Shown: piece after piece, positions 1 through 62,201 of the stretch
How positions within the stretch are numbered: position 1 is the first letter of the stretch
How the letters are laid out: every line of letters begins with the position of its first letter
Assembly: GCA_902593235.1 (NCBI GenBank)
Contig: CACJHS010000003.1
Span: 1 to 62,201, forward strand
Source of the DNA: an uncultured Pelagibacteraceae bacterium
GTDB lineage: Bacteria; Pseudomonadota; Alphaproteobacteria; Pelagibacterales; Pelagibacteraceae
Reading direction: 5' to 3'
Length of the DNA: 62,201 nucleotides
Translations under genes and position numbers: made by a program
The notes under the pieces: generated by a model
The model's input: only the letters and a program-made list of their open reading frames with translations
The model's database searches: none
Told to the model about the DNA's origin: nothing

Positions 1-2
1 AG

Positions 3-1337
3 GCGCCTGATGATTTGGCTCCTCAATTTGAGTATATAAGAAAATCAGTATTAGCATTCAATTTACCATCTGTGGATCTTCCTAATTATGAAGCAGATGA
101 TTTAATAGCGACATATGTTGACCAAATCCTTAAAATAGGTGCAAAAGTTACAATTGTCTCATCAGATAAAGATTTAATGCAGCTTTATAAAAAAGGGGTT
201 CGAATTTTTGACCCCATGAAAAACAAATTTATAAATGATGACGATGTCTTAAAAAAATTTGGAGTAGAGGCCTCAAAAGTCATCGATGTGCAATCTTTGG
301 CAGGAGATAGTAGTGATAATGTTCCTGGTGTTCCAGGGATAGGTGTTAAGACAGCTGCAGAGCTAATTAACAAATATGGCACTTTAGAAAATTTACTAAA
401 ATCTGCTCATGAGATTAAACAAAATAAAAGAAGAGAAACATTGATAGAAAACAAGGATAAAGCATTAATAAGTAAAAAACTTGTAACATTAGATACTAAA
501 GATGAACTGATTAAAATAATTGAAAGTACAAATAATGCTAAAGATTTAGAGTTATTTGTAAGAGTTGCTGTTTCAAATGAACATGCAGAAATTGATTTAT
601 CAAAAAAATTTGGTGCTTTAACATCTGAAGCAATAGGTTTATTAAGACTTGTAAAACAACATGCAAAAAAGATTGGTTTAAGTTTTCATGTTGGTTCACA
701 ATGTATGCATCCAATTTCTTATTCAAAAGGAATTAGTGAGATTGGAAATATAATTAAAAAGACAAAAATTATTCCGCATTACATTAATGTAGGTGGAGGT
801 TTCCCTACAATCTATCCTGACTTAATTCCACAATCTTTAGATAGTTATTTTAATGAAATAAATAAGAGTTTAGAAAATTTAAAGCTTGAAAAACTTCCTG
901 AAATTATTTGTGAGCCTGGTAGAGCTATAGTTGCAGAAAGTGGTTCAACAATTGTAAGGGTTAATTTAAGGAAAAAACAAAAGCTTTATATTAATGATGG
1001 TACTTATGGTACTCTTTTTGATGCTGGTACACCAAACATTGTATTCCCATCTAGAATGATTAAAGAAAATTCTAATAAAATAATTTCAAAAAAATTAACT
1101 GCTTTTGATTTCTTTGGACCTACATGTGATAGCATGGATTATATGAAAGGTCCTTTTTTGCTTCCAAATAATATTAAAGAAAATGATTATATTGAACTTG
1201 GTCAACTTGGGGCATACGGATTAACATTTAGAACTCAGTTTAATGGTTATTACTCAAATGAAATTTATGAAGTTGAAGATAACCCAATAATGACAATGTA
1301 TGATAAAGACATTAACAAAGCTAACATGGTAGCTTAA
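3..1337 (+). CDS. Chimeric ORF: DNA polymerase I 5' nuclease part joined to C-terminal part of ornithine decarboxylase (5' partial)
   Basis: The frame is open to the window edge (APDDLAPQFEYIRKSVLAFN precedes and spans the TTG used by the ORF track), so the true start lies outside. Residues 1 to about 158 (track numbering) are PolA 5'-3' exonuclease: the acidic YEADDLIA and SSDKDLMQL segments and the helix-hairpin-helix DNVPGVPGIGVKTAAEL. From about residue 160 the sequence is a group IV PLP decarboxylase (ornithine decarboxylase): FVRVAVSN, HVGSQC, GGGFP, EPGRAI, DGTYGTLFDAG, FGPTCDSMD and a C-terminal GAYGLTFRTQFNGYY. The polymerase and proofreading domains of PolA are absent, and so is the N-terminal barrel strand of the decarboxylase that carries the PLP lysine. 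Neither half should have its full function. The junction lies near nt 486-507. The next gene starts on the stop codon (TAATG). Domain identities are clear; whether the join is real is not. Confidence 0.85.
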   Translation, partial: APDDLAPQFEYIRKSVLAFNLPSVDLPNYEADDLIATYVDQILKIGAKVTIVSSDKDLMQLYKKGVRIFDPMKNKFINDDDVLKKFGVEASKVIDVQSLAGDSSDNVPGVPGIGVKTAAELINKYGTLENLLKSAHEIKQNKRRETLIENKDKALISKKLVTLDTKDELIKIIESTNNAKDLELFVRVAVSNEHAEIDLSKKFGALTSEAIGLLRLVKQHAKKIGLSFHVGSQCMHPISYSKGISEIGNIIKKTKIIPHYINVGGGFPTIYPDLIPQSLDSYFNEINKSLENLKLEKLPEIICEPGRAIVAESGSTIVRVNLRKKQKLYINDGTYGTLFDAGTPNIVFPSRMIKENSNKIISKKLTAFDFFGPTCDSMDYMKGPFLLPNNIKENDYIELGQLGAYGLTFRTQFNGYYSNEIYEVEDNPIMTMYDKDINKANMVA

Positions 1338-2386
1338 TGTCGAGTCAAAAAAATCCAGGTCACAACAGTAAAAGAGATTTCTTAAAAAATCCTGTTGAGC
1401 ATATCGATATAACTTCTTTCGACTCTAGAAAAATTATATCCTCAATGGAAAAAATGTCATTTGTTTCTAGAGAAACAGCAAATGCTGCTAATATTTATAA
1501 CGAGATGCTTAAAGATAAAGATTGTACAATTTTCCTTACTTTAGCAGGCTCTACTTCGGCAGCTGGATGCATGAATATTTATAAAGATTTAGTTAAATAT
1601 AATATGGTAGATGCAATCGTTGCTACAGGTGCCTCAATAGTAGATATGGATTTTTTTGAAGCTCTTGGTTTTAAACATTACCAAGGTTCACAATTTCAAG
1701 ATGATACTGAGCTGAGGAATAACTATATAGATAGAATTTACGATACCTATATAGATGAAGAAGAGCTTCAAATGTGTGATAAAATCATATGTGAAATCGC
1801 AAATAACTTAGAAGCGAGAAGCTATACTTCAAGAGAGTTCATTTATGAAATGGGAAAATATTTAAAGAATAACTCAAAGAAAAAAGACTCTTTGATTGAA
1901 ACTGCTTTTGACAACAATGTTCCTATCTTCTGCCCTGCTTTTACCGACTCAAGTGCAGGATTCGGGTTAGTTATGCATCAAGAACAAAATCCAAAAAAAC
2001 ATATGACAATAGACTCAGTTAGAGAATTTAGAGAACTAACAGAAATTAAAATCAAATCTAAAGGTTCTGGATTATTTATGATTGGTGGTGGTGTGCCTAA
2101 AAACTTTATTCAAGATACTGTAATTTGTGCTGAGCTATTAGGAAAAGATGTAGATATGCATAAATATGCTGTTCAAATTACTGTTGCTGATAGTAGAGAC
2201 GGTGCTTGTAGTAGCTCCACATTAAAAGAAGCAAGTTCATGGGGAAAAGTAGATATTACAAAGGAACAGATGGTGTTTGCAGAAGCAACTAGTGTTTTAC
2301 CATTGATAGCAAGTGATGCTTATCATAAGGGGGAGTGGAAAAATAGAACAAGAAAAAACTTTACAAAAATTTTTGAATCAAATTGA
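1337..2386 (+). CDS. Deoxyhypusine synthase-like polyamine enzyme (probable homospermidine/spermidine synthase)
   Basis: This 349-residue protein belongs to the deoxyhypusine synthase family. Visible motifs are GASIVDMDFFEALGFKHYQG, CPAFTDSSAGFGL, GGGVPKNFIQDT and ITVADSRDGA, and the SSWGKVD segment whose lysine (residue 304) corresponds to the family's catalytic lysine. Bacteria lack eIF5A, and bacterial members are known to make homospermidine or spermidine-type products from putrescine, which I infer here. The context agrees: an ornithine decarboxylase remnant lies upstream, with a TAATG stop/start overlap, and an agmatinase-type gene lies downstream, with a TTGA overlap. The three genes look like one translationally coupled polyamine operon. 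The exact substrate cannot be read from sequence. Confidence 0.88.
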   Translation: MSSQKNPGHNSKRDFLKNPVEHIDITSFDSRKIISSMEKMSFVSRETANAANIYNEMLKDKDCTIFLTLAGSTSAAGCMNIYKDLVKYNMVDAIVATGASIVDMDFFEALGFKHYQGSQFQDDTELRNNYIDRIYDTYIDEEELQMCDKIICEIANNLEARSYTSREFIYEMGKYLKNNSKKKDSLIETAFDNNVPIFCPAFTDSSAGFGLVMHQEQNPKKHMTIDSVREFRELTEIKIKSKGSGLFMIGGGVPKNFIQDTVICAELLGKDVDMHKYAVQITVADSRDGACSSSTLKEASSWGKVDITKEQMVFAEATSVLPLIASDAYHKGEWKNRTRKNFTKIFESN

Positions 2387-3258
2387 AATATCTCTCAAAT
2401 AAAAACGGATTTTTAGGAATTGATAATAAATTTAGCTTTAAAGAAAAAGCTGTGATTGTTCCATTTGGATTAGAAAAAACAGTCAGTTATGGTGGAGGAA
2501 CAAGAAATGGACCTAAAGAAATCATAAAAGCATCTCATCAAGTAGAGCTGTATGATGAAGAACTTAATTGTGAACCTTATAAAAAAATAGGTATTAAAAC
2601 TTTAAAACCATTTAAAATTGATAAAAATATTAAAAAAGCCCTAAATAAAATCTCCAATATTAATAAAGAAATTATAGATAAAAAGCTTTTCCCAATGACT
2701 TTAGGTGGAGAGCATTCAATAACGCCCGGGTGTATTGTACCTTTTACTAAAAAATATAAAAATATTTGCCTCTTGCATTTTGATGCCCATGCAGATTTAC
2801 GTCAAAGCTATAATGGAGAAAAATTTTCACATGCCTCAGCAATTAGAAGATGTCTAGATTATAAAAATGTTTCCTTAATTTCATTTGGGATAAGAAATAT
2901 CTCAGAAAGTGAAATCCCATTTTTAAAAAAAAATTCTTCAAGAATAAATATTTTTTGGGCAAAAGATAAAAAAAAATGGAATTTGTCTAAATTTAAAAAA
3001 TTGATTAAAAACAAAAATGTTTATCTAACATTCGATGTAGATGGACTAGATTCAAGTATTATGCCTGCTACTGGTACACCTGAACCAGGAGGACTTTTGT
3101 GGGACGAAACATTAGATATTATAAGAATTGCAGCTAAAAACTCGAAAATTGTTGGTGCAGATATTAATGAGCTGTCTCCAATTAAAGGATTTAATTCTTA
3201 TAATTTTCTTGTTGCAAAATTGGCTTATAAAATTTTGTCTTATAAATTTTTATATTAA
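2383..3258 (+). CDS. speB: Agmatinase / arginase-family ureohydrolase
   Basis: This binuclear manganese ureohydrolase has 291 residues, the usual family length. The metal-binding motifs are all present: GGEHS (108-112), DAHAD (134-138) and DVDGLDSS, with GTPEPGGL following. Family members release urea from agmatine, arginine or other guanidino compounds; agmatine to putrescine is the best guess because the two genes upstream are polyamine genes, but the substrate is not proven. The start is a TTG inside the TTGA overlap with the upstream stop codon, so translation is probably coupled. The stop codon shares the palindrome TTAA with the convergent gene's stop, which leaves no room for a terminator. 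Confidence 0.87.
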   Translation: MKYLSNKNGFLGIDNKFSFKEKAVIVPFGLEKTVSYGGGTRNGPKEIIKASHQVELYDEELNCEPYKKIGIKTLKPFKIDKNIKKALNKISNINKEIIDKKLFPMTLGGEHSITPGCIVPFTKKYKNICLLHFDAHADLRQSYNGEKFSHASAIRRCLDYKNVSLISFGIRNISESEIPFLKKNSSRINIFWAKDKKKWNLSKFKKLIKNKNVYLTFDVDGLDSSIMPATGTPEPGGLLWDETLDIIRIAAKNSKIVGADINELSPIKGFNSYNFLVAKLAYKILSYKFLY

Positions 3259-3809
3259 ACTTTAATTGGTTTAATAATTTTCAATAACATTCTGAAAGGT
3301 ATCAACATTATTATAGCAACTAAAATTTTTACCGCTAAATCTCCAAGAGATAAAGTAACCCAAGGTACCCCTGTTGCATAAAATGATATTGAGAAAAATA
3401 AAAATGTGTCAACTGTTGATCCAATCAAAGATGAAGTAAGTGGTGCAACAAACCACTCTTTTTTTCTTAATCGATCAAAAATTTGAATATCTAATAATTG
3501 AGCAGTAATAAAAGCTACCCCTGATCCTATTGCAATTCTAACCGATATTAAATCTGCAAAATCAGTTGAGAATAACAATGTAAATATAATTCCTATTAAA
3601 AAGCCCAAATATACAATTTGCCTTGCTAATAATTTTCCATAAGACCTATTTGCTAAATCTGTTATTAAAAAAGCTATTGGGTAACTAAAAGCTCCATAAG
3701 TTAAAATCTCATTTAGTCCAAAATAGTTTATTGGAAACTGGACTAAATAATTAGAAGATAGTACAACAACCCCCATCATTATAGACAGGGTGATAAATAA
3801 TTTGTTCAT
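3255..3809 (-). CDS. VUT-family membrane transporter, probable queuosine-precursor transporter (YhhQ type)
   Basis: This 184-residue protein is very hydrophobic, with about six membrane segments. It carries the family signature PIAFLITDLANRSYGKLLAR and the segment FVAPLTSSLIGSTVDTFLFF. Family members import 7-cyano-7-deazaguanine or related queuosine precursors across the inner membrane; assignment to this substrate rests on family membership. It begins on the last base of rpmB (TAATG-type junction) and is probably co-transcribed with it. It ends in a 4-nt overlap with the convergent ureohydrolase. No queuosine biosynthesis gene is visible in this window. Confidence 0.8.
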   Translation of the reverse strand: MNKLFITLSIMMGVVVLSSNYLVQFPINYFGLNEILTYGAFSYPIAFLITDLANRSYGKLLARQIVYLGFLIGIIFTLLFSTDFADLISVRIAIGSGVAFITAQLLDIQIFDRLRKKEWFVAPLTSSLIGSTVDTFLFFSISFYATGVPWVTLSLGDLAVKILVAIIMLIPFRMLLKIIKPIKV

Positions 3810-4120
3810 TAAGCTGATTTAGCTACAGGTTTCTTTTTAAAAGGGGATTTAATTAAAACTACTTTTTTTAATTTTTTTAATCTAGGAGATAAATTTTTAT
3901 TTTTTACAGTTTTTAAAAATTCATCAAAACTACCTTTTTTGTCAACTGACCTTACACCTGAGTTGCTTACAGTAAGTTTTAAACTTCTTCCAGTAAGCTC
4001 ACTTGTAAATTTTACTTTTTTAAGATTAGGTAAAAATCTTCTTTTAGTCTTGTTGTTAGCATGACTAACATTATGACCTTTCATAGGAATTTTACCGGTA
4101 AGTTCGCATTTTTTTGACAT
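3809..4120 (-). CDS. rpmB: 50S ribosomal protein L28
   Basis: The protein starts [23 protein letters not shown], a classic L28 N-terminus, and is 103 residues long with a basic tail ([12 protein letters not shown]), normal for alphaproteobacteria. The ORF track begins 34 codons earlier at 4222, but that extension overlaps the end of pyrD, is not L28-like, and contains the promoter, so I place the start at the ATG at 4120. A strong sigma-70-type promoter sits just upstream and would give a leader of only about 5 nt with no visible Shine-Dalgarno sequence. The VUT transporter gene follows with a 1-nt overlap. Confidence 0.93.
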
Positions 4121-4125
4121 AATAA

Positions 4126-4161
4126 CAGTGCCTATATAAGGGGAGATATTGAAGGCGTCAA
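4126..4161 (-). promoter_or_regulatory. Predicted sigma-70 promoter of rpmB
   Basis: On the reverse strand TTGACG (4161-4156) is followed after exactly 17 nt by TATATA (4138-4133). This is the best -35/-10 pair I found in the window. A start site about 7 nt downstream of the -10 falls near 4126, giving a nearly leaderless rpmB message. The element lies in the 52-bp gap between pyrD and rpmB. Confidence 0.7.
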
Positions 4162-4172
4162 GTTTAATACAT

Positions 4173-5225
4173 TTAAGAAACAGTTTTATTTCCCACAATT
4201 TCTGTGAAATTTTTGACACCATCTCTTATCAGTAATTCTTTTAGGTCTTTTTTAATCATCCCAGCAATATTGGGTCCTTGAAATACCATGCCGGTATAAA
4301 GTTGAATATAGTCTGCTCCCAATAAAAACTTATCATAAGCTGCTTTACCAGAATCAACACCACCTACTCCAATTATTTTAATTTTACCTTTAAATAAATT
4401 GTAGAATTTACTTATTAAAAGATTTGATTTTTTTTCAATAGGTTTTCCAGATAAACCACCTTTTTGATGTCTCTGTATATTTTGAAGTGTTTCCCGAGAA
4501 GCGTCAGAAGTATTTGAAATTATTATTGCGCTTATTTCATTTTCTAAAAGTATTTCTGAAATTAAGTCAATTTGATTTTCGTTAATGTCTGGCGAAATTT
4601 TTACAGCTATAGGAATTTCAGTTTTTAATTGTTTTTTTTTCTCTGAAATAGATTTTAATAACTCATTTAATTTATTCTCATCGTGAAAGTTCCTTAGATT
4701 TTCAGTATTTGGCGAAGAAATATTGATTGTGATATAATCTGCAACTTCAGAAAATTTTTCTAATCCAATTAAATAGTCATTCAATCTATCATTAGAATTT
4801 TTGTTTGGACCTACATTTACACCTAGTACACCTAGTTTTTTATTAGATTTTATTCTGTTTAATATTGTATCTGATCCGTGGTTGTTAAAACCTAACCTAT
4901 TAATTAATGCTTGATCTTCTACTAATCTAAATACTCTTGGTTTTTCGTTTCCATATTGTTTTAACGGAGTAACTGTACCTACTTCAACAAATCCAAAACC
5001 CAGCTTAAATAAAGGGTTATATACCTCTGCATTCTTGTCAAAACCTGCAGCAATACCGATAGGATTATCAAGATCTTGATTAAATAATTTTGTTTTTAAA
5101 ATTGGATCATTTTTGGTTTCATCAAATATATTTGAAACTAAATTGAGTTTGAGTGATTGAATTGCTAAAAAATGTGCTCTTTCAGGATCTATTTTAAATA
5201 TTAAAGATCTTAAATTTGAATACAT
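4173..5225 (-). CDS. pyrD: Dihydroorotate dehydrogenase, quinone-linked (class 2)
   Basis: This enzyme oxidises dihydroorotate to orotate in pyrimidine synthesis and passes electrons to ubiquinone at the inner membrane. Its 350 residues match class 2 enzymes, including an N-terminal segment ([15 protein letters not shown]) typical of the membrane-associating helices. FMN and substrate motifs are visible: AAGFDKNAE (59-67), [25 protein letters not shown], the [10 protein letters not shown] loop with the catalytic serine (170-171), and [25 protein letters not shown] at the C-terminus. It overlaps the upstream lysK stop codon by one base (TAATG) and is probably in that operon. Confidence 0.95.
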
Positions 5226-6787
5226 TATTTCAATTTACTAATTATCAATTCTTTTGTTTCGTTAACACCGAAAAAACTTATAAAAAAACCCATTCTAGGT
5301 CCATTTTCATCTCCAAACACCACTTCATAAATTAACTTAAACCAATCTCTTAAGTTTTCTGCATACCCATTTTCTTTGCCTGTTGAATAAATTAATGTTT
5401 GTATATCCTCCGGAGACATTTGATCATTACATTGTTCTAAAGTTTTAACTAAGGCTTGTAGAGCTAATTTTTCATTTTCAGATGGATTTTTATATTTTTT
5501 TTGAGCCTTAATAACATCATTAAAATACTTGATTGCATAACCTACTAGCGCATCAAAAATTGGAAAATTTTTTTCATGAATATTAGATTTGTATTTTTTA
5601 ACAAACTTCCATAATAAATCTTTATTATCAGCATTACTTGTTTCAACTAAATTCAACAACATAGAAAAAGTCATAATCATCTCTTCTTTTGGAATTTTTC
5701 CATTATGAACATGCCAAACAGGATTCATTACTAATTGTTGTTCTGTTTGTTTTTTTGATTTTTCAATATTATCAAGGTACTCATCTACAGCTTTAGGCAC
5801 TATTTCTTTATAAAGTTTTTTTGCTCTTTTTGGATTTTGATACATGTATAAAGATAAGCTTTCGGGTGAAGCATATTTTAACCATTGGTCGATGGTAATA
5901 CCATTTCCTTTTGATTTTGAAATTTTTTCACCCTTTTCATCAAGAAATAATTCATAAGCAAATCCAGATGGATGTTTTTTACCAATTAAATTTATTATTT
6001 TGGTCGATAAAATTGCACTCTCAATAAGGTCTTTTCCATACATTTCAAAATCTATATCTAGAGCATACCATCTCATTGCCCAATCAACTTTCCATTGTAA
6101 TTTACAATTTCCATCCAAAATACTAGATTCTAATTTTTTACCTTTGTTATCAAAAATTATTTTAGAATTTTTTTTATCAATTTCTATAACTGGAATTTCG
6201 AGAACATGACCTGTATCTGGACAAATAGGTAAAAAAGGACAGTAAGTTTGTTGACGTTCTTTGCCTAAAGTTGGAAGTATAATATTCATTATACCATCAT
6301 AATTTTCTAAAATAATTTTTAAAGTTGGGTTAAAAAAACCGCCTTTGTATAAAGATGTCGAACTTTTAAAACTGTATTTAAAATTAAAACTATTTAAAAA
6401 ATCTTTTAACATTTCATTGTTATGCTCTCCAAAACTTGCAAATTTTTCAAATGGATCAGGAACTTGTGTTAATGGTTTATGTAAGTTTTTGTTTAGTAAT
6501 TCCTGATTAGGAACATTGTCAGGAACTTTTCTTAGACCATCCATATCATCAGAAAAAGTAATTATCTCAGTTGGTAAATCTGTAAGTTGCTTTAAGGCAT
6601 TCACCATCATTGAAGTCCTTGCAACTTCGCCAAATGTTCCGATATGAGGAAGACCACTTGGACCATATCCTGTTTGAAGGGTAATTTTCCCTTTTTTATC
6701 AATGAATGATTTTCTCTCACGAAGCATTTTTTTTGCTTCAACGAAAGGCCAAGCACTTGTTTTGTCTAAAATTTCTTTTTTAATCAC
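5225..6787 (-). CDS. lysK: Lysyl-tRNA synthetase, class I
   Basis: This is a class I, not class II, lysyl-tRNA synthetase, as usual in archaea and many alphaproteobacteria. The HIGH-like motif is GPSGLPHIG (42-50) and the KMSKS-like motif is KISKSKGN (288-295). The 520-residue length fits. The start codon is GTG at 6787, followed by IKKEILDKTSAWPF. pyrD follows with a 1-nt overlap. The gene diverges from trkH across a 91-bp spacer, where I could not define either promoter with confidence. Confidence 0.94.
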   Translation of the reverse strand: MIKKEILDKTSAWPFVEAKKMLRERKSFIDKKGKITLQTGYGPSGLPHIGTFGEVARTSMMVNALKQLTDLPTEIITFSDDMDGLRKVPDNVPNQELLNKNLHKPLTQVPDPFEKFASFGEHNNEMLKDFLNSFNFKYSFKSSTSLYKGGFFNPTLKIILENYDGIMNIILPTLGKERQQTYCPFLPICPDTGHVLEIPVIEIDKKNSKIIFDNKGKKLESSILDGNCKLQWKVDWAMRWYALDIDFEMYGKDLIESAILSTKIINLIGKKHPSGFAYELFLDEKGEKISKSKGNGITIDQWLKYASPESLSLYMYQNPKRAKKLYKEIVPKAVDEYLDNIEKSKKQTEQQLVMNPVWHVHNGKIPKEEMIMTFSMLLNLVETSNADNKDLLWKFVKKYKSNIHEKNFPIFDALVGYAIKYFNDVIKAQKKYKNPSENEKLALQALVKTLEQCNDQMSPEDIQTLIYSTGKENGYAENLRDWFKLIYEVVFGDENGPRMGFFISFFGVNETKELIISKLK

Positions 6788-6878
6788 GAGTATATCTTTT
6801 ATAAAAATCTTAAATTGGCGATTTTATTAATTCTTATAGAGTTGAAATTTATTTACCATAAAATAATGTTCTTTCAAA

Positions 6879-8318
6879 ATGTCTAATTATAAAACTGTTT
6901 TTTTTACACTTGGAATTTTGCAAATAATTTTAGGGGTCTCAATGTTCATCCCTATAATAGCTCAATTTATTTATTCAGAAATAGATTCATCATTTTTTGG
7001 TGCATCAATTGTTAGTATAATTTTTGGATCATTATTTTTTCTTTCAAATCTAGACCACGACAAAAAGTTAAATTTACAACAAGCATTTTTGTTAACTGCT
7101 TTGTCCTGGTTAAGTATTGCTATTTTTGGATCTTTACCATTTATATTTTCGACTATGGAGCTTTCAATTACCGATGCTTTTTTTGAGAGTATGTCTGGTA
7201 TTACAACAACTGGGTCTACAATTATTTCCAACTTAGAGAGTACTCCAAAAGGCATTCTATTATGGAGAGCAATACTTCAATGGTTGGGGGGTATTGGTAT
7301 TATTGTAATGGCAATTACCCTAATGCCATTAATGAATGTTGGCGGTATGCAATTATTTAAAATTTCTAGCAACGACTCTTCTGAAAAAATTCTTCCTAAA
7401 TCAAAAGAAATAGCTTTGAGACTTATTTATATTTATTCAGGTTTAACCGCTCTTTGTGCATTATCGTATTGGATATTTGGAATGGGAAAATTTGATAGTT
7501 TAACTCATTCTATGACTACCATAGCTACTGGTGGATTTTCTAATTATAATCAATCTATCGGATATTTTGACAGTGTTCCTATAGAAATATCATCAATGAT
7601 TTTTATAATTTTAGGAAGTATTCCATTTATTGCATATATTAAATTTATTAGTGGCAATAAAAAAATATTTTTAAACGATATTCAAATCAGAACATTTATT
7701 AAAATAATAATTATAAGCATTATTATATTATCAATTTATTTATTATTTAATAATAATGGAAACTTTAGTTTAAGATCTATTTTTTTTAATACAATTTCAA
7801 TATTGACTGGAACAGGTTATGTAAATGCTGAATTCGACGGTTGGGGAAGTTTTCCTATAACAATATTTCTTGCATTAATGTTTATTGGGGGCTGTGCTGG
7901 ATCAACTACTTGCGGAATCAAAATTTTTAGAATTCAAATTCTATATTTATTTATATTAAATCAATTAAAAAAAATTATATATCCCAAGGGAATATTTGTA
8001 ATTAAATACGATCAAGGATCTGTTGATGATAAATTTATTGCATCAATAATTTCATTTATTTATTTTTACTTTGTTATTTTTTTTATTTTAGCTGCATTAT
8101 TATCATTAACAGGTCTCGATTTTATAACTGCTATTTCTGGAGCAGCAACATCAATATCAAATGTTGGTCCTGGTTTAGGCCCTATAATAGGACCTAATGG
8201 AGATTTTTCATCTTTGCCTGATATTTCTAAATGGATCTTAACTGTAGGTATGATTTTAGGTAGACTTGAGTTGTTTGCAATATTAGTATTGTTCTTACCA
8301 TCTTTTTGGAGAAATTAA
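6879..8318 (+). CDS. trkH: Trk potassium uptake system membrane subunit TrkH
   Basis: This 479-residue inner-membrane protein belongs to the TrkH/KtrB family, with four pore repeats. Selectivity-filter-like glycine segments can be seen in order: SGITTTGSTII, TTIATGGFSNY, LTGTGYVNAEF and SISNVGPGLG. It imports potassium, normally with the NAD-binding regulator TrkA, which is not in this window. The upstream region holds AT-rich -10-like sequences but no convincing pair. AmpG begins 2 nt after its stop codon, so the two may be co-transcribed although their functions differ. Confidence 0.92.
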   Translation: MSNYKTVFFTLGILQIILGVSMFIPIIAQFIYSEIDSSFFGASIVSIIFGSLFFLSNLDHDKKLNLQQAFLLTALSWLSIAIFGSLPFIFSTMELSITDAFFESMSGITTTGSTIISNLESTPKGILLWRAILQWLGGIGIIVMAITLMPLMNVGGMQLFKISSNDSSEKILPKSKEIALRLIYIYSGLTALCALSYWIFGMGKFDSLTHSMTTIATGGFSNYNQSIGYFDSVPIEISSMIFIILGSIPFIAYIKFISGNKKIFLNDIQIRTFIKIIIISIIILSIYLLFNNNGNFSLRSIFFNTISILTGTGYVNAEFDGWGSFPITIFLALMFIGGCAGSTTCGIKIFRIQILYLFILNQLKKIIYPKGIFVIKYDQGSVDDKFIASIISFIYFYFVIFFILAALLSLTGLDFITAISGAATSISNVGPGLGPIIGPNGDFSSLPDISKWILTVGMILGRLELFAILVLFLPSFWRN

Positions 8319-8320
8319 TT

Positions 8321-9697
8321 ATGTCTGAAACAAAGAAACAAACATGGCTTGATTCTCTTGCAGTTTATAAAGATATTCGAATGGTAAGAATTCTTTTATT
8401 AGGTGCAATAAGTGGATTTCCATGGGTATTAATTGCAAGCAGCTTAAGTCTTTGGCTTAAAGAAGAAGGTCTTAGTAGATCAACAATTGGATGGGCAGGT
8501 TTAATTTTTGGAGTATATGCTTTCAATTATTTGTGGGCTCCCATTATAGATAGAATTCAAATTCCAATACTAACAAAAAAATTAGGTCATAGAAGAGGAT
8601 GGATAGTTTTGATGCAATCAATTATTTTGTTAAGTCTTGTTGTTTGGAGTGTGATTAATCCAACTGAAAATTTGGCTTTATTAATTACTGTAGGTTTAAT
8701 TATTGCTATTGCGTCAGCAACCCAAGATATAACTGTAGATGCATTAAGAATTGAACAGATAAACGAAAATGAGGGAAAATCAATGGCTGCTGGTGCAGCT
8801 ATGGCTGTTGTTGGTTGGTGGACAGGTTATAAATTAGGTGGAGTTGTTGCTTTATTCACAGCAGAATTTTTTGAAAACCTAGGGGTGGCTGACTACTGGC
8901 AAGCTACTTTTTTAATTTTAGGTATTTTAATAATTTTAATGAATATTGGATTAATGTTTGTTCATGAACCTATAGAAACAAACAGACAAGCAAAACAGAG
9001 AGAAACAGACAAATTAATTGAAGGAAAACTTGGATCTAGCAATATTATTACAAACTTTATCGCATATATTACAGGAACTATAGGCGGACCTATTATTAGT
9101 TTTTTTAGAAAAAATGGTTTTGCCATTGCTGCTGGAATTTTAGGATTTGTTTTCTTGTTTAAGATAGGTGAGGCATTTATGGGAAGAATGTCTATTGTTT
9201 TTTATAAAGAAATTGGTTTCTCCAAAGGTCAAATTGCAATTTATTCAAAAGGACTTGGTTGGATAACAACAGTTGTATTTACTTTGTTGGGTGGAGTAAT
9301 GGCCATGAGAGCTGGAACAATTAAAACTATGTTCTTTGCTGGTGGGTTAATGGCTATAACCAATCTTTTATTTGCAGTTTTAGCATGGACTGGAAAATCA
9401 GAAATTTTATTTGCAATTGCGGTTATAGCTGATGATATCACAGCAGCTTTTGCAACTGTAGCATTTGTTGCATTTATATCATTACTAGTTGATAGAACTT
9501 ATACAGCCACACAATATGCATTGCTTGCTTCAATTGGTACTGCTGGTCGTACTACTTTAGCTTCATCCTCTGGAGCTCTAGTTGACTGGTTAAACGGAGA
9601 TTGGGGAACATTTTTTGTTTTAACGACTATAATGGTGATACCATCATTAATTTGTTTGTGGTTAATTAAAAACAAAATTAAAATTGGTGCAAAATAA
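8321..9697 (+). CDS. ampG: AmpG-type muropeptide permease (MFS)
   Basis: This 458-residue major facilitator protein has about 12-14 membrane segments and the AmpG-like signatures GFPWVLIASSLSLWLKEEGL, FNYLWAPIIDRI, LGHRRGWIVLMQ and IASATQDITVDALRIEQ. AmpG imports anhydromuropeptides released from peptidoglycan for recycling. The ORF track starts at a TTG at 8306 inside trkH; the ATG at 8321, 2 nt after the trkH stop, is the better start. The next gene overlaps its end and encodes a peptidoglycan-type peptidase, which supports a cell-wall recycling role. The exact substrate is inferred. Confidence 0.85.
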   Translation: MSETKKQTWLDSLAVYKDIRMVRILLLGAISGFPWVLIASSLSLWLKEEGLSRSTIGWAGLIFGVYAFNYLWAPIIDRIQIPILTKKLGHRRGWIVLMQSIILLSLVVWSVINPTENLALLITVGLIIAIASATQDITVDALRIEQINENEGKSMAAGAAMAVVGWWTGYKLGGVVALFTAEFFENLGVADYWQATFLILGILIILMNIGLMFVHEPIETNRQAKQRETDKLIEGKLGSSNIITNFIAYITGTIGGPIISFFRKNGFAIAAGILGFVFLFKIGEAFMGRMSIVFYKEIGFSKGQIAIYSKGLGWITTVVFTLLGGVMAMRAGTIKTMFFAGGLMAITNLLFAVLAWTGKSEILFAIAVIADDITAAFATVAFVAFISLLVDRTYTATQYALLASIGTAGRTTLASSSGALVDWLNGDWGTFFVLTTIMVIPSLICLWLIKNKIKIGAK

Positions 9698-10433
9698 TTT
9701 TTATTTCATAGGTAATTTTTCGAATATTTACAAAAATCCTTCGAAAAGATCTGAGGTAACTTCACAAATTATACATGGTGAAAAATTCAAAATACTAGCA
9801 AAAAGTAAAAATTGGATAAAAATTAAAACTTTATTTGATAATTATAAGGGGTTTATAAAAAATTCAAAATATATAGAAAAATTTAGCCCCAATTATAAAG
9901 TCAGTTCACTAAAAGCAAAGATTTATAAAAAACCTGGAATTGGAACTATCAGTTGGCTTCCATTTGCATCCAAATTATCTGTGTTTGAGCAAAATAAGAA
10001 TTACGTAAAAATTGAAAAAAATAAATGGATTAAAAAAGCTGATATTAAAAAAATAAACCATAAAGAAAATAATTTTACAAAAATATTTAAAAAATTTCTC
10101 AAAGTAAAATATGTTTGGGGTGGAAAAACATTTAAAGGTGTTGATTGTTCAGCTTTATTGCAAATTTTTTATTTTTATAATAATTTGTTTTATCCAAGAG
10201 ATACAAAAGATCAGATCAAATATACAAAAAAGAATTCAAAGAAAAGACTATTTAAAAAAGGAGATATTATTTTTTGGAAAGGTCATGTTGCTATGTGCTT
10301 AAATTCTAAACAACTAATTCATGCTTATGGTCCAGAAAGAAAAGTAATTATTATGCCAATTATAGAAACAATTAATAGAATTGAAAAAACTGCCAAGCTA
10401 AAGGTAAAAAAAGTATCTAGAATAAAATATTAA
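9684..10433 (+). CDS. NlpC/P60-family cell-wall peptidase with N-terminal SH3-like domains
   Basis: The C-terminal half is an NlpC/P60 (C40) cysteine peptidase: YVWGGKTFKGVDCSALLQ with catalytic Cys155, GHVAM with His201, and LIHAYGP with His213 as the third polar residue. The first ~125 residues look like two SH3b-type wall-binding modules, each with a W-I-K-I/K-W-I-K pattern. Such enzymes cut gamma-D-glutamyl bonds in muropeptides. There is no signal peptide, which fits a cytoplasmic enzyme working on muropeptides imported by the overlapping ampG. The start is TTG at 9684 or GTG at 9687, inside ampG. It ends in a TTAA stop-codon overlap with tyrA. Confidence 0.86.
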   Translation: MVQNNFYFIGNFSNIYKNPSKRSEVTSQIIHGEKFKILAKSKNWIKIKTLFDNYKGFIKNSKYIEKFSPNYKVSSLKAKIYKKPGIGTISWLPFASKLSVFEQNKNYVKIEKNKWIKKADIKKINHKENNFTKIFKKFLKVKYVWGGKTFKGVDCSALLQIFYFYNNLFYPRDTKDQIKYTKKNSKKRLFKKGDIIFWKGHVAMCLNSKQLIHAYGPERKVIIMPIIETINRIEKTAKLKVKKVSRIKY

Positions 10434-11326
10434 TTTCTTCCAAAGTCAGGTTTATCAATATCTTGTTTCAATTTGATGATTTTTGACCTTACTTTTTTAG
10501 TCTGAGTAAGTTTCTTTACAATAGACTTATTATTTTTTGAATTAATATCTTTTTTAAATTGATTTAAATTTTTAATAAATAAATCAATCGCTTTTGAAAT
10601 ATTATTTTTATTGTTAAAAAAAATATCTCTCCACATGATTTCATTTGATGCTGCTATCCTAGAAAAATCTCGTAATCCACCAGCACTATATTTGATTAGC
10701 TCATAATTTTGTTTTTTTTCAAAATCTTGTGCAGATTTCACCAGATTATATGCAATTAAGTGTGGTAAATGACTAGTAATAGAAAAAATTTTGTCATGTT
10801 TTTCAGCGCTCATAACAACTACTTTTGCTCCAATTTTTTTCCAAAACTTAGTTAGAATATTTATGTTATTTTTTTTAATATTTTTTTCTTTAATTATTAT
10901 GCACCATCTATCAGTAAACATATTTTCTTTACCATGCTCTGGTCCACTGACCTCTGATCCAGCTATTGGGTGACTTTGAATCCAATGAATACCTTTCTTT
11001 AAAAATTTATTTATAATTTTAGAAGTTTCAATTTTTGAAGAACCAATATCTGTAATCAAAGTTTTTGATGGTATAAATTTATTAATTTTTAAAATAATAT
11101 TTTTGTATTCACTCATTGGTGTACAAAAGACGATTAAATCGGAATTACTTACACCTTCTTTTAATGATTTAACAATTGTTCCAGGTAATTTTAATTTTTT
11201 TATCTTAGCAATATTTGATTTTGATTTTTCATAAATAAATATTTTTTTTGCTATTTTTTTTTTGCTAATACGCCTTAATAAAGATGAACCTAATAATCCA
11301 CAGCCAATAATTAAAATATTTTTCAT
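10430..11326 (-). CDS. tyrA: Prephenate/arogenate dehydrogenase
   Basis: This 298-residue enzyme of tyrosine synthesis has an N-terminal NAD(P)-binding GCGLLGSS (8-15) and the family substrate segment HPIAGSEVSGPEHG, followed by HDKIFSITSHLPHLIAY with the catalytic-region histidines. It oxidatively decarboxylates prephenate or arogenate; which one cannot be read directly. It overlaps hisC by 4 nt (ATGA), so the two are translationally coupled. The C-terminal ~40 residues are lysine and asparagine rich, a base-composition effect common in this genome. Confidence 0.9.
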   Translation of the reverse strand: MKNILIIGCGLLGSSLLRRISKKKIAKKIFIYEKSKSNIAKIKKLKLPGTIVKSLKEGVSNSDLIVFCTPMSEYKNIILKINKFIPSKTLITDIGSSKIETSKIINKFLKKGIHWIQSHPIAGSEVSGPEHGKENMFTDRWCIIIKEKNIKKNNINILTKFWKKIGAKVVVMSAEKHDKIFSITSHLPHLIAYNLVKSAQDFEKKQNYELIKYSAGGLRDFSRIAASNEIMWRDIFFNNKNNISKAIDLFIKNLNQFKKDINSKNNKSIVKKLTQTKKVRSKIIKLKQDIDKPDFGRN

Positions 11327-12408
11327 TTTTTCAATACTTGCTTAATAACACCCATAAATTTTAAGTTTTCTTTTTTAGATCCAATAGTTAACCTTAATTT
11401 ATTCTTTATATGATAACCATCTTCTGTTGATCTTAAAATAATTCCCTTATTTTTAAGTTTTTCATACAGAAATTTTGCTGAATATCTGCATTTTTCAAAA
11501 TTAAGTAACAAAAAATTTGCTGAAACTGAATTTGAAAAAATATTATATGTCTCAAGGAATTTCTTAATTTTTTCAGAATATAATAAATTATGTCTAATCG
11601 ATTTATTTATGAAAGATTTATCCTTCAGTGACTCGGTGGCAGCTAATTGAGCAATACCATTTACATTAAATGGTGGTTTTATAACATTTAGTGCATCAAC
11701 TATTTTTTTTGATCCATATCCCCAACCTACTCTAAGAGAAGCTAATCCAAACATTTTTGAAAAAGTTCTAAGGATGAAAACATTGTCTTTATTTTTAAAT
11801 AAATCTAACCCAGATGAATAATCTTTGTTTTTCATATATTCTGCATAGGCATCATCTATAACTAATAAAATTTTTTTATTTAATCTTTTTCTTAATTCTA
11901 AAACTTCTTTTTTCGTTAAGTAAGTTCCTGTAGGATTGTTTGGGTTAGCTATAAACACAATTTTAGTTTTTTTTGTTATTTTTTTTAAAATTTCATTGAC
12001 TGAAACTTTAAAATTAATTTCTTTTGCAAATACAACTTTTGCACCTACAATTTTTGAGTAAATTCTGTACATTAAAAAACTGTACTCTGGTACTACAACC
12101 TCATCTTTTGGGTTTAAAAACAACTGACAGAGCATTTGAATAACTTCATCTGAACCAGCTCCACAAATAATTTTCTCAAAATTACATTTATAGGCTTTGG
12201 ATATTGCTTTTCTTAAATTTTGAGATTTTCCATCTGGATATTTATCTAAATTCAGATTTTTGTTTGATATTATTTTCTTTGCTTTAGGGCTCATACCTAA
12301 AGCAGACTCATTTGCAGAAAGCTTAATTACGTTCTTAAGTTTCTTAACTTTTGATTTACCAGGCTTATAAGCCTCAATTTTAAATTTTTTGAAATTTGGA
12401 GTTATCAT
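11323..12408 (-). CDS. hisC: Histidinol-phosphate aminotransferase (aspartate aminotransferase fold I)
   Basis: This 361-residue PLP aminotransferase carries ANPNNPTGTY (cofactor binding), DDAYAEYM, and RTFSKMFGLASLRVGWG with the Schiff-base lysine at residue 218. HisC-type enzymes act in histidine synthesis and can also transaminate aromatic keto acids. Its coupling to tyrA by an ATGA overlap suggests that it may serve tyrosine or phenylalanine synthesis here. It is divergently oriented from metX, and the 192-bp spacer also contains the metX riboswitch. Confidence 0.9.
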   Translation of the reverse strand: MITPNFKKFKIEAYKPGKSKVKKLKNVIKLSANESALGMSPKAKKIISNKNLNLDKYPDGKSQNLRKAISKAYKCNFEKIICGAGSDEVIQMLCQLFLNPKDEVVVPEYSFLMYRIYSKIVGAKVVFAKEINFKVSVNEILKKITKKTKIVFIANPNNPTGTYLTKKEVLELRKRLNKKILLVIDDAYAEYMKNKDYSSGLDLFKNKDNVFILRTFSKMFGLASLRVGWGYGSKKIVDALNVIKPPFNVNGIAQLAATESLKDKSFINKSIRHNLLYSEKIKKFLETYNIFSNSVSANFLLLNFEKCRYSAKFLYEKLKNKGIILRSTEDGYHIKNKLRLTIGSKKENLKFMGVIKQVLKK

Positions 12409-12481
12409 TTTTTTTAATTTATGTGCTCTTTATAGATAAAATTACAAAATTTTATAGAGAATAAGAGGATTTTTTAAAAAA

Positions 12482-12510
12482 TTGACATAATAAATAAGTT
12501 CTAGTAAAAA
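12482..12510 (+). promoter_or_regulatory. Predicted promoter of metX
   Basis: A perfect -35 box TTGACA (12482-12487) is followed after 17 nt by TAAAAA (12505-12510). The -10 is poor, but the predicted start falls near 12516, at the first base of the SAM-II aptamer, which is the arrangement expected for a riboswitch promoter. Confidence 0.55.
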
Positions 12511-12513
12511 AAT

Positions 12514-12573
12514 TATGCGCTGATTTAACTGAATTGCGAGCGCTTAAAAAAAACCGCTAAAATAGTTTTTTTT
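12514..12573 (+). promoter_or_regulatory. SAM-II riboswitch upstream of metX
   Basis: The sequence GCGCTGATTTAACT followed by GAATTGCGAGCGC matches the conserved SAM-II (metA-type) core almost base for base. Stem P1 is GCGCT (12517-12521) with AGCGC (12539-12543). The pseudoknot can form from GCG (12536-12538) with CGC (12555-12557) and AACT (12527-12530) with AGTT (12564-12567). The 3' GCTAAAA segment is also present. It senses S-adenosylmethionine and represses the methionine gene downstream. Unlike typical SAM-II elements, the 3' strand runs directly into eight Ts rather than a purine-rich ribosome-binding site, and metX starts 33 nt further on. Confidence 0.9.
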
Positions 12574-12600
12574 CTCACAATTCGAAACAGTCAAAAAACT

Positions 12601-13716
12601 ATGAATACTGAGAAAAGAATAAAAACTTTAATTGTAAAGAAACCACTAAAATTAGACTGTGGAAAGACCATAAAAGATTTTCCTATAGCCTATGAAACTT
12701 ACGGTTCACTTAATTCAAAAAAAGATAATGCAATATTAGTTTTTCATGCTCTAACAGGAGATCAATTTGTAACCGGAATAAACCCTGTAACTAACAAAGA
12801 GGGTTGGTGGAGTTATGCAGTAGGTCCTGATAAAGCTATCGATACGAATAAATTTTTTGTTATTTGCTCTAACGTAATTGGTGGATGTATGGGATCATAC
12901 GGACCAAGTCATAAAGATCATGATCAAAAAATTTTTGGAACAAATTTTCCCGTTATTACAATTAATGATATGGTGAATGCTCAATATAATTTACTTGATC
13001 ATTTTGGTATTGATAAACTGTTTTCTATAACTGGTGGTTCAATGGGAGGTATGCAAGTCCTTCAGTTTATTAGCAACTTTCCTGATAAATCTAAAACAGT
13101 AATACCAATAGCAACCACATCCAGTCATTCAGCACAAAATATTGCTTTTAACGAACTAGGCAGACAAGCTATTACAGCTGATAGTAACTGGAAAGAAGGA
13201 AACTATACATCAAACAATACTAATCCTGGAAAGGGTTTGGCTGTAGCTAGAATGGCAGCTCATATTACTTATTTATCTAAAAAAGGTTTGCAGGAAAAAT
13301 TTGGAAGAAAGTTACAAGAAAGAGAAGATCTTAATTTTGGATTTGACGCTGATTTTCAAATAGAAAGTTATTTAAGATATCAGGGCTCAGTTTTCGTAGA
13401 TAGATTTGATGCAAATAGTTATCTTTATATTACTAGAGCTATGGATTATTTTGATTTAGCCAAACAATTCAATGGTAATCTTTCAGAAGCATTTATAAAT
13501 ACAAACGCAAAATTTTTTATAATTTCTTTTACTTCAGATTGGCTTTATCCAACCCAAGAAAACAAAGATATTGTGATTGCTTTAAACTCAATAGGAGCTG
13601 ATGTTGGATTTGTAGAAATTGAGTCAGATAAAGGTCACGACTCCTTTTTACTAGACGTTCCTGATTTCTTAAGTGCACTTAAAAACTTTTTAGATAAATC
13701 TTACGAAGAAAATTAA
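12601..13716 (+). CDS. metX: Homoserine O-acyltransferase (MetX)
   Basis: This 371-residue alpha/beta-hydrolase-fold enzyme activates homoserine with acetyl- or succinyl-CoA for methionine synthesis. The nucleophile serine sits in GGSMGGMQVL (Ser147), the catalytic aspartate in TSDWLYP and the histidine in KGHDSFLLD. Acetyl versus succinyl specificity cannot be read safely. It is preceded by a SAM-II riboswitch, so SAM should repress it, and metW follows 2 nt after its stop. O-acylhomoserine can accept sulfide or methanethiol, which connects this locus to the dmd genes at 43-48 kb. Confidence 0.94.
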   Translation: MNTEKRIKTLIVKKPLKLDCGKTIKDFPIAYETYGSLNSKKDNAILVFHALTGDQFVTGINPVTNKEGWWSYAVGPDKAIDTNKFFVICSNVIGGCMGSYGPSHKDHDQKIFGTNFPVITINDMVNAQYNLLDHFGIDKLFSITGGSMGGMQVLQFISNFPDKSKTVIPIATTSSHSAQNIAFNELGRQAITADSNWKEGNYTSNNTNPGKGLAVARMAAHITYLSKKGLQEKFGRKLQEREDLNFGFDADFQIESYLRYQGSVFVDRFDANSYLYITRAMDYFDLAKQFNGNLSEAFINTNAKFFIISFTSDWLYPTQENKDIVIALNSIGADVGFVEIESDKGHDSFLLDVPDFLSALKNFLDKSYEEN

Positions 13717-13718
13717 TT

Positions 13719-14315
13719 ATGAAAAATGAATTTCAGGTAATAGCAGATTTAATTGAAAAAGATAAGAAGGTCTTAGATGTAGGTTGTGCCGATGGAACCT
13801 TGATGAAATTTTTAAAGGATAACAAAAACATAAATATAAGAGGATTAGAGATTTCAAAAGAAAAAGTGCAAGAATGTATTGCTAAAGGTTTAACTGTAAT
13901 TGAAGGAAATGCTGAAAAAGATTTAAAGCAATTTCCAGACAAATCATTTGATTATGTTGTTTTAAGTCAAACCCTTCAAGCTTTTCTTAATCCTGAATTA
14001 GTTTTAGATGAACTTTTAAGAGTTGGAAAAAAAGCAATAGTTACAATTCCTAATTTTGGATACTGGAAAGTAAGATTTCATTTATTATTTAAAGGTACAA
14101 TGCCAATTACAAAAACATTACCAGATGAATGGTATAACACACCAAATTTACATATGTGTACAATCAAAGATTTTTTTCACTTTGTAAAATCAAAAGATAT
14201 TAAAATTTTTAAATCACTCGCTTTAAATAATCTTAATTCATCAGTAATAAATGAGGGTAATTTAGGGCTTAAAAATTTGTTTGCAGATCTAGGTATTTTT
14301 TTGATAGAAAAATAA
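13719..14315 (+). CDS. metW: MetW, SAM-dependent methyltransferase-fold partner of MetX
   Basis: This 198-residue protein has a Rossmann methyltransferase fold with the SAM-binding motif VLDVGCADGTL near residues 18-28, and the MetW-specific segments SQTLQAFLNPELVLDELLRVG and IPNFGYWKVRFHLLFKGTMP. MetW is regularly encoded next to metX and supports homoserine acylation; its own chemistry is not settled in the family. It starts 2 nt after metX and shares its riboswitch-controlled transcript. Confidence 0.93.
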   Translation: MKNEFQVIADLIEKDKKVLDVGCADGTLMKFLKDNKNINIRGLEISKEKVQECIAKGLTVIEGNAEKDLKQFPDKSFDYVVLSQTLQAFLNPELVLDELLRVGKKAIVTIPNFGYWKVRFHLLFKGTMPITKTLPDEWYNTPNLHMCTIKDFFHFVKSKDIKIFKSLALNNLNSSVINEGNLGLKNLFADLGIFLIEK

Positions 14316-14316
14316 A

Positions 14317-15036
14317 ATGCGTATTGAAATTATACCCTGTCTTCAAGACAACTATAGCTATTTAATAATAGACGAAAGTAACAATTTTGCATGTGTTGTA
14401 GATCCCAGTGAGTCTGAACCAATAATTAATTTCCTAAAAAATAAAAAAATAAAATTAAAATATATTCTTAACACTCATCATCATCATGATCATATCGGAG
14501 GAAATCAAGAATTAAAAAAAAAATATGGATCAGTTGTTGTAGGTTTTAAAGGAGACTCAAAAAGAATACCCGGAATAGACACATTGTTAGAAGACAATCA
14601 AATATGGAAAGCTGAAAACTTTGAAGCTAAAATTATGCATATACCTGGACATACTTCAGGCCATATTTGTTTTAATTTTTTTAAAGAAAAATTAGTTTTT
14701 ACAGGAGACACACTTTTCTCACTTGGTTGTGGAAAAATATTTGAGGGCTCTTATGAGGAAATGTTTGAGTCTTTAAACAAAATTAAATCATTACCAAAAG
14801 ATACAAAAATTTATTGTGGTCATGAATACACTCTTAACAATGCAAAATTTTGTAAAAAATATGATTCCGAAAACAAAGATTTACAAAAAAAAATAGAAAA
14901 AATAGAAAATTTAAGAGAAAATGGAATTCCAACCATACCTTCAACTTTAAAAGAGGAATTGGAGTGTAATATATTTTTAAGAGCAAAAGATGTTAAAACC
15001 TTTTCAAAATTAAGAGATTTTAAGGATAATTTCTAA
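14317..15036 (+). CDS. gloB: Hydroxyacylglutathione hydrolase (glyoxalase II)
   Basis: This 239-residue metallo-beta-lactamase-fold enzyme has the binuclear metal motif THHHHDH at 53-59, a further histidine in IPGHTSGH, and GDTLFSLGCGKIFEG and YCGHEYT as expected for glyoxalase II. It hydrolyses S-D-lactoylglutathione in methylglyoxal detoxification. It starts one base after the metW stop, so it is probably expressed from the metX transcript, although its role is unrelated to methionine. Confidence 0.92.
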   Translation: MRIEIIPCLQDNYSYLIIDESNNFACVVDPSESEPIINFLKNKKIKLKYILNTHHHHDHIGGNQELKKKYGSVVVGFKGDSKRIPGIDTLLEDNQIWKAENFEAKIMHIPGHTSGHICFNFFKEKLVFTGDTLFSLGCGKIFEGSYEEMFESLNKIKSLPKDTKIYCGHEYTLNNAKFCKKYDSENKDLQKKIEKIENLRENGIPTIPSTLKEELECNIFLRAKDVKTFSKLRDFKDNF

Positions 15037-15046
15037 TTAATTCGGC

Positions 15047-15074
15047 TTGACTAAAGGCTGACTACAACTATATT
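15047..15074 (+). promoter_or_regulatory. Predicted promoter of the rplU-rpmA-obgE run
   Basis: TTGACT (15047-15052) and TATATT (15069-15074) are separated by 16 nt in the 64-bp gap between gloB and rplU. The predicted start near 15081 gives a leader of about 20 nt. No purine-rich ribosome-binding site is visible before the rplU ATG. Confidence 0.65.
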
Positions 15075-15100
15075 GCGGTAACTTTAAATTAAATCATAAT

Positions 15101-15499
15101 ATGTCATACGCAGTAATTAAAACAGGTGGAAAACAGTATAAAGTAAAATCTGGAGAAATTCTAAAGATTGAAAAACTACCAGACTCTAAACCTGAGACTA
15201 AAATAGAGTTTAATGAAATTTTGGCATACGGTGATGATAAATCAATTGAAATTGGAACTCCAAATGTTGAGGGCGCAAAAGTAGAGGCTGATTTAATTAA
15301 AAATAGCAAAAATAGAACTATTTTAATTTTTAAAAAAAGAAGAAGACAAAATTCAAGAAGAAAAAATGGGCATAGACAAGAATATACTATGATAAGAATT
15401 AACAAAATTTTTTCAAAAGATGGTAAAATTTTATCAGAAGCTGAAAAAATTTCTAAAACTTCAAAAAAAGATGAAGTTAAGGAAGCAGTAAGCAAATAG
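15101..15499 (+). CDS. rplU: 50S ribosomal protein L21
   Basis: The N-terminus MSYAVIKTGGKQYKVKSGEILKIEKL and the segment FKKRRRQNSRRKNGHRQEYT are characteristic of L21. At 132 residues it is about 30 longer than a standard L21; the extra C-terminal part is lysine and glutamate rich (EAEKISKTSKKDEVKEAVSK) and probably disordered. It heads the rplU-rpmA-obgE cluster found across bacteria and has its own predicted promoter. Confidence 0.95.
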   Translation: MSYAVIKTGGKQYKVKSGEILKIEKLPDSKPETKIEFNEILAYGDDKSIEIGTPNVEGAKVEADLIKNSKNRTILIFKKRRRQNSRRKNGHRQEYTMIRINKIFSKDGKILSEAEKISKTSKKDEVKEAVSK

Positions 15500-15513
15500 T
15501 TATTAGGTAAATT

Positions 15514-15768
15514 ATGGCAACAAAAAAAGCAGGTGGATCATCACGAAACGGACGAGATAGTGCCGGTAGAAGACTTGGTGTAAAAAAGTATGGTGGTGAA
15601 ACAGTAATTCCTGGAAACATAATTGTTAGACAAAGAGGAACTAAGATTTTTCCGGGTGAAAATGTTGGTATGGGTAAAGATCATTCAATATTTTCAGTTG
15701 TTAAAGGAAAAGTTGTCTTCAAAAAATCTAAATCAGATAGAACTTTCGTTTCTGTAAAGCCCAATTAA
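15514..15768 (+). CDS. rpmA: 50S ribosomal protein L27
   Basis: The 84-residue protein starts [22 protein letters not shown], the conserved N-terminal arm of L27 that reaches toward the peptidyl transferase centre, and continues with KKYGGE and [20 protein letters not shown]. It lies 14 nt after rplU in the standard L21-L27-Obg order. There is no N-terminal extension needing cleavage as in Firmicutes. Confidence 0.97.
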
Positions 15769-15771
15769 TAG

Positions 15772-17879
<2,108 letters not shown>

Positions 17880-19130
17880 ATGATTAAATATATGAATTTA
17901 ATTGGAATAAAAGCTCGAAAAGCTAGTGAGTATAAAGTTACAACTGAAGTAAAAAATAAAGTCTTAAATGATTACGCGAAATTAATTAAGAATGAAAAAA
18001 AATTTATTATTAATCAGAATTCAAAAGATATTAATTACGCAAGAAAAAAAGGTTTAAAAGAGAACTTAATCAAAAGACTTCATTTAAATGAAAATAAATT
18101 AAATGGAATTGTAAATTCTATTTTAAAAATAGCTAAATTAAGAGACCCTATAGACAACACTTTAGACAAATGGAAAAGACCAAATGGTTTGAATATAAAA
18201 AGAGTATCAATACCAATTGGAGTTATTGGTGTTATTTATGAAAGTAGACCAAATGTAACTTCAGATGTTGCTAGTCTTTGTTTTAAATCTGGAAATGTAG
18301 TTATTTTGAAAGGAGGCTCTGAGGCTATAAACTCAAACAGAGCTCTAGCTAAATTATTTAGAAAAGCACTTAAAAAAAATAAAGTTGATGAAAACTTTAT
18401 TCAATTTATTGACTCAAAACAAAGAAAACTTGTGGATATTATGCTTTCTAAAATGAAAAAATATATCGATGTAATCATACCTCGTGGTGGAAAAAATTTA
18501 GTTAAAAAAGTTTTAGAGTTATCCAAAGTGCCTATAATTGGACACCTAGAGGGGCTTTGTCATACTTATATAGATAAAGATGCTGAATTAAAAATGGCTA
18601 AAAAAGTTGTCTATAACGCTAAATTAAGAAATACAAGTATTTGTGGTGCAACTGAAACAATTCTTATTCATAAAAATATGGTCAAAAAATTCTGCAATCC
18701 AATTTTGCAGACACTTGAAAATAGTGGTTGTAAAATAATTGGCGATAAAATTTTGAAAAGTTATTACAAAGGTCAAATATATCCTGCAAAAGAAAAAGAT
18801 TGGTCAACCGAATATTTAGCATCAATTGTATCTGTTAAAGTTGTTAAAAATTCTGAGGAGGCAATAAAGCATATTAATAAATACGGAACTATGCACACTG
18901 ACTCCATCATTACAAAAAATAAAAAAACAGCAAAATATTTCTTAAAAAATGTTAAAAGCTCAATTGCAATGCATAACACCTCAACTCAATTTGCTGATGG
19001 CGGTGAATTTGGATTTGGTGGAGAAGTTGGAATTTCTACTAATACACTACCACCGAGAGGTCCTGTAGGTTTAAATCAATTGATTTCATATAAATATGAA
19101 ATCACTAGTAATGGTAAAATAAGAAATTAA
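17880..19130 (+). CDS. proA: Glutamate-5-semialdehyde dehydrogenase (gamma-glutamyl phosphate reductase)
   Basis: This 416-residue aldehyde dehydrogenase-family enzyme reduces gamma-glutamyl phosphate in proline synthesis. Recognisable segments are PIGVIGVIYESRPNVTSDVA, LKGGSEAINSN, the catalytic-cysteine segment NTSICGATETIL, and HNTSTQFADGGEFGFGGEVGIS near the C-terminus. Its ATG follows the proB stop without a gap. A second in-frame ATG five codons later could also be used. Confidence 0.96.
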   Translation: MIKYMNLIGIKARKASEYKVTTEVKNKVLNDYAKLIKNEKKFIINQNSKDINYARKKGLKENLIKRLHLNENKLNGIVNSILKIAKLRDPIDNTLDKWKRPNGLNIKRVSIPIGVIGVIYESRPNVTSDVASLCFKSGNVVILKGGSEAINSNRALAKLFRKALKKNKVDENFIQFIDSKQRKLVDIMLSKMKKYIDVIIPRGGKNLVKKVLELSKVPIIGHLEGLCHTYIDKDAELKMAKKVVYNAKLRNTSICGATETILIHKNMVKKFCNPILQTLENSGCKIIGDKILKSYYKGQIYPAKEKDWSTEYLASIVSVKVVKNSEEAIKHINKYGTMHTDSIITKNKKTAKYFLKNVKSSIAMHNTSTQFADGGEFGFGGEVGISTNTLPPRGPVGLNQLISYKYEITSNGKIRN

Positions 19131-19131
19131 A

Positions 19132-19653
19132 TTGAATAACACAAAAATAAAAATTGGTGTATTGGGTGGATCGTTTGATCCTGCTCATAAAGGACATTTA
19201 GCAATTTCGAAGGAAGCAAAAAAAAGATTTAAACTAAAAAAAGTTATTTGGGCAATTACAAAAAAAAATCCGTTTAAAATTGAGAGCAAAACATCTGTTA
19301 ATGTCAGAATTAAATATTGTAAAAAAATAATTGGTACAAATTCATTTATTAAAGTTAAATTTTACGAAAAAATTATTAAATCAAATAAAACTATAAATTT
19401 AATCAATCATTTAAAAAAAGGTAAAAATATTGAAATTTATTTTTTAATGGGTGCCGACAACCTTATTAACTTTCATAAATGGCATAAATCTAAATTAATT
19501 TCAAAAAAATGTAACATTCTAGTTTTTGACAGACATGGGTATAAAAAAAATTCTTTAAAATCAAAGACATTTAAGCAACTTAGTAAAGACAATCTAGAGT
19601 TTATTGAGTTTAATAAAGTCAACATTTCATCTTCTCAATTAAGAAAAATTTGA
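19132..19653 (+). CDS. nadD: Nicotinate-nucleotide adenylyltransferase
   Basis: This 173-residue nucleotidyltransferase of NAD synthesis has the ATP-binding GVLGGSFDPAHKGHL motif with the HxGH signature near the N-terminus and the terminal ISSSQLRKI motif. The start is a TTG at 19132, one base after proA stops; no ATG is available before the GGSFDP motif. It lies in the proBA-nadD-rsfS order usual in alphaproteobacteria. Confidence 0.93.
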   Translation: MNNTKIKIGVLGGSFDPAHKGHLAISKEAKKRFKLKKVIWAITKKNPFKIESKTSVNVRIKYCKKIIGTNSFIKVKFYEKIIKSNKTINLINHLKKGKNIEIYFLMGADNLINFHKWHKSKLISKKCNILVFDRHGYKKNSLKSKTFKQLSKDNLEFIEFNKVNISSSQLRKI

Positions 19654-19670
19654 TAATCTAAAATTAATTA

Positions 19671-20021
19671 ATGGACAAAATTTCAGACTTAAAAGAAATT
19701 GTAATCAACACACTAGATCTCAATAAAGCTCAGGACATTGTAACTATTGATCTTAAAGACAAAAGTTCTATGGCTGATTACATGATCATAGCAAGCGGAA
19801 CTTCATCTAGACATATCCAGTCTTTATCGGAACAAGTTTTAGAAAAACTTAAAAATAATGGTGTAAAAGACTCTAAAATTGAAGGCAAAGAAAGTGGAGA
19901 ATGGAAGCTTGTTGATGGGATTGATTTAATTGTTCATATTTTTCACCCAGAGAAAAGAAAATTTTACGAATTAGAGAAAATTTGGTCAGAACTAATTCCA
20001 AAAGAAAAAGTGATGATATGA
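19671..20021 (+). CDS. rsfS: Ribosomal silencing factor RsfS
   Basis: This 116-residue DUF143 protein binds L14 and blocks subunit joining under nutrient limitation. The core motifs are seen: DLKDKSSMADYMIIASGTSSRH, EGKESGEWKLVDG and IVHIFHPEKRKFYELEKIW. Its stop codon overlaps the ATG of the ctpA signal-peptide frame (ATGA). In many alphaproteobacteria rlmH and an EnvC-like gene lie between rsfS and ctpA; both are missing here. Confidence 0.94.
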   Translation: MDKISDLKEIVINTLDLNKAQDIVTIDLKDKSSMADYMIIASGTSSRHIQSLSEQVLEKLKNNGVKDSKIEGKESGEWKLVDGIDLIVHIFHPEKRKFYELEKIWSELIPKEKVMI

Positions 20022-21156
20022 GAAAAATTAAATTTTTATCACTAATTTTTTTTCTTTTTTTTGTTTAAATAAAACAGTTATTTCAGCTGAAATTGATATT
20101 TATAAAAAAATTGATCTTTTCGGTGAAGTTCTAGAAAAAATAAATAAAGAATATGTTGATGAGATCGATCAATCTGAAAGTATGGACTCTGCTATCAATG
20201 GTCTTTTACAATCACTCGATCCATATTCAGCATACATGTCTCCTAAAATTTTTGAGGAAATGCAAACTGATACTAAAGGAGAGTTTGGGGGACTTGGAAT
20301 AGAAGTAAGTATGGAAGCTGGTGTGGTGAAGGTTATTTCTCCTATAGATGGTACTCCAGCATCTAGAGCTGGATTAAAAGCTGGAGACTACATTGTAAAA
20401 ATTGACAATATTCAAGTTCAAGGAAAGTCATTAAGTGAAGCTGTTGATATTATGAGAGGTCCAGTAGGAACTTCCATTGAGCTTATTGTAAGAAGAAGGG
20501 GTGTTAAAAAAGCATTAACATTTAATATCGTAAGAGAAGTTATTCAGGTGCAATCAGTTAAATCTGAAATTATAGATGAAAATATTGGTTACATAAGACT
20601 CACATCATTTAATGACAATAGTAGTGATCAAATTAAAAAACAAATAAATGAGTTAAAAAAAAATAAAAAGTTAAATTCATTTATTCTAGATCTAAGAAAC
20701 AATCCTGGCGGACTTTTATCTCAAGCTATTAAAATCTCTGATTTTTTTCTAGAAAATGGAGAAATAGTTTCAACAAAGAGCAGAAAAAAATCTGAAAATA
20801 GAAAGTGGTTTGCGCGAAAAGGTGATATTACAGATGGAAAGACTTTATTAGTTTTAATTAATTATGGATCAGCGTCAGCATCAGAAATAGTAGCTGGAGC
20901 TTTAAAGGATCATAAGAGAGCTATTATTGTTGGTGAAAATAGCTTTGGAAAAGGCTCAGTTCAATCAATAATTCCTCTTAGAAATCGTGGTGCGATACGT
21001 CTTACTGTATCAAAATACTATCTACCTTCAGGAAAATCTATTTCTGAAGTAGGTGTTAGACCTGATATCGAAGTTAATGAGGAAGGTGATGATTTTAGAA
21101 TTAAAACTGATACTGATAATCAACTGAATTACGCTATTAGATTACTCAACGGATAA
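20018..21156 (+). CDS. ctpA: C-terminal processing peptidase (S41), N-terminus frameshifted at T8 runs
   Basis: The main frame (track start 20182) has SLDPYSAYM, a PDZ domain (about residues 35-110), and the serine-lysine dyad in GSASASEIVAG and SFGKGSVQ (Lys257 in track numbering). The frame remains open upstream to 20032 (ISAEIDIYKKIDLFGEVLEKINKEYVDEID), which is clearly CtpA, but without a usual start codon. An ATG at 20018, overlapping the rsfS stop, encodes MRKIKFLSLIFFLFFV, a signal peptide, in another frame, ending at a TAA at 20066. One extra T in either T8 run (20046-20053 or 20055-20062) joins the two frames into a normal exported protease. The gene is sound apart from this; error, slippage and mutation are all possible. 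Confidence 0.85.
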
Positions 21157-21157
21157 T

Positions 21158-21631
21158 ATGAAAAAAAAATTTAAAGATTTACCACTGAGAAGTGGAGTCG
21201 GAATAGTGTTATTGAATAACCAAAATAAAGTATTCGTGGCAAAAAGAATAGATAATCCTAAAAACTTCTGGCAAATGCCTCAGGGTGGTATTGATGAGGG
21301 AGAAGATAATTTAAAAGCTGCATTTAGAGAACTAGAGGAAGAAACTAGTATCAAAAGCGTAGAACTTATAAAAGAATTAGATGGTACATTAACTTATGAT
21401 TTACCAGATAGATTACTAGGTATTATTTGGAAAGGTAAGTACAAAGGTCAGAAGCAAAAATGGTTTTTAATGCGATTTATTGGAAATGATAATGAAATAA
21501 ATATTAATACATCTAATCCAGAATTTTTAGATTGGAAGTGGATTGACTTAGATTTAATTACTGATGTTGTGGTTGATTTTAAACATCATGTTTACAAAGA
21601 ACTTAAAGAAAAAGTAAAAAAATTAATTTAG
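21158..21631 (+). CDS. rppH: RNA pyrophosphohydrolase (Nudix)
   Basis: This 157-residue protein has the Nudix box GGIDEGEDNLKAAFRELEEETSI at 43-65 and RppH-like LPLRSGVGIVLLNNQNKVFVAKR, FWQMPQGG and GQKQKWFLMRF. RppH removes pyrophosphate from RNA 5' ends to start mRNA decay; alphaproteobacterial homologues also act on dinucleoside polyphosphates. It starts one base after ctpA stops and overlaps the convergent atpC by 9 nt. Confidence 0.92.
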   Translation: MKKKFKDLPLRSGVGIVLLNNQNKVFVAKRIDNPKNFWQMPQGGIDEGEDNLKAAFRELEEETSIKSVELIKELDGTLTYDLPDRLLGIIWKGKYKGQKQKWFLMRFIGNDNEININTSNPEFLDWKWIDLDLITDVVVDFKHHVYKELKEKVKKLI

Positions 21632-22014
21632 AGTTTTTAAAACTTCAACTTTTTGATCTGCTAAATATTTAGATTGATCGTTAATATCGGTTTTATTAGC
21701 CTCTTCTTCTGCCTGTTTAAGTAAATCTTGTTGCTTTGATTTATCCATATCAGCAAGATTAAAAATTGTGCTTGTTAAAATAGATAAATTGTTATTTTTG
21801 AACTCAACAATTCCATCTTCAACATAGTAATTTTCATCACCTGATTTTGATAAAATCTTAATTATCCCAGGTTTCAAAAAGGAAATAATAGAAATATGAT
21901 CCTTCAATATTCCCATCTCTCCTTCAAAAGCAGGGACCACAACTTCTGAAACATCATCTTTTACTAAAAAAGATTTTTCAGGATTTACTATTTCAACTTT
22001 AAACTCTTCGCTCA

Positions 22015-22015
<1 letters not shown>
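21623..22015 (-). CDS. atpC: ATP synthase F1 epsilon subunit
   Basis: The 130-residue protein starts MSEEFKVEIVNPEKSF and has the conserved EGEMGILKDHISIISFLKPGI and YYVEDGIVEF of the epsilon beta-sandwich, with a C-terminal helical region that regulates rotation. It is the last gene of atpHAGDC, touching atpD by one base, and its 3' end overlaps rppH on the other strand. Confidence 0.95.
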
Positions 22016-24308
<2,293 letters not shown>

Positions 24309-24314
24309 AAATTA

Positions 24315-25850
24315 TTAAGATTTAAAATTTCCTTTTAATTGAGTAATTACCTCAACAAGTAATTTTTCTTTATCTTCCTCAAGTTTTCCTGAAGTTAAAA
24401 TTGACTCGATAATTTCAGGCTTATCTGATTTACATTTTTCAATAATCTTGCTCTCAAATTCAGCAACATCTTTTAGATTAATATCGTCCAGATAACCTTT
24501 TACTCCACAAAATACTGAAATAACTTGTTCTGCAACAGTCATAGGTGAATATTGTTTTTGTTTTAAAAGTTCAGTTAGTTTAGAGCCTCTATTCAAAAGT
24601 TGCTGAGTAGATGCATCTAAATCAGATCCAAATTGAGCAAAAGCTGCCATTTCTCTGTATTGAGCTAGCTCTAGTTTCATTGAACCAGAAACTTTTTTCA
24701 TCGCTTTTGTTTGAGCTGATGAACCAACCCTAGATACTGATAAACCAACGTTAATTGCAGGTCTTATACCTTGGTTAAATAATTCTGTTTCAAGAAAAAT
24801 TTGTCCGTCTGTAATTGAAATAACGTTAGTAGGAATGAATGCAGACACGTCTCCACCTTGTGTTTCAATGATTGGCAGTGCAGTAAGTGATCCACCACCA
24901 TGTTCGTCACTTAATTTTGCTGCTCTTTCAAGTAATCTACTATGAAGATAAAATACATCTCCAGGATAAGCCTCACGTCCTGGAGGTCTTCTTAATAGCA
25001 ATGACATTTGTCTATAAGCAACTGCTTGTTTAGACAAATCATCATAAATTATTAACGCATGCATTCCATTATCTCTAAAATACTCACCCATAGCACAACC
25101 TGTATATGGTGCTAAGAATTGTAAAGGAGCAGAGTCAGATGCAGTAGCAGCAACGATTGTTGTGTACTCCATAGCTCCAGCTTCTTCTAATGTTTTTTGA
25201 ATTTGTCTTACTGTTGATCTTTTTTGTCCAACTGCAACGTATATACAATACAGTTTTTGTTTTTCATCACCAGTTTCATTGATTTTTTTTTGATTAATAA
25301 TTGCATCTACTGCAACTGCTGTTTTACCAGTTTGTCTATCACCAATAATTAATTCCCTTTGACCTCTTCCGATTGGTACTAGACTATCAATTGATTTAAG
25401 ACCAGTTTGCATTGGTTCACTAACTGATTGTCGTGGAATAATACCAGGTGCTTTAACTTCAACCCTACTTTTTTTAATTCCTTTATCTAATGGTCCTTTT
25501 CCATCAATAGGATTTCCTAAACCATCTACTACTCTTCCTAATAATTCTTTTCCAACTGGGGTATCTACAATATTACCCGTTCTTTTTACTACGTCACCTT
25601 CTTTAACATTTCTGTCATCTCCAAAAATTACAACACCAACGTTTTCACTTTCTAAGTTAAGAGCCATACCTTTTGAACCATCTGAAAACTCTACCATTTC
25701 ACCAGCTTGAACATTATCTAAACCATAGATCCTAGCAATACCGTCTCCAACTGATAAAACTTGACCAACTTCTGTGACTTCTGCTTTATCACCAAAATTT
25801 TTAATTTGTTCTTTTAATATTTTTGTAACTTCTGAAGGATTTATTTCCAT
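24315..25850 (-). CDS. atpA: ATP synthase F1 alpha subunit
   Basis: This 511-residue regulatory nucleotide-binding subunit has Walker A GDRQTGKT (170-177), [41 protein letters not shown] and the signature [17 protein letters not shown]. It directly follows atpH. The F0 genes (atpB, atpE, atpF) are not here, as expected for alphaproteobacteria, which keep them in a separate operon. Confidence 0.98.
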
Positions 25851-26408
25851 TTATGCCTCTATCATTCTATTTTCGATTTGTTGTAATTTATTTTTAATCG
25901 AGGTATCAACCATAGTACTTCCAACTTGTACTACCAAACCTCCTATTAAACTTTCGTCATGTTTGTAGTTTAATTTTATTTTTGAGCTAAAATTTTTTGT
26001 TAACTCCTCTGTTATTTTTGAAATTTCTTCATTAGATAATTCTTTTGCTGATTTTAATTCTGCCTTAAGTTCTCCTCTTTTTCTTGAACAAATTTCAATA
26101 AAACTTTTAAGGATACGCTCAATAAAAAAGAAACGTCTTTTTTGAATTAAGAAACTTAAAAAATTTTTAAATAAAGACTCAAATTTATTATTTTCAGAGA
26201 TTGTATTGATTACTGTTAGTAAATCTTCTTGGCTTGTAGTTGGATCTTTAATCAAGTTAGAAAAATCTTCGCTTTGCTTAATTAAATTAAGAATAGATGA
26301 AGACTGGTCTTCGATCTGACTTAAAAGATTGCTTTCCTCTGAAAGTTCAAAAAGCGCAAGAGAATACCTTTCAGCTGAAGTTATTGAAAATCCGGTGTCT
26401 TTACTCAA
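25851..26408 (-). CDS. atpH: ATP synthase F1 delta subunit
   Basis: The 185-residue peripheral-stalk protein has the OSCP/delta pattern: N-terminal ITSAERYSLALFELS and C-terminal ESLIGGLVVQVGSTMVDTSIKNKLQQIENRM. It starts at a TTG at 26408. This start is supported by a clear Shine-Dalgarno sequence, GAGGAA (26419-26414), and by the absence of any in-frame ATG nearby. It is the first gene of atpHAGDC. Confidence 0.94.
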   Translation of the reverse strand: MSKDTGFSITSAERYSLALFELSEESNLLSQIEDQSSSILNLIKQSEDFSNLIKDPTTSQEDLLTVINTISENNKFESLFKNFLSFLIQKRRFFFIERILKSFIEICSRKRGELKAELKSAKELSNEEISKITEELTKNFSSKIKLNYKHDESLIGGLVVQVGSTMVDTSIKNKLQQIENRMIEA

Positions 26409-26413
26409 CTTGG

Positions 26414-26419
26414 TTCCTC
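26414..26419 (-). promoter_or_regulatory. Shine-Dalgarno sequence deciding the atpH TTG start
   Basis: GAGGAA on the reverse strand lies 5 nt before the TTG at 26408 (7 nt counted from the AGAGG core). Purine-rich ribosome-binding sites of this quality are rare in the window, so it is good support for the TTG start. Confidence 0.65.
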
Positions 26420-26452
26420 TATAATGTTGAAGATTATTTAAAAATCACGCCC

Positions 26453-26481
26453 TAAATAGCATATGACCCTTATGTCTTCAA
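26453..26481 (-). promoter_or_regulatory. Possible promoter of the atpHAGDC operon
   Basis: TTGAAG (26481-26476) and TATTTA (26458-26453) are 17 nt apart on the reverse strand, in the 108-bp gap between priA and atpH. The -10 is weak. The position and the presence of this gap, the largest in the 33-kb reverse-strand block, support a promoter here more than the sequence match does. Confidence 0.35.
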
Positions 26482-26494
26482 GTAGCGGATTCGT

Positions 26495-26512
26495 AAAAAA
26501 GGTCTCTTTTTT
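26495..26512 (-). terminator. Possible weak terminator after priA
   Basis: On the reverse strand AAAAAAG, a 4-nt loop AGAC and CTTTTTT form a 7-bp hairpin ending in six Ts, a few bases after the priA stop codon. The stem is nearly all A:T, so it is weak, but the position between priA and the atp operon fits a terminator. Confidence 0.35.
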
Positions 26513-26516
26513 GTGA

Positions 26517-28472
26517 TTAATTGAAGTTAATTGGGTCAACATCAACTGAAAGTTTTATTCCGGAAGAAAATTTATATTTTGGAATAATTTTTGCAAGAGA
26601 GCTTTGTAGTTTCATAGATTTTAAGCCTCTAATTAAAAATCTAATTCTAAATTTTCTCTTTAATCTAAATAATGGAGCATTCACTGGCCCTAATATTTTT
26701 CCTTGAATTTTATTTTCAATAAAATTTTTAAAATTAATAGCTTCTTTTTCTAATTTAATTTCATTTTCTCCAGTTAAGATTAAAGAAATAAATCTTTGAA
26801 ATGGTGGTAGTTTATTTTTTTTCCTTATGTCCAGTTCTCTTTCTAAAAAAATATCTGGATTTTTACTTGTAATTTCTGAAATCATCTTGGTATTATTTTC
26901 ATAGGTTTGAAAATATACGGTTGCTGGTTTTCCAGTTCTTCCTGCACGTCCTGAAAGTTGATGATAAAGCTGCAAATTTTTTTCTGCACCTCTTAAATCA
27001 TGCCCTTGAGATGAAAGGTCAATATCAACAACTACAATGCAATTTAAGCTTGGAAAATGAAAACCTTTTGAAATTAATTGAGTACCAACTAAAATATGGG
27101 TTTCATTATTAATAATTTTATCTATTTTTTCTTTAGAATCTTTTTTATTCATTGTGTCACTTGAAAAAATCTCTATTTTTTTTCCAGGAAATTTTCTTTT
27201 TACCTCTTCTGAAATTCTCTCAACACCAGGGCCACTAAAAATAAATTCACAATTACCTTCTTTTGTACAATTCCTTTTAAGATCAGATTTATACCCACAA
27301 TAATGACACAATAAATTATTTTTATTTTTATGATATACTAGGTTTATACTACAATTTGGGCATGTAAAACTTGTAAAACACTTATTGCATAAAGCATTTG
27401 GAGAAAAACCTCTTCTATTTAAAAAAAATAAAACTTGATCTTTTTTTTCTAAATGTAAATTTACTTTTTCGATAATTTTATTTGATAGCCATGATTGTTT
27501 TTCAAGTTTGGTTTTATTTAAATTAATAATTTCATAATTAGGTAATGCTGCGTTTTGATATCTTTCATTTAATCTAGAAACCTCATATTTACCTTTTTTA
27601 ATATTTTCAAAAGTTTCAATAGAAGGAACAGCAGTAATCAAATTGATTGGAATATTTTCAAAAGATGCTCTAGAAATTGCCATATCACGAGCATTGTAAG
27701 TTATGCCTTCATCTTGTTTAAATGATTGATCATGTTCCTCATCAACAATTATCATTCCTAATTTTTTAAATGGTAAAAATAGTGAGGATCTTGCACCAAT
27801 AATTATTTTTATTTTACCATTAGAAACTCCGCTCCAAATTAATTCTTTCTTTTTTTTTGAAATACCTGAATGCCAAACTGCAGGTTTAAAACCAAAATGT
27901 TCTAAAAATTTTTGTTCAAACTGACTAGTTAGACCTATTTCTGGCAATAAAATTAATCCTTGAAAACCCTTCTCTATCAGTGGTTTTAACGCTTCAAAAT
28001 AAACTAAAGTTTTTCCTGATCCAGTTGTGCCTTGCAAAACATGAACTCTAAATTTTTTATTTGAAATATTCATTTTATTTAGAGATTTATTTTGATCAGT
28101 AGATAGCTTGATTAAGTTTTGTTTAATTTTGCTATCAAACATTTGATAAAGTTGAGTTTCTTTATTCTCTATTGCCTCGCTGCTTAAAAGCACCAACTTT
28201 AATGCCATACCCTTTGGTATAAGATTATATTCTGCAAACCAATTTAAAAAATTAATTGTATTTTTTTTTAATGGAGTAACGTCTAATTTCTTTATTACCT
28301 TTTTAGTCTTAAAATTTTTATTATTATTTTTTTCAAATTCGTCCCAAACAACACCTGTAATTTTTGATTTTCCAAAAGGTACCCTTACATAATCACCAAC
28401 TTTAAGATTTAAACTACTTTCATAAGTAAATGGATGATTAAAAATATTTGGTACAAGAATCGGAAATTTCAT
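26517..28472 (-). CDS. priA: Primosomal replication restart helicase PriA
   Basis: This superfamily 2 helicase restarts stalled forks. From the chosen start it has 651 residues with Walker A GTTGSGKT (148-155), the DEEHD box, GARSSLFLP, the zinc-binding cysteine cluster CNKCFTSFTCPNC and CHYCGYKSD followed by more cysteines, and a C-terminal PriA fold. The ORF track adds 49 N-terminal residues that run into lpdA; the ATG at 28472 (MKFPILVPNIFNHPFTY) gives a proper PriA N-terminus and leaves a 22-nt gap. It is slightly shorter than the E. coli protein. Confidence 0.94.
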   Translation of the reverse strand: MKFPILVPNIFNHPFTYESSLNLKVGDYVRVPFGKSKITGVVWDEFEKNNNKNFKTKKVIKKLDVTPLKKNTINFLNWFAEYNLIPKGMALKLVLLSSEAIENKETQLYQMFDSKIKQNLIKLSTDQNKSLNKMNISNKKFRVHVLQGTTGSGKTLVYFEALKPLIEKGFQGLILLPEIGLTSQFEQKFLEHFGFKPAVWHSGISKKKKELIWSGVSNGKIKIIIGARSSLFLPFKKLGMIIVDEEHDQSFKQDEGITYNARDMAISRASFENIPINLITAVPSIETFENIKKGKYEVSRLNERYQNAALPNYEIINLNKTKLEKQSWLSNKIIEKVNLHLEKKDQVLFFLNRRGFSPNALCNKCFTSFTCPNCSINLVYHKNKNNLLCHYCGYKSDLKRNCTKEGNCEFIFSGPGVERISEEVKRKFPGKKIEIFSSDTMNKKDSKEKIDKIINNETHILVGTQLISKGFHFPSLNCIVVVDIDLSSQGHDLRGAEKNLQLYHQLSGRAGRTGKPATVYFQTYENNTKMISEITSKNPDIFLERELDIRKKNKLPPFQRFISLILTGENEIKLEKEAINFKNFIENKIQGKILGPVNAPLFRLKRKFRIRFLIRGLKSMKLQSSLAKIIPKYKFSSGIKLSVDVDPINFN

Positions 28473-28494
28473 ATTTTTATAATATGAAAAAAAA

Positions 28495-29895
28495 TTAAGA
28501 GTGTATTGCTCTTTTATCCACTGATAAAGCAGCTTCTTTAACTGCTTCAGAAAACGTTGGATGAGCATGACAAGTTCGGGCGATATCTTCTGCACTTGCA
28601 CCAAATTCCATTGCAACACCGATCTCTGCTATTAATTCTCCTGCATGAGGTCCAATTATATGTGCACCTAATACTTTATCTGTTTGCTCATCAGCTAAAA
28701 TTTTAACAAAACCTTCTGCATCGTCTATGGCCTTGGCTCTTGAATTAGCCATAAACGAAAATTTCCCTACTTTATATTTTTTATTTAATTCTTTTAATTG
28801 TTCCTCTGTTTTACCGATTGATGCTACTTCTGGTGTTGTATAAACTACTCCTGGGATTGTTTCGTAATTTACATGTCCAGATTGACCAACTATGTTTTCT
28901 GCAACTGCTATACCTTCGTCCTCTGCTTTATGTGCAAGCATTGGACCAACAATTACATCGCCTATTGCATAAATATTTTCAACGTTAGTCTTAAAAATTT
29001 TATCAGTTTTAATTCTATTTCTTTCATCAAGATCTACTCCTACAGACTCTAAATTTAAACCATCTGTATTAGGTTTTCTGCCAACAGAAATCAAAACAAC
29101 ATCACACTCAAAATTATTTTTTTTACCATCTTTATCTACTGTGGACACCACTGCACCTGCTGCACTTTTTTTAATTGTTTCAACTTTATTTTGCATATTA
29201 AATTTCATTCCCTGTTTTTTTAAAATTTTCATAAATTCTGAAGAGATTTCTTTATCCATTCCAGGTGTAATATGATCTAAAAATTCAACAACTTGTACCT
29301 CTGCTCCAAGTCTTGACCATACAGATCCCATCTCCAATCCTATATAGCCTCCTCCTACTACAACCATTTTCTTAGGTACCTTTTCTAACTTTAAAGCACC
29401 TGTTGATGAGACAATTGTTTTCTCATCTATTTCTATTCCTGGTAATGAAACTGGAACTGAACCTGTTGCAATAACTGTTTTTTCTGTTTGGATGATAGTT
29501 TCTTTATTTTTATCATCCTTTATTAAAATTTCATTTTTAGATTTAAAACTTCCGTGTCCTTTAAAGTAAGTAACTTTGTTTTTTTTCAAAAGGAATTCAA
29601 CACCTTTTGTAAGAACAGTTACAGCTTTATCTTTGCTTTTCATCATTTTGTCTAAATTTAATTTTACTTCACCAACTTCAATACCTTTGTTTGCTAAACT
29701 TTTTACTTTGTGAAATTCTTCAGACAGATTAAGTAAGCTTTTTGATGGGATACAACCAACATTTAAACAAGTGCCTCCCAAAGACCCTCTAGACTCTATA
29801 CATGCAGTTTTTAATCCTAATTGAGCAAGTCTGATTGCGCATACATAACCACCCGGTCCACCTCCAATAACTACAGCTTGAAATTTTTCTGACAT
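28495..29895 (-). CDS. lpdA: Dihydrolipoamide dehydrogenase (E3)
   Basis: This 466-residue flavoprotein reoxidises the lipoyl groups of 2-oxo acid dehydrogenases. It has the FAD motif [17 protein letters not shown], the redox disulfide [13 protein letters not shown], the NAD motif [34 protein letters not shown], and the C-terminal HAHPTFSE with the active-site histidine. It abuts sucB without a gap and completes the 2-oxoglutarate dehydrogenase set sucA-sucB-lpdA. Confidence 0.97.
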
Positions 29896-31194
29896 TTAAA
29901 TATCTAAAAACAACCTCCTAGGGTCTTCTAAGTTTTCTTTAATCATTTTAAGGAAAGATACAGACTCTTTTCCATCAATAATTCTATGATCATATGATAA
30001 TGCTAAATACATAATTGGTCTTATTTTGATTTCACCATCAACAACAACTGGTCTTTCTACTATATTATGCATGCCCAACACACCAGATTGAGGTAAATTT
30101 AGTATTGGGGTTGAAAGCATAGACCCATACACACCTCCATTACTTATTGTAAATGTTCCTCCTTGAAGATCTTCAATTGTTAACTTTCCATCTCGAGCTT
30201 TTTCTGAAATTTCTTTAATATTTTTTTCTATATCAGCAAAAGATAATTCATCTGCATTTCTTAAAACTGGAACAACCAAGCCTTTATCTGTTCCAACAGC
30301 AAAACTAATATTGTAATAGTTTTTGTAGATAATCTCATCACCATCTATTTCAGCATTCACAGCAGGGAAATTTTTTAAAGCAACTACACATGCTTTTACA
30401 AAGAAAGACATAAATCCTAATTTTATCCCATAACGAGATTGGAAATCCTCTTGATTTTCTTTCCTCATTTCCATTACACTGCTCATATCAACCTCGTTAA
30501 ATGTTGTTAAAAGAGCGGCATTCTCTTGAGCTTGCTTTAATCTTTTTGCAATAGTTTGTCTCAACCTAGTCATCTTAATTCGTTCTTCTTCACCATATTG
30601 AATTTTTCTTTCAGATGGTTTTGGATTTGCACCCATCAAACTTATTAAATCTCCCTTTAAAACTCTCCCATCTTTTCCTGAACCTTGAATTGAATTAATA
30701 TCAATATTATTTTCAGTTACTATTTTTCTCACTGCTGGAGACAAGGTTGGATTAACATCTCTTTTTGGACCAAGATCTAATTTAACTTCCTCAGTTAAAA
30801 CCAAAGGTTTATCTTTGGGTTTTTCTATCTCTTTTTCTTCAAATACTTTTGGTTCTTTTTTATTTGCATCTAATTTTATTACATTGCTCTCTGCAGGAAC
30901 TATTTCCTCTTGCTTGATTTCTTTTTGAGTTTTTGGCACAGATTTGACCGCTCCACCATCTGCTGATACAGAACCTAACAATGCTCCTACTTCGACAATC
31001 GACCCATCTTGTGAATTTATTTCAGTTAATACACCAGAAATTGGCGATGGCACCTCTAAATTTACTTTATCTGTCTCAAGTTCTACAATTGGCTCGTCTG
31101 CTTTAACATCATCACCCTTTTTTTTTAACCATTTAGCAACAGTGGCTTCAGTTATACTTTCACCAAGAACTGGGACTACAATTTTTTCACTCAT
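29896..31194 (-). CDS. sucB: 2-Oxoglutarate dehydrogenase E2, dihydrolipoyl succinyltransferase
   Basis: The 432-residue protein has one N-terminal lipoyl domain ([13 protein letters not shown], lipoylated lysine at DKV), a charged linker, a peripheral-subunit-binding domain ([30 protein letters not shown]), and a C-terminal catalytic domain ending in [13 protein letters not shown] with the catalytic histidine. [18 protein letters not shown] is typical of SucB. It lies 5 nt after sucA. Confidence 0.97.
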
Positions 31195-31199
31195 TATAA

Positions 31200-34118
31200 T
31201 TAATTAAACACCTTGTTTATTATTTCTTGTTGTTGAGAATTATGCCTTTTGGCATATCCTGTTGCAGGAGTTGCGTCTGGGCTTCTTCCTATATAAGAAA
31301 TTTTGTTATTATTAGCCTTTAAAGTGTCTAATGTCCATTGGATATAATCTCTAACTGAAAACCAAGCACCCATATTTTTTGGTTCTTCTTGACACCAGAA
31401 GAATTGAGCATTTTTAGCATATGGTTTTAACTCCTTAATCAAAGCTTTTGCTGGAAATGGATACAATTGTTCAATTCTATACATCACAACATCATCTCTT
31501 TTAAACTTTTCTCTAGCACCTAATAAATCAAAATATACTTTTCCAGAACAAAGGATTACTTTTTTAATCTTTGAACTTTCTTTGAGTTCAATAAATCCTT
31601 TAGACTTAGGATCGATAGCATGATCCCACAGTACTCTATGGAAAGTATTTTTTTTGTTAAAATCTTCTAAATTTGAAACACAGTATTTGTTTCTTAATAA
31701 TGATTTTGGTGTCATTATGATTAGTGGCTTTCTGAAACTCCTATGCATTTGTCTTCTTAAAGCGTGAAAATAATTTGCTGGAGTTGTGCAGTTCATTACT
31801 TGCATATTATCGTTTGAGCATAGTTGTAAAAATCTTTCTAACCTTGCTGATGAATGTTCTGGTCCTTGCCCTTCATATCCATGAGGCAACAACATCACTA
31901 TACCAGATGCTCTATTCCACTTTCTCTCTCCAGATGCAATAAATTGATCAATTACTACTTGAGCTCCATTTGCAAAATCACCAAATTGAGCCTCCCAAAG
32001 AGTAAGAGTGTTTGGTTCTACAAGACTGTAGCCGTATTCAAAACCTAAAACCGCGAGTTCAGATAAAAAACTATCTACTACTTCAAAATGTTTTTGATTT
32101 TTAGAAATATTATTTAGAGGAATGTACCTAGAATTATCTATTTGATTTCTCAACACAGAATGTCGTTGACTGAATGTTCCTCTTCCAGAGTCTTGTCCTA
32201 CAAGCCTAACTGGATATCCTTCTTCAAGCAAAGATCCAAAAGCAAGAGCTTCTGCTGAAGACCAATCGATTCCAGTACCTTTTTCGATACTTTCTTTTCT
32301 GGCATTGAATATTTTAGAGATAGTCTTATGAATATTTTTTTCCTCAGGAATACCATTTATTTTATCTGAAATTATTTTTAATTTATTTTCATCAAAACCT
32401 GTTATACCCCTTTTATCTTTACCTCTTTCAGGTTTATATCGTGACCATGTTCCCTCAAACCATTCTATTTTAGGTTTATAATCTTTTGCACTCTTATATT
32501 GTTCATCAAGTAAATCTTTAAATGATTTAACATTTTGATTTAATAATTCTTGCGTTATAGAGTTTTCATTTACAAGTTTATTTCCATAAATTTTGTAAAC
32601 ACTGGGATGAGATCTAATTTTTTTATACATTAAAGGTTGAGTAAATGAAGGCTCATCTCCCTCATTATGTCCAAATCTTCTATAACAAATTAAATCTACT
32701 ACAACGTCTCTATTAAATTTTAATCGAAATTCTGTTGCTATTCTAGTTGCATAAACAACTGCTTCTGGATCATCACCATTAACATGAAGAATTGGAGCCT
32801 CTACCATTTTTGCAACATCAGATGGATAAGGTGAAGACCTCGCAAATCTTGGACTAGTAGTAAATCCTATCTGGTTATTAACAATAATATGAATTGTTCC
32901 TCCAGTGTTATGTCCTGGTAGTCCAGACATTGCGAAACATTCTGCTACAACTCCTTGACCAGCAAAGGCTGCATCCCCATGAATGAGAATAGGTATAACT
33001 TTATTTCTTTCTCGGTCTTTATGAAAAAATTGTTTGGCTCTTGTTTGACCTAAAACAACTGGGTTAACAGCTTCTAAATGAGAAGGATTATCTGTTAAAC
33101 TGACATGTACTGAATTTCCATCAAATTCTCTATCAGACGACGCTCCAAGATGATATTTTACATCTCCAGCACTATCTTCAGAATCATTACTCAACTCACC
33201 AGCAAACTCATTAAAAATTTTTTTGTAAGATTTTTGTAAAACGTTTGCCAAAACGTTAAGCCTACCTCTATGAGACATACCTATTTTAACTTCTTTTATA
33301 TTATTTTGACCACCAATTTTTATTATTTGTTCAAGAGCAGGTATTAAACTTTCGCCACCATCTAAACCAAATCTTTTTGTTCCCACATACTTTGTAGCTA
33401 AAAATTTTTCAAATCCTTCTGCCTGTACTAATTTATTTAAAATTGCCTCTTTACCATTTTTTGTAAATTGAAGTGCATTTTTATCTTGTTCTATCCTGTC
33501 TCTAAACCACTTTCTTTCATTTGGGTTTGAAATATGCATGAACTCATAACCTATTTTTCCACAGTAGGTTTTCTTCATAAACTTAAGTATTTCTCTTATA
33601 TTTGCATATTTACGATTGATTACCCCGTTTAGAAAAATTTTCTTATCGTAATTTTCTTTTTTAAAACCATAAAAATCTGGATGAAGCTCGTCTAGATATT
33701 CTGACTCTCTCATTTCTAAAGGATCAAGATCCGCTAATAAATGTCCTCTTAGTCTGTATGCTCTAATTAATGCTACAGCACTAATAGAATCTTTATTTGA
33801 GTCAGCAAGTAATTGAAAATTAAATTTTTCTGAAGTGTCTAATTTGACATTATCAAAATCGTTTTTATCTTGTTCTTCTATTTTTTTTTGTAATTCATCA
33901 ATATCAATCTTTTTTTTAGTAGGTCCCCATGATGGACCATTAATTTCTTTTGCTATAACATTTAATTCTTCACCAATTCCCTCAAAATAATTTGCCCAAC
34001 TTTCTGGAAGATCAGCATCTTTATTAACAAACTTTAAATACATTTCTTCTATAAATGCACTATTAGATTTGTTTAAAAACGAAGTTTTTTCGAAATCAAG
34101 ATTTTTTGATGAAGACAT
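31200..34118 (-). CDS. sucA: 2-Oxoglutarate dehydrogenase E1
   Basis: This 972-residue thiamine-diphosphate enzyme decarboxylates 2-oxoglutarate. Motifs include [55 protein letters not shown] and, in the C-terminal half, [39 protein letters not shown]. The N-terminal ~100 residues carry the short SWANYFEG-type segment used to bind E2. It lies 35 nt after sucD in a TCA-cycle operon. Confidence 0.98.
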
Positions 34119-34153
34119 CTTATTTATTTAATATATCCCTCTAATATTTTTTT

Positions 34154-35029
34154 TCAATTAGACAGTTTATCAAATAAAGTTTTTCCAATAATTGATGGTG
34201 ATTTGGCAACTGTAATATCACATTCTTCCATTTTTTTTATTTTATCCTCAGCTCCACCCTTGCCACCTGATATAATGGCACCAGCATGTCCCATTCTCCT
34301 TCCTGGAGGAGCAGTAATTCCAGCTATAAATCCAACTATTGGTTTTTTAATCTTATGATTTTTTATAAAGTCAGCCGCTTCTTCTTCGGCTGTTCCTCCA
34401 ATTTCACCTATCATTAAAATAGATTCTGTTTCAGGATCATTTAAAAATAAATCTAAACAATCTATAAAATTTGTTCCATTAATAGGATCACCACCAATAC
34501 CAATACAAGTTGATTGACCAAGTCCATTTTCAGTTGTTTGGGCTACTGCTTCATATGTCAATGTTCCTGATCTTGATACAATTCCAACACTTCCTCTTTT
34601 GTGAATACTTCCCGGCATAATCCCAATTTTACATTCATCTGGTGTGATTATTCCTGGACAATTAGGTCCAATTAATCTGCTACTAGATCCACTTAATTTC
34701 TGTCTGACCTTAAGCATATCCTGAATTGGAATTCCCTCTGTTATACAAACAATAAGTTCAACTGATGCATCAATAGCTTCAATGATTGCTGCTGCTGCAA
34801 ATTTTGCAGGTACATAAATCATAGTTGCATCTGCTCCTACTTCATTTTTTGCCTCTAAAACGCTATTAAAAACTGGTCTGTCTAAATGTTTTTGTCCACC
34901 TTTCTTTGGCGTAACTCCACCAACAAGATTGGTTCCATATTTTATAGCCTGCTCTGAATGAAATGTTCCGTGTGAGCCAGTAAATCCCTGACAAATTACT
35001 TTAGTATTTTTATTTACCAAAACCGACAT
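34154..35029 (-). CDS. sucD: Succinyl-CoA synthetase alpha subunit
   Basis: The 291-residue protein has the CoA-binding N-terminus ([35 protein letters not shown]), [10 protein letters not shown], and [16 protein letters not shown] with the phosphorylated histidine. With SucC it interconverts succinyl-CoA and succinate with nucleotide phosphorylation. It starts one base after the sucC stop codon. Confidence 0.98.
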
Positions 35030-35030
35030 T

Positions 35031-36191
35031 TTATTTTATCGCCTCAACAATTTTCTTAGCAGCATCATCTAAATTTTCTGCAGAAATTAATTTTAATCCA
35101 GAATTATCAAGAATTTCTTTTCCTTCCTTGAAATTTGTACCTGCTAATCTTACAACTAAAGGCACACTAATATTAATTTCTTTAGCTGCATCAACTACTC
35201 CTTGAGCAAGTACATCACATCTCATTATTCCTCCAAAAATATTAATTAAAATACCTTTAACATTTTTATCTGAGAGAATTATCTTTAAAGCGGCAGATAC
35301 TTTTTCTTTGGATGCGCCACCGCCTACATCTAAAAAATTTGCTGGCTCTTTGCCATACAATTTAATTATATCCATTGTTGCCATCGCTAATCCTGCTCCA
35401 TTTACCATACAGCCAATACTTCCATCTAACTTGATATATGCAAGATCATGCTTGCTAGCTTCTATCTCGGTAGGATCTTCCTCATTTAAATCTCTTAATT
35501 CAACAATTTCTGGATGCCTAAATAAAGCGTTAGAGTCGAAATTAACTTTTGCATCTAAACAAACAATTTTTTCCTCTTTTGTCAAAATTAATGGATTTAC
35601 TTCAACCATGTTTGCATCAGTATTCACAAACATTTTATATATTGATTTAATTAATGTTATTGCTTGTTTTTTTGCGTCTTCATTTAAATTAAAAATATTA
35701 ATTATTTTTTCACAATCTGACTCAGAAATTTCATCACTCATATCAACTTTCGTAGTTATAATTTTTTCAGGTGAACTGCTTGCAACTTCTTCAATGTCCA
35801 TCCCTCCTTGGTCACTTGATATAAATGCAATTTTAGAACTTGACCTATCAACCAGGCACGATAAGTAAAATTCTTTATCTATATTTGATGATTCTTCTAC
35901 GTATAATCTTTTTACCTCTCTACCTTCGGGGCCAGTTTGATGAGTAACTAGTGTTTTTCCTAGTAATTCTTTAGCTGCTACCGCTAGTTCCTCTATAGAG
36001 TTTAAAATTTTTACACCACCAGCTTTTCCTCTACCTCCAGCATGGATTTGTGCTTTAAGCACATATTTCTCAGTTTTGAGTGCTTTTGCTTTTTGAATAA
36101 GTTCATCAACATTAAGCGCAAATACTCCTTCGGGAACTACAGCTCCATATTTTTTTAATATTTGTTTAGCTTGATGCTCGTGAATATTCAT
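35031..36191 (-). CDS. sucC: Succinyl-CoA synthetase beta subunit
   Basis: This 386-residue ATP-grasp protein starts [22 protein letters not shown], with [39 protein letters not shown] and [16 protein letters not shown]. The nucleotide preference is not obvious from sequence. A 186-codon antisense frame over it (35308-35868) is a shadow. It starts 2 nt after mdh. Confidence 0.97.
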
Positions 36192-36193
36192 TA

Positions 36194-37156
36194 TTACTTA
36201 GATAAATCAGGATCTATTTTAGATGCAGCTTCCCATAAAGCTTTTACAGCATCTATTGAATGCATAAATTCTTTTTTTTCTTTTTCATCTAAATCAATCT
36301 CTTCAATTTTTTCTACACCATCTTTTCCAATGACAACGGGAACACCTGCATAAACATTTTTCACACCATATTCTCCATTTAATTTTACAGCGCAGGGTAA
36401 TAATTTTTTTTGATCACTCAAATATGCTTCTGCCATTTGAACACCTGAAGCTGCTGGTGCATAAAAGGCTGATCCTTTTTCTAAATATTTAACTATTTCT
36501 GCACCACCATCTCTTGTTCTTTGATTAATTTCCTCAACTCTTTCTGAAGAAATCTTTCCATCCTTTACAAGATCTAACAATGGTTTACCTGAAATTTTTG
36601 TAAATCTTGGCATAGGGACCATGGTGTCACCATGACCACCCATAACCATTGCCTCAATTTCTCTTACTGGAACATTTAGCTCTAATGATAAAAATAATTT
36701 AAATCTCGAACTATCTAAAATACCTGCCATACCAACAACTTTATTTGATGGCAAATCTGAAAATTTTTGAAATGCCATAACCATAACATCTAAAGGATTG
36801 GTGATACAGATCACAAAAGCGTTAGGAGTATTTTTCTTTACCCCCTCAGCAACTTGTTTAATAATTTTTAAATTAATTCCAAGAAGATCATCTCGGCTCA
36901 TTCCAGGTTTTCTTGGAACACCTGCTGTAATTATTATTACATCTGAATCTTTTATGTCCTCATAGTTATCAGTTCCTGAAAACCTAACATTGAAACCATC
37001 TACAGATGAAGATTGTGCAATATCTAATGCTTTTCCTTTTGCAATACCACTAGCTACATCAAATAAAACTACTTCATCAACTAGTTCTTTTGTTCCTATT
37101 AAATGTGCAAGAGTTCCACCTATTTGGCCTGCACCAATTAAAGATATTTTTGTCAT
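36194..37156 (-). CDS. mdh: Malate dehydrogenase (lactate dehydrogenase-like type)
   Basis: This 320-residue enzyme has the NAD motif [12 protein letters not shown], substrate-loop [15 protein letters not shown] with the arginines that select malate, ITNPLDVMV, and [12 protein letters not shown] with the catalytic histidine. It belongs to the LDH-like malate dehydrogenases common in alphaproteobacteria. It lies 9 nt after mmsA and 2 nt before sucC. Confidence 0.96.
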
Positions 37157-37165
37157 TTATTTCCT

Positions 37166-38659
37166 TTATTTCATTGTTGGCATAACAAATTCCGCATTTG
37201 ATCGGACACCTGAAGGCCATCTGGATGTTACTGTTTTAAGTTTAGTATAAAATTTTATTCCTTCCATACCATGCATTCCACTATCTCCAAATAATGATCT
37301 TTTCCAACCACCAAAACTATGAAATGCCATTGGAACTGGGATCGGCACGTTAATACCAACCATACCTACTTGAATTTTACTTGCAAAAGTTCTACCTGCA
37401 TCACCGTCTCTTGTATAAATACTAACTCCATTTCCGTACTCATGGTCGTTAATTAATTTTGCAGCTTCTTCAAAAGTTTTTACTCGAACAACTGATAAAA
37501 CTGGACCGAATATTTCCTCTTTGTAAATTCTCATATCTTTATTTACATGATCAAACAAGCATCCACCTATATAAAAACCATTTTCATAACCTTGAAGTTT
37601 TAAACCTCTTCCATCAACCACTAGCTTTGCGCCTTCCTTGACACCTAAATCAACGTAACTTGTAACTTTTTCTAAATGTTCCTTTGTAACTAAAGGTCCC
37701 ATTTCTGATGCTTTATCCATTCCAGGACCAACTTTTAAAGCTTCAGCTTTTTTTGATAATCTTGATACAAGTTCATCACCAATATCTCCAACCGCAACCG
37801 CAACTGATTGAGCCATACATCTTTCTCCAGCTGAACCATAAGCGGCACCCATTAAACCATTTACTGCACCATCTAAATCACAATCTGGCATAACAACTAA
37901 ATGGTTTTTTGCTCCACCCAAAGCTTGAACTCTTTTTTCATTTTTAGCTGAATTTTCATAAATATATTTTGCAATTGGAGTAGATCCTACGAAACTAACA
38001 GCTTTGATATCTTTATTTTCCAAAATTGCATCAACAGCTTCTTTATCTCCATTTATTACGTTAAATACTCCTTCTGGAAGACCCGCCTCAGAAAGTAATT
38101 CTGCTAATCTTATTGCGCAAGAAGGGTCTTTTTCTGATGGTTTAAGAATAAAAGTGTTTCCACAAGCTATTGCTATTGGAAACATCCACATTGGTACCAT
38201 AGCAGGAAAATTAAAAGGTGTAATACCTGCAACAACTCCTAATGGTTGTCTGATTGACCAACTATCAACATTGGTTCCAACATTTTCTGAAAACTCACCT
38301 TTTAATAAATGTGGTATTCCACAAGCAAATTCTACCACCTCAATTCCTCTAGTTAAAGAGCCTCTTGCATCTTCATAAACTTTTCCATGTTCTGAAACTA
38401 TTAACTTCGTTAATTCATCAGAATTTTTTTCAATTAATTCTTTAAATTTAAATATTATTCTAGCTCTTTGTAGAGCAGGTTTTAAAGACCAACTTTCAAA
38501 TGCTTTTTTTGCTACCTCAACAGCACTGTCTAGATCAGATTTTGAAGCAAGTCTTACCTCTGACTCTTGTTCACCAGTTGCTGGATTAAAAACTTTTCCT
38601 TTTTTATCTGAGGATCCCGGAATTATTTTACCGTTTACGAAGTGTTCTATTAATTTCAT
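37166..38659 (-). CDS. mmsA: Methylmalonate-semialdehyde dehydrogenase, CoA-acylating
   Basis: This 497-residue aldehyde dehydrogenase has the MmsA pattern: HFVNGKIIPG, PLGVVAGITPFNFPAMVPMWMFPIAIACGN, catalytic cysteine in GSAGERCMAQSVAV, and VGINVPIPVPMAFHSFGGWKRSLFGD. MmsA makes propionyl-CoA or acetyl-CoA from methylmalonate or malonate semialdehyde, in valine, inositol and beta-alanine breakdown. Close relatives (DddC type) handle malonate semialdehyde from DMSP-derived acrylate, relevant because the dmd genes lie 4 kb away. It is embedded between sdhB and mdh, with a 39-nt gap upstream. Confidence 0.93.
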   Translation of the reverse strand: MKLIEHFVNGKIIPGSSDKKGKVFNPATGEQESEVRLASKSDLDSAVEVAKKAFESWSLKPALQRARIIFKFKELIEKNSDELTKLIVSEHGKVYEDARGSLTRGIEVVEFACGIPHLLKGEFSENVGTNVDSWSIRQPLGVVAGITPFNFPAMVPMWMFPIAIACGNTFILKPSEKDPSCAIRLAELLSEAGLPEGVFNVINGDKEAVDAILENKDIKAVSFVGSTPIAKYIYENSAKNEKRVQALGGAKNHLVVMPDCDLDGAVNGLMGAAYGSAGERCMAQSVAVAVGDIGDELVSRLSKKAEALKVGPGMDKASEMGPLVTKEHLEKVTSYVDLGVKEGAKLVVDGRGLKLQGYENGFYIGGCLFDHVNKDMRIYKEEIFGPVLSVVRVKTFEEAAKLINDHEYGNGVSIYTRDGDAGRTFASKIQVGMVGINVPIPVPMAFHSFGGWKRSLFGDSGMHGMEGIKFYTKLKTVTSRWPSGVRSNAEFVMPTMK

Positions 38660-38698
38660 GAATACGGTGTTTTAGATCAAAAATATCGAATAGTCTAT

Positions 38699-39478
38699 TT
38701 AAACATTAGCTGTTGCTAACATTTTTTTTATTTCAGCTATAGCTTTTGCTGGATTCAAGCCCTTGGGACATGCATTTGTACAATTTAATATTGTATGGCA
38801 TCTATATAATTTTAATTCATCTGAAACTTTTTTTAATCTAGCTTTTCTCTCTTCATCTCTACTATCAATAATCCATCTATAAGCCTGTAGCAGAACTGCT
38901 GGACCTAAATATTTATCTCCATTCCACCAATAACTTGGGCAAGATGTAGAACAGCAAGCACACATAATGCATTCGTAAGCACCATCAAGTTTTGCCCTAT
39001 CTTCTTTAGACTGATAAATTTCTGTTGTCTGTTTTGTTGAGTTATTTTTTAACCAAGGTTCAATAGATTGATATTGTTTATATAAGCCATCTAAATCACC
39101 AATCAAATCCCTTTTAACTTTTAAATGAGGTAGAGGATAAATATCGATGTCACCGTCTATCTCTGCATGAGAAGTTGTGCAGGCTAGTCCATTTTTTCCT
39201 CCCATATTCATAGCACAAGAACCACAAACACCATGAGCACAAGACCTTCTATAAGCCAATGTAGGATCAATTTCGTTTTTAATTTTATTTAGAATATCCA
39301 GCACCTTAGATGGACAATTATCCATATCAACTTCGTATGTATCAATTCTAGGATTTTCTTCTGTCGATGGATCCCATCTATAAATATTTACTTTTCTTAA
39401 ATTTTTAGATCCAGTTTTGTCTTTAAAATATTTGCCTTTTTTAACCTCTGAATTTTTAGGTAAACTTAGCTGAACCAT
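38699..39478 (-). CDS. sdhB: Succinate dehydrogenase iron-sulfur subunit
   Basis: The 259-residue protein carries the [2Fe-2S] ligands [21 protein letters not shown] and the [4Fe-4S]/[3Fe-4S] ligands [16 protein letters not shown] and [11 protein letters not shown]. It passes electrons from SdhA to ubiquinone at the inner membrane. Its ATG overlaps the sdhA stop codon by one base. Confidence 0.98.
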
Positions 39479-41253
39479 TAATATACTCGCTCTTGTGGTG
39501 GAAAATATTGAACTTCATTTGTTAAAGTTGATTTGTGTACTGCTCTGTAACTAATCTTTGTATTTTTTCCATCACACCAAGCAAGAGTATGTTGCATAAA
39601 TTTTTCATCATCTCTTTTTGGATAGTCATCTCTCGCGTGAGCACCTCTGCTCTCCTTTCTATGATATGCAGACTCTACAGTAGTTACTGCTTGTCTTATT
39701 AAATTATCAAATTCTAATGTTTCAACTAAATCAGTATTAAATACTAAAGACCTATCTTTAACTGAAATAGAGTCCATACCATCATAAGTTTTTTTAATCT
39801 CATCAACACCTTCTTTAAGATTTTTTTCTGTTCTAAAAACTGCACATTTCGACTGCATAGTTTTTTGCATTGAAAGTCTAAGTTCTGCAGTACTATTATT
39901 TCCTTGTGCATTTCTAAGTTTATCAAATCTATCTAAACATTTTTGTGTTTCTGACTCAGGAATTTCTTCATGAGGTGTTCCTGGCTTAACTAACTCAGCT
40001 GCTCTTTTTGCTGCTGCTCTTCCAAATACTACTAAATCAATTAAAGAATTAGAACCAAGTCTATTTGCTCCGTGAACAGAGACACATGCCGCTTCTCCTA
40101 TAGCCATTAAACCTGGAACAGTTTTTTCTGAGCCATTTACAGTTAATACTTCTGCTTTATAGTTTGTTGGAATACCACCCATATTATAATGAACTGTTGG
40201 TACAACAGGAATTGGTTCTTTAGTTACATCTACATTTGCAAATAATCTTGCTGCATCAGTAATTCCAGGAAGCCTGCTTTCAATTATATCTTTATCTAAG
40301 TGACTTAGGTTCAAATGAACATGATCTTGATCTTTTCCAACACCTCTTCCCTCATTAATCTCAATAGACATAGATCTACTAACAACATCTCTTGATGCTA
40401 AATCTTTTGCATTTGGAGCATATCTTTCCATAAATCTTTCACCTTTAGAATTTGTAAGATAACCCCCTTCTCCTCGCGCACCTTCTGTTATTAATGTGCC
40501 GTGGCCATAAATTCCTGTTGGGTGAAATTGAACAAACTCCATATCCTGAAGCGGCAGTCCAGCTCTTAAAACCATTGCATTACCATCACCAGTGCAAGTA
40601 TGTGCTGATGTTGCTGAATAATAAACTTTTCCATAACCACCTGTAGCAATAATTACGGTGTGCGCTCTAAATCTGTGAATTGTACCATCATTCAAATTCC
40701 AAGCAATTAGACCTTTGCATTCTCCATTCTTCATCAACAAATCTAATGCAAAATATTCTATAAAAAATTCTGTATTATGCTTTAACGCTTGTCCATATAA
40801 TGTATGTAAAATAGCATGTCCTGTTCTATCAGCTGCTGCACAAGTTCTTTGAACTATTCCATTTCCATAATTTTTTGTCATTCCACCAAATGGTCTTTGA
40901 TAAATTTTTCCTTCTTCAGTTCTGCTAAATGGAACTCCATATTTCTCTAACTCTAAAACTGCTTTAGGTGCTTCTTTACAAAGATATTCAATACTATCTT
41001 GATCACCTAACCAATCTGCACCTTTTACAGTGTCATACATGTGCCATCTCCAATCATCTTCTCCCATGTTTCCTAGTGCTGCTGATATTCCACCTTGTGC
41101 AGCTGATGTATGACTTCTGGTAGGAAATACTTTTGAGATACAAGCTGTTTTTAAGCCAGCTTCGCTGAGCCCTACTGCCGCTCTTAAACCTGATCCACCT
41201 GCGCCAAGTACAACAACATCGTACTCATGGTCTATAATATTATATGCTTTCAT
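39478..41253 (-). CDS. sdhA: Succinate dehydrogenase flavoprotein subunit
   Basis: The 591-residue protein has the FAD motif [17 protein letters not shown], the flavin-linking histidine in [11 protein letters not shown], the active-site [22 protein letters not shown], and the C-terminal [17 protein letters not shown]. It oxidises succinate in complex II. It overlaps sdhD by 4 nt. Confidence 0.98.
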
Positions 41254-41579
41254 GTATTTAAGTTAAAAATTACAATTATTGTAATTACTGGAATTGTTAT
41301 AGCAAAAAAATTTAGGACTTTGTTTGCGGCATTTTTGGTTTTTTTATCGTTAATATAGTCTTCAAAAACCTCACTTATATTCAAAGCTGAAAAAAAATAA
41401 GCAATAACTAAAAATAATCCAATTAAGAATTTAGATGGTTGTGTTGTTAAAAAATTCACTATTTCAAAATAACTTTTATCATAGATATTCACTAAATTTA
41501 TAATAAACCAAAGCATTAAAGGTAATAAGATTGCGGAACTAATTTTTAAGAATAACCATTTTTTTGTTACTGGAAGCAT
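41250..41579 (-). CDS. sdhD: Succinate dehydrogenase membrane anchor SdhD
   Basis: This 109-residue protein with three predicted membrane helices lies in the SdhD position, between sdhC and sdhA. Sequence conservation is low, as usual for Sdh[17 protein letters not shown] is the recognisable segment, with the helix-II/III aspartate-tyrosine pair corresponding to the quinone site. The identity rests strongly on operon context. Confidence 0.88.
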
Positions 41580-41959
41580 TATATTAATCCTCTGCCAATT
41601 AAATATATTAAGATAGTTAAAACAATCGAACCAAAAATAACTAACAAACCTGTGATTTTTGTTGTTTGTAATTCAAATCCATAACCCAAATCCATAATCA
41701 AGTGTCTTACTTCACTTAACATTTGAAAACTAAATGACCAGGTTATTCCAATTAAAATAAACTTACCTAAAAAAGTTTCTAAAAAAATTTTAATAATTTG
41801 ATAATTACTTTCTCCTAAAAGCATTAATGCAAACCAAATACAAATTAATGTGATCGCAAAAAAATTAATTATTCCTGTAATTCTATGTGAAATAGATACT
41901 AATGAAGAAATATGCCATTTATAAATCTGTATATGTGGTGATAAAGGTCTGTCTTCCAT
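41579..41959 (-). CDS. sdhC: Succinate dehydrogenase cytochrome b556 subunit SdhC
   Basis: The 126-residue protein starts RPLSPHIQIYKWHISSLVSISHRITGI, the SdhC signature, and contains HLIMDLG with the probable heme-ligand histidine. It has three membrane helices. It begins 3 nt after asd stops and touches sdhD by one base. Confidence 0.94.
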   Translation of the reverse strand: MEDRPLSPHIQIYKWHISSLVSISHRITGIINFFAITLICIWFALMLLGESNYQIIKIFLETFLGKFILIGITWSFSFQMLSEVRHLIMDLGYGFELQTTKITGLLVIFGSIVLTILIYLIGRGLI

Positions 41960-41962
41960 ATT

Positions 41963-42958
41963 TTATTTTGAGTTAATAATTGTTTCAGCAATTTCAACAG
42001 AATTAAGTGCTGCACCTCTAAGTAGGTTATCTGATACAATCCACAAATTTAATGAATTTTTTTTAGTTTTGTCTTCTCTAATTCTAGATATATATGTCTC
42101 ATCACTCCCAGCTGCTTCAAATGGTGTGCTATAACCTCCATTTTCTCTTTTATCAATAACCTCACAACCATCTGCTTTACTTAAAACATCTCTCACTTTT
42201 TCTAAAGTATATGGTTTTTCAAATTCTATATTAACAGACTCCGAATGAGATACTAAAACAGGAATTCTTACACATGTAGCTGTAAGTTCTATTGAATCGT
42301 CTAATATTTTTTTTGTTTCATTTGTCATTTTTAATTCTTCTTTTGTATATCCATCATCAGCAAAAACATCGATATGTGGAATAACATTAAAAGCAATTTG
42401 TTTAGTAAAATTTTTTGACTCTATTTTTTTTCCATCTAAATATTGTTTAGTTTGATCTATTAATTCGTCCATTGGACTTTTGCCACCACCTGAAACAGAT
42501 TGGTAAGTTGAAACTACAACTCTTTTAATTTTGAATAAATTATGTAGTGGTTTAAGTGCTATAACAAGTTGTGCTGTAGAACAATTTGGATTTGCGATAA
42601 TATTTTTTTTCATATTTTTAATTTCAGCTGCATTCACTTGTGGGACGATCAATGGAACATCTGGATCCATTCTAAAAAAACTCGAATTATCAATTACTAT
42701 TGTGTGCTTGGCAGCTTTTTCTGCAAATTTTTCAGCAATTTTTCCTCCTGCTGCGAAAAAAGTTATATCTGCTTTTGAAAAATCATATGTCTCTAAATTT
42801 TCAACAACATACTCTTTATCTCTAAAAGAGATTTTTTTTCCTGCACTTTTTTCTGAGGCAACTAAATATAGATTATCAAACTTAAAGTTTTTTTTATCAA
42901 ATACTTCAAGAGTTTTTCTCCCAACATTTCCTGTTGCACCTACTATAGCTATGTTCAT
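41963..42958 (-). CDS. asd: Aspartate-semialdehyde dehydrogenase
   Basis: This 331-residue enzyme has the NADP motif IVGATGNVGRKTLEVF, the catalytic cysteine in NPNCSTAQL (Cys126), and QSVSGGGKSPMDEL. It makes aspartate semialdehyde for lysine, threonine and methionine. It lies 15 nt after dmdA and 3 nt before sdhC, linking the DMSP operon to the sdh operon on the same strand. Confidence 0.96.
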   Translation of the reverse strand: MNIAIVGATGNVGRKTLEVFDKKNFKFDNLYLVASEKSAGKKISFRDKEYVVENLETYDFSKADITFFAAGGKIAEKFAEKAAKHTIVIDNSSFFRMDPDVPLIVPQVNAAEIKNMKKNIIANPNCSTAQLVIALKPLHNLFKIKRVVVSTYQSVSGGGKSPMDELIDQTKQYLDGKKIESKNFTKQIAFNVIPHIDVFADDGYTKEELKMTNETKKILDDSIELTATCVRIPVLVSHSESVNIEFEKPYTLEKVRDVLSKADGCEVIDKRENGGYSTPFEAAGSDETYISRIREDKTKKNSLNLWIVSDNLLRGAALNSVEIAETIINSK

Positions 42959-42973
42959 TTTAAAGTTGTTATA

Positions 42974-44083
42974 CTAAATAAAAGGTAAATCGCAAACTTT
43001 ACCACTACAAATATCACCATTTATGCTTGCTTTTACGTTCTGGTCTATATTCCAATGCGATTTTTTCATCATAGCAATACCAATTACTTTTTTAAAATGA
43101 GGCGAATAACAGGCTGACCTTAATTCCCCAATGATTTTGTTATTATCATCAGTCAGATCTAAAGATCCTGTTAAACTTATTTTGTCCAAATCTAACTTCA
43201 CACCCATTAATTTTCTTTTTATACCTTCAGATTTTATTTTCTTTAATTTTTCTTTTCCTAAAAAAATAATATCACTATCTATGTTTACATATTTATCAAA
43301 ACCACATTCATAAGGATTATCTCCATTATCCATATCATTACCATGAGATAACAGTCCACTTTCTATTCGTTCGATCAAATTAGGACATCCCGGTTTAACA
43401 TTTAATTCTTTTCCAATTTCAAATAAATGATCATATAGTTTTAAGCCTGCTTCTGTATTTTGAACATATACTTCATAGCCTCCTTGTTTAGACCATCCAG
43501 ATTGTGCGATAAGGTGTTTTGCACCTCCAAATTCAAAATAATCAAAACCAAAAAATTTTAATTTTGTGATCTGTTCCCCAAATACTTTTTCCATCAATTT
43601 AAATGATTTTGGACCTTGTACAGCCATGATATCAACTTTTGGCTCTACGATTTCAACATCAAATTTATTTCCAATTGCTAATCCTTTTGCAAATAATATT
43701 ACGTCCGTATCTGCAATAGAAATCCACCATTTATTTTCATTAATTCTTAAAACAACTGGATCATTAATTAATCCAGCATTATCATCTATAATCGGACAAT
43801 AATAACATCTTCCATCTTTAGATTTTGATAAATCTCTACAAGTCATCAACTGAACTAGTTTTGCAGAATCTTTTCCTGAAATTTCTACCTGTCTTTCAGC
43901 TGCTACATCCCAGATCTGAACATGCTCTTTTAAATGATGATAAGATTCTTCAATTGAACCAAAGGCAGCTGGAAGCAACATGTGGTTATAAATTGTATAA
44001 GCTGTAACACCCTGTTCCTCAATTCGAGAAGTATATGGAGTACTTCTAAGTCTTCTTGATTTTGCAATTGAAAAGTTTTTCAT
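42974..44083 (-). CDS. dmdA: Dimethylsulfoniopropionate demethylase
   Basis: This 369-residue GcvT-fold protein resembles known Pelagibacter DmdA from end to end: [80 protein letters not shown] and [20 protein letters not shown]. DmdA moves a methyl group from DMSP to tetrahydrofolate, giving methylmercaptopropionate. It is distinguished from glycine-cleavage GcvT by these segments and by its neighbours: the hydrolase overlaps it by 4 nt upstream, and dmdB and dmdC precede it in the same operon. Confidence 0.94.
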
Positions 44084-44856
44084 TTTTTCAAAAATTCTAA
44101 AACTTTCTCTCTCATTTCAAATGCTTTTTCAATCATAATCATATGTCCACAACCCTCTATTATATGTGTAGATGAATTATTAATAAGACTAGAAAATTTT
44201 TTTCCAGCTTCTATATTTACCATCTTATCTAAAGAACCAAAAATAAACATTGATGGAAATTGTATTAATTTAGCAGCATCAGAACCATTTTTGTAATTGT
44301 TGCACGCAACAAGGTCTACCGCCAGTATGTCTCTTATATCTCGAGGTGATTGTATTATTTTTTCTACTGGGTTACCTCCAATAAATCTTTTTGAACCTTC
44401 ATAACCCCACTTCATCATTAATTTAACTGCATCGGAGTCCCCATTTTTTGCTAAATCAATTAAATCTGGATGTACTGGCATTTTATTTGAGCCTCCAATA
44501 AAGACTAACTTTTTTAATCTATCTTTATATTTGTGAGCATATTCAAGTATCTCCAAGCAACCTTGGGAATGACCAATTAAAATTAAATTATTTAAATTAA
44601 GTTTATTAAAAACGTGCTCCAACCAATCAGCTATTTTTTCAATACTATCTAAGCAAGGGCCATCAGAATTACCGTGCCCAGGTAAATCAATAGATAATAC
44701 GTTAAAATTATTATTTGAAAAAAACTGTTCAGTTAGAGACCAAACAATATGCGAAAGACCACTTCCATGAAGAAATACTATTGTATCTTTATTTTGATCA
44801 ATGCCCTGTCCTGCATCAGACGCATAAACATTTTTATTTTCCAATTGAAAATTCAA
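44080..44856 (-). CDS. Alpha/beta hydrolase inside the dmd operon
   Basis: This 258-residue alpha/beta hydrolase has an oxyanion [10 protein letters not shown] segment, nucleophile GHSQG, catalytic aspartate in FGSLDKMV and histidine in GCGHMIM. It sits between dmdB (7 nt away) and dmdA (4-nt ATGA overlap), so it is made together with the DMSP demethylation enzymes. The substrate is unknown. A thioesterase or ester hydrolase role on a DMSP-pathway intermediate is a reasonable guess, because dmdD, the hydratase that finishes the pathway in other bacteria, is not next to dmdABC here. Confidence 0.85.
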
Positions 44857-44863
44857 AAATTAC

Positions 44864-46480
44864 CTAAACTTGTTTTCTTAATTCAAACTTTTGTATTTTT
44901 CCTGTCGAAGTTTTTGGCAAATCACAGAACACAACCTTTTTAGGAACTTTAAATCCCGCTAAAGTTTCTTTACAAAAATCAATTAATTCTTTTTCTGATA
45001 CCGGCTTATCTTTAACCATTTCAATAAATGCACAAGGAACTTCTCCCCATTTTTCATCTGGTTTTGCAACAACTGCAGCAATAGAAACTGATGGATGTTT
45101 AGAAAGTGTATTTTCTATTTCAATTGAAGAAATATTTTCTCCTCCAGAAATAATTATATCTTTTGATCTATCTTGTATTTTTACATACCCATCAGGATGC
45201 ATTACAGCTAAATCACCACTATGAAACCATCCATCTTTCATGGCTTTATCAGTAGCATCTTTGTCTTTAAAGTAACCTTTCATTACGACATTCCCTCTAA
45301 TCATAATTTCACCAATTGTTTTTCCATCTTTAGGAACTTCTTTCATTGTTTCTGGATCCAAAACAACGACACCTTCAGTATTTGGATATCTCACACCTTG
45401 CCTAGCTTTAATTTCATTTTGTTTTTCTTCATCAAAATTGTTCCACTCATCATTCCAAGCACACTGGGTAACATGTCCATAAGTTTCTGTTAAACCGTAA
45501 ACATGCATAACTTCAAAACCTAATGCTTTCATTTTTTTAAATATTATACTTGGTGGAGGTGCTCCAGCCGTTAAGACATAAACTTTTTGTTTTAATTTTT
45601 TTTTGTCACTTTCTGGTGCTCCGGTAATCATGTTTAATACAATTGGTGCACCACCAAAATGGGTTACTTCATATTTCTCAATTAATTCAAAGATTTTTTT
45701 AATATCAATATTTCTTAAACAAATTGTCCTTCCGTTTAACATTGGAACCGTCCATGGATAACACCAACCATTACAATGAAACATTGGAACCACTGTTAAA
45801 AAATTTAATCTATTTGGCATGTTCCAAGCTACTGAACTTCCCGTGGACATTAAATATGCTCCTCTATGATGATAAACTACTCCCTTTGGATTTCCTGTAG
45901 TACCCGAAGTATAGCTTAATGATATTGCCTGCCATTCATCCTTTGGCATTTGCCAATCGAAATTTTCATCACCTGTATTTAAGAAACTCTCATATTCTAA
46001 ATCACCAATTTTTTCTAATTTCGATTGGTCAGCATTTTTATCATCAATATCAATTATTGTAATTTTCTTACCTAAAGTTTTTAATGCTTTTTTAACTTCT
46101 ACATGTAATTGTCGATCAACTACTAACACCTTTGCATCACTGTGATCTAAAATATATGAAATTGTATTTGCATCTAATCTTATATTAATTGTATTTAATA
46201 CTGCACCCGCCATAGGTACTGAGTAATGTGCTTCAAAAATCTCTGGTGTATTAAAGGCTAAGAATGAGACAGTGTCTCCTTTTTTAATTCCAATTTTTGA
46301 CAGTGCACTAGCAAATTTTACAGCTCTTTTGTAAACTTCGTTCCAAGTATATTTCCTATCTTCATAAATTATAGCTTCATAATTTGGATAAATTTCCCTT
46401 GCTCTTTTAAGAAACGTTAATGGAGTAAGCGGTACGTAGTTGGCTTTATTTTTATCTAAATTTGTCTCGTAATGATTCAT
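44864..46480 (-). CDS. dmdB: Acyl-CoA synthetase, probable methylmercaptopropionate-CoA ligase
   Basis: This 538-residue AMP-forming ligase has the ATP-binding YTSGTTGNPKGVVYHHRG, VYGLTETYG, GWFHSGDLAVMHPDGYVKIQDRSKDIIISGGENIS, and the catalytic lysine in KTSTGKIQKFELR. The family alone would allow several short or medium acids. The neighbours dmdA, 0.8 kb downstream, and the large acyl-CoA dehydrogenase 2 nt upstream point to DmdB, which loads MMPA onto CoA. Confidence 0.88.
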   Translation of the reverse strand: MNHYETNLDKNKANYVPLTPLTFLKRAREIYPNYEAIIYEDRKYTWNEVYKRAVKFASALSKIGIKKGDTVSFLAFNTPEIFEAHYSVPMAGAVLNTINIRLDANTISYILDHSDAKVLVVDRQLHVEVKKALKTLGKKITIIDIDDKNADQSKLEKIGDLEYESFLNTGDENFDWQMPKDEWQAISLSYTSGTTGNPKGVVYHHRGAYLMSTGSSVAWNMPNRLNFLTVVPMFHCNGWCYPWTVPMLNGRTICLRNIDIKKIFELIEKYEVTHFGGAPIVLNMITGAPESDKKKLKQKVYVLTAGAPPPSIIFKKMKALGFEVMHVYGLTETYGHVTQCAWNDEWNNFDEEKQNEIKARQGVRYPNTEGVVVLDPETMKEVPKDGKTIGEIMIRGNVVMKGYFKDKDATDKAMKDGWFHSGDLAVMHPDGYVKIQDRSKDIIISGGENISSIEIENTLSKHPSVSIAAVVAKPDEKWGEVPCAFIEMVKDKPVSEKELIDFCKETLAGFKVPKKVVFCDLPKTSTGKIQKFELRKQV

Positions 46481-46482
46481 TA

Positions 46483-48246
46483 TTAATTAAACTTAAAATT
46501 CATTATATTAGAACTTCCAGAAATAGCAGATTTGTAATGATACTCAGCTCTAGGCAATACCTTATCAAAATAAAATTTTGCTGTATTTATTTTATCGGAA
46601 TAAAATTCTTTATTTGAATCAAAATCCTCAAAGCTTACATCTAAAATTTTGATCCAAGCGTAAGCAATTGAAACATATCCCAGACTTCTTAAATAATCAT
46701 TTGCTGCAGCACTAACATCGTCTTTTTCAATTTTATGTTTATCCTTAATCCAGTCGGTAAACTTAGATAAAATATCTAAATAATGATTTAATTCTTTTGA
46801 AAATGTATTTACTTTTTCATTTTTACTATCACATTCAGATTTAACCATATCTAAAAACTTGTTAATAACATCACCATTTTTATTTGATAATTTTCTAAAT
46901 ACTAAATCTGCTGCCTGGACAGAATTTGTTCCTTCATAGATTGGGGTAATACGATTATCTCTATATAATTGCTCTATTCCTTGGTCTTTAGTGTATCCAT
47001 ATCCACCATGTATTTGCATCGCGTCATTCGTAATTTCCATAGCTAAATCTGTAAATAATGACTTAACAACTGGTGTCATCAATGAAACATAATCCAAAGC
47101 TTCTTGTTTAATCTTTTCATCAGGATGATAAAGACTCACCTCAGTTTGTTGTGATAACCAAAAACATAAAGCTCTTTCTCCTTCAATAATTGACTTCATA
47201 TTAAGTAAAGATCTTCTAATATCCGCATGATTTATTATAAAGTCTGCACCATTTGTAGATTTTGAATTATTTGTTTTTCCTTGCTTTCTCTCTTTTGCAT
47301 AAGCAAGTGAGTTCTGATACGCAATTTCAGAAATTCCTAAACCTTGAATGCCTACCACTATTCTCTCAAGGTTCATCATAGTAAACATAGCACTAAGACC
47401 TTTATCTTTGTTACCAATCATATAACCAGTTGCTTCATCAAAATTTAACACACATGTTGCTGAACCCTTTATTCCCATTTTACTCTCTATAGATCCTGTT
47501 GAAATTCCATTTCTTTGACCAACACTACCATCTTCATTTACAATAAATTTTGGTACTAAAAATAAACTAATTCCTTTAGTGCCCGCAGGAGAGTCCGTTG
47601 ATCTTGCTAAAACTAAATGAATAATATTTTCAGTTAAGTCATGATCACCAGAAGTTATAAAAATCTTTTGACCACTAATTTTATAGGTGTCATCAGATTG
47701 TTTGACGGCTTTGGTTTTTAACAAACCTAAGTCTGTACCACAGACTGGTTCTGTTAAACACATCGTGCCACTCCATTTACCTTCGACGATCTTTGGTAAA
47801 TATTTATCTTTAATTTTATCTGAAGCATGATGATTAATACAATTATAGGCACCAATACTAAGTTCACTATATAATTTAAATGACAAACTGGCTGAAGAAA
47901 GCATTTCATCAAAGAACGCGCTTACCGTTTTTGGCATTCCTTGGCCTCCATATTTGGGGTCACAAGACAATGACGTCCAACCATCTTCAATGTATTTCTG
48001 ATATGCTTCTTTGTAACCTGGTGGTGTTCTGACAACACCATTTTCTAAAATTGCCGGATTTTCGTCACCTGCTTTAGCAAGAGGTAAAATTAAATTTTGA
48101 TTTATTTTAGCTGCTTCTTCTAAAATATCTTTAACAAGATCTACACTCACCTCATTATATTTTTCAAGCTCATTATAATTCTTATTATCTCTTAATTTTT
48201 CAAAGAGAAACATCATATCTTTTACTGGTGCGGTGTAACTTGGCAT
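46483..48246 (-). CDS. dmdC: Acyl-CoA dehydrogenase, probable methylmercaptopropionyl-CoA dehydrogenase
   Basis: The 587-residue length and the N-terminal segment MPSYTAPVKDMMFLFEKL put this in the large acyl-CoA dehydrogenase subgroup that includes DmdC. Motifs are MCLTEPVCGTDLG (flavin), KIFITSGDHD, MNLERIVVGIQGLG, MQIHGGYGYTKDQGIEQLYRDNRITPIYEGTNSVQA with the catalytic-base glutamate (YEGT). It would form methylthioacryloyl-CoA. It is the first gene of the dmdC-dmdB-hydrolase-dmdA operon and follows leuB after 26 nt. Confidence 0.88.
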   Translation of the reverse strand: MPSYTAPVKDMMFLFEKLRDNKNYNELEKYNEVSVDLVKDILEEAAKINQNLILPLAKAGDENPAILENGVVRTPPGYKEAYQKYIEDGWTSLSCDPKYGGQGMPKTVSAFFDEMLSSASLSFKLYSELSIGAYNCINHHASDKIKDKYLPKIVEGKWSGTMCLTEPVCGTDLGLLKTKAVKQSDDTYKISGQKIFITSGDHDLTENIIHLVLARSTDSPAGTKGISLFLVPKFIVNEDGSVGQRNGISTGSIESKMGIKGSATCVLNFDEATGYMIGNKDKGLSAMFTMMNLERIVVGIQGLGISEIAYQNSLAYAKERKQGKTNNSKSTNGADFIINHADIRRSLLNMKSIIEGERALCFWLSQQTEVSLYHPDEKIKQEALDYVSLMTPVVKSLFTDLAMEITNDAMQIHGGYGYTKDQGIEQLYRDNRITPIYEGTNSVQAADLVFRKLSNKNGDVINKFLDMVKSECDSKNEKVNTFSKELNHYLDILSKFTDWIKDKHKIEKDDVSAAANDYLRSLGYVSIAYAWIKILDVSFEDFDSNKEFYSDKINTAKFYFDKVLPRAEYHYKSAISGSSNIMNFKFN

Positions 48247-48272
48247 ATTTAAAGCTTAGAATAATTCTGATT

Positions 48273-49379
48273 TTATTGCAATTTTGAAATTATCGCATCA
48301 CCCATTGCTGACGTGGAAGTCTCTTTCATACCCTCTGACATTATATCTTTAGTTCTTAACCCATCATTTAAAACATCTTGAACTGCTTTTTCTAAAATAT
48401 CTGCTTCTTTATCAAGATCTAAAGAATATCTTAGTGCCATAGCAAAGCTCAAAATAGAAGCAATTGGATTTGCTATCCCTTTACCAGCTATATCTGGAGC
48501 TGACCCGTGTATAGGCTCGTACATCGCTCTCATCTCACCATCTTTATTTTTTGCGCCTAAAGATGCTGATGGTAAAAGACCTAAAGATCCTGTTAACATT
48601 GAAGCTTGGTCTGACAACATATCTCCAAACAAATTATCTGTTACAATTACATCAAATTGTTTTGGATTTCTTAAAAGCTGCATAGCACAATTGTCTGCTA
48701 ACATATGACTTAATTCTACATCTTTGTATTCTTTTTCATGAAGTTCTTGGACTTCTTCTTTCCACAATTGTCCTGCTTCCATCACATTTGATTTTTCACA
48801 TGAAGTAACCTTGTTTGATCTTTTTCTAGCTAAATCAAAAGCGATCCTAGCTACTCTAGTAATTTCACTAGTCGTATAAGTGTGTGTATTAATTCCTTTT
48901 CTTTCTCCATTTTCAATTGGCTTAATTCCTCTAGGTTCACCAAAATATATACCACCCGTTAACTCTCTTACTATCATTATATCTAGTCCTGAAACTACTT
49001 CTGGCTTTAGGGTTGAAGCATCGACTAATTGTTTAAAACAAATTGCAGGCCTTAAGTTAGCAAAAAGCTTTAATTCTTTTCTAAGTTTTAATAATGCTCT
49101 TTCTGGTTTTTTGGAAAATTCTAGGTTATCCCATGTAGGACCACCAACTGCTCCAAGCATAATTACTTCACTTTCTAGTGCTTTGTAAAAAACCTCATCA
49201 GTGATTGGGGTACCGTGTTTATCATAAGAACAACCACCAACTAGCTCCTGATCAATTTCAAAATCTAAAGATTTTTTATCATTAAACCAGTTAATAATTT
49301 TTTTTACCTCAGCTATTACCTCTGGACCAATACCATCACCAGGAAGTAAAAGTATTTTTCTTTTTTTTACTTTAATCAT
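48273..49379 (-). CDS. leuB: 3-Isopropylmalate dehydrogenase
   Basis: This 368-residue enzyme of leucine synthesis has [19 protein letters not shown], the arginine-rich substrate region [52 protein letters not shown] and [20 protein letters not shown]. It overlaps leuD by 8 nt, so the two are translationally coupled. Confidence 0.97.
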
Positions 49380-49977
49380 TAAATATCCAAGGCTTTTCGT
49401 TTTTTAAATTTGTTTCAAACTTCTCTATTTTTTCTGATTTTTTTAGTGATAAAGCGATATCATCAAGCCCTTCTAACAAACATTTTTTCTTAAATGGATC
49501 AACTTCAAATTTTAGCTCATTATTTCCATAAACTATTTTTTCCTCTTGCAAATCAATAGAAATTTCTTCTTGTCTATTTGCGTATTCAGATAGCTCTTTT
49601 ATTTTTTCTTCTTCAAGGATTATAGGCAAAATTCCATTTTTAAAACAATTACTAAAAAAAATATCTGCATAACTTGAACTAATTACACAAGTAATTCCAA
49701 AATCTAATAAAGCCCAAGGAGCATGTTCTCTTGATGAACCACATCCAAAGTTTTTTCCAGCTATTAAAATTTTAGATTGATTAAATGGATCTTTGTTTAA
49801 CACAAAATCATTTATTTCTTTGCCTTGATCATCATATCTCATTTCAAAAAACAAATTTTTTCCAAGACCGGTTCTTTTGATAGTTTTTAAAAACTGTTTT
49901 GGAATTATCATATCTGTATCAATATTTACAATTGGTAAATAAGCTGGGATACTTTTTAATTTATTAAATTTTTGCAT
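49372..49977 (-). CDS. leuD: 3-Isopropylmalate dehydratase small subunit
   Basis: This 201-residue swivel-domain protein has [45 protein letters not shown] and [18 protein letters not shown]. It pairs with LeuC to isomerise isopropylmalate. It directly follows leuC with no gap. Confidence 0.97.
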
Positions 49978-51381
49978 TTAATTTTGATACTTTCTGACAT
50001 CATCTAAATTACCTGAAATTGCAGCTGCTGCGGCCATTCCTGGACTAACCAGATGGGTTCTACCACCTCTACCTTGTCTTCCTTCAAAATTTCTATTTGA
50101 TGTAGAGGCACATCTTTCTTCTGGCTTTAATTTATCAGCATTCATCGCTAAACACATAGAGCAACCTGGTTCTCTCCATTCAAATCCTGAGCTAACAAAA
50201 ATTTTATCTAGTCCTTCTTGCTCTGCTTGTTCTTTAACTAAGCCTGAGCCTGGAACTACTATTGCATTAACATGCGATGATACTTTTTTATCTTTTACAA
50301 TTTTTGCTGCTTCTCTCAAATCCTCTATTCTACCATTAGTACAACTACCAATAAATACTTTATCTATTTTTATATCTGTGGCTGCCATGTCAGGTTTTAA
50401 ACCCATATACTTTAAAGCTCTTTCAATTGAATTTTTTTTATCTTCATCAGTCTCATTATTTGGATTTGGAACTTTTCCATCAATTGTTATTACATCTTGT
50501 GGTGACGTACCCCATGTAATCATGGGTAAAATTTCATTTGCATTAAGGCTAATTTCTTTATCAAAACTAGCATCAGAGTCTGTTTTTAAAGTTTCCCAAT
50601 AGTTCAAAGCTTTATCCCAATTTTCACTTTTTGGTGACATTGGTTTTCCTTTTAAATATTCAAAAATTTTTTCATCTGGTGCAATTAATCCTGCTCTAGC
50701 ACCACCTTCGATTGTCATATTGCAAATAGTCATTCTTTGCTCAACACTTAAAGATCTTATTAAATCTCCAGCATATTCCACAACAGATCCTGTACCACCT
50801 GCTGTACCTATTTTTCCAATTATTTGAAGTATTACATCTTTAGAAGTAACTCCTAAAGGAAGTTCACCATTAACATTAATTCTAAAATTTTTAGCTTTCT
50901 TCTGAACTAGTGTTTGGGTTGCTAAAACATGTTCAACTTCTGAAGTTCCTATTCCAAATGCTAAAGCACCGAATGCTCCATGCGTTGCGGTATGACTGTC
51001 TCCACAAACAATAACAGTACCTGGTTGAGTAAAACCTTGTTCAGGTCCTATAATATGAACGATACCTTGCCTCTTATCATCCATACCAAATAACTGAACA
51101 CCGAATTCTTTACAATTTGCCTCTAAAGTATCTACTTGAATTTTTGACTCTTCATCTGAAATACCTTTTGATCTGTCAGTTGTTGGAACATTATGATCTG
51201 CAACTGCTAAAGTTAAATTTGGGTGTCTAACTTTTCTATTAGAATTTCTTAATCCTTCGAAAGCTTGGGGGCTTGTCACCTCATGAATTAAATGTCTATC
51301 TACAAAAAGTAAAGATGTGCCATCATCTTGTTGATCAACTAGATGATCGTTCCAAATTTTATCGTATAATGTTGTAGACAT
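49978..51381 (-). CDS. leuC: 3-Isopropylmalate dehydratase large subunit
   Basis: The 467-residue aconitase-family protein has [43 protein letters not shown], and the [4Fe-4S] ligands in [11 protein letters not shown] and GCSMCLAMN, followed by [12 protein letters not shown]. It starts 11 nt after rplS and heads leuC-leuD-leuB; leuA is not here. Confidence 0.97.
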
Positions 51382-51392
51382 TGAAAAAAAAA

Positions 51393-51935
51393 TTATTTTT
51401 TTTCTGTAGAGCTTTCTGATTTTTGTTCTTCTTTAGAAGCCTCTGCTGCTGGAGCCGCCTCTTTTTTAGGTGCTGCTTCTGCTTTAGGAGCCTCTTCTTT
51501 AGTTGCTTCAACTGCAGGAGCTACATTTTCCTCTGTAACTGTCTCTGGTTTTGCCTCGATATCAATACCAATTTTTTTTCTAATTTTTTCTGCAATCCTT
51601 GCTGATTTACCAGTTCTGTCTCTTAGATAATAAAGTTTTGCTCTTCTTACTTTACCTGATCTAATAACCTTAATTGAATCAATTAACGTTCCAAATAAAG
51701 GAAAAGTTCTCTCAACACCCTCTCCAAATGAAATTTTTCTAATCGTAAAAGATGAGTTTAAGTCTCTACTTTTTTTAGCAATACATACTCCCTCAAAATA
51801 TTGAATTCTTTCTTTTTTACCCTCGGTAATTCTCACACCGACCTTAACAACATCTCCAGGATAAAATTCTGGAATTTTTTTCTCTGAAAGAATTTTGTTA
51901 ACGTTATGCTGGTTTATTTCTTCAATTGTTTTCAT
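51393..51935 (-). CDS. rplS: 50S ribosomal protein L19 with low-complexity C-terminal tail
   Basis: The L19 core occupies about residues 1-117 ([70 protein letters not shown]). The last ~60 residues are Ala/Glu/Lys/Pro rich ([20 protein letters not shown]), which standard L19 lacks. I use the ATG at 51935 ([11 protein letters not shown], 180 aa); the track's TTG at 51950 adds five residues. It follows trmD. Confidence 0.94.
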
Positions 51936-51951
51936 GTTAATATTTATCAAG

Positions 51952-52638
51952 TTAATTCTTCTTATATTTTTCCCATAAATCTGGTCTTCGGTCGCGTGTT
52001 ATAGCCTCAGATTGAGATAAACGCCAGTGTTTAATTTTATTATGATCACCTGATAATAGTACGTCTGGCACAGCTTTTTCCTCCCAAATTTGAGGTTTTG
52101 TATACTGAGGGTACTCTAGAAGACCATTTTCAAAGGTTTCATCTAATTTAGAGTTTTCATTTCCTAATACACCTGGCAGCAATCTTAAAATACTATCTAT
52201 TACTACATATGCTGCTGACTCCCCACCTGACAAAACATAATCTCCAATACTAATTTCCTCAATATTTCTTGTTGAAAGTATTCTTTCGTCCACACCTTCA
52301 AAATGACCACAAATTAAAGACAGAGATTTTTCATTAGCTAGCTCTTTTGCTAAATTTTGATCAAATTTTTTTCCTTTTGGCGATAAGTATAAAATTCTCT
52401 CACTCTCATTTTTGTTTTCATCTAAAGACTTTGCGAGAACATCTGCTTTTAACAACATCCCTGAACCACCCCCATAAGGTGTATCATCTACTGTTTTATG
52501 TTTGTCGTCAGCTGCATCTCTTATGTTTACAACTTTAAGTTTCCATAAATTATTTGATAAAGCTTTTCCATAAAGTCCTTTAGATAAAGGACCAGGGAAA
52601 ATCTCTGGATAAAGTGTAAACACTTGAGCTTGCCACAT
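51952..52638 (-). CDS. trmD: tRNA (guanine-37-N1)-methyltransferase
   Basis: The 228-residue SPOUT enzyme has [52 protein letters not shown] and the knot segment [32 protein letters not shown]. It methylates G37 of several tRNAs. It lies 14 nt after rpsP and 16 nt before rplS. The gene rimM, normally between rpsP and trmD, is absent. Confidence 0.97.
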
Positions 52639-52652
52639 AAATAATCTTTAAA

Positions 52653-53117
52653 TTATTTTTTTTCCTCTGCTGGAGCTGCTTCTGCTTTTGGAGCTTCTTC
52701 CTTAGGAGCTTCTGCTGCTGTAGCTGCTTCTGCTTTTGGAGCTTCTTCCTTAGGAGCTTCTGCTGCTGGAGCTGCTTCTGCTTTTGGAGCTTCTTTATTA
52801 TCCTCTTCTTTTTTATTTCTCTCTTTTTTTGGCACTGCTTTATTTGGATTATTTCCATTTGCAGGCATAGGCATTAGTTCGTTCTCACCTAAAATTCTTG
52901 CTACTCTAGTTGTTGGTTGAGCTCCTTGACCAAGCCAATATTTAATTCTCTCAGCTTCTAGACCCACTCTTTCTTTTTTCTCTTTTGGTAATAGAGGATT
53001 AAAGAAACCAACCTTTTCTATAAATCTTCCATCTCTTGCAAAACGACTGTCGGCAACAACAACTTTATAAACAGGACGTTTTTTTGTTCCACCTCTTGAT
53101 AATCTTAATTTTAACAT
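52653..53117 (-). CDS. rpsP: 30S ribosomal protein S16 with repetitive C-terminal tail
   Basis: The S16 core is residues 1 to about 85 ([42 protein letters not shown]). The remaining ~65 residues are a tail made of a 16-residue repeat, [16 protein letters not shown], about two and a half copies long; a typical S16 ends near residue 85-100. The tail is probably disordered. It lies 12 nt after ffh and heads the reduced rpsP-trmD-rplS cluster. Confidence 0.95.
52675..52794. repeat. 48-bp tandem repeat in the 3' end of rpsP
   Basis: Copies begin at 52675, 52723 and 52771 (each starting GCTGCTTCTGCTTTTGGAG on the plus strand), the third being partial. The period of 48 bp keeps the reading frame and encodes the 16-residue unit. 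The first two copies differ mainly by one codon (Pro to Thr), so the duplication is recent or kept uniform. Confidence 0.9.
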
Positions 53118-53129
53118 TTCTTCTCCTTT

Positions 53130-54488
53130 TTACTTTAATTGGTTAAATAGCTCTGGCGGTATACCTTTATCAGACATACCTTTCAGATTTCCTTTTGACA
53201 TCTTTTTCATCATTTCAGACATCATTTTAAATTGCTTAAGCAATTTATTGATAGTGGCCGGATCTGTGCCAGAGCCATTAGCAATTCTTTTTTTTCTAGA
53301 ACCATCTATTATTTTTGGGTTCTCTCTTTCTTTTTTTGTCATTGATAAAATAACAGCTTCATTTTTAGAAATTATACTTTCATCAATTCCCGCTGAATCC
53401 ATTTGAGATTTAATTTTAGAAACTCCTGGCATAAAAGACATAATTCCCTCAATGCCACCCATTTTTTTCATTTGTCTTAATTGAGATAAATAATCTTCCA
53501 TAGAGAATTGACCTTTTTTTAAATTTTCCTCTGCTTTTTTAAGATTTTCTTCTCCTAAATCTTGAGCCGCCTTTTCTACAAGGGATACAATATCCCCCAT
53601 ACCAAGTATTCTGTTTGCAATTCTATCTGGATGGAATACTTCAAGATTATCTATTTTTTCTCCTATACCTAAAAATTTAATTGGAACGTTTGAAACATAT
53701 TTCATACTCACTGCGGCTCCACCTCTTGCATCACCATCAGCCCTAGTTAAAATAATTCCAGATAAATTAACTGTATTTTTAAATTCTTTTGCCACTGAGG
53801 CTGCAACTTGACCTGTTAAAGAGTCTGCAACTAAGAAAGTTTCTGTTGGATTAATGACAGCTTCAATTTGCTTAATCTCACTCATCATTTGTAAATCAAT
53901 TTGAGTTCTACCAGCAGTATCAAATAAAATTATTTCAGCTCCATTTAAATTAGCGGCACTTATTGCTCTTCTACAAATATCAGCAGGTTGCTGACCTTCT
54001 ATAACAGGTAAAGTTAAAATATTATTTTGTTCTCCTAAAGATCTAAGTTGTTCTTGTGCAGCTGGTCTGTAAATATCTAGACTGACCATCATTACTTTTT
54101 TCTTTTTATTATTTTCTAAAAATTTTGCTAATTTTGCTGTTGTTGTTGTTTTTCCAGAACCTTGTAACCCAACTAACATCATTGGCACGGGCGGTACTGC
54201 GTTTAAGTTTATCTCATTATTTGTTGCACCTAATAAGTCTACAAGCTCATCATAAACAATTTTTACAACCATATCCCCAGGAGAGGTAGACCTTATTATT
54301 TCTTGGCCTAATGCTTTCGGCTTAACTTTTTCAATAAAATCTTTTGCAACATCCAAAGAGACATCTGCTTCAAGTAAGGCTTGCCTAATACTTCTTAAAC
54401 CTTCGTCTACTTGAGCTTCATCAAGTGAAGGTGCCTTTTTCAGAGAAGAAAAAATTTCTTCAAATTTATTTGTTAAATTTTCAAACAT
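53130..54488 (-). CDS. ffh: Signal recognition particle protein Ffh
   Basis: This SRP54-family GTPase has 452 residues from the ATG at 54488 (MFENLTNKFEEIFSSLKK); the track start at 54566 adds 26 residues encoded by the structured leader and is rejected. It shows the N helical bundle, G domain GLQGSGKTTTTAKLA, DTAGRTQIDLQMM, TRADGDARGGAA, and a C-terminal M domain (MGGIEGIMSFMPGVSK, GSGTDPATINKLLKQFKMMSEMMKKM). It binds SRP RNA and signal peptides; its receptor FtsY is encoded 1 kb away on the other strand. Confidence 0.97.
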   Translation of the reverse strand: MFENLTNKFEEIFSSLKKAPSLDEAQVDEGLRSIRQALLEADVSLDVAKDFIEKVKPKALGQEIIRSTSPGDMVVKIVYDELVDLLGATNNEINLNAVPPVPMMLVGLQGSGKTTTTAKLAKFLENNKKKKVMMVSLDIYRPAAQEQLRSLGEQNNILTLPVIEGQQPADICRRAISAANLNGAEIILFDTAGRTQIDLQMMSEIKQIEAVINPTETFLVADSLTGQVAASVAKEFKNTVNLSGIILTRADGDARGGAAVSMKYVSNVPIKFLGIGEKIDNLEVFHPDRIANRILGMGDIVSLVEKAAQDLGEENLKKAEENLKKGQFSMEDYLSQLRQMKKMGGIEGIMSFMPGVSKIKSQMDSAGIDESIISKNEAVILSMTKKERENPKIIDGSRKKRIANGSGTDPATINKLLKQFKMMSEMMKKMSKGNLKGMSDKGIPPELFNQLK

Positions 54489-54600
54489 ATTTATTACGCA
54501 TAGCAGTAACGCACTAGTGGGCGAACCCTCGCTGACTAGTGTCGATCTCTTTGTTTCCAAAGACACCGCAAAGTTAATGTTTTTGCGGAAACGGAAGCAA
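54489..54600 (-). promoter_or_regulatory. Structured leader of ffh with three inverted repeats
   Basis: On the reverse strand, 5' to 3', I see: CCGCAAA...TTTGCGG (54588-54582 with 54572-54566); GTGTCTTTG-GAAA-CAAAG...GACAC (54566-54539), a stem capped by a GNRA tetraloop; and CACTAGT...ACTAGTG (54541-54512) enclosing GGG-UUCG-CCC. The second and third stems share bases 54539-54541, so they cannot both form completely. GC content is clearly higher than in the flanks. The tetraloops are the stable forms only on this strand, which suggests a leader RNA of ffh. Function is unknown. Confidence 0.6.
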
Positions 54601-54602
54601 CC

Positions 54603-54608
54603 TATAAT
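54603..54608 (+). promoter_or_regulatory. Predicted -10 box of dapF
   Basis: A consensus TATAAT lies 40 nt before the dapF ATG, predicting a start near 54615. No good -35 is visible (TTTTTG at 54580-54585 has the right spacing only). The same bases read TATTAT on the reverse strand, so the box may be shared with an ffh promoter; a TTGACT at 54626-54621 is too close to it to be its -35. Confidence 0.5.
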
Positions 54609-54648
54609 AGAGGTTCAAAAAGTCAATAAATAAGTTAAATATCTATAT

Positions 54649-55473
54649 ATGGATATTAAAGCTTTTAAAATGGACGGTTTAGGTAATGATTTTGTCATCA
54701 TAGATAATAGGCAAACAATTACAAATTTGACGAAAGAGCAAATAATAAAGATTTGTGACAGAAAATTTATTGGTTGTGACCAACTAATATTGATTAAAAA
54801 AAATGATATTTCAGATGCTTCACTAGAATTTTATAATTCAGATGGAGGAATGTCTGGTGCGTGTGGAAATGGTACACGATGTATTGCTGATTTATTAGGC
54901 AAAGAAAATAACAAAAAAGAAATTGTCCTAACAACTTTATCTGGCAAATTAAAATCAAATATTGTTGGAGAAAAAATGGTTTCTACAGAAATAGGTGTTG
55001 CAAAAACAAAATGGGATGAGATTCCATTGTCTAAAGAATTAAATACGAATAATTTAGGAATTAAAATTAATGACAAAAATAATAACGAATTTTCTGGCGG
55101 AACTGCTTTAAATGTTGGAAACCCACATATAGTTTTTTTTGTTGATAATAACGAAAATTTTGAAATTGAAAAAATTGGACCAAAAATCGAAACCCACTCT
55201 CTATTTCCAGAAAAATGTAATGTTACTTTAGCAACTGTTGTTAATAAAGAATTGATAAAAGTTAGAGTGTGGGAAAGAGGAGCTGGACTTACCAAAGCTT
55301 GTGGAACTGCAGCTTGCGCAACAGCTTTTGCCGCAAAACAAAACGGACTGGTAAATGATAAAGTAGATATTGAATTTTCTACAGGTAGATTGACAATTTC
55401 AATTGATGAAAACAATAGTATTCATATGAAAGGACCAGTTTCAGATATTGAGGAGATAAATTTTAAAATTTAA
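54649..55473 (+). CDS. dapF: Diaminopimelate epimerase
   Basis: This 274-residue enzyme converts LL- to meso-diaminopimelate for lysine and peptidoglycan. It has KMDGLGNDFVIID, the first catalytic cysteine in SGACGNGTRC (Cys72) and the second in TKACGTAAC (near residue 222), plus GNPHIVFFV. ftsY starts on its last base (TAATG). In many alphaproteobacteria mtaB lies between dapF and ftsY; here it does not. Confidence 0.96.
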   Translation: MDIKAFKMDGLGNDFVIIDNRQTITNLTKEQIIKICDRKFIGCDQLILIKKNDISDASLEFYNSDGGMSGACGNGTRCIADLLGKENNKKEIVLTTLSGKLKSNIVGEKMVSTEIGVAKTKWDEIPLSKELNTNNLGIKINDKNNNEFSGGTALNVGNPHIVFFVDNNENFEIEKIGPKIETHSLFPEKCNVTLATVVNKELIKVRVWERGAGLTKACGTAACATAFAAKQNGLVNDKVDIEFSTGRLTISIDENNSIHMKGPVSDIEEINFKI

Positions 55474-56390
55474 TGGGAATTTTTGAGAAATTTAAATCAG
55501 GTTTTAAAAAAAGTGCCTCAGCTTTTACAACGGGTTTAAGAGATATAGTTGTAAAAAAAGAGATTGATGACAAAACATTAGACAAAATTGAAGATTACTT
55601 AATTCAATCCGATGTTGGTATTGTTTCTGCTTCAGAAATAAGAGAAATAATTTCTCAAACAAAAATTGATCCCAATAAAGATTTAACCGACGAAATAAAT
55701 AATATTTTAAAAAATTATATTATTTCAATTATGAAACCTTTAGAAAATATTGAATTCTTCAAAAAAAAAGAAAAATTAAATGCAACATTAATTTCAGGTG
55801 TCAATGGTGTTGGAAAGACAACTACTATTGGAAAAATAAGCAAAATATTAAAGGGTAATGGAAACAAAGTAATGCTAGCTGCATCAGATACTTTTAGAGC
55901 AGCAGCTATAGATCAACTAGAAAATTGGGCAAACAAAGTTGATGTTCAAATTACAAAATCATCTCAAGGTTCTGATCCTGCATCAGTTGCTTACAAGGCT
56001 ATTGAAGAAGCATTAAACAATAATTTTAACCAAGTTTTAATTGATACAGCTGGAAGACTACAAAATAAAAAAAATTTAATGGAAGAATATAAAAAAATTG
56101 CAAACGTTACTAAAAAAATTGATCCTGATGCTCCACATGATGTTATTTTAGTTTTGGATGCAACTTCTGGCCAAAATGTAATTAATCAAGTTGAAGAATT
56201 TAATAAAATTATTCCAATAACTGGTCTTATTATGACAAAATTAGATGGCACAGCCAAAGGAGGTATTCTTTTAGCTGTTGCTAAAAAATATAAACTACCA
56301 ATTATAGCACTTGGATTAGGTGAAAAAGAAGATGATTTACAAATTTTTGAGGCCGAAAAATTCGCAGAGGCATTTACTCAAATTAATTAA
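55473..56390 (+). CDS. ftsY: SRP receptor GTPase FtsY
   Basis: The 305-residue protein has a short basic N-terminus (MGIFEKFKSGFKKSASAF) without the long acidic A domain, an N domain, and the G domain GVNGVGKTTT (109-118), LAASDTFRAAAIDQLENW, DTAGRLQNKKNLMEE and TKLDGTAKGG. It docks SRP-ribosome complexes at the membrane. It ends in an 8-nt overlap (within TTAATTAA) with the convergent gene. Confidence 0.97.
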   Translation: MGIFEKFKSGFKKSASAFTTGLRDIVVKKEIDDKTLDKIEDYLIQSDVGIVSASEIREIISQTKIDPNKDLTDEINNILKNYIISIMKPLENIEFFKKKEKLNATLISGVNGVGKTTTIGKISKILKGNGNKVMLAASDTFRAAAIDQLENWANKVDVQITKSSQGSDPASVAYKAIEEALNNNFNQVLIDTAGRLQNKKNLMEEYKKIANVTKKIDPDAPHDVILVLDATSGQNVINQVEEFNKIIPITGLIMTKLDGTAKGGILLAVAKKYKLPIIALGLGEKEDDLQIFEAEKFAEAFTQIN

Positions 56391-56946
56391 TTAAGGTACT
56401 GGAAATTAAAGGTTTATAAAAACTACATTTGTAGTGTTCTTTAAAATCATAATATCCACAATTTTTAGCTATCGAAGAAATAATAAAATCAAATTTTCCA
56501 TTTATAGGATAAAGCTCTAACTTTTTTTCAACAATATCAAATTTAAAATTAGCTTTTAGACTTTTTACAGCACTAATCATCACTAGAGTTTTGTTATCTT
56601 TTAAAAGATAATATGCAAAATCATCTGGAAAAACTGGGAAATCATACTCTTGCAAAAAATATTTTGCTGTTTTGGGAAACCATTCATAAGAAATTAATGG
56701 CAAAGACTCTTTCGTTTTGTAGTTATAAATATAAAGATCTTTTGGAAAATCATTAATATAATTTGAATTTTCTCCTCGAGCTAAGACAGCTTTTTCACGA
56801 GTTTTAAAATATAATGCAAAATTTTCATCGTGCGAATTCATTTGATCAATATGAAAAAAGCTATCTACAGGTGCTAAATTTTCTTTGGCATTTGATAAAT
56901 TATCTAAAGAAAAAAGAACAATAAAAAATAAGAAAAAATTTTTCAT
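56383..56946 (-). CDS. Secreted protein of unknown function
   Basis: I do not recognise this 187-residue protein. It has a clear signal peptide (MKNFFLFFIVLFSLDNLSNA, then KENLAPV), so it is probably periplasmic. The mature part is rich in aromatic and charged residues, with SSIAKNCGYYDFKEHYKCSFY near the end, where two cysteines could form a disulfide. A bacterial SH3-like fold as found near ftsY in other alphaproteobacteria is possible (VDSFFHIDQMNSHDENFALYFKTREKAVLARG), but this is only a suggestion. It overlaps the 3' end of ftsY. Confidence 0.75.
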   Translation of the reverse strand: MKNFFLFFIVLFSLDNLSNAKENLAPVDSFFHIDQMNSHDENFALYFKTREKAVLARGENSNYINDFPKDLYIYNYKTKESLPLISYEWFPKTAKYFLQEYDFPVFPDDFAYYLLKDNKTLVMISAVKSLKANFKFDIVEKKLELYPINGKFDFIISSIAKNCGYYDFKEHYKCSFYKPLISSTLIN

Positions 56947-56994
56947 AAATTAACTTAAAAAAAAAATTTGAATTATCTTTGTTTAGATTATGGC

Positions 56995-57813
56995 TTAATT
57001 TAAACTATCAACAAACGATTTAAGAGCTAATACAAGTTTATCATCATATTCCATCATATGATCGTCATATTTTGTGAAATATGAATATTTAGGTTCACTT
57101 GCTAAATTAAAAATTTTTTTACCCATCCAAAATGGAACTATTTGGTCAGCCTCACCATGCATTATTAATACTGGAATATTAATATTTTTAATTTTTTCAT
57201 TATTTTCATACTTATCTTTTAAAATTAAACCTACTGGAATATATGGATAAAAATTTTTCGCAGCCTCAATCATTGATGTGAACGGCGTTTCTAAGATTAA
57301 TCCTGCAAAATTTTTATTCTGAGTAATTTCAGTAGCAATGCCTGTTCCTAATGACTCTCCATAAATAATTATATCTTCTTCTTTTAGACCTTTTTCTTTA
57401 AGCCAGTTTATTGCACTAGCGCCATCTTTATAAAGACCCTCCTCACTTGGTTTTCCTTTATTGCCGCTAAAGCCTCTCCATGCAATAATTAAAAAATTAA
57501 CATCCATGTCTTTAAAATGATTTAACTTATGAATTCTGTTTTCAAGTGTCCCTGCATTTCCGTGAAAATAAACTATAGTTTTGTAACCATTTAAATTTTT
57601 ATTATGAAACCAGCCTAAAAGATTAATATTATCTATTGTTTTGATAGTAACTTTTTCAATGTTAACTTCTAAATTATCTCCAGAATAATTGTTCTCATCA
57701 GGATGATACATTAAATTTCTTTGAAAAAAGAATAAGAAAATTAAAATGATTAAGTAAATAGCAACAATACCAATAAATAATTCCAAAAAAAAATTCCTAC
57801 GTTTTATTTTCAT
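56995..57813 (-). CDS. Membrane-anchored alpha/beta hydrolase (BEM46/ABHD17-like)
   Basis: The 272-residue protein has an N-terminal membrane helix (residues ~9-30), then HGNAGTLENR, WRGFSGNKGKPSEEG, nucleophile YGESLGTG, catalytic aspartate in HGEADQIVPF and a histidine in YDDHMMEY. Relatives are serine hydrolases of uncertain substrate. It overlaps the MFS gene upstream by 17 nt, so the two are probably expressed together. Confidence 0.85.
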   Translation of the reverse strand: MKIKRRNFFLELFIGIVAIYLIILIFLFFFQRNLMYHPDENNYSGDNLEVNIEKVTIKTIDNINLLGWFHNKNLNGYKTIVYFHGNAGTLENRIHKLNHFKDMDVNFLIIAWRGFSGNKGKPSEEGLYKDGASAINWLKEKGLKEEDIIIYGESLGTGIATEITQNKNFAGLILETPFTSMIEAAKNFYPYIPVGLILKDKYENNEKIKNINIPVLIMHGEADQIVPFWMGKKIFNLASEPKYSYFTKYDDHMMEYDDKLVLALKSFVDSLN

Positions 57814-59035
57814 ATTTTTTTCTATTTAATATTAAAAAAAATATATAAGAAATAATACTTAAGATTAAGAAAACTGAAAAAGCTGATTTAAAAGCAAATA
57901 TTTCTGTGTGACCCATCCCTTTAACAAAATCTATTACTAATCCCATTAACCATTGCATTATGAATGTTCCTGCAAATATTAATAAATTGAATGAAGTTAG
58001 TGCTTTACCAGCAGAATAACCTGAAAAAGAAAGGCCCACAGCTGGCTGTGTAACTGATAAAAAAATTGAACTTAAAATAAATAAAGTTATGTAAAAAGCC
58101 CCTGCTTTTGGACCTAATAAAATTATCACTAACATTACAGAAAAACTAATTGGCAAACCTAATTTAAGTATTCTTTTGGCGCTAAACCCTATTCCTGAAA
58201 TTTTTGGTAAAAAATAACCCCATAAAAAAAAGGATACCAACATAGTTACATTGATCCAAAATAATCCTGTAGCGCTTTGTAGTGGTGTATAACCAGCAAC
58301 TCTAGTCATCCATGGTCCTGCCCATAAAGTTTGTATAGCCATTAAGCCCCCATAATTAAATAAACCCATTGGAATTACACTTATAAAAAATCTATTTTTC
58401 CAAACTTCAGATAAAGTTCCAGTATTGATTGGCTCTTCTGACTCTTTATTTTTAGTTAAATTCCATTTTGGAATGAAAACTAACATTAAAAAAATACTAA
58501 TTAAAATTAAGATAGCGATGCCGCCAAATATCCATCTCCATCCGAGACTAGGCAATAAAAGTTGCACAGGCAATGTAGATGACAAAAAACCTAATGATGC
58601 AATCATTAGCATCCATGAGTTTGCTCTTTGTTGTTGATTTTCTGCATACCATATTCTGTAACCGGTTAATGGAGCCATTAAACAAGCACTAACACCTACT
58701 CCGATTAGAATTCGCGAAACTAACAATCCAGAAAAACTTTCAGCTAAAGCAAATGATCCTGTTCCAACTAATGCAATTAACAAAAAAGAAGAGACAATTT
58801 TTTTTGGTCCATATTTATCTAACAAATATCCAAGAGGTATTTGCATACAAGCAAAACCCAAAAAATAACCCCCAGCTAATAATCCTAAATCAGCTGCTAA
58901 CAAATTAAATTCTGAGGTTAATACGGGAGAAAGTGTTGCAGTAATTGCACGCAACAAACATGATAAAAAATAACCAAATGCAAATACAAAAAAAACAACA
59001 ATAGCCTGTTTTTTTGGTAAAATATAATTTTCCAT
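57797..59035 (-). CDS. Major facilitator superfamily transporter
   Basis: This 412-residue protein has about 12 membrane segments. The conserved loop between helices 2 and 3 is seen in MQIPLGYLLDKYGPKKIVSS, and RILIGVGVSACLMAPLTGYRIWY covers helix 4-5. I cannot name the substrate. It starts 3 nt after the TRAP large permease gene and overlaps the hydrolase, so it may be part of a transport-related operon. Confidence 0.85.
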   Translation of the reverse strand: MENYILPKKQAIVVFFVFAFGYFLSCLLRAITATLSPVLTSEFNLLAADLGLLAGGYFLGFACMQIPLGYLLDKYGPKKIVSSFLLIALVGTGSFALAESFSGLLVSRILIGVGVSACLMAPLTGYRIWYAENQQQRANSWMLMIASLGFLSSTLPVQLLLPSLGWRWIFGGIAILILISIFLMLVFIPKWNLTKNKESEEPINTGTLSEVWKNRFFISVIPMGLFNYGGLMAIQTLWAGPWMTRVAGYTPLQSATGLFWINVTMLVSFFLWGYFLPKISGIGFSAKRILKLGLPISFSVMLVIILLGPKAGAFYITLFILSSIFLSVTQPAVGLSFSGYSAGKALTSFNLLIFAGTFIMQWLMGLVIDFVKGMGHTEIFAFKSAFSVFLILSIISYIFFLILNRKKYENKT

Positions 59036-59038
59036 TAA

Positions 59039-61690
59039 TTAAAAGTTTAAAGATATATCTCTGTGAACTGAATTACACCTTGCAACAAATTTAGCTTGTT
59101 CTTTGGTTAATCTGTTTTGAAGTCTTAGACCAATATTATGTTTGATAACATCATTATATTTAATTAATTCAGGCATCAAATTCTTATTAGCATCATCTCT
59201 CCATGAAACTTCTAAATTGAAAAGATTGAATGTTTCTGAACTTACTTCAATTAATTTTTGCTCATCTACCTCATCATTATCTATAACAGATATTAAGTCA
59301 TCTAATTTGTTTGCAAATTCTTCAGTTCCAGAAATTTCTCCTAGCTTTTCAAAAAGATTATCAATTGTTGATATTGCGTTTTCGTAATTTTTATTATCAA
59401 TATTATATTTTAATTCTTTTATTTCTGGTGAAAGTTCTTTTAATTTTTCATTATCATTTATAAACATTACTATTTGATCCAGAGTTTCATACGCTTCATC
59501 AACATTTTTTCTATATCTTTTAGTTCTTGTGTTTTTTGCTTTGTGCAATATTTCAAACTCTCCATTTTTAGCTTTCCAACTTTCAGGAACTTTATTTTGA
59601 AGTTCTTTAATTTCTAGCTCGTAATTCTCGATCTTTAATTCTAATTTATTTTTATCTGACAGGTCATCATCATCTAAATTTCTAATTTCAGCTTTTGTTT
59701 TTTTAATTTTCTGGTCTATTTTTCTAATTTTTTTCTCAATTTTTCTTACATTGAAATGCAAGTCCCTATAATCTTTTGTAAATAATTCATATTCTTCCTC
59801 TGTTTTTTGTAGTTTTTTAACAATAGCAAAAGTCCCAAGAGCATTATCAAAATGCTCTTCAAAAATATCTAATTTATCCATTGGAAGATTTGCGGGAGTT
59901 AATTTCTGCATGTTTTTTATTGCACTAGTAATTCTTTGTTCTTCAGTGTTGTAAATCGCAAATTTGTACTCTTGTAAGCAATATTGTAGCTTTGGATTCA
60001 TCGGTGGTGGAGCAACGTTCGAAGTTAAATATGTTCTTGCTGGCAAGTAATTTACTAGTGATGGATAGAAACCAACAATTCCAAGACCTATTAATTGTAA
60101 AATAATGAATGGAACAACACCTTTCCAAATATTTAAAGTAGTAACAAGTTTTGAAGCTACACCTTTTAAGTAAAACAATGCAAAACCAAATGGCGGTGTT
60201 AAAAATGAGGTTTGTAAATTTACTCCAATCATTACACCAAGCCAAATTGCACTTACATTAGCTCCTGGTTCAGCTAATAATATCGGAGCAATGATAGGAA
60301 CAACAACAACGGCTATTTCTATAAAATCAAGAAAGAAACCCAGTAAAAAAATCACTGCCATTACAACAATAAACTGTGTCCAAAATCCCCCTGGCAAATC
60401 TTGAAGAAAATCTCTTACTAGCTCTTCACCTCCAAACGCTCTAAATCCAGAGGTTAACATAGCAGCTCCTAATAAAATTATAAAGACCATTGAAGTCGTT
60501 ACACATGTTTCTGTAACAACCTCTCTTAAAACATTCTCAATTTTGTATGCTCTCCAAAAACTCCAAACAATTCCAATTAAAAAAGTAATAGTAAAAAATC
60601 CTGTGATAAAAATTGCTGTAAGATCTCTAGTTTCTACAGCCTTAATATTTAAATTATAATTCTTAGATAAAATATAAATTGGAATGACAGATAAAATTGC
60701 AATTATAATTGGATAGTAAGCATCTTTTTTTCCTTTATGTAAACGATAACCAGCCATCATGGTTGCACCTATTGCTCCAATTGATCCAGCTTGATTAACG
60801 GTTGCAATACCTAAAAGTATAGATCCTAAAACCGCAAAAATTAAAGCAAGGGGAGGAATAATTACTATTAAAACCTTAATCCAAAATTTTGAGTCAAAAT
60901 TTCCTTTAAATGGAACGGGAGGAGCTGCTTTGGGATTTAGTCTTGCGTATACAAATACATAAATCATATACAAACCAACCAAAACTAAACCAGGTAATAA
61001 TGCCCCCAAAAACATATCTCCTGCAGAAGTAGATCCCACTCTAAATTCTCCGGGCATATTGAATTCACCAGTTAAAATTTTGTAATCAGTCTGACGCATA
61101 GTATTTGCAACGTCTGCTGCGCTAGCTAATTGATCAGCTATAATAATTAATACAATTGATGGAGGTATAATTTGCCCAAGAGTTCCTGATGAACAAACAA
61201 TTCCACTTGCTAGACTTTTATCATATTTATTATTAAGCATTGTGGGTAATGATATTAATCCCATTGCTATTACTGTTGCGCCAACAATACCCGTGGTAGC
61301 TGCAAGAAGCGCTCCAACAAAAATTACTGATATTCCTAAGCCTCCAGGGATGGGTCCAAACAACTGCCCCATCGTAACTAAAAGATCTTCCGCAATTTTT
61401 GATTTTTGCAGCATAATCCCCATGAAAATAAATAAAGGAATTGCAATTAAAGTATCAGTTTCAACATCCCAGTAGTTACTCCTAAAGTTTGTAATACCGG
61501 CGGTTAACCATTCTTTGGGGCCATCGACAGCAAAATAAGCACTACTATCTCCTGCAAATAAGTAACCAAAAAAAGCAGCAAGCCCAATTGAAATTATTGC
61601 TGATCCAGGTAATGCAAAAGCTACTGGAAAACCAGAAGCTAATGCTCCAATCATTATAATTACAAGTAAAGCTAAAAATAAATGTTCCAT
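59039..61690 (-). CDS. TRAP transporter large permease with long coiled-coil C-terminal extension
   Basis: Residues 1 to about 565 are a DctM-type membrane protein (GFPVAFALPGSAIISIG, IPLFIFMGIMLQKSKIAEDLL, GATVIAMGLISLPTML, GTLGQIIPPSIVLII, FFLDFIEIAVVVVPI, SFLTPPFGFALFYLKG). The remaining ~310 residues have no membrane segment and form long charged helices (KKIRKIDQKIKKTKAEIRNL, KLELKIENYELEIKELQNK), a probable coiled coil. A standard DctM has about 430 residues, so the protein is twice as long. The sequence between the two membrane halves is also expanded. It lies 3 nt after the small permease gene. Substrate unknown; no binding protein gene is in the window. Confidence 0.9.
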   Translation of the reverse strand: MEHLFLALLVIIMIGALASGFPVAFALPGSAIISIGLAAFFGYLFAGDSSAYFAVDGPKEWLTAGITNFRSNYWDVETDTLIAIPLFIFMGIMLQKSKIAEDLLVTMGQLFGPIPGGLGISVIFVGALLAATTGIVGATVIAMGLISLPTMLNNKYDKSLASGIVCSSGTLGQIIPPSIVLIIIADQLASAADVANTMRQTDYKILTGEFNMPGEFRVGSTSAGDMFLGALLPGLVLVGLYMIYVFVYARLNPKAAPPVPFKGNFDSKFWIKVLIVIIPPLALIFAVLGSILLGIATVNQAGSIGAIGATMMAGYRLHKGKKDAYYPIIIAILSVIPIYILSKNYNLNIKAVETRDLTAIFITGFFTITFLIGIVWSFWRAYKIENVLREVVTETCVTTSMVFIILLGAAMLTSGFRAFGGEELVRDFLQDLPGGFWTQFIVVMAVIFLLGFFLDFIEIAVVVVPIIAPILLAEPGANVSAIWLGVMIGVNLQTSFLTPPFGFALFYLKGVASKLVTTLNIWKGVVPFIILQLIGLGIVGFYPSLVNYLPARTYLTSNVAPPPMNPKLQYCLQEYKFAIYNTEEQRITSAIKNMQKLTPANLPMDKLDIFEEHFDNALGTFAIVKKLQKTEEEYELFTKDYRDLHFNVRKIEKKIRKIDQKIKKTKAEIRNLDDDDLSDKNKLELKIENYELEIKELQNKVPESWKAKNGEFEILHKAKNTRTKRYRKNVDEAYETLDQIVMFINDNEKLKELSPEIKELKYNIDNKNYENAISTIDNLFEKLGEISGTEEFANKLDDLISVIDNDEVDEQKLIEVSSETFNLFNLEVSWRDDANKNLMPELIKYNDVIKHNIGLRLQNRLTKEQAKFVARCNSVHRDISLNF

Positions 61691-61693
61691 TAT

Positions 61694-62201
61694 TTAATTC
61701 TTTAAAAGTTTATGACTGCTACTCATAAAGTAGCTAGTGAATTGAGTTAACATACTTACTGCAAACACAGCTAAATAAACTGCCATTAGATAAAGTAAAT
61801 ATAATCCGTTTGAACCTTGCTGCGTGATTTCAAATGAAATTACAGGACCATTGATGATACTAGCTTTACCCCCCATGCCTAAAAATATTACAATCAAACA
61901 TAAAGGAATTCCTAGAATTAATGACCCAATTGCATTAGTCCATGCTTTTTTACGTTCGCTAAAACCAGTATAAAGAACATCAACTCTTACGTGACCTTCA
62001 TGAATTAACGCATAAGCGCTTGCAAATAAATATAGGGCTGCATACCAAAAACGAACTAAGTCGCCTTGGAATGCTTGTTCATATTGAAAAATAAATCTTG
62101 ATAATACAATTAAAAATTCACTTCCAACTACTAAAACTGCTAACCAAATAAACCCTACAGATCTTGTAAAATAACCAATTACAAAAGAAGCCAATATTAA
62201 A
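61694..62201 (-). CDS. TRAP transporter small permease (DctQ type), 5' partial
   Basis: The visible 166 residues form four membrane segments with FQYEQAFQGDLVRFWYAALYLFASAYALIHEGHVRVDVLYTGFSERKKAW, where GHVRVDV is the DctQ signature. The frame stays open to the window edge (the track TTG at 62194 is not a firm start), so the N-terminus is probably outside. It directly precedes the large permease gene. The substrate-binding protein is expected further upstream, beyond the window. Confidence 0.88.
   Translation of the reverse strand, partial: LILASFVIGYFTRSVGFIWLAVLVVGSEFLIVLSRFIFQYEQAFQGDLVRFWYAALYLFASAYALIHEGHVRVDVLYTGFSERKKAWTNAIGSLILGIPLCLIVIFLGMGGKASIINGPVISFEITQQGSNGLYLLYLMAVYLAVFAVSMLTQFTSYFMSSSHKLLKN

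Follow-up and report, generated by a model that had tools for sequence, protein, structure and literature searches.

A frame break in the signal-peptide codons of a SAR11 ctpA gene as a probable homopolymer artefact of a presumed single-cell genome assembly

In an uncultured SAR11 bacterium, the gene for the exported protease CtpA is split between two reading frames within its signal-peptide codons. The gene lies on a 62,201-nucleotide contig (G000:C3; G+C 30.5%), the whole of which was analysed and is here called the window, from a 1.03-Mb assembly in 52 contigs that is 77% complete. The frame break is certainly present in the sequence as given. Comparison with related genomes indicates that it is most probably the private loss of a single T, arising during amplification, sequencing or assembly of the DNA of a single SAR11 cell, and not a functional recoding site. 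One T would have been dropped from a T9 tract in the ctpA signal-peptide codons in the present assembly only, and the living cell would have carried the in-frame run.

On the + strand of the window the gene order is proB-proA-nadD-rsfS-ctpA-rppH, in which nadD, rsfS, ctpA and rppH were identified by profile matches, and proB and proA are presumed from their translations alone. The ctpA product belongs to the S41 peptidases with a PDZ domain (CtpA/Prc), with matches to PF03572 (E = 3.5e-56), PDZ_6 and a CtpB_N-like domain, and a TIGR00225 score of 354.8 bits against a cut-off of 218.6. Coordinates of the features are collected in Table 1.

Direct reading of the sequence shows the ctpA ATG (20018-20020) overlapping the rsfS stop codon TGA (20019-20021). 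The frame that it opens runs for 16 codons, MRKIKFLSLIFFLFFV, to a TAA at 20066-20068, and passes through a T8 run (20046-20053), a single C (20054) and a second T8 run (20055-20062). The protease frame, at -1 relative to the ATG, opens at 20032 after a TAA at 20029-20031, ends at 21156, and contains no ATG, GTG or TTG before 20182. To continue from the start codon into the protease sequence, either one base must be added or the ribosome must shift by -1. These readings agree with a preliminary description of the window, which had placed an ATG over the rsfS stop at the head of a short frame ending in TAA, had found the remainder of CtpA in the adjoining frame from 20032 without a usual start, and had proposed that one added base restores the full frame. 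Its "perfect" signal peptide holds for the charged and hydrophobic front, which is all that the ATG frame encodes; the peptide is not complete by itself, as its cleavage region, VISA/E, lies in the protease frame. In the present assembly the stop at 20066-20068 thus leaves the export signal out of frame with the S41 enzyme.

Table 1 Features at the ctpA site, at the start of the window and in other genomes. Positions are those of the window unless a locus is named.
Feature	Position	Strand	Basis or content
rsfS, ribosome silencing factor	19671..20021	+	TIGR00090 and PF02410 matches
ctpA start and truncated signal peptide MRKIKFLSLIFFLFFV, TAA end	20018..20068	+	Sequence; homologous ATG in frame in 80/80 relatives
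T8-C-T8; first run one T below the T9 of the nearest relative, holding the probable frame-breaking deletion	20046..20062	+	
Remaining ctpA, S41 C-terminal processing peptidase, -1 frame, 374 aa open	20032..21156	+	PF03572 and TIGR00225 above cut-off
rppH-type RNA pyrophosphohydrolase, next gene, intact	21158..21631	+	NF001938 above cut-off
Chimeric 440-aa ORF: polA 5'-3' exonuclease domain and PLP-dependent Orn/Lys/Arg decarboxylase	15-1337		
ctpA breaks in other genomes	L096 about 1840; L208 about 1507-1601; L211 about 2078-2148	-	A8, A7GGG, A9

The double run is mildly unusual for the composition of the window: T8-C-T8 with at most one mismatch is expected 0.31 times, and at least one occurrence was found in 24 of 100 shuffles. 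Single A or T runs of at least 8 are common in its coding sequences (79, both T8 runs of ctpA included). As a separate observation, these coding runs are strongly A-biased on the sense strand, with 48 A8, 14 A9 and 2 A10 against 14 T8 and 1 T9, perhaps because of Lys codons or because T runs are avoided.

The start of ctpA was compared across two sets of loci. At 80 homologous loci gathered from named species-representative SAR11 genomes, the DNA reads in one frame from the signal-peptide ATG into the protease in every case. A second set of 57 loci from genus genomes, drawn partly from the same genomes or species as the 80, has the full ctpA frame in 55; of the remaining two, one is truncated at the end of its contig and one is broken near residue 268. 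Over both sets the frame is full in 135 of 137 loci. A wider search found a ctpA match at E <= 1e-60 in 334 of 399 genus genomes; the score of such a match would not reveal a signal-peptide break, and among the matches listed (about half) all non-window ctpA genes have an open frame of at least 380 aa, against 374 here. The exact motif of the window occurs in one of the 399 genomes, namely its own, and no frame-broken signal peptide was found in the other genomes inspected.

Over 6,024 aligned bases the identity to the nearest relative (L002) is 96.7%, and the sole gap in this alignment is the ctpA frame break; when the window was compared with three close relatives, no other clear uncompensated indel was seen within a gene. 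The run pattern in L002 is T9-C-T-A-T6, compared with T8-C-T8 in the window. Most simply, one T would have been lost from the first run, and an A-to-T change would have made the second T8. Nine Ts in relatives had been put forward in the preliminary description as the mark of an assembly error, and T9 was indeed found, in frame, in L002, L004 and many others. L003 and others keep the frame with a different run pattern, and the comparison of run lengths among strains that had been proposed alongside yielded in-frame variants ranging from no long run to T13. Several relatives (L024, L086 and L089) lack a long T-tract altogether. As judged from these alignments, the T-tract is no conserved device; its T richness is explained by the Phe and Leu codons in the hydrophobic segment of an AT-rich genome. 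The private A-to-T change in the second run could count against an artefact, as the sign of a genuinely diverging site.

The mature region of ctpA shows no decay. Private codon changes, counted only where L002, L003 and L004 agree, comprise 7 synonymous and 0 nonsynonymous, which points to a break that arose very recently or that the living cell does not carry; a long-standing pseudogene was rejected on the same count. Other readings of the gene were likewise set aside. Initiation at 20182 would cost the protein its signal together with some 35 residues from the conserved N-terminal part, initiation at an ATT at 20032 would give a signal lacking positive charges, and neither start is used by any relative. 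Takeover by a paralog was rejected given a single ctpA match in the genome, of which the assembly covers 77%. Viral contigs, scanned for the ctpA site, gave nothing.

Further defects were found in the same assembly. In 218.5 kb of sampled stretches aligned to one relative, there was a second clean in-gene break, in pcrA/uvrD; several more candidates, which fell at the ends of genes, between genes or in diverged sequence, were left out of this count. The helicase gene is split into two frames by a private extra A (A5 to A6) at G000:C4:19593 (L159 19593). The other 40 genomes with a match all have it unbroken, though in one of them a contig edge cuts the gene. A defect of another kind lies at the start of the window. 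Its first ~480 bases are polA, collinear with positions 123977-124464 of a contig of a close relative (G424:C1), and are followed, across an inverted join, by a pyridoxal-dependent decarboxylase gene, which on that contig reads the other way from 121990. The join falls at about 475-488, where 8 bases, AAAAACTT, are common to both sides. In the close relative some 2.5 kb separates the two genes, which have opposite orientations, and polA is a separate gene in the other genomes compared. The 440-aa ORF that spans the join is a chimera, and its annotation as a fusion protein would be wrong here.

Among 475 MDA chimeras, 85% were inverted joins, mostly with an intervening deletion and short homology (PMC1855051). 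The inverted join, intervening deletion and short homology seen here make an MDA single-cell origin likely. The loci nearest to the window come from uncultured Pelagibacteraceae (SAR11) genomes with names of the single-cell-isolate type, and from these relatives, the fragmentation and the chimera we infer an MDA single-cell genome. Benchmark assemblies from the GORG-Tropics single-cell workflow, the one behind the nearest relatives of the window, average 3.0 indels per 100 kb (PMC11247762; also PMC8443664). One or two indels would therefore be expected in a 62-kb window, and at this rate one dropped T needs no further explanation.

The ctpA break accordingly has the features of a homopolymer error: it is private to one assembly, the gene is undecayed, and other artefacts occur in the same assembly. 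The sequencing-error reading, one of three offered in the preliminary description, is supported by the T9 of relatives, the second private break and the MDA-type chimera. The case, as seen in the consensus sequence, resembles known MDA single-cell assembly errors in combining a sporadic, private homopolymer indel with an inverted short-homology chimera. Private single-base breaks of ctpA, all at homopolymers, were also found in three other genomes of the genus (G001, G210 and G316), at an A8 near residue 268, an A7GGG near residue 270 and an A9 near residue 165-180, amounting to some 1% of those genus assemblies in which ctpA was matched. The differing sites point to sporadic homopolymer indels in ctpA, with no preference for the signal peptide.

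The alternative that survives best, though we consider it unlikely, is a genuine and very recent replication-slippage deletion in the cell or its clone, by which CtpA export would be lost and a deleterious allele would be segregating. Mutation is generally frequent in long T runs, run lengths differ widely among the relatives, the lack of nonsynonymous private changes fits a very recent event, and the pcrA break could likewise be real. This reading needs at least two null mutations in about one-fifth of a streamlined genome, one of them in pcrA/uvrD, and has to coexist with an artefact of another kind, the chimera. The rate of breaks also fits published assembly error (PMC11247762).

A rescue of the frame during expression is very improbable. 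The T8 allele would then be real, and incidental RNA polymerase slippage (an added U) or a -1 ribosomal slip would yield a minority of full-length CtpA. Two candidate heptamers of the form U_UUU_UUU (20047-20053 and 20056-20062) do lie upstream of the stop, and both T8 runs are long enough for slippage by a bacterial RNA polymerase, which takes some 7 T or more; with the E. coli enzyme, ~5-10% of expression was rescued on T7/T8 reporters, and none on runs shorter than 7 T or 8 A (PMC6260861). The slippery homopolymer upstream of a stop recalls the programmed frameshifting or slippage of IS elements and dnaX, but ctpA lacks a conserved out-of-frame arrangement, and the heptamers are accompanied by no stimulatory structure, the RNA downstream folding no better than shuffles (z = +0.38). 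Neither the tract nor the out-of-frame arrangement is conserved in relatives, as would be expected of a slippage site. The A6 run of the pcrA break, moreover, is below the 8-A threshold of the E. coli enzyme (PMC6260861), a genome-wide study detected no transcription error that restored a reading frame (PMC5574713), and the literature searched held no precedent pairing Pelagibacter with transcriptional slippage. In insect endosymbionts, long A runs are the site of slippage that corrects 12-50% of transcripts (PMC5009743). The ctpA case is similar in that an AT-rich gene is broken at a homopolymer and restored by one added base, and differs in that the tract is unconserved, the runs reach only 8, the break occurs in one assembly of several hundred, and the evidence is from DNA.

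Least probable of all is a contingency homopolymer that toggles CtpA export by phase variation: run length does vary among relatives, from none to T13, but the variants keep the frame in 80 of 80 of them, several lack the tract, and ctpA encodes a periplasmic housekeeping protease and is not a typical phase-variable surface gene. Slippage and a contingency-like homopolymer, the other two readings in the preliminary description, both remain without support, as the tract is unconserved and no other signal peptide in the genomes inspected is frame-broken.

There is only a very slight chance that T8-C-T8 is real in a SAR11 lineage and that low-level slippage by RNA polymerase supplies enough full-length, exported CtpA to let the cell tolerate the break. 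If so, frameshift rescue known from endosymbionts would extend to the most abundant free-living bacteria of the ocean. The favoured explanation, an artefactual loss of one T, carries a caution for the SAR11 group: single-base homopolymer breaks in its fragmented assemblies can imitate recoding sites.
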